Shown in pieces: positions 1 to 33,534 of a stretch of DNA of 33,534 bases. Source of the stretch: a virus. Every line of letters starts with the position of its first letter. Position 1 is the stretch's first letter. The translations under genes and the position numbers were made by a program. The notes below the pieces were generated by a model. It was given only the letters and a program-made list of their open reading frames with translations, made no database searches and was not told the origin of the DNA. The stretch lies in the IMG/VR virus record IMGVR_UViG_3300031566_000214, positions 1 to 33,534 of that record. One strand, 5' to 3'.

Positions 1-2
1 AA

Positions 3-47
3 CGCCAATGTGAGCAGACTTGCTTTCTGCCGAGAAGGGAGGCGTAA
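3..47 (+). CDS. Possible C-terminal tail of an upstream gene (partial)
   Basis: One plus-strand frame is open from the window edge to a TAA at 45-47, just before the ParB-like gene, and encodes about 14 residues. The short gap would suit the end of a co-transcribed upstream gene, for example a small terminase or DNA-modification gene. Nothing in so few residues identifies it, and chance openness is quite possible. Confidence 0.2.
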   Translation, partial: RQCEQTCFLPRREA

Positions 48-50
48 CCG

Positions 51-518
51 ATGGACGTTGAACTCCGAAAGGTTGTTGACCTAAAGCCTTACGACAGGAA
101 CCCCCGCGACAATGACGGGGCGGTAGACGCTGTTGCGGCCTCGATTCAGCAGTTTGGGTGGCGACAACCTATTGTGGTGGACGCTGACGGGGTGATCGTC
201 TGTGGACACACGCGGTACAGGGCGGCCCTGAAACTGGGACTGGCCGAGGTTCCGGTGCATGTGGTGCGGGACTTGACGCCTGCGCAGGTGCGGGCATATC
301 GGTTGGCAGACAATTCTACGCGGGACTTGTCGGCATGGATTGAGGAGGCGCTGGCGGCAGAAGTGCGGGAGTTGGGCGAGATTGATCTGAGCCAATTCGG
401 ATTGAAGCCTGAGGAAATCCTGGATAGACTGATAGTTCCTGATGAAAACAAGATCATTGACGAATCCAAGTTAGCAGAGACAACCCATGAATGTCCCAAG
501 TGTGGATTCAAGTGGTAA
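51..518 (+). CDS. ParB-like nuclease-domain protein with C-terminal CxxC
   Basis: This 155-residue protein has the ParB N-terminal fold: a short N-terminal strand region, then the hallmark GHTRYRAA at residues 52-59. In phages, stand-alone ParB domains like this commonly sit next to DNA methyltransferase and terminase genes, and a role in DNA modification or packaging is presumed; plasmid partition is unlikely because no ParA is present. The end (HECPKCGFKW, C148 and C151) is half of a zinc ribbon. An SD site (GGGAGG, about 37-42) precedes the ATG. The last 32 bases overlap the methyltransferase gene in another frame, so the two are probably translationally coupled. Domain assignment is firm; function is inferred. 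Confidence 0.85.
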   Translation: MDVELRKVVDLKPYDRNPRDNDGAVDAVAASIQQFGWRQPIVVDADGVIVCGHTRYRAALKLGLAEVPVHVVRDLTPAQVRAYRLADNSTRDLSAWIEEALAAEVRELGEIDLSQFGLKPEEILDRLIVPDENKIIDESKLAETTHECPKCGFKW

Positions 519-1473
519 GCAGCCGACAGTAATTTCTCTCTTTGCTGGATGCGGCGGCTCTTCTCTTGGCTATGAGCTAGCAGGATTTCGAGAACTACTT
601 GCTATTGAGTGGGATGATAATGCCGTAGCAACATTCAAGCTAAACTTTCCTGATGTACCAGTCTATCATGGCGATATTGCAAAGCTAACCGGTCCAGAAT
701 GTATAAGACTCGCTGACATCAAGTTGGGCGCACTTGACCTATTGGATGCTTCCCCGCCCTGTCAGGGATTCAGTACGGCTGGGAAGCGGCGGTTTACTGA
801 TCTGCGTAATAGTCTATTCATGGAGTTTGCGAGATTACTAAAGGATTTGCAGCCCCGTACATTTGTTATGGAGAACGTGACCGGACTGATAAGGGGATAT
901 ATGAAGCAGGCATATCTATGCATCATTCAGACCCTACGAGAGTGTGGATATCGGGCCAGAGGCGAAGTCGTGAATGCCATGTACTTCAATGTGCCGCAGA
1001 GTCGGGAGCGGGTTATCATTATCGGCGTACGGAACAACTTGGGGATTGAGCCAAGTTTCCCGCAGCCACAGACGAAACCAAGAACGGTCAGGGATGCTAT
1101 TGGGCATTTGCCGAAGGGAGAACAGGGCAAGCATCAGCCACAAGTAATTGATGCGTGGTACAAAAGCAAGCCCGGGCAATCTCTATGCAAAGCCGTCCGG
1201 TATGTTGGAAGTTTTCAGTCTGTACGACTTGACCCGAATAGGCCCAGCAATACGCAAATCAAAGCCCATTCCAATTGGCATTATGAAGTCCCACGGCACT
1301 TGACTATACAGGAAGCTAGTCTCTTGCAGGGATTCCCTGATACCTTTAAATGGCATGGAACCCAGACAGATATAAAAGCACATATCGGCAATAGCGTTCC
1401 TCCGAACTTGATAAAGGCAATTGCAGAACATATGAAGATAGAAATACTAAGGAAGGCAAGCAAGGGAGCATAA
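487..1473 (+). CDS. DNA (cytosine-5)-methyltransferase
   Basis: A complete 328-residue C5 methyltransferase, which would transfer a methyl group from S-adenosylmethionine to cytosine C5 in DNA. Motifs appear in the usual order: motif I FAGCGG at 19-24 (cofactor), motif IV PPCQGFS with catalytic Cys92, motif VI ENV at 129-131, motif VIII QSRERV at 171-176, a short target-recognition region, and motif X GNSVPP near 301-306. No restriction endonuclease is adjacent, so it looks like an orphan phage enzyme that shields DNA from host restriction. The gene is clearly richer in A and T than its neighbours, suggesting recent acquisition. It starts inside the ParB-like gene, and its stop overlaps the terminase start (TAATG). 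Target sequence cannot be read by eye. Confidence 0.95.
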   Translation: MNVPSVDSSGKQPTVISLFAGCGGSSLGYELAGFRELLAIEWDDNAVATFKLNFPDVPVYHGDIAKLTGPECIRLADIKLGALDLLDASPPCQGFSTAGKRRFTDLRNSLFMEFARLLKDLQPRTFVMENVTGLIRGYMKQAYLCIIQTLRECGYRARGEVVNAMYFNVPQSRERVIIIGVRNNLGIEPSFPQPQTKPRTVRDAIGHLPKGEQGKHQPQVIDAWYKSKPGQSLCKAVRYVGSFQSVRLDPNRPSNTQIKAHSNWHYEVPRHLTIQEASLLQGFPDTFKWHGTQTDIKAHIGNSVPPNLIKAIAEHMKIEILRKASKGA

Positions 1474-3683
1474 TGGCAAAGCGGACGATTGCTGAAATCA
1501 TCGAGCTTGCCAAGACAAACATTGGGGCATTGACGCCGGATGATGTGCGACTGCTGCGCAGCATCGGCAAGCCACGGGATGGTAACGGCGACTATGCCAG
1601 CCGCAAGGAACGCTCCCGCGCGCGTCAGGCGCAGATGGCGCAGGCCGGGCGTGACATTGCGCCCATTCCAGCGGTTGCCGACCCCGAACGCAAGGCGCAG
1701 GCCGCCGGCAGTTTCCGGGTGTTCTGCGAAAGCTATTTCCCCCACGTATTTTATCTGCCGTGGTCGCCGGATCATCTGAAGGTCATCGCGCGTATTGAGC
1801 AGGCTGTGCTGCGAGGGGGTCTGTTTGCCGTGGCGATGCCGCGCGGCAGTGGTAAGAGTTCGCTCTGCGAACGCGCGTGCATCTGGTCTACCGCATACGG
1901 ACACCGGCGCTTTGTGGCGCTCATCGGTTCGGACGAGGGGCACGCCGTCAATATGCTGGACACCATCAAAGTGGAACTCGACACGAACGATTTGCTGCTC
2001 GCGGATTTCCCGGAGGTGGCCTACCCGATTCAATGTCTGGAGGGGATTGCGAATCGCTGCGCGGGCCAACTCTGTGAGGGCGAACGCACGCACATAGAAT
2101 GGACACAGAAAGAAATCGTGCTGCCCACGATTCCGGGGAGCAAGGCGAGCGGGGCGATCCTGAAGGTAGCAGGTATCACGGGGCGCATACGCGGCATGAA
2201 GCACCAGACGCCGGAAGGCGACTCAATTCGCCCTGACGTGGTGATATTGGACGACCCGCAGACAGACGAAAGCGCGCGGAGCCTCTCCCAGTGCCAGGCG
2301 CGGGAGCGCATACTCGCGGGCGCGGCACTCGGCCTCGCAGGGCCGGGCAAGAAGATATCGGGCATCATGCCCTGCACGGTCATCAGCCCGGGCGACATGG
2401 CCGACCGCATATTGGACCGCGACGCGCACCCCGAATGGAACGGGGAACGGTTCAAGATGGTCTATCAGTTCCCGACCAACGCGAAACGGTGGGAGCAATA
2501 CGCAGAACTCCGGGCCGACAGTTTCCGCAAGGGCGCCAACGGTGAGGAGGCGACGGAGTTCTATCGGGAGCATCAGGCCGAAATGGACCAGGGCGCGCAG
2601 ATAGCATGGCCGGAGTGTCACAACCCCGACGAGCTTTCAGCGATTCAGCACGCTATCAACCTGAGACTCCGGGATGAGGCGGCGTTCTTCTCGGAGTACC
2701 AGAATGAGCCGATGGCGCCGCAACTGGAACAGGTGCCCATACTGGATGCTGACGGCATCGCTGCCAAGATCAACGGGCGCATCAGGGGCGAGGTGCCGCA
2801 CACTGCCGAGCACCTGACCGCGTTTGTAGACGTGGGGGAGAAGTTGCTGTACTGGGCCGTCTGCGCATGGGAGCCGGACTTTACCGGCTACATCATGGAC
2901 TACGGCACCTATCCCGAACAGGGCAGTGCCTACTTTGCATACCGCGACGTGCAACGGACGATCCGCCGCGCGCACCCGGGGACCGGCGTTGAGGGTGCCA
3001 TATACGCCGCGCTGGGGGCGGCGGTGAACCACCTGATTACAGCGGAGTGGGCGCGTGACGATGGGGCGGTCATGCGGGTTCGATGGTGCCTGATAGACCA
3101 GGGATGGCTCACGCCCGTCGTCCACCAGTTCTGCCGGCAATCGGGCCACGCGGCTACGCTCATGCCCGCACGCGGACATGGGATCACCGCGAGCATGAAA
3201 CCCATCAGCGAGTTCGACAGGCACCGTGGCGACCGCATCGGGCACAACTGGTGGATTCCCAGCGTAGCAAAGAAGCGGGCACTGCGGCACGTTGAGGTGG
3301 ATACCAACTACTGGAAAACCTTTGTCCATGAACGCTTCTCAACCGCGATGGGGGACAAGGGGTGCTTGTCACTCTTCGGCACGAAGCCCGGTGAACACCG
3401 CCTCTTTGCCGAGCACATGACCAGTGAATACCGCGTACGGACACAGGGGCGCGGCCGTGAACTGGACGAGTGGAAGCAGCCCGCGCACAGACCAGACAAC
3501 CATTGGTTCGATTGCGTAGTGGGCTGCGCGGCCGGGGCGTCCATGCTGGGCGCCGCATTGCCGGGTACTGGTATGACCAAGGTGCAGGTCCGCACCGAGA
3601 AGGCGCCGATGAGCGCCGCAGAGATGCAGAGGAGGGCACGACTTGCGCGAGAAGCACGCGAAGCCCGATCACTCGGATATTAA
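1473..3683 (+). CDS. terL: Phage terminase large subunit
   Basis: A 736-residue packaging motor. The ATPase part has a Walker A motif (PRGSGKSS, residues 123-130) and a Walker B (VVILDD, about 256-261). The C-terminal half looks like an RNase H-type nuclease, beginning near the acidic stretch TAFVDVGEK and ending with a conserved-looking DNHWFDC region near residue 680. It would cut concatemeric DNA and drive it through the portal, whose gene follows. About 80 residues precede the ATPase and may bind DNA or the small subunit; no small terminase is visible in the window. The ATG overlaps the methyltransferase stop as TAATG, with GGGAG upstream as SD. Family assignment is firm; packaging mode is unknown. 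Confidence 0.93.
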   Translation: MAKRTIAEIIELAKTNIGALTPDDVRLLRSIGKPRDGNGDYASRKERSRARQAQMAQAGRDIAPIPAVADPERKAQAAGSFRVFCESYFPHVFYLPWSPDHLKVIARIEQAVLRGGLFAVAMPRGSGKSSLCERACIWSTAYGHRRFVALIGSDEGHAVNMLDTIKVELDTNDLLLADFPEVAYPIQCLEGIANRCAGQLCEGERTHIEWTQKEIVLPTIPGSKASGAILKVAGITGRIRGMKHQTPEGDSIRPDVVILDDPQTDESARSLSQCQARERILAGAALGLAGPGKKISGIMPCTVISPGDMADRILDRDAHPEWNGERFKMVYQFPTNAKRWEQYAELRADSFRKGANGEEATEFYREHQAEMDQGAQIAWPECHNPDELSAIQHAINLRLRDEAAFFSEYQNEPMAPQLEQVPILDADGIAAKINGRIRGEVPHTAEHLTAFVDVGEKLLYWAVCAWEPDFTGYIMDYGTYPEQGSAYFAYRDVQRTIRRAHPGTGVEGAIYAALGAAVNHLITAEWARDDGAVMRVRWCLIDQGWLTPVVHQFCRQSGHAATLMPARGHGITASMKPISEFDRHRGDRIGHNWWIPSVAKKRALRHVEVDTNYWKTFVHERFSTAMGDKGCLSLFGTKPGEHRLFAEHMTSEYRVRTQGRGRELDEWKQPAHRPDNHWFDCVVGCAAGASMLGAALPGTGMTKVQVRTEKAPMSAAEMQRRARLAREAREARSLGY

Positions 3684-3873
3684 CAAGGCGCGCCAGTCGC
3701 AAGAGGAAGGCATACGCTGCCCCGAATGCGGCTGCCAGCACCTCTATGTCCTCTACACGCGCCGCACCTTCGGGGGCATCATGCGGGCGCGTGAATGTCG
3801 CAACTGCGGTCGCCGGACGCGCACTTTCGAGAAGTCCGGTCAAGAAATGTCAGAAAATCCGCCTCACCATTAG
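3643..3873 (+). CDS. Small zinc-ribbon protein, NrdR-N-like
   Basis: A 76-residue protein with a four-cysteine ribbon: C26 and C29 (CPECG), then C52 and C55 (CRNCG), followed by RRTRTFEK. Spacing and flanks resemble the N-terminal zinc ribbon of the NrdR repressor, but the ATP-cone domain is missing, so it is not NrdR itself. A nucleic-acid-binding regulator is the likely role. The start is TTG at 3643, chosen because a strong GGAGGG sits at 3631-3636 with six bases between; it overlaps the last 41 bases of the terminase gene and should be coupled to it. Confidence 0.7.
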   Translation: MREKHAKPDHSDINKARQSQEEGIRCPECGCQHLYVLYTRRTFGGIMRARECRNCGRRTRTFEKSGQEMSENPPHH

Positions 3874-3999
3874 TCTTATGGATGCGATATTTGGGCGTTA
3901 TAAGAGAAAAGTACAGATGTGTAATCGGCGGTTTTGTGCAGAAAACAAAATCGGGCAAAATGTAGGCTGACAGTTTGAACGTACTTGTGAGCGAAAAAG

Positions 4000-4137
4000 A
4001 TGGCACTTGAGGATTTTACACTTTACGTTGATGTGGATTTCTTCCTGCCTGATGTGCAGATCGTCGTGCGGGATGAGAACCCCTGGATTTATGTAGACAG
4101 ACCCATAGTCTGGGGAGTGTCGAACAGAATAGTTTGA
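4000..4137 (+). CDS. Small hypothetical protein in an AT-rich island
   Basis: A 45-residue ORF (begins MALEDFTLYVDVD, ends NRIV) lies alone in the otherwise empty stretch 3874-4147. The stretch is clearly more AT-rich than surrounding genes. Its first residues recall the MPLENFTTYTELD start of the tail protein at 23950, which may be chance or a decayed fragment. The ribosome site is weak (GAG eight bases before ATG). I see no convincing promoter; a TATAAG near 3899 lacks a matching -35. Size, isolation and composition fit a small acquired gene or a remnant. Confidence 0.4.
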   Translation: MALEDFTLYVDVDFFLPDVQIVVRDENPWIYVDRPIVWGVSNRIV

Positions 4138-4147
4138 GAAGGTAAAT

Positions 4148-4235
4148 GCGCGCGGGATTGCAAGCCCGCACGCTCATAGCCAAGAGAATTCAAGGGCCGT
4201 CTGGCGGCCAGACCACCAGGCGGCCCTTTTCTTTT
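4148..4235 (+). terminator. Two-hairpin element, copy 1, ending in an intrinsic terminator
   Basis: Hairpin 1 pairs 4148-4156 with 4165-4173 (nine positions, one C-A mismatch, loop of eight). A 20-base linker containing GCCAAGA follows. Hairpin 2 pairs 4194-4204 with 4216-4226 (11 pairs including one U-G), followed at once by TTTTCTTTT. Hairpin 2 plus the T tract is a textbook Rho-independent terminator. It stands 29 bases before the start of the small pre-portal gene, whose SD lies between, so structural transcription must read through it or restart. The element recurs at 5993-6075 and 16027-16106. Confidence 0.8.
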
Positions 4236-4264
4236 GGCGCGGACTCTCACAGGAGGCACAAGGC

Positions 4265-4462
4265 ATGTCCGAAGAAATTGACGAGGCGCTGGAGGATAAC
4301 GCGGTCGGTCCCAAGCGTGTCCGGGGCGATGAGGGCGAGGTTGATCAGCACCCCCTCCAGGACCAGATTGAGGCGGACAAGTATATCAAGGGCAGGGACG
4401 CCGCCGACGTGCAGACGGTCGGTCTGCGATTCCGCCAACTCCAGCCACCGGGGACGGTGTAA
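4265..4462 (+). CDS. Small pre-portal head protein (gpW-like by position)
   Basis: A 65-residue protein, acidic at the N-terminus and ending with LRFRQLQPPGTV. Small proteins of this size with an R-L-PPGTV-type end are common between terminase and portal genes in lambda-like phages, the place of the head-completion protein gpW in lambda. I know no direct functional proof for this subgroup, so gpW-like is by position and size. AGGAGG lies at 4251-4256 with eight bases to the ATG. The stop overlaps the portal start (TAATG), implying coupled translation. Confidence 0.7.
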   Translation: MSEEIDEALEDNAVGPKRVRGDEGEVDQHPLQDQIEADKYIKGRDAADVQTVGLRFRQLQPPGTV

Positions 4463-5967
4463 TGGACCTGTTCGGTATAGGCAAACGGCGCGCCGCGAAA
4501 CGTGAGGCGGAAATCCGCGACGCATTGAGTGAGATACTGGCGCAGGGGCGCGTCCGCCAGGGGAGACACGCAGCGCATCTGATCGAGGCGAGATATGACG
4601 CGGCGCAGACTACCACTGAGAATACCCGCCACTGGGCGAACACCGACGCCCTGAACGCTGATCAGGCCAATAGTTACAGCATCCGCAAGAGGGTCCGTGA
4701 GCGCGCCCGGTACGAGTTTGCGAACAACTGCTATGCCCGCGGCATGGTAAAAACACGCTCCAATTTCGTCATCGGCAGCGGCCCCCGCCTGCAACTGCTC
4801 ATCGAGGACAAGGAGATTGCCAAGCAGGTCGAGCGCGAGTTCAAGTCATGGGCGCGTCGGGTCGGGCTTGCCAAGAAGCTGCTCCAGATGCACGAGGCCC
4901 GTACCGTGGACGGCGAGAGTTTTGCCGTCAAGGAGACGAACCCGAATCTCAACCATGCCGTGAAGCTTGACCTGCGCATTATCGAATGCGACCGCGTGAC
5001 TGAACTCGGAGCGACGGGCGACCCCTACAACGTGGATGGCGTGGTGCTCGACGAGTTCGGGAACCCCAAGGAATACCATGTGCTGAAACAGCACCCCGGC
5101 GGACTCTACAACCTGCCGAGTCCCCAATACGAGACTGTGCCTGCCTCCAGGATGCTCCACTGGTTCTCCACGGATCGCCCGGAACAGCACCGGGGCCTGA
5201 GCGAAATCATGTCCAGCCTCCCCCTCTATGGACAGATGCGACGGTATACGCTCGCCGTACTGAGCGCCGCAGAGATGGCGGCGACTATGGCGAACATCCT
5301 GTATACGGAGATCCCGCCGAACGGCTATGCCGAAATACTTACGGGATTCGACGCGATAGAACTGGAACGCAATATGTTGACCATCGCGCCCGCAGGCTGG
5401 AAGCCCGGGCAGATGGAACCTACCCAGCCCTCGTCCACCTACAAGGAGTTCAAGCGGGAAGTCCTGAACGAGATCGGGCGCGCGCTGAACATGCCCTATA
5501 ACATCGCGGCCTGCGATTCGAGTTCCTACAACTACGCGAGCGGGCGCCTTGACCAGCAGACATTCTGGGTTGACATGTATGTAGACCGTAAGCAGGGCGA
5601 GGATGACATTCTGGACTCGATTGTGGACGACTGGATTGCAGAGGCCAACCTTGTATTCCCGGACTGGGGTGGGCTCATGGTCGATGCTGAACGCGAATAC
5701 TACTGGGATGGCGTCCCCCATGTCGACCCCGTGAAGGAAGCGGACGCCGCCGACACGCTGAAGAAGGCCGGACTCCTGACCGATACCGAACACTTTGCCA
5801 GGCGCGGCATGGATTGGGAAGACGTCTATGAGCAACTTTCGCGTGAAAAGAAGGAGCGGGAACGACTCGACCTGCCCGAAGTCGCGTCCAAGCCGGAATC
5901 CGCCGGCGACGCACCCGACGCGGAAGAGATTGCAGAGGCGTTGCGCGAGATGGGCGTACAGGCTTGA
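4462..5967 (+). CDS. Portal protein, lambda gpB family
   Basis: A 501-residue lambda-type portal. The region after residue 70, with the stretch YEFANNCYARGMVKTRSNFV, matches the clasp-like start of the family, and the central part has the expected mixed alpha/beta pattern with a conserved SSYNYASGR segment near residue 355. Portals form the dodecameric ring at one capsid vertex, through which terminase pumps DNA and to which neck proteins attach. The C-terminus is charged and ends ALREMGVQA. The length is close to lambda gpB (533 residues). Position directly after the terminase region and before the protease-capsid gene supports the call. Confidence 0.92.
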   Translation: MDLFGIGKRRAAKREAEIRDALSEILAQGRVRQGRHAAHLIEARYDAAQTTTENTRHWANTDALNADQANSYSIRKRVRERARYEFANNCYARGMVKTRSNFVIGSGPRLQLLIEDKEIAKQVEREFKSWARRVGLAKKLLQMHEARTVDGESFAVKETNPNLNHAVKLDLRIIECDRVTELGATGDPYNVDGVVLDEFGNPKEYHVLKQHPGGLYNLPSPQYETVPASRMLHWFSTDRPEQHRGLSEIMSSLPLYGQMRRYTLAVLSAAEMAATMANILYTEIPPNGYAEILTGFDAIELERNMLTIAPAGWKPGQMEPTQPSSTYKEFKREVLNEIGRALNMPYNIAACDSSSYNYASGRLDQQTFWVDMYVDRKQGEDDILDSIVDDWIAEANLVFPDWGGLMVDAEREYYWDGVPHVDPVKEADAADTLKKAGLLTDTEHFARRGMDWEDVYEQLSREKKERERLDLPEVASKPESAGDAPDAEEIAEALREMGVQA

Positions 5968-6075
5968 CAACCCGACAGTAAGCGGGCGACGTCGCGGTGA
6001 CTGATCATCACCGCGCTGTGTGCCAAGAAGTGCAAGGCCGTCTGGGGCCAGACACCCCGGCGGCCTTTTCTTTTT
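5964..6075 (+). terminator. Two-hairpin element, copy 2, ending in an intrinsic terminator
   Basis: TTGACAA overlaps the portal stop (5964-5970). Hairpin 1 pairs CGCGGTGA (5993-6000) perfectly with TCACCGCG (6008-6015), loop of seven. A 20-base linker with GCCAAGA leads to hairpin 2: GGCCGTC then GGGG on one arm, CCCC then GGCGGCC on the other (6036-6065), with one bulged U, followed by TTTTCTTTTT. It ends 36 bases before the chosen start of the protease-capsid gene. Hairpin 1 differs in sequence from copies 1 and 3 but keeps its pairing, while linker and hairpin 2 are nearly constant. TTGACA has no recognisable -10 at 16-18 bases. Confidence 0.82.
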
Positions 6076-6111
6076 GGCCTCGCCCGCATGAAGCAGACAA
6101 GGAGACGACAG

Positions 6112-8361
6112 ATGCCCTTTCAAGGTCAACACTCGGCGCGATTGCGCGATCCTGGTCAGTACGACACATGCCGGACGGCTACAGACGAATTCGGCGCCGG
6201 GATAGACGCGATTTACTGCAAAAAGGCCAGCGGGTCTATGGAGTTGCAGGCCATCCGGTTTGACTCCGGCAAGTTCACCGTGGCCGAGGCCAAGGTGTGG
6301 CTTGCGGAGCATGACCACAAGCCGATTCTGTTTGAACCCGCTACCGGGGAACAGGCCGAGGGCGCTGCGGAGTTTCTGCTGGTCGAGGCCGCAGGCGATA
6401 TCGCACGCGCCCGCGTGGTCGGCTTGGCGTATGGCGGGGGCAAGATGAAGGTTCCCGGCTGGCAGTATCCCGTCGTGGTCGACCTGGCCGGACTGGAAGC
6501 CGTTGCCGCTGTGCCCCTCCTCACTAATCACGAGAACAAGACCCGCTCGCGCATCGGCATGGTGCAGGCTCGCAAGGATCAGAACACCCTCACCGTTGAG
6601 GGCGAAATCCTGCCGACCAACAGCGAGGCCAAACAGGTGCTCAGCCAGGCGCAGGCCGGGGCGGACTGGCAGATGTCCATCGGAGTTGAAGTTCTCGACA
6701 GCGAACTTGTGCGCGACACGCGCATCGTGAACGGCCAATCGCATACCGGGCCGTTTTCCCACGTCAAACGCGCGATCTTGCGGGAGATATCCGTTGTGCC
6801 CGTAGGTGCAGACCGTACCACCCGCCTGCAAATCGCGGCGACGTTCTCCCTTACTACTACAGGAGGTCAGGACATGGAGTTCGACAAGTGGCTTGAAGCA
6901 CAGGGCTTCGATGCGAAGACCCTGAATGAGCAGCAGTCCAAGGCGCTCCGCGCCGCCTATGACGCTGAAGTGAAGGCGGTGGCCGACGCAGAAAATGACG
7001 AGGAGACGGAGACAGACACGGGCAAGGAGACGCCCGACGCGATTCAGGCGACCGTTGACACCGACAAGGTGATCGCGGCCGTCCGCGCGGACCTAAAGGC
7101 GGAACGCGCACGCGAAGCCAATCTGCGCGCACTCTGCGGCGAAAAGCACGCGGAGATTCTCGCCAAGGCGCTCACCGAGGACTGGACGCCGGAAAAGGCC
7201 GAACTTGAGGTCATGCGCGCTGATCGCGGGCATATCGGCATCCGCCCGGCCCATTCCGAGTCCCGCACGCCCAAGGTGCTCGAAGCCGCGCTATGTATGG
7301 GCGTCGGCATCGACATCGAGAAGGCGTATGACGCCCCGACGCTTGAGGCGGCCTATCCGCTGCGGGGGATGGGCCTCAGAGACCTCTTCCTCCAATGCTG
7401 CCGCATGGAGGGTAAGGGCGTCGGCCCGGTGTTCGACAATGACACCATCCGCGCCGCGTTCAGCACCTTGACGCTGCCCGGCATCCTCGGTGCCGTTGCG
7501 AACAAGAGCCTGCTCGCGGCATTCACCGCAGTTGACCCCGTGAGCACGCGCATTGCCAAGCAGGTAGACCTCAACAACTTCCACGTTCACACCCGCTATC
7601 GCATGAGCATGGGTGGGAACATGGAGACCGTGGGGTCTGGAGGTGAACTCAAGCACCTCACACTGGGCGAGGATAGCTACACGCACCAGCTTGACACCCG
7701 TGGCGTGCTTATCGGACTCACGCGCCAACAGATCGTCAACGATGACCTGGGCGCGTTTACCGAGATCCCGGCGCTCCTCGGCCGCAAGGCCGCGCTCTCG
7801 CGCGAGAAGGCGCTGTTTACGGCCATCAACGCGACGGGTGTCGGGGCCAGCTTCTTCACGGCTGCCAACGTCAACTACTTCGCCGGCGCGGCAACGAACC
7901 TGCAAATCAGTTCGCTCACCACGGCGGTCCAGATGTTCATGGATCAGGTTGATGCCGACGGCGACCCGATTGCAGTCACGCCGACGATGATCCTGGTGCC
8001 CACGGCGCTGCTGATACTTGCCAAGCAGCTCTACACCGACATCACGGTCAACGAGACGACTACGGCCAACGTGCCGAAGCCGAACTCGAATCCGCACGCG
8101 GGTTCTTACAAGGTTGAGTGCAGCCCTTACCTCAGCAACGCCAACCTCACCGGCTATTCGACGACGGCCTGGTATCTCCTGGCCAACCCGAATGACATCC
8201 CGGCGTTCGAGGTGGGTTACCTGAAGGGCCAGCGGACGCCCATCATCGAGCAGGGCGAGGTTGATTTCAACCTGCTCGGCATCCAGTACCGCTGCTATTG
8301 GGACTTCGGCGTTGCGCTTGCCGACTACCTCGGCGGCGTGAAGTCCAAGGGTGCCTTGTAA
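6112..8361 (+). CDS. Prohead protease - scaffold - major capsid fusion protein
   Basis: The 749 residues read as three parts. Residues 1-245 resemble a phage prohead protease: LLTNHENKTRSRIG (likely catalytic His140), QMSIGVEV (likely Ser189), then VKRAILREISVVPVGAD. Residues 255-385 are acidic and helical, as in a scaffold or delta region. Residues 385-749 resemble Mu gpT-like major capsid proteins, with the typical ending NPNDIPAFEVGYLKGQRTP. The protease would mature the prohead by removing the scaffold region. ATG 6112 is preferred over ATG 6088 because AAGGAG stands seven bases before it, while 6088 has no SD. A second strong start lies inside at 6874. Protease-capsid fusions are known but uncommon; most phages use separate genes. 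Confidence 0.9.
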   Translation: MPFQGQHSARLRDPGQYDTCRTATDEFGAGIDAIYCKKASGSMELQAIRFDSGKFTVAEAKVWLAEHDHKPILFEPATGEQAEGAAEFLLVEAAGDIARARVVGLAYGGGKMKVPGWQYPVVVDLAGLEAVAAVPLLTNHENKTRSRIGMVQARKDQNTLTVEGEILPTNSEAKQVLSQAQAGADWQMSIGVEVLDSELVRDTRIVNGQSHTGPFSHVKRAILREISVVPVGADRTTRLQIAATFSLTTTGGQDMEFDKWLEAQGFDAKTLNEQQSKALRAAYDAEVKAVADAENDEETETDTGKETPDAIQATVDTDKVIAAVRADLKAERAREANLRALCGEKHAEILAKALTEDWTPEKAELEVMRADRGHIGIRPAHSESRTPKVLEAALCMGVGIDIEKAYDAPTLEAAYPLRGMGLRDLFLQCCRMEGKGVGPVFDNDTIRAAFSTLTLPGILGAVANKSLLAAFTAVDPVSTRIAKQVDLNNFHVHTRYRMSMGGNMETVGSGGELKHLTLGEDSYTHQLDTRGVLIGLTRQQIVNDDLGAFTEIPALLGRKAALSREKALFTAINATGVGASFFTAANVNYFAGAATNLQISSLTTAVQMFMDQVDADGDPIAVTPTMILVPTALLILAKQLYTDITVNETTTANVPKPNSNPHAGSYKVECSPYLSNANLTGYSTTAWYLLANPNDIPAFEVGYLKGQRTPIIEQGEVDFNLLGIQYRCYWDFGVALADYLGGVKSKGAL
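6861..6876 (+). promoter_or_regulatory. Internal SD and ATG: independent start for the capsid part
   Basis: AGGAGG at 6861-6866 is followed seven bases later by an in-frame ATG (6874-6876), encoding Met255 of the protease-capsid fusion exactly at the junction between protease and scaffold regions. This is the best SD in the whole gene. Translation from here would give a 495-residue scaffold-capsid precursor without protease, so one gene could yield few protease fusions and many capsid subunits, in the manner of the nested C/Nu3 genes of lambda. The site is seen; its use is inferred. Confidence 0.75.
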
Positions 8362-8370
8362 GCACGTTCC

Positions 8371-8401
8371 GGGCATGGCCCGCCATACGGCGGGCCTGCC
8401 C
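8371..8401 (+). other. Strong stem-loop after the capsid gene
   Basis: Starting ten bases after the capsid stop codon, GGGCA plus GGCCCGCC pairs with GGCGGGCC plus TGCCC around an ATAC loop, with one bulged T: a 13-bp stem. There is no T tract, so it is not a standard intrinsic terminator. Stems of this kind between capsid and decoration genes can protect the upstream mRNA end from exonucleases, slow polymerase or be processed by RNase III. The following gene has its own SD. Confidence 0.6.
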
Positions 8402-8437
8402 ATAACCTGACACTTTGGCTCATGGAGGTTCAAACAG

Positions 8438-8773
8438 ATGGCGACCGCAACATATGTGCAGGCCGGGAACATGGTGGACTACACGCCCGGCTCGAATGTC
8501 TCTGCCGGAGACGTGATTGTCCAGGCGGATCTCGTCGGCGTGGCCGTGGATGACATCGCGGCCAACCGCAAGGGCGCGCTCTACGTTGAGGGCGTGTTCG
8601 ACGTGCCCAAGGATACCACGTCCACCTCGGCCCTCGCCGCAGGGACGATTGTCTACTGGAATGACGCGGAGGATATTGTGACCTCGGTTGCAGGCATCCT
8701 CAAGCGATTCGGCAAGGTCGTGATCGCTGCGGCTGCGGCTGCGGCAACGGTCCGCGTGAAGCTCATCCCGTAA
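8438..8773 (+). CDS. Capsid decoration (cement) protein, DUF2190 family
   Basis: A 111-residue all-beta protein. The start ATYVQAGNMVDYTPGSNVSAGDVI and the later GTIVYWND are typical of DUF2190 proteins, which follow capsid genes and are thought to trimerise on the capsid surface as cement. The C-terminal end has an alanine-rich strand (VIAAAAAAATVRVKLI). GGAGG is placed about ten bases before ATG. Position directly behind the capsid gene agrees. Because it is the outermost shell protein and the last head gene before the glycan cassette, it is a candidate acceptor for sugar modification; that is only inference. Confidence 0.88.
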   Translation: MATATYVQAGNMVDYTPGSNVSAGDVIVQADLVGVAVDDIAANRKGALYVEGVFDVPKDTTSTSALAAGTIVYWNDAEDIVTSVAGILKRFGKVVIAAAAAAATVRVKLIP

Positions 8774-8808
8774 GGATGCTCCCTCCCCGGCAAAAGGCCC
8801 GAGGGATA

Positions 8809-8852
8809 GCCGCAGACGGGGCAGCCTGAGATGGGCGTCTGTGGTTTCTTTT
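8809..8852 (+). terminator. Intrinsic terminator between decoration gene and glycan cassette
   Basis: CCGCAGACG (8810-8818) pairs with CGTCTGTGG (8836-8844), nine pairs with one G-U, around a 17-base loop, followed by TTTCTTTT. This marks the end of the head-gene transcript and the left edge of the methyl/glycosyltransferase cassette, whose first start lies 24 bases further on. Sequence differs from the three-copy element, but the placement just before a gene start is the same. Confidence 0.65.
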
Positions 8853-8876
8853 CCGGTTGTCAAGCAGAGGACGCGC

Positions 8877-9380
8877 ATGGATGAACGAGCGAAATTGCCG
8901 CCCTACGCGACGCATCTGCCGCTGCTGATGGCGTGCGTGCAGCATACGCGCGGCCCCATCATCGAACTGGGGACGGGGACATTCTCGACGCCGATGCTCC
9001 ACGCCCTCTGTGCCGAGACGGGGCGGACGCTCTTGAGTCTGGAAAGCGATGCAAACTGGCTGGCACAGTTCCGACACTTCGCCACGGCCTGGCACCGCCT
9101 GCTGCTGGTGCCGGATTGGTCGGCAGCCGACCTATCGGGCACGTGGGACGTGGCGCTGATAGACCATGCCCCGCCGATACGTCGCGTGCCGGACATCCTG
9201 CGCCTTCGTCCGCTGACGAAACTCATAGTCATCCACGACACCGAGAATCGCTGCTATCGATACGAACCGTTGCTGACACAGTTCAAGCATCGCGTCGAAT
9301 GGCAGCGGTATTCGCCGTGGACGTCCGTCGTGAGCGACACGGAACCCCTTGATTGGCTTAAACCGATTTGCGAGGTCTGA
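8877..9380 (+). CDS. Class I SAM-dependent methyltransferase-like protein
   Basis: A 167-residue protein with a Rossmann-type methyltransferase core: IELGTGTFSTPML matches motif I (cofactor loop), LLSLESD the acidic end of strand 2, and WDVALIDHAPPIRR the motif IV region, followed by LIVIHDTEN. The substrate is unknown; small phage enzymes of this form sit near sugar genes and may methylate glycans or virion proteins. ATG 8877 is chosen because AGAGG lies six bases before it; a GTG at 8841 lies in the terminator stem. It is the first gene of the cassette and a paralogue of the broken gene at 9951-10522 (shared LELG/IELG loop, a WxVxxxDxxxxxRRxPD-type segment and a YPVWTSV/YSPWTSV ending). Confidence 0.72.
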   Translation: MDERAKLPPYATHLPLLMACVQHTRGPIIELGTGTFSTPMLHALCAETGRTLLSLESDANWLAQFRHFATAWHRLLLVPDWSAADLSGTWDVALIDHAPPIRRVPDILRLRPLTKLIVIHDTENRCYRYEPLLTQFKHRVEWQRYSPWTSVVSDTEPLDWLKPICEV

Positions 9381-9381
9381 C

Positions 9382-9948
9382 ATGCGTGCAGCCTTTGAAC
9401 AGATTGCCCATCTCGTCGAACAGGCAAAGACCATTCCGGGCGACTTTGCCGAGTTCGGGGTCTGGCATGGTGCGACGTTCATACCGCTCGCGCAGGCGGC
9501 AATAGCGGTCGCCAAGCACGTCCACGCCGTAGACAGTTTTCGCGGCATGGCCTGGCCCACAGAAAAGGATTTTGACAAGGAAGGCAAGTGCTCCTACCCC
9601 GAGGGTTCTCTGAACGTCGGTGGCTCGGCGGCCTTTCGTCAGTTAGTCGCACCGTTCGGGCGATCTGTCGTGATATGGGACGGCTACATTCCGACGGTGC
9701 TCTGGCGCATGGGGTTGCCCCGGTTTGCGTTCGTGCATGTGGACCTCGACCAGTATCGCCCGACGTACGAAACCTTGCGATGGGTGTGGGGCCGTATGAG
9801 TCCGGGCGGCATTCTCTGCTGTCACGACTGGTATCCCGAATATCAATGGCTCGCCACGCAAGCTATTCGTGAGTGGATGACGTGTACGCGCGTGGTAGAA
9901 GAAGGCGTGCTCCTTCCTTCGCACCACATCTGGTTCATCAAGAGGTAG
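9382..9948 (+). CDS. TylF/macrocin-type O-methyltransferase family protein
   Basis: A 188-residue methyltransferase of the TylF family, whose founding member O-methylates a sugar of macrolides. Visible signs are AEFGVWHGATF (cofactor loop), HAVDSFRGMAWP (the family DSFxG signature), FAFVHVDLDQYRPTYE (acidic metal-binding segment) and GGILCCHDW. The likely substrate is a hydroxyl on a sugar, which suits the epimerase and glycosyltransferases downstream. ATG 9382 is preferred to a TTG at 9349, since GAGG sits six bases before it and it starts one base after the previous stop. Family is fairly sure; substrate unknown. Confidence 0.82.
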   Translation: MRAAFEQIAHLVEQAKTIPGDFAEFGVWHGATFIPLAQAAIAVAKHVHAVDSFRGMAWPTEKDFDKEGKCSYPEGSLNVGGSAAFRQLVAPFGRSVVIWDGYIPTVLWRMGLPRFAFVHVDLDQYRPTYETLRWVWGRMSPGGILCCHDWYPEYQWLATQAIREWMTCTRVVEEGVLLPSHHIWFIKR

Positions 9949-9950
9949 AC

Positions 9951-10522
9951 ATGGACAACGGCGAAATAGACCTTTGGGGCACGCACATCCCCGTGCTCGC
10001 GGCGTGTGTCGCCAAGACGACCGGCCCGGTGCTTGAACTCGGATGCGGTCACTACAGCACGCGCCTGCTCCACGCGCTCTGCGGCGCAATGGGCCGCCAA
10101 CTGTTGACGGTGGATGTCAACCTGAAATGGCTTGCGCGCTTCGCAGACTTGCGCGCGCCCCTGCATGAGATCGTCCATACCGACGTGATCTCGCAGTTTG
10201 TGGGTTGCCGCATTTCGGACGGCACCCCGCAACAGGTGATCTCTACGAGTTCCCCGAGGGCGGCCGCTGGTCCGTCGTCTTTGAAGATTCCGGGATTGCC
10301 CAGCGCCGCCCCGACAATCTTATAGCCCTGCGCGGCAAGGCCGACCTCTTCATCCTGAACAATACCGAACCCGATCCGCAGGGCAGGGGGCCGACTCGCC
10401 CGGTCTACGAGTTGCACCGTCTGCCGGACTTCCGATACCGCTGGGACTACAAGCGGTATCCCGTGTGGACGAGTGTTCTGTCCGATTCCCCGATTCCCGA
10501 CTGGCTGGAAAGGTTGGTGTGA
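9951..10522 (+). pseudogene. Frameshifted methyltransferase, paralogue of 8877-9380
   Basis: From ATG 9951 (AGAGG five bases before) the frame encodes a methyltransferase start with VLELGCGHYSTRLLHALCG, closely matching the first gene of the cassette. After about residue 80 the homologous reading continues in the -1 frame (WSVVFEDSGIAQRRPDNL, then YPVWTSVLSDSPIPDWL) to a stop at 10520-10522. The switch must lie between 10169 and about 10233, because the second frame has a stop at 10166. One missing base explains it. No canonical slippery heptamer is visible there, so I favour a deletion or a sequence error over programmed frameshifting. The downstream stop still overlaps the next start (TGATG), as expected of an intact ancestor. 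Confidence 0.72.
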
Positions 10523-11463
10523 TGCCCATGCGTTGCGTAGTTATAGGAAGCGACGGGTTCTTGGGCGGCGCAATCGCGCGCGAGTTGCTTGCGCGCGGAG
10601 ATGAGTTGCACGTCACCACCCTGTCCGGCCTCTCGCCACAGTGGGCGGCGGGCAGCATGGGACTTACCGTGGCCTCCTGCGACATTCTCCAGCCCGCGAC
10701 GATAGACGAGGCAATCGTGGGCGCCGATGAGGTGTACAACCTAGCGGGTGTGCTGGGCACCTCCGAGTTGAACGGCGCGATGCAGATGGCGATTGACGTG
10801 AACGTGAAGGGGGCGGTCAACGTCTTTGAATCGTGCGTCCGCGCCGGCGTCCGCCGTGTGTTTTACCCGACGAAGCCCAATGTGTGGCTGAACGCATACA
10901 CGATAACGAAAGAGGCGGCGGACAGGTTTGCGGAAATCCTGACCTGCGAGGCAACGCAGATCATCCGCTTGCGATGGTTCAACGCATACGGGCCGGAGCA
11001 GCACACGGCCCCGGTGCGAAAAATCGTCCCCACGTTTTGTCTCTGCGCCCGCTTTGGTCTGCCCCTGCCGATCTACGGAACGGGATTGAACACAACGGAC
11101 ATGATCTACGCTGACGACCTCGCCCGATGGACGGTGGCCGCAACGCGCTCCGGGCTGGCGGATAAGGTCTACGAACTGGGCACGGGACACGCCCTTTCAG
11201 TCCTGGCAGTGGCGCAGACCATCAATGAGGTTGCGGGGAGTGCTGCGGGTATCCGACACCTACCCATGCGCGTCGGGGAGGTTGAGAACACGCGGCTGGT
11301 AGCCGATATCAACCCGCTCCGTCATGCGCTTGCGCGCGCGAACCTGATCCTCGGTTTCACCCCGTGGGTAGAGGGACTGGAAGCGACATATCGCTGGTAC
11401 GTTGAAGAAGTCTCCGCAGACGCCGCACAGAAAGCATTGGAGTATCACCACCTATGGATATGA
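10522..11463 (+). CDS. NAD-dependent epimerase/dehydratase (extended SDR)
   Basis: A 313-residue extended short-chain dehydrogenase. The nucleotide-binding loop is GSDGFLGG (residues 9-16) after strand 1, the catalytic pair is Y126-xxx-K130 (YTITK), with Thr117 a likely third residue. RWFNAYGPEQH is the usual C-terminal segment of nucleotide-sugar epimerases and dehydratases such as UDP-glucose 4-epimerase. It would convert a nucleotide sugar with bound NAD, supplying a donor for the glycosyltransferases that follow. ATG 10522 overlaps the preceding stop (TGATG); ATG 10528 is an alternative. Exact sugar cannot be read from sequence. Confidence 0.87.
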   Translation: MPMRCVVIGSDGFLGGAIARELLARGDELHVTTLSGLSPQWAAGSMGLTVASCDILQPATIDEAIVGADEVYNLAGVLGTSELNGAMQMAIDVNVKGAVNVFESCVRAGVRRVFYPTKPNVWLNAYTITKEAADRFAEILTCEATQIIRLRWFNAYGPEQHTAPVRKIVPTFCLCARFGLPLPIYGTGLNTTDMIYADDLARWTVAATRSGLADKVYELGTGHALSVLAVAQTINEVAGSAAGIRHLPMRVGEVENTRLVADINPLRHALARANLILGFTPWVEGLEATYRWYVEEVSADAAQKALEYHHLWI

Positions 11464-12134
11464 GCATCTGTTTTGCGTGCTTCAACAGGTCACGCATGAC
11501 ATACATGGCCACGTTGCCCGGCGGCGAACAGGTAGAGCGGCCCCTAGAGCCGTTCCCGCATACCATGGATTGCCTGCGCAAGTCCGTCTTGGAGTCGGGG
11601 CTGAAGGTGGAGATCATCGTCGCGGACTTCCACAGCACCGACTGGCCACTGGCGGAGTGGCTGCCCGCACGCGCCGACCCGATCCCCGTGCGGATTCAGC
11701 AGCAGGACGGCCCGTTCAGTCTTGGTGGCGGCAAGAACGAGGCCGCCAAACTCGCGCAGGCCCCCATTCTGTTTTTCATGGAGACGGACATGGAGGTGCC
11801 CGCCACCGTGCTCCGGCGCGGCATGGAGTTGGCGACAGCAGGCAAGGGATACTTCCCGCGCTACCAGCGTGAGCACGGGCCTGGGGCCGCGATGTATTGG
11901 GGGGCCGGACACGGTTGCTGCATCGTCCGCAAGGACCAGTGGGCCATCAACCTGTGGGTCGTGAGTTACAAGTGGGGTGTAGCGAATGAGGACGGGCGCT
12001 TTGCCCACTGGTGGCATGTGCGCGAACTAAGGGTCCGAGAAGATGATCCGGCGTTTATCCACCGCTGGCATCCCCTCTGTGAGTCCAAGAAGGAAGCGGA
12101 AGTACTCGCAGCCGAGAAGAAAGGCAAACCGTGA
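11454..12134 (+). CDS. GT-A type glycosyltransferase (family 2-like)
   Basis: A 226-residue protein with a GT-A layout: an N-terminal strand (SICFACFNRSR), VEIIVADFHSTD around residue 55 as nucleotide-sugar pocket, FFMETDMEVP with an ETD metal site near residues 110-112, then GAGHGCCIVRKDQW and a late HRWHP. It would move a sugar from a nucleotide donor to an unknown acceptor in the cytoplasm; no membrane segment is seen. It overlaps the epimerase by ten bases, and its own stop overlaps the next GTG start. Family is probable; donor and acceptor are unknown. Confidence 0.75.
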   Translation: MDMSICFACFNRSRMTYMATLPGGEQVERPLEPFPHTMDCLRKSVLESGLKVEIIVADFHSTDWPLAEWLPARADPIPVRIQQQDGPFSLGGGKNEAAKLAQAPILFFMETDMEVPATVLRRGMELATAGKGYFPRYQREHGPGAAMYWGAGHGCCIVRKDQWAINLWVVSYKWGVANEDGRFAHWWHVRELRVREDDPAFIHRWHPLCESKKEAEVLAAEKKGKP

Positions 12135-12820
12135 TTCCCTCTCTCATACATTTTGTCTGGATTGGCCCGCCGCGTCCGGCATGGGTGCAGGAGAACATCG
12201 GGGGCTTTCAGCGCCTCAACCCAGATTATCGCGTCATTGTCCACAATGAGTCGGAACTCGTAGAACCATTTAGGCGGCGCTACGTGGAGACGGACGACCT
12301 TTGTACCAAGGCGGACCTTGTAGCCCTGAGCGTCATGCGCACGCAAGGGGGCTTCTACTTCGATACGGATTTCGTGCCCCTGCGCAGCCTGAGTGACTTG
12401 CGTTACGCCTGGATGCTGGATGGGCAGACCATGTTTGTCGCGCGGCAGCACGGGCAGCGGGACAAGTCCCTGAAGATTGCGTGCGGCGTGATGGCGGCGA
12501 GCACGGAGTGGCGCGGCTGGCCGCTCTTTGAGGAACACGTTGCGGCGGCGAGACCCCCGCATAGCCGGACACGCTTCGGGCCGGAGATGTTCACACATTT
12601 CGAGGCGATGCATCCCGAATTGTTTACTGTCGGCGCCTGGCCATGGTTCTTTCCGTTGCCCATAGCTACGGCGGCCGTCATGCACCGGTACGCCGCGCAA
12701 CATGGTCTGACATCCCTGCGGTTGGTGGCCCCTACGGGCGGGCAACTGCCGTACATGCTGCATCTTTGGGCACATGGCAAGCCGGACTTGCTGGTGCCGG
12801 GCAAGGAGAATAAGGCGTGA
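12131..12820 (+). CDS. Glycosyltransferase with DxD motif (GT32-like)
   Basis: A 229-residue protein starting IPSLIHFVWIGPPRP, the typical opening of GT32-like enzymes (sugar-binding region containing DXD). KADLVALSVMRTQGGFYFDTD gives the conserved Asp-Leu helix followed by the DxD pair D78/D80. Relatives transfer sugars such as mannose or galactose in capsule and O-antigen assembly. The GTG start at 12131 overlaps the previous stop (GTGA). The next gene begins with the same domain, so the two probably arose by tandem duplication. Confidence 0.8.
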   Translation: MIPSLIHFVWIGPPRPAWVQENIGGFQRLNPDYRVIVHNESELVEPFRRRYVETDDLCTKADLVALSVMRTQGGFYFDTDFVPLRSLSDLRYAWMLDGQTMFVARQHGQRDKSLKIACGVMAASTEWRGWPLFEEHVAAARPPHSRTRFGPEMFTHFEAMHPELFTVGAWPWFFPLPIATAAVMHRYAAQHGLTSLRLVAPTGGQLPYMLHLWAHGKPDLLVPGKENKA

Positions 12821-14430
12821 TTCCCCAAAAGATTCATTTTGTCTGGGTTGACGGTTCACCGCCGATGCCCCACTGGATGCTGATGAACGTCGAGAAGTTC
12901 CGCCTGCTCAATCCCGACTATGAGGTGCGGATACACGGGAACGAAGTGCTCTTGCCCCACTACGTGGACGCCTACAATCATCTCGAGGACACATGCTCGA
13001 AGTCGGATCTGCTGGCACTGTCAGCCGTTGAACGATATGGCGGGTGGTATTTTGACACGGACTACATACCGCTCCGTCCCGTTTCGGACATTACGAGCGC
13101 CTACGCGGTCGATGGGCAGCGGATGTTCATCACCGAACAGCATGGGCAGAAGAATCAGGCGCTCACGATGGCCAACGGCATCATCGCGGGCAATACCGAT
13201 TCCGCCGCGTGGCCGCATATCCGCGCCTACTGCGCCGCGCAGAAACCGCCGTTCTCGCGCTGCTGCTTCGGCCCGGAGATGTTCACGGCCCTTGTTGCGG
13301 GGCATGTTGACCTGTTCACCGTTGGCGCGTGGCCGTGGTTCTATCCTGCCGCCATCGGGCGGGCGATCCGTATTTGGAAGAACGGGTGCCGCAGAATGCA
13401 GTATGTCGCCCCGACGAGCGGGCAGATGCCCTTCACGCTCCATCTCTGGGCGCACGGGCGGACGGAGTTGTCGGCTGCGCCCGCGCCGGAATTGATTACC
13501 GAACTGGAACCGCGCGGCACGCAGTACAAGGGGCTGCGGGTCTGTTACGCCCTGCTCGACGTGCAATGGGAGGACACGGAACAGCCCTTCCATGCGATTG
13601 CTCAGGGGCTCCAGAACATCGGCTGTACCGTGGAAGTCTGGCGATTGAGTCAGGCGGTCCCCGACTTTGACACCTCGGACATGCTCATCATCTGGAATGG
13701 TCGCAAGTTTCAATATGAAAAGGCGGTGAGTGCGGCACGGGCGCGCCATGTGCCTTACATCGTGTTCGAGCATGGATTCTTCGACCGCCGCAACTACATC
13801 CACCTGAACAAGAGCGGGATTCTCCACTGGGCGAGCTGGGCGCATGATTGGGCAAGGCCCGCCCCGGCCGACGGTGCCGCGCGACTGGCGAAGGTCTGGC
13901 CCCGACCGCTCGGATCATTCGGCAGGCGGGAAGGGTACGTGCTAGTGCTCGGACAGATGGATGGCGACAGCCAACTCGACGATTCTACGCCGTGTCATGC
14001 CCTCCAGGTCGAAAAACTCGTCGCCCGCAACCTGCCGCGAGGCGTCCGCGGTGTCCTGCGTCCGCATCCGAACAAACGGGTCAAGTCACGCCATCAATAC
14101 CTGCCGCGATGTCAGGCCGCGACGCTCGCGGAGGCCGTGGCTGGCGCCAAGTTCGCCGTCACCATCAACTCGAATGCCGGGAACGAATGCCTTGCGATGG
14201 GATGCCCGGTCCTCGCGTTCGGCCCGTCGCTCTACGGCAATGCCGGCGTGGCGCATACGACAAGCCTTGCCACGTTTAAGCGAGACCTGGAGGAGATGGT
14301 CCGCGGGTGGCTGCCCAAGTCCGATGCCGTGACGAACTATCTTCAGTGGCTCGCCTGCCGACAGCACAACGCGGACGAACTGCGGGAAGGCAGCGTGATG
14401 GCCCAACTCGTGCAGGATGCCAGGCGATGA
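12817..14430 (+). CDS. Two-domain glycosyltransferase: GT32-like plus KpsC-like
   Basis: A 537-residue protein. Residues 1-230 repeat the preceding GT32-like enzyme (IPQKIHFVWVDG, SDLLALSAVERYGGWYFDTD with D80/D82). Residues 235-537 form a second domain resembling capsule-synthesis KpsC/LpsZ-type transferases: VFEHGFFDRRN near 315, VLRPHPNKR, then TLAEAVAGAKFAVTINSNAG and GCPVLAFG, the usual donor-site pattern of that group. It may add two sugars in sequence. The GTG start overlaps the previous stop, and the end overlaps the connector gene (ATGA). The domain pairing is unusual. Acceptor could be host surface glycan, virion protein or a soluble sugar; sequence does not decide. Confidence 0.78.
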   Translation: MIPQKIHFVWVDGSPPMPHWMLMNVEKFRLLNPDYEVRIHGNEVLLPHYVDAYNHLEDTCSKSDLLALSAVERYGGWYFDTDYIPLRPVSDITSAYAVDGQRMFITEQHGQKNQALTMANGIIAGNTDSAAWPHIRAYCAAQKPPFSRCCFGPEMFTALVAGHVDLFTVGAWPWFYPAAIGRAIRIWKNGCRRMQYVAPTSGQMPFTLHLWAHGRTELSAAPAPELITELEPRGTQYKGLRVCYALLDVQWEDTEQPFHAIAQGLQNIGCTVEVWRLSQAVPDFDTSDMLIIWNGRKFQYEKAVSAARARHVPYIVFEHGFFDRRNYIHLNKSGILHWASWAHDWARPAPADGAARLAKVWPRPLGSFGRREGYVLVLGQMDGDSQLDDSTPCHALQVEKLVARNLPRGVRGVLRPHPNKRVKSRHQYLPRCQAATLAEAVAGAKFAVTINSNAGNECLAMGCPVLAFGPSLYGNAGVAHTTSLATFKRDLEEMVRGWLPKSDAVTNYLQWLACRQHNADELREGSVMAQLVQDARR

Positions 14431-14810
14431 GCGATATGCTCCAGGACGGCTTTGATTGGCTGCGCGGGCAGCGCAAGGCCCACATGACGCACGCGGTTAC
14501 GTACCGACGGGGTGAGGATTCTGTCGCGCTCGACGCCACGGTGGGCAAGACCGTATTCCGCATGATGGGACTCGATGGGGTTGAAACGGTTTTTGAGATG
14601 CGTGATTTTCTGGTCGACACCACCGACCTACTGTTCGATGCAGTGGCGACGCTCCCGCAAGTAGGCGACCGCATTGAAGAGACGGGCGCGGATGACCAGA
14701 CCTATGTCTATGAGGTTCTGGAACCGGGCAATAACGAACCGCACTGGCGTTACTGTGACGCCACGCGCGGAACATTGCGGATACACACGAAACACGTGGA
14801 GACCAAATAG
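14427..14810 (+). CDS. Head-tail connector-like phage protein
   Basis: A 127-residue protein beginning MSDMLQDGFDWLRGQRKAHM and ending with TLRIHTKHVETK. The pattern of a short helix, VTYRRG, a DFLVD strand and a WRYCDATRGTLRIHTKH end is one I recall from many phage head-neck regions, where it sits before the gp10-like protein. A connector role comparable to lambda gpFII is likely but unproven. ATG 14427 overlaps the glycosyltransferase stop (ATGA); an upstream frame to 14307 is antisense-like filler. It marks the right edge of the cassette and the return to virion genes. Confidence 0.68.
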   Translation: MSDMLQDGFDWLRGQRKAHMTHAVTYRRGEDSVALDATVGKTVFRMMGLDGVETVFEMRDFLVDTTDLLFDAVATLPQVGDRIEETGADDQTYVYEVLEPGNNEPHWRYCDATRGTLRIHTKHVETK

Positions 14811-15062
14811 ATGGCCCCGACAAAGGACAATATCACCGAACCGCTTGACGAATGGGTAGAGCGTGTCATTGACCGGGCGCTCCTGAAACACGAGAAGAAG
14901 TGCCCGCTGCGCGCACCCGTGGAGCGACTTCAGCAACGGTTCGCCTATGTGATCGGCTTCGTTATCGGGAGCGGCATCATCGGCGGGGCGGTCGGCGCAT
15001 TCGCCGCCGGCAGTGGTGTGTCGCTTGCACAGTTCCTTGCCAACCGTATCGGAGGCGGATAG
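14811..15062 (+). CDS. Small single-span membrane protein
   Basis: An 83-residue protein with a charged N-terminal half (ALLKHEKKCPLRAPVERLQQ) and one glycine-rich hydrophobic span, roughly FAYVIGFVIGSGIIGGAVGA (43-62), followed by a short tail. Similar small proteins turn up between connector genes. A holin-like role is possible from the single span, but no endolysin is near and the gene sits in the neck operon, so I leave function open. ATG follows the previous stop without a gap; GGAGA lies upstream. Confidence 0.6.
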   Translation: MAPTKDNITEPLDEWVERVIDRALLKHEKKCPLRAPVERLQQRFAYVIGFVIGSGIIGGAVGAFAAGSGVSLAQFLANRIGGG

Positions 15063-15505
15063 TGGCGTTCATCCTAGACATCGCGGACGCCGTAGTCACT
15101 GAACTCAAGGCAACCGAGTTCAGCCAGGCGTTTACGCCGGTGCGCACCTACACGGTGGAACAGGCGTTGACCGCGCTGGCCACGCTCCGCGTGAGCGTCG
15201 TCCCGCGCAACGCGGAGTCCGGGCTGGAATCCCGCAAGGACTGGCGGTACGAGTATCAGGTGGACATCGGCATCCAGAAAAAGTACTCGGAGGTAGAGGC
15301 CGTGACCGCCGAACGTGACGCACTGATGACGCTCGCTGAGGAAATTGCCGACCACTTCCGCGCGTGGGTGCCGGACGTGGCACCCCACGTCTGCTGCGTG
15401 TCTGTGGACAATATCCCCATCTATGCGCCCAACCACATGAAGCAAGGCCGCGTATTCATAACGGTTGTCCGACTCGGATTCCGCACGTCAAGGAGCCTCA
15501 CATGA
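15062..15505 (+). CDS. Neck or tail-completion protein
   Basis: A 147-residue protein starting MAFILDIADAVVTELKATEFSQAFTPVRTY in outline, with a central YEYQVDIGIQKK strand pair and an EEIADHFRAW helix. This matches my memory of a common phage family located just before the gp10-like protein and thought to act at the neck or as tail terminator. GTG 15062 is chosen: GGAGG at 15051-15055 gives six bases spacing and it overlaps the previous stop. The longer frame from 14900 is not supported. It overlaps the next gene by four bases. Confidence 0.68.
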   Translation: MAFILDIADAVVTELKATEFSQAFTPVRTYTVEQALTALATLRVSVVPRNAESGLESRKDWRYEYQVDIGIQKKYSEVEAVTAERDALMTLAEEIADHFRAWVPDVAPHVCCVSVDNIPIYAPNHMKQGRVFITVVRLGFRTSRSLT

Positions 15506-15987
15506 GTTTCGTCAAGCGACTGGCAGACCTGGGACGCGGCGGCGGCATCGGGCTCCGCGTCAAGGAATGTTTCTTTGACCGCGCCAAGGTCGTCAATGCA
15601 ATGGACCGGGCGACCCGCAATGCGCTCGGACATTTCGGCGGCTATGTGCGCAAGATTGCGAAGCGCATGATTAAGCGTGCGCCGGGGGCGAGCGCCCCCG
15701 GACATGCCCCGCACAGCCATGAAGGACATTTGCGCGAACTCATCTTTTACTCATTCGATTTCGACCAGCGTTCCGTTGTGATCGGACCGGAGCGGCTTGA
15801 ACGAGGACATATGTATGGACCTACGACCGTCCCCCAACTCATGGAAGGGGGCGGAACGGTCATCGGCATTGACGGCAAGGTGCATATCTACCCCGCCCGT
15901 CCTTACATGGGACCGGCTTTTGAAGCGGGCAAGGCACATCTCGACGAGTTCTGGCAGGACGCGATGATCAAAACCGCAGGCGTGTAG
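15502..15987 (+). CDS. HK97 gp10-like tail-completion/connector protein
   Basis: A 161-residue protein with the gp10-like plan: an N-terminal helix that includes a YVRKIAKRMIKRAPGASAPG stretch, a region YSFDFDQRSVVIGPERL, then VPQLMEGGGTV and the characteristic ending YPARPYMGPAFEA. Members join head and tail in HK97-type phages. ATG 15502 has AAGGAG six bases upstream and overlaps the previous stop (ATGA). It is the last gene before the third two-hairpin element. Confidence 0.82.
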   Translation: MSFVKRLADLGRGGGIGLRVKECFFDRAKVVNAMDRATRNALGHFGGYVRKIAKRMIKRAPGASAPGHAPHSHEGHLRELIFYSFDFDQRSVVIGPERLERGHMYGPTTVPQLMEGGGTVIGIDGKVHIYPARPYMGPAFEAGKAHLDEFWQDAMIKTAGV

Positions 15988-15999
15988 CTGCGGCGTAGT

Positions 16000-16106
16000 T
16001 TGACAATCAAGATGCGGGCGACGGCACGGTGGGTAGCTCCCGCCGCGCTGTGTGCCATGAAGTGAAAGGCCGTCTGGGGCCAGACACCCCGGCGGCCTTT
16101 TCTTTT
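16000..16106 (+). terminator. Two-hairpin element, copy 3, ending in an intrinsic terminator
   Basis: TTGACAA (16000-16006) is followed by a GCGGGCGAC box as in copy 2. Hairpin 1 pairs CGGTGGG (16027-16033) with CCCGCCG (16039-16045), one U-G pair, loop of five; two more G-C pairs form outside an A-C mismatch. After a 22-base linker, hairpin 2 (16068-16097) is identical to copy 2 and runs into TTTTCTTTT. It ends 45 bases before the tail tube start. Confidence 0.82.
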
Positions 16107-16151
16107 GGCCTCGCCCGCCAGACCACCAACACACACAGGAGGTATTTGACG

Positions 16152-16604
16152 ATGGGTAAAAAGATCGGTTTGGAGTGCAAGGCGTACTACGCATCGGCGG
16201 TGCTGAGCGATGACGTCACGCCCGCCACGGCGAGTTGGAACGAGATCGACGAGGCGCGTGACATCACCCTCACCCTCGAACGCGGCGAGGCGGACGTCAG
16301 TTCCCGCGCGTCTACGTGGGCCGCCTTCAAGGCCACGCTCAAGAATGGCAGGGTCGACATGGAACTCTCCTACGATGCTACCGATACCGCCTACGAGGCC
16401 CTGCGCGATGCGTGGGACAGCGGGGACGAAATCGGCATCGCCATCATGGACGGCGATATCGAGACCGGCGGCAGCGAAGGCTTCTGCGCGAACATGAGCG
16501 TCCTCAACATGACGCGCAACGAGCCGCTGGAGGATGGCGTCACCGTAAGCGTGAGCCTGCGGCCGTCGTCTTTCGCAGACCTCTACGAAGTCGCCGGTTC
16601 CTAA
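16152..16604 (+). CDS. Major tail tube protein
   Basis: A 150-residue protein beginning MGKKIGLECKAYYASAVLSD and containing EARDITLTLERGEADVSSR and a late SVSLRPSS: the beta-sandwich pattern of siphovirus tail tube proteins (TP901-1 and lambda gpV type). It would stack as hexameric rings around the tape measure. ATG 16152 has AGGAGG at 16137-16142 with nine bases spacing; the longer frame to 16029 runs through the terminator stem and is rejected. Placement between connector and chaperone genes agrees. Confidence 0.85.
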   Translation: MGKKIGLECKAYYASAVLSDDVTPATASWNEIDEARDITLTLERGEADVSSRASTWAAFKATLKNGRVDMELSYDATDTAYEALRDAWDSGDEIGIAIMDGDIETGGSEGFCANMSVLNMTRNEPLEDGVTVSVSLRPSSFADLYEVAGS

Positions 16605-16637
16605 TCCACACAACTACGAGGACTGGAGGAGGTTTGT

Positions 16638-17102
16638 ATGAGGGAGTTTACGGATAGCGAGGGACGCACGTGGCGTCTCCATATGACCATCGGCGCGCTC
16701 AAGCGGGTGAGGGGCCTGATAGGCATCGACCTGTTGGGCCTCTCGGATGGGAAGCCGCCGCTGCTCACGCGGCTCGGCACGGACGTTGTGCTGCTCATCG
16801 ACACCATTTTTGCCCTGGTCAAGCCGGAGGCGGACGCAGCGGGCGTGTCCGATGAAGCATTCGGGGCAGCGCTCGGCGGTGAGGCCGCACAGAACGCGCA
16901 GAAGGCGTTCTACGAGGAACTCACGGATTTTTTGCGTGGCCTCGGCCGCGCCGAACTCGCCCGAGCGGTGACGACGCAAGCGGAACTGATAAAGGCCGCC
17001 GTCTCCGAGGCCGACGCGGTGCTGGCGAAGATCAATCCGACGGAGGAGGTGAAGGCGATCTTTGGCGAACGGTCTACGGACTCGCCGGACTCTGTGGCGT
17101 GA
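16638..17102 (+). CDS. Tail assembly chaperone-like protein
   Basis: A 154-residue protein: short beta hairpin (EFTDSEGRTWRLHMTIGALK) then a helical body ending in a flexible tail (ERSTDSPDSVA). Size, fold pattern and place between tail tube and tape measure match the G-type tail chaperones, which bind the tape measure and guide tube polymerisation. A strong GGAGGAGG lies before ATG. Its stop overlaps the next start (GTGA); the next frame is -1 relative to this gene. Confidence 0.7.
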   Translation: MREFTDSEGRTWRLHMTIGALKRVRGLIGIDLLGLSDGKPPLLTRLGTDVVLLIDTIFALVKPEADAAGVSDEAFGAALGGEAAQNAQKAFYEELTDFLRGLGRAELARAVTTQAELIKAAVSEADAVLAKINPTEEVKAIFGERSTDSPDSVA

Positions 17103-17368
17103 ACCCAGACCCGTTCACGCTCGGAGAACTGTGCGTCATGGCGGACGCCGTGCAACTCGAACGCTGGAACCATACGAGCAGCCTCATGTCGATCATCTAC
17201 AACATGAATCGTGATCCGAAGAAGGGGAGGGCGCGGAGTCCACACGACTTCAACCCGATGCTCGCGGGTGAACATCGACACACGAGCGGCGGTGTGCCCA
17301 TCACGCCCAAGAGTCTCAAGTCGCTGGCGAAGGTCTTTGCCGGAGCCGCACGGAAGGTGGAGGGATAG
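17099..17368 (+). CDS. Second tail-chaperone ORF (T-like)
   Basis: An 89-residue protein, NPDPFTLGELCVMADAVQ at the start and NRDPKKGRARSPHDFNPM in the middle, a layout typical of the small ORF between chaperone and tape measure. In lambda the equivalent T part is made by a -1 frameshift from G. Here the frame is also -1, and no stop interrupts it for a long way upstream, but I see no canonical slippery heptamer in the overlap and there is a GTG start overlapping the previous TGA, so coupled re-initiation is the simpler reading. No own SD is visible. Confidence 0.65.
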   Translation: MNPDPFTLGELCVMADAVQLERWNHTSSLMSIIYNMNRDPKKGRARSPHDFNPMLAGEHRHTSGGVPITPKSLKSLAKVFAGAARKVEG

Positions 17369-17371
17369 CCA

Positions 17372-19573
17372 ATGGCATTCGGAAAAACAGGCGGCATACG
17401 CGCGGGCAAGGCATTCGTCGAACTCTTTGCCGATGACTCGAAGCTCCTGCGCGGCCTGCGGGCCGCTCAGGCGAAGGTTGAGAAGTTCGGCAACGCCGTG
17501 CGTGGCATCGGCACGAAGATGATGGTCGCGGCGGGATTAATGTCCGTCCCCTTCATCTATAGCGCCAAGGCGGCGGGCGATGCCATCGAAACGCTCAACA
17601 AGTTTGAGCAGGTCTTTGGCGTGCAGGCCGCAGCGGCGCGCGAGTTCGCGGACGAACTGGCAAAGGCCGTGGGGCGCTCGCGTTATGAGATATACGACAC
17701 GCTAGCATCGTTTCACGCCTTTTTCCTCGGCTTTGGGTTCGGCGCGGACAAAGCACGCGAAATGGCTCAGGAAATCCAGAAGCTCGCCCTGGACTTCGCC
17801 TCTCTTTACAACATCCAGGACAAGGAGGCCATTGAGAAGATTCAGAGCGGCCTCGCCGGTATGCCCCGCACCCTGCGCGAATACGGTATCAACATCCTAG
17901 ACAGCACCGTGCAACAGGAAGCCTTCAACATGGGCATTGCCAAGGGCACGGGGGAGTTAACGGGGCAGCAGAAGGTGCTGGCGCGCTATTCGCTGATCGC
18001 GAAAACCCTCACCAAGCAGGGGGTCGTGGGGGACGCTGTGCGCACTGCCGGCGAGTTCGTCAACATGATGAAACGCCTGCGCGCGTACGTTCACGATACC
18101 GCCGTGGCTATCGGGCTTGCCATCCTCCCGGCGGTGACGGACCTCGTCAGACGCATTGTTGATGTTGTCGCCAGTGTACGCGATTGGGCTGAGGCCAACC
18201 CCAAGCTCATACAAACGCTGGCAAAGCTTACCGTTGCCATTGGTGTCGGCGGGGCGCTACTGGTCGGCGTCGGGACGCTCATCACGCTGCTGGGCGGTCT
18301 ACTCAACCCCGTCGGTGCTGTTATTGCAGCCCTCCTCGCCCTCGGTGGTGTGCTCGGGGGAGTTGCCATCACCAATCGTCTGTTCGCCAGCAGCGCGGCA
18401 ACCGCGACACAAAACATCTCTCAGAGCGCCGCCGCAGCGGACAAACTCGTCGCGCGCTACGAAGAACTCGTGAAGAAAACCCACCGCACGGCTGCTGAAG
18501 CCCTCGAACTACACAACATCACAGAACGCCTGAAAAAGCTTTTCCCTGAATGGGCTAGCGAGATTGACGGGACGGCGGAAAGCCTGAAGCGCCTGGAATT
18601 GCGGATGCGACAGTTCGGTGAGGGCACAAAGGATTTGGGGCCAGCCGGGCGCGCACTCGCGCTTCAGGAAACAGAAGCCGAAATCGCTGCTACCACCCGG
18701 CGCATAAAGGTACTGGGGGGGCGCCTGCGGGGACGGGAACCCGCAAGCCGCCTGGAACACGAACAGGCGGCAGAAATAGAACAGTTGGCCGCCAAGTTGT
18801 TGAAGCTGCGCCAACACAAGAAAGAGGTGCTTGCACCCGGAGGAGCACTGAGCACAACCCCGAAGGGCGGCAGAGCCGGTGCGGTGTCAGAAGATGCGGC
18901 AATCACTCATGAGGCCGAAGCTGAACGCAAACTGCACGATCTCAGGATCGCGGCCATTCGGGACGAAGAGAAGCGGCGGCTTGAGGAAATCAACGTGAGA
19001 TACGAGCGCGAGTACAAGGCGGCACAAGACATTAAGGCGTCGGAAAAGGAACTTGGGCTGATACAGCAGCAATGGGAGCAGGCGCGCGCCAACGCGATGG
19101 TTGAGTTCCGGCTCAAGAAGGAAGAAGAATTTGCACGGGAGCACGAACGCCAGGCCGAGGAACAAATGGCATCGCGTGAACGCATGGAGAGACACGCTCT
19201 GAGCGTCCAGGAGGCGCTCGCCGTTGAGCGCATCCGCGCGGCGAAGGACGGCATCGCTGAGGAAGTTACGCTCCTGCAACTCGAACTTGAGAAAGCCCTA
19301 CGCGAAGCAGTTCAGGTCGGCGCGCCGCCCGAGGTCATTGCCCAGATCGAAGAACTCTTTGCGCTCCGGGAACAGGCCGTTCGTGCCGCAGGTGAAACCG
19401 TTTCCGTGGCCGGCACTTTCTCGTCCGAAGCCCTCTGGGGCATGGGCGGCGGCTCCGCACTCGACCGCACAGCCAAGGCCACCGAGGAAAACGTAAAGGT
19501 CAGCAAGGATATCGAACGCAACACAGAACGCACCCTCCAGGTCATCGAGGGCGGCGGGTGGGTCTTTGCATGA
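17372..19573 (+). CDS. Tape measure protein
   Basis: The 733-residue protein is the longest in the tail module and follows the chaperone pair, as tape measures do. The N-terminal third has GAGDAIETLN-like tape-measure repeats and a conserved-looking FANKFE-type EQVFGVQAAAAREFADEL segment. Strong hydrophobic spans lie around residues 283-335. A long charged coiled coil covers about 500-645. It would set tail length and pass into the host envelope during DNA entry. By the usual 0.15 nm per residue this predicts a tail near 110 nm. GGAGG precedes the ATG. Confidence 0.9.
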   Translation: MAFGKTGGIRAGKAFVELFADDSKLLRGLRAAQAKVEKFGNAVRGIGTKMMVAAGLMSVPFIYSAKAAGDAIETLNKFEQVFGVQAAAAREFADELAKAVGRSRYEIYDTLASFHAFFLGFGFGADKAREMAQEIQKLALDFASLYNIQDKEAIEKIQSGLAGMPRTLREYGINILDSTVQQEAFNMGIAKGTGELTGQQKVLARYSLIAKTLTKQGVVGDAVRTAGEFVNMMKRLRAYVHDTAVAIGLAILPAVTDLVRRIVDVVASVRDWAEANPKLIQTLAKLTVAIGVGGALLVGVGTLITLLGGLLNPVGAVIAALLALGGVLGGVAITNRLFASSAATATQNISQSAAAADKLVARYEELVKKTHRTAAEALELHNITERLKKLFPEWASEIDGTAESLKRLELRMRQFGEGTKDLGPAGRALALQETEAEIAATTRRIKVLGGRLRGREPASRLEHEQAAEIEQLAAKLLKLRQHKKEVLAPGGALSTTPKGGRAGAVSEDAAITHEAEAERKLHDLRIAAIRDEEKRRLEEINVRYEREYKAAQDIKASEKELGLIQQQWEQARANAMVEFRLKKEEEFAREHERQAEEQMASRERMERHALSVQEALAVERIRAAKDGIAEEVTLLQLELEKALREAVQVGAPPEVIAQIEELFALREQAVRAAGETVSVAGTFSSEALWGMGGGSALDRTAKATEENVKVSKDIERNTERTLQVIEGGGWVFA

Positions 19574-19581
19574 GGTGATAT

Positions 19582-20487
19582 ATGGCTGCTGTAGTGATTG
19601 ACTCTGCACAGTTTGCCGAGCAGACCACGGGCAAGAACGCTTCGGCCACGCTCAAGTTCTCCATCGTGGGCGCGGCGGATACTGCGGCTGCGCTAACCGC
19701 GTTGGGCGCAAGCGAACTCTGTCCCGCCACCTATGAGGGACTGGAGCGGAAGGGTCGTACCGCCCGCACGGTCTACATCGACCCGGACAACGACGACAAC
19801 TGCATCTTTGCAGGCGAAGCCAGCTATGCGCCCGCAGGGCAGGGATCAGCCGAGGACTACACCCCCCCCGAAACCGGCGACTCGGAGTGGAACTTCGACA
19901 CGGGCGGCGGAACGCAGCACATTACGCAATCCCGTACGACCAAGGGCTATGCATCTGGTATTGATCCAGCAACCGGCGAGGCTTACGCTTTGATTCCGGG
20001 CTACAGGGGTGCCATCGGGGTCACCAACTCAGGCGTCGAGGGTGTGGATATCAATGTCTCGATCTTCAACTTCAGCGAAACCCACTACATAGCCGATGCC
20101 TATATCACCACGAATTACAAGAAGCTCCTGTTCCGTCTCACGAACAAGGTCAACAACGCATCATTCCGTGGCTTCGCTGCTGGTGAGGTATTGTTTCTGG
20201 GCGCGTCCGGGTCCAAGCGGGTTCAGGGTGACTGGCAGATTACCTTCCGGTTCGCCGCCAGCCCCAATAAGGTAATCACCTCAAGCAACCTATACGGTTT
20301 GGCTGTTGGGCAATCGGTGCGAAAAGATGGATGGCAGTATCTTTGGATTTTGTATGACGACGTTGTTCTTACCAAGGACATCGCGGGCGAGCCATATTCC
20401 TACAAGGCGCAGCGCCTACATGCAGTCTACGTTGAGGAAGTCTACGAGCCGGACAGCTTCAGCCTCCTCGGGATTGGGAGTTCATAG
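19582..20487 (+). CDS. Conserved tail-module structural protein
   Basis: A 301-residue, beta-rich protein directly behind the tape measure. The end is distinctive: DWQITFRFAASPNK, then KKDGWQYLW-like RKDGWQYLWILYDD and VYVEEVYEPDSFSLLGIG. I recall this ending in structural proteins that follow tape measures in environmental phages, but not a proven role; distal tail or minor tail protein is the best guess from position. The first 100 residues include TYEGLERKGRTARTVYIDP. AGGTGA lies close to the ATG. Confidence 0.6.
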   Translation: MAAVVIDSAQFAEQTTGKNASATLKFSIVGAADTAAALTALGASELCPATYEGLERKGRTARTVYIDPDNDDNCIFAGEASYAPAGQGSAEDYTPPETGDSEWNFDTGGGTQHITQSRTTKGYASGIDPATGEAYALIPGYRGAIGVTNSGVEGVDINVSIFNFSETHYIADAYITTNYKKLLFRLTNKVNNASFRGFAAGEVLFLGASGSKRVQGDWQITFRFAASPNKVITSSNLYGLAVGQSVRKDGWQYLWILYDDVVLTKDIAGEPYSYKAQRLHAVYVEEVYEPDSFSLLGIGSS

Positions 20488-21654
20488 ATGAGCGGCGACG
20501 ACATGAAAAAGGTGCGCACCGGTGATCCGATGCGGATACCCGCCGACACCTACAACAACTTCATCGACGCCGCCCGCACCAACAAGGAAACGGGCACGCT
20601 CTTCCGCTCGGGCGCGCTCAACACCAGTCTCGCCCCCGGCACCACCCTGGCCTACAACGCGAGTGGTGAGGATGCGCCCTTCATGGCCGTCGTCGAGTTG
20701 AAAGACCTTGTGGCCAGCAGCGTGACCCTGGAGTTCACGAAGCCGGGCACGGCTGGCGGCGGTGGCGTGTTCACCATTGCGCTGGAACCTATCGCGACGG
20801 GCAGGCTCGGCGTCATTGCCGTGGCCGGTGCGCCCTACCAGATGATGATCGAGGCGGAAAGTTGTGCGGTGGGCGACCTGTTCGTCGGTGGGTGGGGGGA
20901 TGACCCGCCTGCGGGCGAGGAGGCGATAGACCCGACGTGGTATGCGCAGCCGATGCCGGATGGGGCGACGCCCGACTTCCGCATCCTCAACAGTTCCAGC
21001 GACATGGAGGCCACGCCTGCGCAGGCGAGTTTTTTTAGCCAAGGTGAATCCATAGCACTTCCAAAGGCCTGTATTGCAGGCGTGACGCTCAACATGGAAA
21101 CCTCATCGGTCGCATCTCGAACATACTGTAGGGCGCAACGCAAATGGACTGGAGTAAACACTTCGACGGAGATGTATCGCGGGCTAATACAACTCACCTT
21201 ACCTGTCACGGTGAAGTCGGGCGATGGACTTCTGATAGTAAACACCCCATACATGATTGCCAGCATGGGGGGGTCTGCGGCACCGAATGCACAGGTATAC
21301 GCGGATGATCCCTTGCGTGTGGAGATACGCGGTGTCACGGGGGCGTTTTCGTGTGCGGATGATGACTTTGCGACGCTGGCTGGACTGCCGGTTACGGCAA
21401 CCGCAAGCTTTGCCGACGCATCATTTCGGCTCTACGCAAATAACGTTGGTCTCCGTAGTGCTTTCTCGGCCCCGTACTCATTTCAGCATGACGCCAGCTA
21501 TTTGGGCTTTCTTGCAACGCATACGATATATGGTTTTCAACTTGAGACCGTACATCTGCCACTTCTAAGCCTTTCGGGTTGTGAGCCCACATTCGGTACC
21601 ACACAGACAAATGGGACATTGGTAAGGGCATATCTTGTGCGCCTCTCGGCATAG
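20488..21654 (+). CDS. Minor structural protein, possible tail fibre, mosaic
   Basis: A 388-residue protein starting one base after the previous stop. The first 180 residues include VRTGDPMRIPADTYNNFIDA, a start seen in various phage structural proteins, and are encoded by GC-rich DNA like neighbouring genes. From about 21028 (residue 181, SFFSQGESIALP) the DNA becomes visibly AT-richer up to the stop, and the protein turns into a beta-rich C-terminal domain. Such a change within one ORF suggests a swapped receptor-binding or host-specificity domain. No catalytic motif was recognised. Confidence 0.55.
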   Translation: MSGDDMKKVRTGDPMRIPADTYNNFIDAARTNKETGTLFRSGALNTSLAPGTTLAYNASGEDAPFMAVVELKDLVASSVTLEFTKPGTAGGGGVFTIALEPIATGRLGVIAVAGAPYQMMIEAESCAVGDLFVGGWGDDPPAGEEAIDPTWYAQPMPDGATPDFRILNSSSDMEATPAQASFFSQGESIALPKACIAGVTLNMETSSVASRTYCRAQRKWTGVNTSTEMYRGLIQLTLPVTVKSGDGLLIVNTPYMIASMGGSAAPNAQVYADDPLRVEIRGVTGAFSCADDDFATLAGLPVTATASFADASFRLYANNVGLRSAFSAPYSFQHDASYLGFLATHTIYGFQLETVHLPLLSLSGCEPTFGTTQTNGTLVRAYLVRLSA

Positions 21655-21718
21655 GAAGGCAGAAAGATTGTGATAAACAGTTACTACCTGATGCACATTC
21701 ACAAGGAAGGAGTAGGCA

Positions 21719-22333
21719 ATGACTTTCTGTAATTTCTGGGAGAATGAGATTCTTGACCACGTGTTCGGCAAAGGCGCTTACACGCCGCCCACGATCTTCG
21801 TGGCCCTGTCCACCGCCGATCCCACGGATACGGCACTGGCCATAGCCGAACCATTCGGCGGCTCCTATGCCCGCGTCGAAACCGCCGGGGCGGACTGGGC
21901 CGCTGCAAGCGGCGGCGCACTCTCGAACGGGAACGAGGTTACCTTCCCCGAAGCGAGCGGCGACTGGGGCACCATCTCGCACTTCTGCCTGTTCGACCAG
22001 GCGCGCACCAGCCATGCCATCACGGGCGTCGTCACCGGCACCAAGACGTTTACCGTCGCCGGTGATCAGACGCTCGAACTCGTTGCCGGTACGTTGCTGT
22101 CCGTAGACAACTCTACGGGTAACGATGGGAACTACACCGTCACGTCCTCCACGTTCGACGTGGACCATACCGATATCGTGACCACCGAGGCCATCGCGGA
22201 CGCCACGGTGGACGGCACACTCTACCCGATGGGCAACCCGCTGGGCTACGGCGCGCTTTCCGTGAGTAAGGCGATAGCCAGCGGTGATACCGGGAAGTTC
22301 GCAGCGGGCGACCTGGATGTCACGCTCGACTGA
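21719..22333 (+). CDS. Tail fibre-like protein with an inserted beta domain
   Basis: A 204-residue protein whose start (FWENEILDHVFGKGAYTPPT, then IFVALSTADPTD and GSYARVE) and end (GDTGKFAAGDLDVTLD) match the small Gp80-type putative tail fibre family. Between EASGDWGTISHFCLFD and the end lies an extra 75-residue stretch, TKTFTVAGDQTLELVAGT to DATVDGTLY, which looks like a separate small beta domain carried by other phage proteins. AAGGAG upstream of ATG is good. Adhesion is the likely role. Confidence 0.65.
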   Translation: MTFCNFWENEILDHVFGKGAYTPPTIFVALSTADPTDTALAIAEPFGGSYARVETAGADWAAASGGALSNGNEVTFPEASGDWGTISHFCLFDQARTSHAITGVVTGTKTFTVAGDQTLELVAGTLLSVDNSTGNDGNYTVTSSTFDVDHTDIVTTEAIADATVDGTLYPMGNPLGYGALSVSKAIASGDTGKFAAGDLDVTLD

Positions 22334-22348
22334 TGATGAGGTAGGACA

Positions 22349-23950
22349 ATGGCTACGGCAACCGCACTGGAGTTCACGGCGGCCAGCAGCGAATACGCAA
22401 GCATCGCCGCACCGAACGCCGCGCTGAACGTCCAGCAGATCACGATGAGCGCGTGGGCATGGCTCGATGCCGGGGCGACGGCGAGCGGATTCATCTTCAA
22501 CCGCCTGATGACGCAACCGGGAACCTACGCCCTGAACTACTATCACGGTGGCGGTGGGGCGGCCATGCGTTGGGGCGCACAAGTACGGCTTGAAGGCAGT
22601 GAAGAGACCTACCGTGATGTACTATCAGATGCCGTACCTGCGATAGACGAATGGGTACATCTTCTATCCACCTATGACGGCAGCAGCCTGAAACTCTATG
22701 TGAACAATGTGTTGCAGGCCGACATGGACAACACGGCCGGGGCCATAGACCAGGACAACCCCGGCGTACTTATGATGGGGGCGCACCCAACCCCAACACA
22801 ATACTGGGGCGGCAAGTTCGCTGATTCGCGCGTCTATAACCGCGCCCTCGACACTGATGAACGCACCGCCATCTACAGCGACGGCGGCAAGGGCAATGAT
22901 GGCGTGACCAGCGGACTCGTCGGGCACTGGAACTTTGAGGAAGGCGTTGTCGGCGTGGAAGCCGCCGGCGCCAACAGCGTCCTCGACGTGAGCGGATATG
23001 GCAGTCATGCCACGCCCGTCAATACCCCCGTCTACGCCGTGGGTCCGGCCGCCGCCCGATACCTGAAGGGTGGGTGCGATGCGCAATCGGCCTGCACTGC
23101 CGCTCTTGTGCGCTTGCGCGAGCTATCAGGGGCGGTGAATGCTCAGGCGGTCCTCGTTGCCGTCTTGCGCGGCGGCTCCGTCTATTTCGCCGGAACCATG
23201 GCGGGGCAGGGGACGCTAAGCGCCCAACTCAGATTGCTCCGCAAAATCGCCGGTACGTGTGCCGCCACAAGCGCCCTGACCGGCTCGCTACTGGACCTGA
23301 CGTTTCTGTCCGGCACCATTGCGGCTACCTCCGGTCTGACCGCTGCGATGAGCCGTCTGCGTGAGATTGGCGGCACCATAGCCGCAGTCAGCACGCTCGA
23401 AAGCCCGCTCCGGCGCATCCGGCGCATCCCCGGCACGATCGCCGCCGTCAGCGCATTCTCAGCACCCATACTCGTCCGCTTCTGGATTCCGTATGTCGAG
23501 ATTCCGCTTGCGCCCCCGACCGGCATGAGGCGACTCACCTGGAACACCGACGAGGCGGTGGAGATATGGCTGGACGGCGCGTTCTACGCCGACGCTTCGG
23601 GCGGCATGTTCACCCTCCCCGCTGATACCGAGATTCGCCAGATCATAGACGTGTGGGATGAGCCGCCGAACACCATACGCACGCCCCTTGATCGCGTTGC
23701 TTTGGAATGGACGGGCGACGCAACCGAATACCAGGTCTGGCGTCGCCTGAGTGGGGGGGACTGGGCGCAGATTGCGACCGTGACGAACACGACCTATACC
23801 GATGACCCGCTCGCGGACGGTGTGTATGACTACAAGATCGTCGCCGTGGATGACGAAGGCGACACCGCCACGTCCGCCACCGCGCAGGTCACGATTTCCA
23901 GCGCCCCCGAAGCCCCGAGCGAACTCACCGTAGAAGCGGAGGCAGTCTGA
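22349..23950 (+). CDS. LamG-like / 20-residue repeat / fibronectin-like adhesion protein
   Basis: The 533 residues hold three parts. Residues 1-235 are a LamG/concanavalin-like jelly roll (FTAASSEYASIAAPNAALN, GSSLKLYVNN, RVYNRALDTDE, LVGHWNFEEG). Residues 245-376 are six and a half repeats of a 20-residue unit of the form AxSxLxAxLxxLRxIxGTIA. Residues about 425-520 are a fibronectin type III-like domain (YQVWRRLSGGDWAQIATV, YDYKIVAVDDEGD). LamG and fibronectin folds bind surface sugars or proteins, so a tail adhesin is likely. The stop overlaps the next start (TGATG). Confidence 0.75.
   Translation: MATATALEFTAASSEYASIAAPNAALNVQQITMSAWAWLDAGATASGFIFNRLMTQPGTYALNYYHGGGGAAMRWGAQVRLEGSEETYRDVLSDAVPAIDEWVHLLSTYDGSSLKLYVNNVLQADMDNTAGAIDQDNPGVLMMGAHPTPTQYWGGKFADSRVYNRALDTDERTAIYSDGGKGNDGVTSGLVGHWNFEEGVVGVEAAGANSVLDVSGYGSHATPVNTPVYAVGPAAARYLKGGCDAQSACTAALVRLRELSGAVNAQAVLVAVLRGGSVYFAGTMAGQGTLSAQLRLLRKIAGTCAATSALTGSLLDLTFLSGTIAATSGLTAAMSRLREIGGTIAAVSTLESPLRRIRRIPGTIAAVSAFSAPILVRFWIPYVEIPLAPPTGMRRLTWNTDEAVEIWLDGAFYADASGGMFTLPADTEIRQIIDVWDEPPNTIRTPLDRVALEWTGDATEYQVWRRLSGGDWAQIATVTNTTYTDDPLADGVYDYKIVAVDDEGDTATSATAQVTISSAPEAPSELTVEAEAV
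23081..23476 (+). repeat. Six and a half 20-residue (60-bp) coding repeats
   Basis: Within the adhesion protein, residues 245-376 fall into 20-residue units (one has 21), each starting A-x-S-x-L and ending x-G-T-I-A. The last three (GTIAATSGL, GTIAAVSTL, GTIAAVSAF) are the most alike. Protein periodicity is clear; DNA identity is modest, so copies are old or under selection only for the pattern. One similar unit (LAGSIDAVSSLTASLLIV) appears in the next gene. Confidence 0.75.
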
Positions 23951-25248
23951 TGCCGCTTGAGAACTTCACGACCTATACCGAGTTGGACGCCAACGACCAC
24001 ATCACGGTGGCGGCCAACCTGCTCGACGTGAATGGCATCACGACGAGTGAAGATGCGTGGGTCTATAAGGACATGGGGGCGGGGCACTTTGGGGCGACGT
24101 TCTCGCACGATGTGAAGGTGACGCCTCGCGCCTCGGACGAGAACTCCAACTGTGTGGTCTGGGCGGATTCGAATCTGATAGAAGGCCGGAAGTATTGGGT
24201 AGATAATGGGAGTCAGGCACTCACGGTCTTTGTGAATAACACCCCTGGCCACGGATATCGGTTCTATTTAGAGAACAATGAAGCGCCCCGCACCGCCGAC
24301 TACACGGCAGACTTCTTTGCGAGCGTGGACACGCCGTACTACCTGACGATAGAGCGCACGTCCGACACCTCCATCTCCTGTCGTATCTACTCAGACGCTG
24401 CACGCACGAACCTGCTCGACACACTCACCGTAGCAATCACAGCGGGGCGGACTTACCGATACATATTCGCTGCGAACAGTACGAACCTCGGCACGGGATA
24501 CGCGTTCTCCTGCGACATCGAAAACCTGCACCTGCATGAGCCGGTCACGCTCGCCGGTAGCATTGATGCCGTATCGTCACTCACCGCCTCCCTGCTCATA
24601 GTGGGCGACGTCGAGATTACGCTGGACTGGACGGAGAGCGACAGCGCCGACGTTGCGGACTACCCCATCTATCGCGGCGTCAACGCACCCGCCAAACTCG
24701 ACACGCCCTACGCCACGCCCGCCGCGCCCGCGTGGACTGATTCCGTGTCCGGCGCCGTGGATGCCCTCTATACCTTCCTCGTCCGCGCGCGGGATTCCGA
24801 CGGCAACGAGGAGGCGAACATCCTGGAGATGGTGCGCGTCGGCGTCGCCGCCGGCGGAGTGCTTACCTCGCTGCCCGCGCCCCCGCGCATTGCCATCGCC
24901 ACCGCCATTGCCGACGGCAAGATACAGGTTGATTGGCTCTACGATCCGCTCGATGAGGGCGACGAGCCCGGCGTGGCCCACGAAGCGCGTATCTACTGGG
25001 ACAACGGGACGGGGACGATAGACTGGGCGACCCCCGCAGTCAGCGTGGCGATGAGTCACCCTACGGCGGCGGACTGGTATACCTGGAGTTCGGGCGTGCT
25101 CGTTAATGAGCAGGAATACCTGTTCTGCGTGCGGATCGGAACGGACGCATGGCCGGCTGGGATAGAGACGCAGAATACCGACACCTGCGCGGCCACGGCC
25201 GACAGCGACGTGCCCGCAACCCCCGTGCTCACGGCGACCGTGGTGTAA
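23950..25248 (+). CDS. Jelly-roll plus fibronectin-like tail adhesion protein
   Basis: A 432-residue protein beginning MPLENFTTYTELDANDHITV, a start I recall from a phage jelly-roll family; residues 1-198 fit a single beta sandwich. After one copy of the 20-residue unit (LAGSIDAVSSLTASLLIV) come two fibronectin-like domains, about 215-300 (DYPIYRGVNAP, YTFLVRARDSDGNEE) and 305-425 (PPRIAIATAIADGKIQVDW, YLFCVRIG). It is coupled to the preceding adhesin and probably works with it on the tail. It is the last plus-strand structural gene; its stop abuts the stop of the minus-strand gene with no bases between. Confidence 0.7.
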   Translation: MPLENFTTYTELDANDHITVAANLLDVNGITTSEDAWVYKDMGAGHFGATFSHDVKVTPRASDENSNCVVWADSNLIEGRKYWVDNGSQALTVFVNNTPGHGYRFYLENNEAPRTADYTADFFASVDTPYYLTIERTSDTSISCRIYSDAARTNLLDTLTVAITAGRTYRYIFAANSTNLGTGYAFSCDIENLHLHEPVTLAGSIDAVSSLTASLLIVGDVEITLDWTESDSADVADYPIYRGVNAPAKLDTPYATPAAPAWTDSVSGAVDALYTFLVRARDSDGNEEANILEMVRVGVAAGGVLTSLPAPPRIAIATAIADGKIQVDWLYDPLDEGDEPGVAHEARIYWDNGTGTIDWATPAVSVAMSHPTAADWYTWSSGVLVNEQEYLFCVRIGTDAWPAGIETQNTDTCAATADSDVPATPVLTATVV

Positions 25249-25893
25249 CTACTTCGCGGGCTTGCCCGCCGGACTTGTGGCGGGTTTACCCGGCCAGGTG
25301 ACTTCGGTATCCCGAAGCGTAAAACCATATAGAACATTGGGGCGATTCCTGCCTACCAGAGAATCACGACCCTCTATCCACACCTTCTCGATGATCCCTG
25401 TAAACTCAATGCGCATTTGCTTTGTCACTGCCGATAGCGCCGGATCAACCATTGGCCCGAGGCTAACTGTAAATGCTGCATCTTGAGTACCCCATCTCTG
25501 GATGCGTACCCCATAGGTCGATGTGTGGGTTGAGAACCCAACATCTTCCACGATGGCATGTCCAGAAAATCGTTGTCCTTTCACGCTCTCATGCCATTGC
25601 TTCTGCTGTGCATCCGTCCATCCGTGGTACGTTCGCAAGTTCGGCAAGTCCGCTATCACCAAAGCCTTCGCCTCATCCGTCTTGTTCGTATCCGCTTCTG
25701 CCTTTGATTCCACGCCCATCGCCTCATGCACCTTGACGTCCTGGAGGGTTTCCAGTTGCGCCTCCATGCGCTTGAGCCTGCCCTCCAAGATCGCCACACG
25801 CCCCCTGAGCTCGTCGAACTCCTCGCGGCTCACTGTTGCGGCCGCACCGAGCAGCAGCACGCCCACAATCCCCAATGTCAGATAGCGTTTCAT
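25249..25893 (-). CDS. Predicted exported protein with signal peptide and coiled coil
   Basis: A 214-residue protein of unknown family. MKRYLTLGIVGVLLLGAAAT is a good Sec signal or N-terminal anchor. Residues 23-50 form a short coiled coil (VAILEGRLKRMEAQLETLQ). The rest, with QQKQWHESVKGQRFSGHAIV and a strand-rich part up to VLYGFTLRDTEVTW, looks like a small beta domain, perhaps OB-like; that is a guess. AAGGAGG precedes the ATG. It is the last gene of the minus-strand block. An exported protein made apart from structural genes could alter the host envelope. Confidence 0.65.
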   Translation of the reverse strand: MKRYLTLGIVGVLLLGAAATVSREEFDELRGRVAILEGRLKRMEAQLETLQDVKVHEAMGVESKAEADTNKTDEAKALVIADLPNLRTYHGWTDAQQKQWHESVKGQRFSGHAIVEDVGFSTHTSTYGVRIQRWGTQDAAFTVSLGPMVDPALSAVTKQMRIEFTGIIEKVWIEGRDSLVGRNRPNVLYGFTLRDTEVTWPGKPATSPAGKPAK

Positions 25894-25905
25894 GGTCAGT
25901 CCTCC

Positions 25906-26520
25906 TTATTCAAATGGTGGATTGTATTGTCGGGCATAGAGGGTGCCCCCTATGTTCTGATCCACGAGCACCCACCCAACGTGATGGGGCCGGTCTCGGT
26001 CGTTCACGGCCCCGGTGCCATCCCAACCCGTCAGACAAATCTCGTCATCAAAGAAGTGGACAAGAAAACACGTAGATTGCCCCCGCACCACGTACTCCGT
26101 GAGGGCGTCCCGACTATAATGTCCTTTGGCGATGACCACGGCTAACCGTTCGAGTTCTTCTATGCTCGTACCCCGCTCCACAATCGCCCGCACTTGGTGA
26201 CGCCGACCGGATGGAGCACGTTGGAATATGTGTCGTGGTAAACTCACGGGGCGCGGTGGGGGAGGGGCCGCAGGCGCAGACGATTCTATCTGGGTTTCTA
26301 TTGCCGCGACCGCTTCTGTGGTAGACGTATCCTGATCGCGATTTCCAAGCATTGCCGCACAAAACACGCCCCCAATGATCAGCAGCGCAAAGAGCAGCAC
26401 CCCGCACCCCAGATCATCCCGGCCGCCCTTGCCGCCGCCGACAACCTGCGTCTTGTGGCTGCCATAGCCAACCCGCACGCCCTTCCCGCTCCAACTCAGG
26501 AACTTTCCGCGCCGCCCCAT
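25906..26520 (-). CDS. Single-span membrane protein, unknown family
   Basis: A 204-residue protein. The basic, glycine-rich N-terminus (about 36 residues, VVGGGKGGRDD) is followed by one span, LGCGVLLFALLIIGGVFCAA (37-56), then a proline-rich linker (SSAPAAPPPPRPVSLPRHIF) and a folded end with CFLVHFFDDEICLTGWDGTG. With positive charges before the span, the C-terminal domain should face outward. ATG 26520 is chosen over GTG 26535: GGAGG lies eight bases before it. I do not recognise the outer domain. Together with the next gene it could form an envelope function such as exclusion of other phages; speculative. Confidence 0.6.
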   Translation of the reverse strand: MGRRGKFLSWSGKGVRVGYGSHKTQVVGGGKGGRDDLGCGVLLFALLIIGGVFCAAMLGNRDQDTSTTEAVAAIETQIESSAPAAPPPPRPVSLPRHIFQRAPSGRRHQVRAIVERGTSIEELERLAVVIAKGHYSRDALTEYVVRGQSTCFLVHFFDDEICLTGWDGTGAVNDRDRPHHVGWVLVDQNIGGTLYARQYNPPFE

Positions 26521-26567
26521 GTTCCATGCCTCCACTGGTCAGTTCCCCTCGCCGCCCCGACATGTTC

Positions 26568-26596
26568 ACGATAGCGCCTATCCCACATGCTGTCAA
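26568..26596 (-). promoter_or_regulatory. Candidate sigma-70 promoter for the membrane-protein gene
   Basis: On the minus strand TTGACA (26596-26591) is followed after exactly 17 bases by TATCGT (26573-26568). The -35 is perfect and the -10 matches four of six positions. It overlaps the last codons of the 44-residue zinc-ribbon gene and stands about 45 bases before the start of the membrane-protein gene, so that gene and the exported protein can be transcribed separately from the mini-genes. Confidence 0.5.
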
Positions 26597-26727
26597 GACC
26601 CTCCGCCGACCGGCGGGCGCACATACGGCTTGTCCCATTCATACGTCTTGCACCGGGGGCAGACGCGCGGATGTTCCACGCGCGCCTCCCATTCGTGCCC
26701 GCAGCGTTGACACTTCAGCATCTTCAT
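26593..26727 (-). CDS. 44-residue zinc-ribbon protein
   Basis: The protein begins MKMLKCQRCGHEWEARVEHP and continues VCPRCKTYEWDKPY: two CxxC knuckles 13 residues apart make a complete mini zinc ribbon. GAGGAG lies six bases before ATG, in the leader shared by its neighbours. It is likely a small nucleic-acid-binding or adaptor protein; no partner is evident. Confidence 0.7.
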   Translation of the reverse strand: MKMLKCQRCGHEWEARVEHPRVCPRCKTYEWDKPYVRPPVGGGS

Positions 26728-26747
26728 CGTCCGCTCCTCAGTTAGAG

Positions 26748-27005
26748 TTACTTGCCCTCAGCCTTGGCGATGACGGCGCAAAACTCGCAAAAGTTGTCAG
26801 GGCGTTTCATTAGGATGCGTGCTCGCGGGACTGATGTGTCGCCAACCATTGTGGCATGAGCATCACACACAACAGTGTATTTGCCGTCAACGTCGAGCCC
26901 TTGCTTTCCAGCGTCATATATGACAACCTTTGTGCCGGGTGCAAAGGGGTTCGTCCGTTCGGCTATGTAGCCGGCCTCCGAGGAATGTTGCTTGCGTCTC
27001 GCCAT
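26748..27005 (-). CDS. Small hypothetical protein of the mini-gene array
   Basis: An 85-residue protein, MARRKQHSSEAGYIAERTNP at the start, with a beta-rich centre (GTKVVIYDAGKQGLDVDGKY, TVVCDAHATMV) and a CEFC pair near the end. I do not know the family. A small SH3-like or ribbon domain is possible. The start at 27005 is fixed by GAGGAG six bases upstream; a longer reading to 27068 would run through the neighbouring gene and has no SD. Confidence 0.6.
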   Translation of the reverse strand: MARRKQHSSEAGYIAERTNPFAPGTKVVIYDAGKQGLDVDGKYTVVCDAHATMVGDTSVPRARILMKRPDNFCEFCAVIAKAEGK

Positions 27006-27015
27006 CGTCCGCTCC

Positions 27016-27201
27016 TCAGTTAGTGTTGTCCGCGACGATCTGGGCCTTCCTCTCCCGCGCCGCATCAAATGCGGCCTGCCGTGTCGGATACGACTCCTCG
27101 CCAGCGTTGATCACCAACTCGCTGCCCCGGTAAATGCCCCATGTCCACCATGTCTGCTCACCATCGTTCATGTGCGCCACCTCGATTTTCAGGCGTTTCA
27201 T
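27016..27201 (-). CDS. 61-residue hypothetical protein of the mini-gene array
   Basis: The protein starts MKRLKIEVAHMNDGEQTWWT and continues WGIYRGSELV and SYPTRQAAFDAARERKAQIV. The pattern (W-x-IY-x-G, then YxTxxxAxxAA) recalls small single-domain proteins of one beta sheet with a packed helix, like the YegP/DUF1508 type; this is tentative. Its TGA stop is fused with the SD of the next gene (TGAGGAG), so the array is tightly coupled. Confidence 0.6.
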   Translation of the reverse strand: MKRLKIEVAHMNDGEQTWWTWGIYRGSELVINAGEESYPTRQAAFDAARERKAQIVADNTN

Positions 27202-27214
27202 CGTCCGTCCCTCC

Positions 27215-27418
27215 TCAGTCATCGTAGCGATCAAAACACCCCTGACACATCCCACTGAGCGCATGGGCTCGGGCTATCGGCGTTCCGCACCGGCGGCACT
27301 TCGTCATCCGCTGCGGCGGGATCGCATGGGGCTGGAGCCGTTCAGACTCCGCCTCGGCGACCGCCTCGCTCGTCGGGTCTACATCTGCCGGCACGCGGCC
27401 AATTCCGAACTCGCCCAT
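27215..27418 (-). CDS. 67-residue zinc-ribbon protein
   Basis: A 67-residue protein with an acidic N-terminal half and a C-terminal four-cysteine unit: KCRRCGTPIARA, then MCQGCFDRYDD. This is a short treble-clef or zinc-ribbon type, common in phage and host regulators. GAGGAGG precedes ATG within the shared leader. The stop TGA overlaps the SD of the following 61-residue gene. Confidence 0.65.
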   Translation of the reverse strand: MGEFGIGRVPADVDPTSEAVAEAESERLQPHAIPPQRMTKCRRCGTPIARAHALSGMCQGCFDRYDD

Positions 27419-27435
27419 CGTCCGTCCCTCCTCAG

Positions 27436-27468
27436 TTAGAGTTGCTTGGCTTCAAGTATGCGTGCCAT
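27436..27468 (-). CDS. Possible 10-residue leader peptide
   Basis: ATG at 27468 has GGGAG nine to ten bases upstream and encodes MARILEAKQL before TAA at 27438. The stop lies in the shared leader of the next gene. The end of this mini-ORF (AAGCAACTCTAACTGAGGAG) differs by one base from the end of the gene at 26748, where AAGTAA gives the stop, so it may be the leftover of a lost array gene. Confidence 0.25.
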   Translation of the reverse strand: MARILEAKQL

Positions 27469-27483
27469 CGGTCTTCTCTCCCT

Positions 27484-27738
27484 TCAATCTGGAATAGAAA
27501 CCCATACCTCTTTGCCGTCGGTGTTGACATGGCGGTAGGTTGCAATCCACCGTTCGCGCCGCGCCAACTCTGCCAGGGCGTCTATTGTCTTAGCCGTTGT
27601 GATAACCCCGCGTGCCGTGCGCATCGCGTAAGTGTTCTGGCTATCGGGGCCGCCCGTCGTAGCGCGGTAGATACGCACCGTCATTCCGGCGTATCCCAGC
27701 GCATCCGCCATCAGCTGTTCCGTATTCGCAATCTCCAT
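27484..27738 (-). CDS. 84-residue hypothetical protein, first gene of the array
   Basis: The protein reads MEIANTEQLMADALGYAGMT at the start, then TVRIYRATTGGPDSQNTYAM, a helix (TIDALAELARRERW) and YRHVNTDGKEVWVSIPD. I do not recognise the family; a small alpha-beta fold is likely. ATG 27738 is preferred to 27780 because GAGGAG lies six bases before it in the shared leader. It is the first gene behind the strong promoter at 27788-27816. Confidence 0.6.
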   Translation of the reverse strand: MEIANTEQLMADALGYAGMTVRIYRATTGGPDSQNTYAMRTARGVITTAKTIDALAELARRERWIATYRHVNTDGKEVWVSIPD

Positions 27739-27787
27739 CGCCTGCTCCTCCGTTAGTGCTGTCTGTATGCTCTGTATCATTATCAGT

Positions 27788-27816
27788 ATTATACCACCGG
27801 ATAGTCACCGTGTCAA
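27788..27816 (-). promoter_or_regulatory. Perfect consensus sigma-70 promoter for the minus-strand block
   Basis: Minus strand: TTGACA (27816-27811), 17 bases, TATAAT (27793-27788). Both hexamers and spacing match consensus exactly. Transcription would begin near 27781 and reach the ATG at 27738 and the genes to 25249. Such a promoter would need no phage activator, so the block can be expressed from a silent prophage unless repressed. Confidence 0.88.
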
Positions 27817-27861
27817 GCCCCAAAGATAGGGCAGCGGCGATAAGTCATAAGTCCATAGCCA

Positions 27862-27889
27862 CCCAGCCGTTGCGTGGCCTGGGTTTTTT
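27862..27889 (+). terminator. Plus-orientation intrinsic terminator without an obvious gene
   Basis: CCCAGCC (27862-27868) pairs with GGCCTGGG (27876-27883) with one bulge, followed by TTTTTT. It faces the plus strand, yet no plus gene lies between 25248 and here. It could stop stray plus transcription before it meets the minus-strand genes, or end a short RNA started around 27800. The A tract on its other side may give weak function on the minus strand too. Confidence 0.6.
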
Positions 27890-27948
27890 CGGGAAAATCG
27901 CATAGCCCTGACGATTCCTGCGCCGATTTACCAGCAGCGCAACAGTGG

Positions 27949-28485
27949 CTATCTATGCACCACCCGCGCTGCGGGCTTGCGCGCGCGGGCGCGCCCGCGC
28001 GTAAGGGGCGTCCCGCACCGGTAGACCTCCACCGTCTGGCCCTGGGGGAGCACGCGCCACAGCACGCAGAAGCAGCCCAGGGCCGCGCGCCTCAGCATCG
28101 CTCGCCGGCGTGGGCGCGACCAGAGGGGGATCGTCCGGGCGATGGGATAGCCGTTGGGCTCGCGCCAATCCGGCCGCTCGAGCGTGAGCAGGTAGGGGGG
28201 GCGCCCGGAGTGAAAGAGCATCGTTTGGAGTTGATCGGGCGAAAGGGCGGCGGAAAATCTTTCGGCCAGGAATGCATTATTCCGCGTGGAAACAGGCAAT
28301 CGGGCATGGTCTGGCTTTTTGCGCTTGACTGGTGGCGGCTGATCGCGTAGCATTGCGGTCGTTGGTTCAATGGAGCAGTGGGCATGGAGCGACGCGACAC
28401 CAATATCAGATGCAAACGGATGAGGGGCATTTTCCCCTCGCTTTTTTTTGCTTTTCTTACGTCCGATAATGTATACCCCGCTCAT
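27949..28485 (-). CDS. Basic hypothetical protein behind a regulated promoter
   Basis: A 178-residue protein of unknown family. It opens MSGVYIIGRKKSKKKRGEN (very basic), has a hydrophilic middle, then PDQLQTMLFHSGRPPYLLTL, DWREPNGYPIARTIPLW and VLPQGQTVEVYRCGTPL, and ends in an arginine-rich tail on extremely GC-rich DNA. A DNA or RNA binding role is plausible from charge only. GGGAG lies eight bases before ATG 28485. It sits behind the strong promoter 28600-28628 and an 11-bp dyad, the usual place for a regulator. An opposing plus-strand frame exists, but promoter direction favours this strand. Confidence 0.42.
   Translation of the reverse strand: MSGVYIIGRKKSKKKRGENAPHPFASDIGVASLHAHCSIEPTTAMLRDQPPPVKRKKPDHARLPVSTRNNAFLAERFSAALSPDQLQTMLFHSGRPPYLLTLERPDWREPNGYPIARTIPLWSRPRRRAMLRRAALGCFCVLWRVLPQGQTVEVYRCGTPLTRGRARARKPAARVVHR
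27982..28001. repeat. Perfect 20-bp GC palindrome
   Basis: CGCGCGGGCG followed directly by CGCCCGCGCG is a perfect palindrome with 10-base arms. It lies near the end of the basic hypothetical gene. Beside it CCCGC/GCGGG forms another small stem. It may be a protein-binding site, a structural block for polymerase or only a by-product of arginine and alanine codons. Confidence 0.55.
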
Positions 28486-28517
28486 CTCACAAGCTCCCAT
28501 TTCCAGAAGCGTCCTGC

Positions 28518-28557
28518 GGACAGGCGGGTAGTTGTCTTGGCAGACCCCCGCCTGTCC
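28518..28557 (-). promoter_or_regulatory. 11-bp inverted repeat in the leader of the basic gene
   Basis: GGACAGGCGGG (28518-28528) and CCCGCCTGTCC (28547-28557) are perfect arms around an 18-base spacer. The site lies about 35-75 bases downstream of the predicted minus-strand start point and before the ATG at 28485. It may be an operator for a dimeric repressor or an RNA stem-loop in the leader. Confidence 0.55.
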
Positions 28558-28576
28558 ATGACGGGAGGGGGCCATA

Positions 28577-28604
28577 TTGCATAGCTCTCTCCATGTACTA
28601 TCAT
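28577..28604 (+). promoter_or_regulatory. Candidate divergent promoter, plus strand
   Basis: TTGCAT (28577-28582), 16 bases, TATCAT (28599-28604). The -10 has one mismatch; the -35 is weak. Its -10 occupies the same bases as the -10 of the opposite promoter, so both could not be used at once. It would serve the plus-strand early genes beginning at 28753. Confidence 0.35.
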
Positions 28605-28628
28605 ACCTATTTTGGGGTGTCTTGTCAA
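28600..28628 (-). promoter_or_regulatory. Strong sigma-70 promoter, minus strand
   Basis: Minus strand: TTGACA (28628-28623), 17 bases, TATGAT (28605-28600), one mismatch in total from consensus. It points to the basic hypothetical gene (ATG 28485). The bases around its -35 (GGGGCTTGACA) are shared with the promoter at 27788-27816, suggesting common origin or a common regulator. Confidence 0.8.
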
Positions 28629-28714
28629 GCCCCTTCGTCGTCCCCCGACCGGCCCGCAGGCTCTCTCCATTGCTCCATGCCTGGGTCGCTACCCCGCGAT
28701 TGCGGTCAGCCCCC

Positions 28715-28737
28715 GACCGCTGGGCCGGTCTCTTTTT
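28715..28737 (+). terminator. Intrinsic terminator or attenuator before the zinc-ribbon gene
   Basis: GACCG (28715-28719) pairs with CGGTC (28726-28730) around CTGGGC, followed by TCTTTTT. It lies only 15 bases before the ATG at 28753. If transcription comes from the divergent promoter near 28600, this would stop most of it after about 125 bases, which looks like attenuation or a need for antitermination. Confidence 0.55.
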
Positions 28738-28752
28738 GCATGGAAACCGCCA

Positions 28753-29022
28753 ATGACCACATGGTTCAAATGCCCGCAGTGTGGACGCAGCATCGTGCCC
28801 AGCTGTACGACATCGGACGTCTGCCCCGACTGTGAGTTTTCACGCGCAGCCCGGAGCGGTCAACAGGCTCCGGTGCGGCGGGAACGGGCGTGCCCCGATT
28901 GCGGGAAGGCGTTGCCGCCCCGGGCACGATACTGCGGGGAGTGTCGGGAAAAGCGGCGCCGGGCGACCTATCGCGCCGTGCGCCAGGCGAAGGTGCAACA
29001 GTTAAGTGTGAGCGAGGGCTAA
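28753..29022 (+). CDS. Double zinc-ribbon protein
   Basis: An 89-residue protein with two four-cysteine units: FKCPQCGRSIVPSC to VCPDCEF, and RACPDCGKALPPRARYCGEC, followed by a basic tail (REKRRRATYRAVRQAKVQ). The tail suggests nucleic-acid contact. ATG 28753 is preferred: the longer frame to 28612 crosses the terminator. The ribosome site is weak (GGAAA). It is first in the plus-strand early-type operon. Confidence 0.65.
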   Translation: MTTWFKCPQCGRSIVPSCTTSDVCPDCEFSRAARSGQQAPVRRERACPDCGKALPPRARYCGECREKRRRATYRAVRQAKVQQLSVSEG

Positions 29023-29025
29023 AAC

Positions 29026-29253
29026 GTGCACGAAACCGCCCAACCGAGGGCCTGTTTTGCCAGACCCACCCTATCCCCCCGTACAACAGTTAAGGGGCAG
29101 GAAATCGCAAACAAGGCCCTCGGCGCGCTGTGCCTCATGGCCTCCCGAGAGCCGGTGGCCTGGCCCGAACTCTGGATGGTATCGGCGCTGCTGCTGGTGA
29201 TTGCACTGGTCGCCCTACTCTCACGTCACGAGGAGACACACGATGGCGGATGA
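29026..29253 (+). CDS. Possible small membrane protein
   Basis: A 75-residue frame from GTG 29026 (GAGGG eight bases before). The C-terminal half holds one clear span, LWMVSALLLVIALVALL, and ends with charged residues. The N-terminal half looks less protein-like; a shorter start at ATG 29137 is possible. Overlap of its last 11 bases with the next gene supports coupling. Function unknown. Confidence 0.42.
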   Translation: MHETAQPRACFARPTLSPRTTVKGQEIANKALGALCLMASREPVAWPELWMVSALLLVIALVALLSRHEETHDGG

Positions 29254-29593
29254 CAGTCCCAAGGCGGCTGAATTCAGGCGGCGAGCCCATCAGAAGGCGC
29301 GTCAGCATTACCCGGTTGCCCGCCAGATTTCGCGGCTCTCCTACGAGGTTGGCTGGCTGGCCGGGGAATGCGAAGGACTTGCGCGGGACAACCGCAAGCT
29401 CCGGCGCGAACTCTCTGAACTCCAGGAAGCCCCAGTCCATGACGCGCGACTGAAGGCGCTCAACGGGGCGCTGAAACTTACTGAGGCTGCGCTTGCCAAG
29501 GGCGGGCAGGAAGCGCCGTCGCGGGAAGCGCGGCTCCAGGAACTCGCGCGGGCGACGGGTGAGGCCAGCGCAGAAAGCGAGATGGGGATATGA
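29243..29593 (+). CDS. Coiled-coil hypothetical protein
   Basis: A 116-residue helical protein: a basic start (EFRRRAHQKARQHYPVARQI), then SRLSYEVGWLAGECEGLARD and a run of heptad-like Leu/Glu/Arg (NRKLRRELSELQE). It probably forms a coiled coil. AGGAGA lies six bases before ATG 29243. The longer frame from 29201 covers the preceding span and is not supported. No family recognised. Confidence 0.6.
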   Translation: MADDSPKAAEFRRRAHQKARQHYPVARQISRLSYEVGWLAGECEGLARDNRKLRRELSELQEAPVHDARLKALNGALKLTEAALAKGGQEAPSREARLQELARATGEASAESEMGI

Positions 29594-29919
29594 GTAAGCA
29601 CACACCAGGACCTTGGATGCACTGGGGTGAAGGAGACGAAAACGATGTGTCCGCCGATGTTGGTGGCATTGCGCACAGCATCTGCCTGTTCACCAGCTAC
29701 TGGCCGACAGATCAATGTAGGGCCAACGCCCGGCTGATAGCCGCCGCACCGGAACTCCTGGAAGCGTTGGCCGACCTGATCGGGCTAGCCAAGGCAGCCA
29801 TGGGGGAGGCCAATAGGGACGGGGCAGAATACGAAATAGAAGAGGAGTTGTCGACTGCCCGCGCCGCAATCGCCAAGGCAGAGGGCAAACCCAGTGAGCA
29901 AGGGGATATCCGCGCATGA
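29590..29919 (+). CDS. Conserved phage early protein (TPGPW...NARLIAAAPELL type)
   Basis: A 109-residue protein with the well-known phage pattern HTPGPWMHWGEG at the start and ANARLIAAAPELLEALADLI in the middle, then a helical acidic end. Such proteins are very frequent in early regions of phages infecting diverse bacteria; I know no firm function. ATG overlaps the previous stop (ATGA). Family recognition is good, role unknown. Confidence 0.75.
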   Translation: MSKHTPGPWMHWGEGDENDVSADVGGIAHSICLFTSYWPTDQCRANARLIAAAPELLEALADLIGLAKAAMGEANRDGAEYEIEEELSTARAAIAKAEGKPSEQGDIRA

Positions 29920-30095
29920 CACTTGCGAGTCCAGAACTGCCGGGCCTTGACGCTTGGATTGAAGGCGAGCCGCCCGACGATTCACCCCCGCGCGATCCTT
30001 ACGGGCCGGAGTTTGACGCAGAGTTGGAACGCTGGCGGCGGCACGTCGCCCCGCAGATAGAACAGGCACTACAGCGCATGGAGCAAACGCAATGA
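29916..30095 (+). CDS. 59-residue acidic hypothetical protein
   Basis: The frame from ATG 29916 (overlapping the previous stop, ATGA) encodes MTLASPELPGLDAWIEGEPP, DDSPPRDPYGPEFDAELERW and a helical end to EQTQ, stopping at 30095 where the next ATG overlaps (AATGA). The unbroken chain of four-base overlaps on both sides argues for a real gene. It is proline-rich, acidic and of unknown function. Confidence 0.6.
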   Translation: MTLASPELPGLDAWIEGEPPDDSPPRDPYGPEFDAELERWRRHVAPQIEQALQRMEQTQ

Positions 30096-30316
30096 GCTAC
30101 GTCACGATCTCGATACGGTGTCCCTGGTGCGGCGAGCCTGACAAGCGTGAGATGGATGAGGAGGTGATGCCGAGCACGCTTCGGTGCCGGCAGTGCGGGG
30201 CGCGGATACCCATCGAGGCTGAGCCAATGCCACGACGGGCAATGGTGGGAAGCGACAGTGCAGAGGGCGGGCGACACTCCCTGCACGATCTTGCACACCA
30301 TCACCCAGCCGTATGA
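30092..30316 (+). CDS. 74-residue zinc-ribbon protein
   Basis: The N-terminal 45 residues form a ribbon: VTISIRCPWCGEPDKREM, then LRCRQCGARIPIEAE. The C-terminal 30 residues are low complexity with several histidines and may be disordered. Start overlaps the preceding stop. It precedes the exonuclease gene by 16 bases and is probably co-expressed with it. Confidence 0.65.
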   Translation: MSYVTISIRCPWCGEPDKREMDEEVMPSTLRCRQCGARIPIEAEPMPRRAMVGSDSAEGGRHSLHDLAHHHPAV

Positions 30317-30332
30317 GTAGGAGAGCATAACA

Positions 30333-31247
30333 ATGGCAGGTGGATTGATAGCAGAGCAACGCGCACTGAGACGTACAGGGGTAAGCAGCACTGACCTGCG
30401 CGTGATCCTCGCCTACTACGCGGGGCGCGAAGGAAAGCAGGTGCCCTGGCCGCTGTATGACGGCGAGAGTGCGCTGGCACTCTATGCCGAGAAGCTGGGC
30501 AAGGGCCGTCCGCATGAGGATACCGTTGTCACGAAAGCGGGGCGGCACTTGGAGGCGGGCGTGCTGGCCTGGTATGCCGAGGAGACGGGGGCGCACCTTA
30601 TCCCCAATACTGGCGGCACGTGGAAGTGCAAGCACAATCCGCGGCACATGGCGACGCCTGACGGGTTCGCATCCGCGCAGCCATACGTCGGCGCGGAGGA
30701 GGGCGTCGAGGTCAAGACCGTCTGGGTGCGCGAACAGAGCGCCCGCTGGGGCGAGAAGCCGGATGCCGTCCCCGTCGAGTACTACCTGCAATGTCAGTGG
30801 TGCATGTACGTCTGCGATATGCCGCGTTGGGATATCGCCGCCCTGTTGGCTGGCGGGTTCGCGGTGGATTTCCGTATCTACTCGATTCCCCGGAACGATG
30901 CGCAGATTCCACGGCTTGTCGAGGTTGCGGACAGATTCCTTGCCGAGCATGTTGACCCGCAGGTTCCCCCGGAGCCGGATGGCAGTCGGGCAGCGGCTAT
31001 GGCGCTTGCTGACCTCGCGCCACTGAATCCCGCGCCGTGCCGCCTGACCATGAACGGTGAGGAGGACGAACTGATAGCCAACCTCGCGGACGCGGACGCA
31101 GAGTACAAGGCGGCGGCGAAACGCCGCGAACTCCTGAAGCAGCAGATTATCGCGCGCGCGAATCAGGCGGGGATCACGGGCATAGAAACGCCTGGCGGGC
31201 AGCGCGTCTACCGTGACAAGGCCGGACGCGTCCAAGTCAAAGTGTAA
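30333..31247 (+). CDS. YqaJ-like viral recombinase (lambda-exonuclease fold)
   Basis: A 304-residue nuclease of the YqaJ/lambda Exo group. Signs in order: TGVSSTD (15-21), G-x-x-LE with Glu74, ATPDGF with Asp110, GVEVKTV with Glu126 and Lys128, and YYLQCQW (150-156). These form the usual metal-dependent D-E-x-K site. The enzyme would resect double-stranded ends so that the RecT-type annealing protein encoded next can load. A helical C-terminal part (about 240-285) may contact that partner. AGGAG precedes ATG. Confidence 0.9.
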   Translation: MAGGLIAEQRALRRTGVSSTDLRVILAYYAGREGKQVPWPLYDGESALALYAEKLGKGRPHEDTVVTKAGRHLEAGVLAWYAEETGAHLIPNTGGTWKCKHNPRHMATPDGFASAQPYVGAEEGVEVKTVWVREQSARWGEKPDAVPVEYYLQCQWCMYVCDMPRWDIAALLAGGFAVDFRIYSIPRNDAQIPRLVEVADRFLAEHVDPQVPPEPDGSRAAAMALADLAPLNPAPCRLTMNGEEDELIANLADADAEYKAAAKRRELLKQQIIARANQAGITGIETPGGQRVYRDKAGRVQVKV

Positions 31248-31260
31248 CGGAGGACAGACA

Positions 31261-32157
31261 ATGGCCGAAGAAAAGGCGATAGTCAAGTGGACGGAGCCGA
31301 CGCGCAATCTGGAGACGTTCAGCATCGTGATGGATGAAACGCGGGACAAGATCGAGGCGTTGCTGCCCGAGGGCGTGCCGCTCAAGCGATTCATCCAGAC
31401 CTTCCGCAATGTGATAGGGCGTGACCCGTCCCTGCTCCGGTGCAGCCCCAAAGACCTGATGGACGTGTGTATGAGGCTGGCGGAGCTTGGCTTGTACGCG
31501 GGCGGCACGCTCCCCGAAGCGCATGTCGTCGTCTTCAACGTCACTGAGGATGACGGACACGGCGGGGAGCATAAGGTGCCCAAGCCCCAGATCATCGTCG
31601 ACTACAAGGGGCTCGTGAAACTCGCCATACAGCATCCGAGCGTGCTCGCGGTGGATGCGCAGATTGTCTGCGAGGGGGACGAGTTCGACTATCACCAGGG
31701 GACCGAGCCGTACATCGTCCACAAGCCGGGCTGGCGTGGCGACAGGAAGAACGTCACCGGGGCCTACGCTGTGGGGTGGCTTCTGGGCGACCGGGTAGTG
31801 TGCGAAGTTATGAACTACAGCGAGCTCGAAAAGATACACGCACAGAGCAAACTCAAGAATCGGGGGAAGGATAGCCCGTCCTGGCAATACTACCCCGGCG
31901 AGATGTACCGCAAGACGGCGTTCCGACGCCTGAGCAAATGGCTGCCCAAGAGTCCGCGCCTGTATGCGGCGATTGAACTGATGGATGAGGCCGAAGGTCT
32001 GCGCGATGCAGAGCGCCCGCCAGAGGTGGCGAGCGCGAGCGAGGCCGTGGACAAGGTGCTCACGGGCGGCGCAGGAGAGTCCGCCGCGACAGAGACGCAG
32101 GCGGTGCAGCGGAAACTCGGAGACGAGATCGGCGACGACGAGATACCGACGGAATAG
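31261..32157 (+). CDS. recT: RecT-family single-strand annealing protein
   Basis: A 298-residue RecT protein, which anneals complementary single strands during phage recombination together with the exonuclease encoded just upstream. FIQTFRNVIGRDPSLLRCSP, then MRLAELGLYAGGTLPEAHVV and PQIIVDYKGLVKLA are the family core; MYRKTAFRRLSKWLP is the later conserved helix. The C-terminal 50 residues are acidic and look disordered, common in RecT. ATG 31261 is chosen for GGAGGA seven bases upstream, not the longer frame from 31213. Confidence 0.92.
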   Translation: MAEEKAIVKWTEPTRNLETFSIVMDETRDKIEALLPEGVPLKRFIQTFRNVIGRDPSLLRCSPKDLMDVCMRLAELGLYAGGTLPEAHVVVFNVTEDDGHGGEHKVPKPQIIVDYKGLVKLAIQHPSVLAVDAQIVCEGDEFDYHQGTEPYIVHKPGWRGDRKNVTGAYAVGWLLGDRVVCEVMNYSELEKIHAQSKLKNRGKDSPSWQYYPGEMYRKTAFRRLSKWLPKSPRLYAAIELMDEAEGLRDAERPPEVASASEAVDKVLTGGAGESAATETQAVQRKLGDEIGDDEIPTE

Positions 32158-32161
32158 CTTT

Positions 32162-32254
32162 TTGACAACACGGCCTGCTGCGATAGCCCTGATAGACGCG
32201 ACTCCGTGGAGTCGCCCCAGGCACAGACGCCTCAGCTACCACGGCCAGCAGGCC
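32162..32254 (+). ncRNA. Candidate branched RNA leader
   Basis: In the 123 bases between recT and the next gene, GGCCTGCTG (32172-32180) pairs perfectly with CAGCAGGCC (32246-32254). Inside lie a hairpin GCGACTCC/GGAGTCGC (32198-32215) and a smaller AGGC/GCCT hairpin with a six-base loop (32219-32232), giving a three-way junction. TTGACAA (32162-32168) opens the segment, as before copies 2 and 3 of the two-hairpin element. It ends 26 bases before the next ATG. It could be a cis-acting regulatory RNA. Confidence 0.5.
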
Positions 32255-32280
32255 AGAACTTAACGCAAGAGGAGGCGGAC

Positions 32281-32709
32281 ATGCAGAAGGCACAGGCAAT
32301 ACTCGACGTCATCGGGCCGTTCTTGGAGAAGGTGCCGGACGGGACAGTCATTTTCCTTGAGTGTGGATTCGGAAAACCTCCGTGCTTGGAAGTTCAGGCC
32401 TCTACGCAGGCCAAGGTGCTAACCATTCGTGCTTGCTTCCCGCCGACGGTCTGGAAGCGAGAGTGGGACGATAAATGCGGCTGGTGGACATACACGGCCA
32501 AGGTCGGGGACGTGACGGTGAAGATGTACGCCGTGAGGGAAAACCCTGCGCAATGCCGCGCGATTACCGAAAAGCGCATGGTCAAGAAGCAGGTGGCCGT
32601 CACGTTCGAGGAGCAAGAAGAAGAGCAGGAGGTAATCGTGGGCTGGGATTGCGGGAAGCAACCGGATGATGCAACCGAGACGACCGTAACAAGAGGAGGC
32701 GAACTGTGA
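32281..32709 (+). CDS. Hypothetical early protein
   Basis: A 142-residue protein of unknown family. It starts MQKAQAILDVIGPFLEKVPD, has a beta-rich middle (TVIFLECGFGKPPCLEVQAS, WWTYTAKVGDVTVKMYAVRE) and an acidic EEQEEEQE stretch before VIVGWDCGKQ. ATG 32281 with GAGGAGG six bases upstream is preferred to GTG 32206, which lies within the structured leader. Position behind recT suggests a DNA-metabolism role, unproven. Confidence 0.65.
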   Translation: MQKAQAILDVIGPFLEKVPDGTVIFLECGFGKPPCLEVQASTQAKVLTIRACFPPTVWKREWDDKCGWWTYTAKVGDVTVKMYAVRENPAQCRAITEKRMVKKQVAVTFEEQEEEQEVIVGWDCGKQPDDATETTVTRGGEL

Positions 32710-32849
32710 AGGCGACCAAAGAAACGATAGCGCGTCTCAGGGTTGGCGACAAGGGATGCCGCTGTGCCGTCTGCCACTTCCGCATTCGGGGTGAGCAGCA
32801 CGAGCAGGGCGCACACCACAACGGAAAGGTTGTGCGGAAGTACCACTAA
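32706..32849 (+). CDS. 47-residue cysteine/histidine-rich protein
   Basis: GTG 32706 (overlapping the previous stop, with GAGGAGG upstream) encodes a small basic protein with CRCAVC and several histidines near the end (GAHHNGKVVRKYH). The CxCxxC and histidines could bind one zinc ion. It is probably real given the strong ribosome site. Confidence 0.55.
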   Translation: MKATKETIARLRVGDKGCRCAVCHFRIRGEQHEQGAHHNGKVVRKYH

Positions 32850-32880
32850 CGACCGTGACTTCCAGAGGGATACAGGACAC

Positions 32881-33198
32881 ATGAAGAAACCCAAGCAGCC
32901 CGAAATCGTCCCGGCGATAGATTGCCCCGCGTGCCGCGCGCACATGGCCTACACGCCGTGGAAGGAACAGCCGGGCGGACGATACATCTGCGAGTGCGGC
33001 TATCAGTTCTGGGTTATCCAGGGTGAGATGTGCAAGGGGTTGACCCCGGAGTTCCGGAGCGTCCGGGAACGGAACAGGCGGGTGCCGCCGAAGTACCTGC
33101 CCGATGACCTGAACTACCGACTGATCGTCATGCGCGAGTGGCAGGCGGGGATGAGAACGTTGGCACACCCCATAACGCAAGGAGCAGGCAATGAGTGA
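32881..33198 (+). CDS. 105-residue zinc-ribbon protein
   Basis: The protein has IDCPACRAHMAYTPWKEQPG followed by RYICECGYQFWV: two cysteine pairs forming a ribbon within the first 45 residues. The rest is helical and basic (SVRERNRRVPPKYLPDDL). ATG 32881 follows ACAGGACAC; the longer frame from 32743 overlaps the 47-residue gene fully. It overlaps the next gene by eight bases. Confidence 0.6.
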   Translation: MKKPKQPEIVPAIDCPACRAHMAYTPWKEQPGGRYICECGYQFWVIQGEMCKGLTPEFRSVRERNRRVPPKYLPDDLNYRLIVMREWQAGMRTLAHPITQGAGNE

Positions 33199-33454
33199 CG
33201 CACAAGAGCAGGGAAAGAAGGAACGGAAGCGGACGCCCCGGTCTTACATCGTGCAAGAGCTCGTGGGGCCGGGTGAGACGCAGGCGGTCTGGGAAGATCA
33301 CCGCAATGCGCCGAGTACGCAAGCGGGCATCAAGGCCATCAAGGAAAGCGGGCAGGCAGGCAAAACCTACCGCGTCATCCGCGTGACGCATCCGGCTGTC
33401 ACGCTCACGGTTGAGACCGTCGAGAAGCGCACACTCACAGAAGCACCGCGCTGA
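33191..33454 (+). CDS. 87-residue hypothetical protein
   Basis: A basic protein with an N-terminal charged stretch (SDAQEQGKKERKRTPRS), then a compact alpha-beta domain: YIVQELVGPGETQAVWEDH, GIKAIKESGQAGKTYRVIRV and VTLTVETVEKR. This looks like a small single-sheet fold of unknown function. AAGGAG lies six bases before ATG. It overlaps the preceding gene. Confidence 0.6.
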   Translation: MSDAQEQGKKERKRTPRSYIVQELVGPGETQAVWEDHRNAPSTQAGIKAIKESGQAGKTYRVIRVTHPAVTLTVETVEKRTLTEAPR

Positions 33455-33466
33455 GGGGAAAACAAT

Positions 33467-33534
33467 ATGGACCCTTTCGATCCCCGCTATCAACAGTATC
33501 AGAAAGAGTGCAGGGATATTGAGCATTGCATTTG
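33467..33534 (+). CDS. Start of a gene cut by the window edge
   Basis: ATG 33467, with GAGGGG eight bases upstream, opens a frame MDPFDPRYQQYQKECRDIEH that runs off the window. Too little is present to identify it. Confidence 0.5.
   Translation, partial: MDPFDPRYQQYQKECRDIEHCI

Follow-up and report, generated by a model that had tools for sequence, protein, structure and literature searches.

Start-Associated Sequences (SAS) have been described in Cluster K mycobacteriophages and in Cluster EF Microbacterium phages, with the consensus 5'-GGGATAGGAGCCC in the former and GGGAAAGGACCCC in the latter, and are present in about 10–19 copies across the non-structural genes, mostly in gaps of more than 50 bp (PMC3203893, PMC7302621). 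Direct repeats located at gene boundaries are known from gene 14 of Corndog, a Cluster O mycobacteriophage, bracketed by a 17-bp repeat found as a single copy in relatives, and from gene 60 of YungJamal; in these two cases a single small gene lies between the copies of a 17- or 24-bp direct repeat (PMC4351075). The Ltp-type superinfection exclusion genes of temperate streptococcal phages (TP-J34) lie in the lysogeny module beside the integrase gene (PMC3952083). The locus described here, a minus-strand row of five small genes each preceded by a similar leader, is compared below with all three.

The phage contig and its row of small genes

The window, that is the whole stretch of DNA analysed, is a linear, incomplete IMG/VR phage contig of 33,534 nt (IMGVR_UViG_3300031566_000214) with a G+C content of 60.7%. 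It comes from an uncultivated tailed phage with a host among the Planctomycetota, to which nearly all bacterial genomes carrying TerL relatives belong. The closest bacterial TerL (90% over the best segment) is encoded on a fragmentary contig of 60.9% G+C from a Candidatus Brocadiaceae genome, and the host is perhaps a relative of the Brocadiaceae. No named phage is similar to the right arm, the 8.3-kb right end has no DNA match, and genes 3, 4, and 5 of the row have no protein match among named phages. A sibling contig from another IMG record is 99.99% identical to the window and spans only its positions 1–20226, the small-gene row lying outside; both contigs end at the same base at position 1, which is suggestive of either a genuine genome end or an assembly break in both. 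The general gene order is as follows.

Left of TerL, plus strand: genes for a ParB-like protein and a C5 methyltransferase
1473, plus strand: TerL
4462, plus strand: portal
6088, plus strand: head protease/major head
Between the head genes and the tape measure, plus strand: sugar-, glycosyl-, and methyl-transferase genes
17372, plus strand: tape measure, after which tail genes run to 25248
Between the tail genes (end 25248) and the early genes, minus strand: the small-gene row with genes 6 and 7
Right of the row, plus strand: early genes, with RecE at 30333 and RecT at 31213

Neither an integrase gene nor an S24 repressor or S24 domain was found in this incomplete contig. Comparison with the sibling contig drew attention to a 107-nt direct repeat, 89% identical, at 5982–6087 and 16014–16118, i.e., 10 kb apart. 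Amid the head genes, the segment 8841–12817 codes for a TylF-type methyltransferase, two glycosyltransferases, and a nucleotide-sugar epimerase, by which the virion could possibly be glycosylated.

The row comprises the following features, listed from its right-hand, upstream end.

27788–27816, minus strand: putative sigma-70 promoter, TTGACA-17-TATAAT with TG before the -10 (12/12 consensus positions)
27736–27760, minus strand: leader copy 1 (diverged), AGCACTAACGGAGGAGCAGGCG-ATG, with a 29-nt match to leader 4 (4 mismatches, score 17)
27484–27738, minus strand: gene 1, 84-aa orphan, no family
27436–27468, minus strand (read from 27468 to 27436): mini-ORF of 10 codons, MARILEAKQL
27416–27448, minus strand: leader copy 2, its left part common with copy 5 and its right part (ACTGAGGAGGGACGGACGATG) with copy 3
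27215–27418, minus strand: gene 2, 67 aa, CxxC...CxxC, bracketed by a 21-nt perfect direct repeat
27199–27219, minus strand: leader copy 3, holding the gene 2 stop TGA
27016–27201, minus strand: gene 3, 61-aa orphan
27003–27027, minus strand: leader copy 4, holding the gene 3 stop TGA
26748–27005, minus strand: gene 4, 85 aa, CxxH...CxxC, bracketed by a 25-nt repeat (24/25)
26725–26749, minus strand: leader copy 5, returned by both the pattern and the repeat search
26593–26727, minus strand: gene 5, 44 aa, zinc-ribbon-like, CxxC...CxxC, with matches to zinc-ribbon and rubredoxin-like models of Pfam/NCBIfam that are weak and do not reach the cut-off
25906–26520, minus strand: gene 6, 204 aa, one transmembrane-like segment at residues ~41–57 (hydropathy 2.78), ordinary RBS
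25249–25893, minus strand: gene 7, 214 aa, predicted N-terminal membrane anchor, coiled coil, and C-terminal beta (OB-fold-like) domain

With its leaders the row extends over 27760–26593; the minus-strand array reported in an earlier note on this DNA is real, but not within the limits given there (25249–27758). Genes 1–5 look coding, since by the codon statistics of the phage's other genes the frame of each scores best of its six, in agreement with the five coding regions of 44–85 residues claimed previously (84, 67, 61, 85, and 44 aa). They had also been called unrelated, which holds at the sequence level, but genes 2, 4, and 5 each have paired Cys/His residues (CxxC...CxxC or CxxH...CxxC) of a zinc-knuckle-like type. 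No product of genes 1–5 matches a Pfam or NCBIfam family above the curated cut-off, PHROG and PADLOC returned nothing convincing for the row proteins, and none of the PADLOC defence models matched any of eight proteins at E ≤ 1. The small proteins are accessory orphans. The match of gene 4 in L001 and that in L185, the sole database match of gene 3, were discarded as spurious, lying inside another frame or a larger gene, and the zinc-ribbon match in G053 as generic; the structure prediction for gene 4 (pLDDT 44) was unusable.

The repeated leader and its junctions

The leader array is real and uncommon. It consists of four strong copies and a diverged one, each ahead of one small gene, before the start codons at 27738 (the diverged copy), 27418, 27201, 27005, and 26727, all on the minus strand; the sequences preceding these starts are, in this order, AGCACTAACGGAGGAGCAGGCG, TCTAACTGAGGAGGGACGGACG, GATGACTGAGGAGGGACGGACG, AACACTAACTGAGGAGCGGACG, and AACTCTAACTGAGGAGCGGACG. 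The gapped pattern CTGAGGAG-N0-6-GGACGATG has four matches in the window, all within the row and on the minus strand, and was found in none of 100 shuffles, confirming the claim of a near-identical leader before five short minus-strand genes. A repeat search of the window groups these copies into families of 25 and 30 nt, giving the leader the form CTAACTGAGGAGCGGACG. In a pairwise comparison of the ~170–196 possible SD-start sites of the window, leader pairs scored 20, 18, and 14 against 12 for the best pair elsewhere, and when the region was matched to the whole window, with 20 shuffled controls giving a best chance score of 16, the significant matches were the leaders (22, 21, 18, and 17) and one other. 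When families of similar leaders ahead of dissimilar genes were compared across 159 related phage and prophage sequences (2.1 Mb), this one was the largest, followed by four-copy families in Pirellula phages. The similarity is not limited to the SD core, as CTAACT upstream and GGACG downstream are conserved as well. The pattern is absent from 25 planctomycete genomes and therefore does not reflect a general RBS habit of the host; a host-wide RBS preference was dropped on this ground.

The upstream stop lies 17 nt from the start of gene 2, 13 nt from that of gene 3, 10 nt from that of gene 4, and 20 nt from that of gene 5. The fusion of stop codons with the SD, noted previously in two cases, is real and concerns three: the TAA of the mini-ORF and the TGA of genes 2 and 3 all lie inside the leader, whose TAACTGA provides stops in two frames. 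The best-matching leader pairs are neighbours around one gene. Thus, the ends of gene 2 are bracketed by ACTGAGGAGGGACGGACGATG, a 21/21-nt direct repeat, and those of gene 4 by AAC(A/T)CTAACTGAGGAGCGGACGATG, a 24/25-nt direct repeat. Leader 2 is chimeric, its left part being that of leader 5 (CAAGYAACTCTAACTGAGGAG) and its right part that of leader 3, while an inserted GGA sets the two right-hand leader types apart. In the case of leaders 2 and 5, the identity reaches upstream into the last codons of the preceding gene. Recombination between the bracketing copies would be expected to delete gene 2 or gene 4 and to leave a perfect leader with a start codon. The repeat search found no inverted repeats at the junctions, RNA folding (z from -1.4 to +0.8) indicated nothing unusual and no common structure, and Rfam gave no match; integron-like cassettes were dropped, as the window has no recombinase and the junctions no fold.

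The mini-ORF shares CAAGYAACTCTAACTGAGGAG with the gene 4/5 junction, in support of the 10-codon remnant recognized earlier in the same pattern. Its 3' end has nearly the same bases, in the same frame, as the end region of gene 4 (GARGSCAAGYAACTCTAACTGAGGAG), with CAA in place of the TAA stop of gene 4; it begins with ATGGCACGC, and gene 4 with ATGGCGAGACGC. It is probably a gene remnant, an internally deleted gene being the simplest reading of these short similarities.

Both SAS and the leader are short asymmetric repeats situated at the RBS, a few bases before the starts of non-structural genes from different, unrelated families; they are conserved beyond the pairing with rRNA, have mostly one orientation, and may hold the stop codon of the upstream gene. 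Nevertheless, the leader is SAS-like and not SAS, because the two differ in several defining respects. The leader does not match the SAS consensus, and the host is also different; there are five copies in one operon instead of ten or more across the non-structural genome; they occupy tight stop/start junctions and not wide gaps; the extended SAS has a 17-bp imperfect inverted repeat upstream, whereas the junctions of the window have neither inverted repeats nor an unusual fold; and SAS are kept across related phages, while the leader is absent from 46 whole phage records of relatives. What appears new in comparison with SAS is a coupler of stop, SD, and start at the level of the RBS, together with direct repeats that bracket genes 2 and 4 exactly. 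The latter arrangement resembles that of Corndog gene 14 and YungJamal gene 60, but relatives of those phages have the empty site with one repeat copy, whereas none was found for the row, and in the window two genes of one row use the same repeat family, with the RBS and start included in the repeat.

Relatives of the row and of the envelope pair

The search of related phages for the leader with other genes behind it, proposed earlier, brought no leader array and, instead, cassette rows with an unrelated element. Neither genes 1–5 nor the array were found in 80 TerL relatives or 72 bacterial TerL loci; among the phage relatives, apart from the partial sibling contig without the row region, none was closer than ~73% in TerL. 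Elsewhere in IMG/VR, the gapped leader has only four matches, single copies before unrelated genes at gene starts, which are about chance level by our estimate (18 specified bases, five gap lengths) and were set aside. No second phage with the same leader and another gene set was found in the searched relatives, genomes, and IMG/VR.

Pirellula phages, with TerL ~60% identical to that of the window, have a minus-strand row of the order F3-F4-F6-F1-F0-F5-F2, in which most genes are preceded by CGGCTTGAGGTTATTCGAACCGCATGGCTCATGTGTGTCATCRCGTAAACGATTC...AACGGAGA. Such rows were seen in L042, L030, L031, L027, L037, and L021, to the left of TerL, with a promoter-like element of ~65 nt for each gene. 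In the listed rows, L019, L021, and L045 lack F4, while F6 occurs in L016, L027, and L037 alone and F5 in some; in the alignment of L021, L030, L027, and L039, F4 and F6 are present or absent as units of element plus gene bracketed by the element. Like the window, these TerL-related phages (L021, L027, L030, L042) have minus-strand small genes, there of ~82–104 aa, most of which stand behind a common start element; in the Pirellula phages the genes are gained or lost as units, and the element is unrelated in sequence to the leader. These observations support the existence of repeated-start cassette rows in this virus group, with another element at another place.

Of the exchangeable cassette row postulated earlier, the bracketing of single genes by the leader and the gain and loss of units in the relatives' rows stand, but no exchange was seen behind this leader. 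Exchange in the window's own row is plausible, with good support in relatives. How phages take up tiny accessory genes one by one is a standing question of phage mosaicism, and a leader that is a translation joint combined with a bracketing repeat makes it testable, as each repeat pair predicts a neighbour with one gene less or one gene more. The same principle is seen in the relatives, where a different repeat is used, and the row marks orphan small proteins in phages of Planctomycetota, a poorly studied group.

The two envelope proteins placed by the earlier note at the end of the row are supported by membrane-anchor-like segments in the products of genes 6 and 7. Both genes lack a full leader, and the pair may therefore have been added independently of the leader row. 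The gene 7 product has a hydrophobic N-terminus followed by a coiled coil, its anchor and topology being predictions; its model (pLDDT 53) has weak Foldseek matches, mostly to OB-fold proteins (E ≥ 0.006), which hints at an OB-fold-like C-terminal domain. Phage G037 (L091), with a TerL of 67% identity across the matched part, has a gene 7 homologue (43% over 46 residues) on the same strand and in the corresponding position, flanked by the genes for an S24 repressor and a tyrosine integrase; the repressor occupies the position of the window's small genes. Among 25 planctomycete genomes, gene 7 relatives are present in one, namely the Brocadiaceae genome in which the closest TerL was found, where one of them follows an integrase gene and a zinc-ribbon/transmembrane gene of 70 aa. 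Gene 7 and its relatives are firmly similar over 46–70 residues only (anchor and coiled coil).

Since gene 7 relatives adjoin the integrase or repressor in G037 and the Brocadiaceae genome, the place of the row appears, as judged from gene order, to be that of a lysogeny module. The gene 7 relatives resemble Ltp of TP-J34, a surface-anchored protein, in their predicted anchoring and their place beside the integrase in an opposite-strand lysogeny module (PMC3952083), but the window has no integrase or repressor, and the likeness is drawn from place and predicted anchoring. Because Ltp-type genes also adjoin the integrase in such a module, a superinfection-exclusion-like role may be proposed from this place and anchoring, and a lysogeny-linked envelope function of this kind is likelier than lytic host takeover.

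Explanations of the row

The reading we favour, to which we assign about an even chance, is that of an accessory operon with a single promoter, in which the leader is both a translation coupler and a recombination homology and which belongs to a lysogeny-linked conversion module. The leader TAACTGAGGAG(GGA)CGGACG-ATG would end the upstream frame, with stops in two frames, and allow re-initiation 10–20 nt later, so that unrelated small genes would be co-expressed, presumably in the lysogenic state and from the promoter at 27788–27816, the probable start of the operon. As the same ~21–25 nt recur at each start, they could provide short homology for recombination in a phage encoding RecE and RecT, and, genes 2 and 4 being exactly bracketed by direct repeats, the loss or gain of one bracketed gene would restore a perfect leader and start codon. 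The row is most likely a lysogeny-linked module because the gene 7 family adjoins the repressor and integrase elsewhere; its end products would act in the envelope, in a superinfection-exclusion-like manner, with the small proteins as loosely attached passengers. A possible, if doubtful, version is that the stop/SD/start forms a shared joint of recombination and translation into which any small gene bearing it could slot by RecET-type short-homology recombination, which, if true, would amount to a cassette system that works without a dedicated integrase.

Selection on translation alone, with an efficient stop-SD-start coupler copied or converged at the junctions and no part in gene exchange, seems rather unlikely. 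It would account for leaders located exactly at starts and for the overlap of stop and leader at three out of four downstream junctions, and the single IMG/VR matches, being also at gene starts, suggest that the string is a workable RBS by itself. However, the conservation includes bases beyond the SD (up to 24/25 nt), the identity at leaders 2 and 5 enters the preceding gene's last codons, and the best pairs bracket single genes.

SPO1 carries a host-takeover module, the small proteins of which are produced early and shut off the host. A lytic operon of this type is suggested by the small orphan proteins, the strong promoter consensus, and the strong RBS, but it is improbable here, the row being on the minus strand, opposite the RecE/RecT early genes, with two envelope proteins at its end. 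The role in host takeover or defence suggested in the earlier note found no homology support (no PADLOC match), and the place of gene 7 relatives in lysogeny modules points elsewhere. Tandem duplication of leader plus gene, followed by divergence of the genes beyond recognition while the leaders stayed, would agree with the mini-ORF, which looks like a gene shortened by an internal deletion and resembles gene 4 at its start and 3' end, with the Cys pairs common to genes 2, 4, and 5, and with the ATGAA start of genes 3, 5, and 7, but is very unlikely, as the five proteins have no apparent similarity to one another and leaders this short would not be expected to outlast the similarity of the genes behind them unless selected.

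Several features were observed to the right of the row. A minus-strand ORF upstream of it (27949–28628, 178–208 aa, weak coding signal) is preceded by a second strong promoter-like site (11/12); its leader region contains an inverted repeat, and a G+C-rich palindrome marks its end. At 30092–30313 there is a gene for a Lar-like (restriction alleviation) zinc-ribbon protein, slightly under the Pfam cut-off. Finally, the 3' end of gene 4 (26779–26752, minus strand) matches 29861–29888 (plus strand) in 25 of 28 nt, above all shuffles; this site is the 3' part of an early gene (29590–29919, plus strand), and the match may stem from another pasted end or from a C-terminal motif (IAKAEGK) common to the two proteins.
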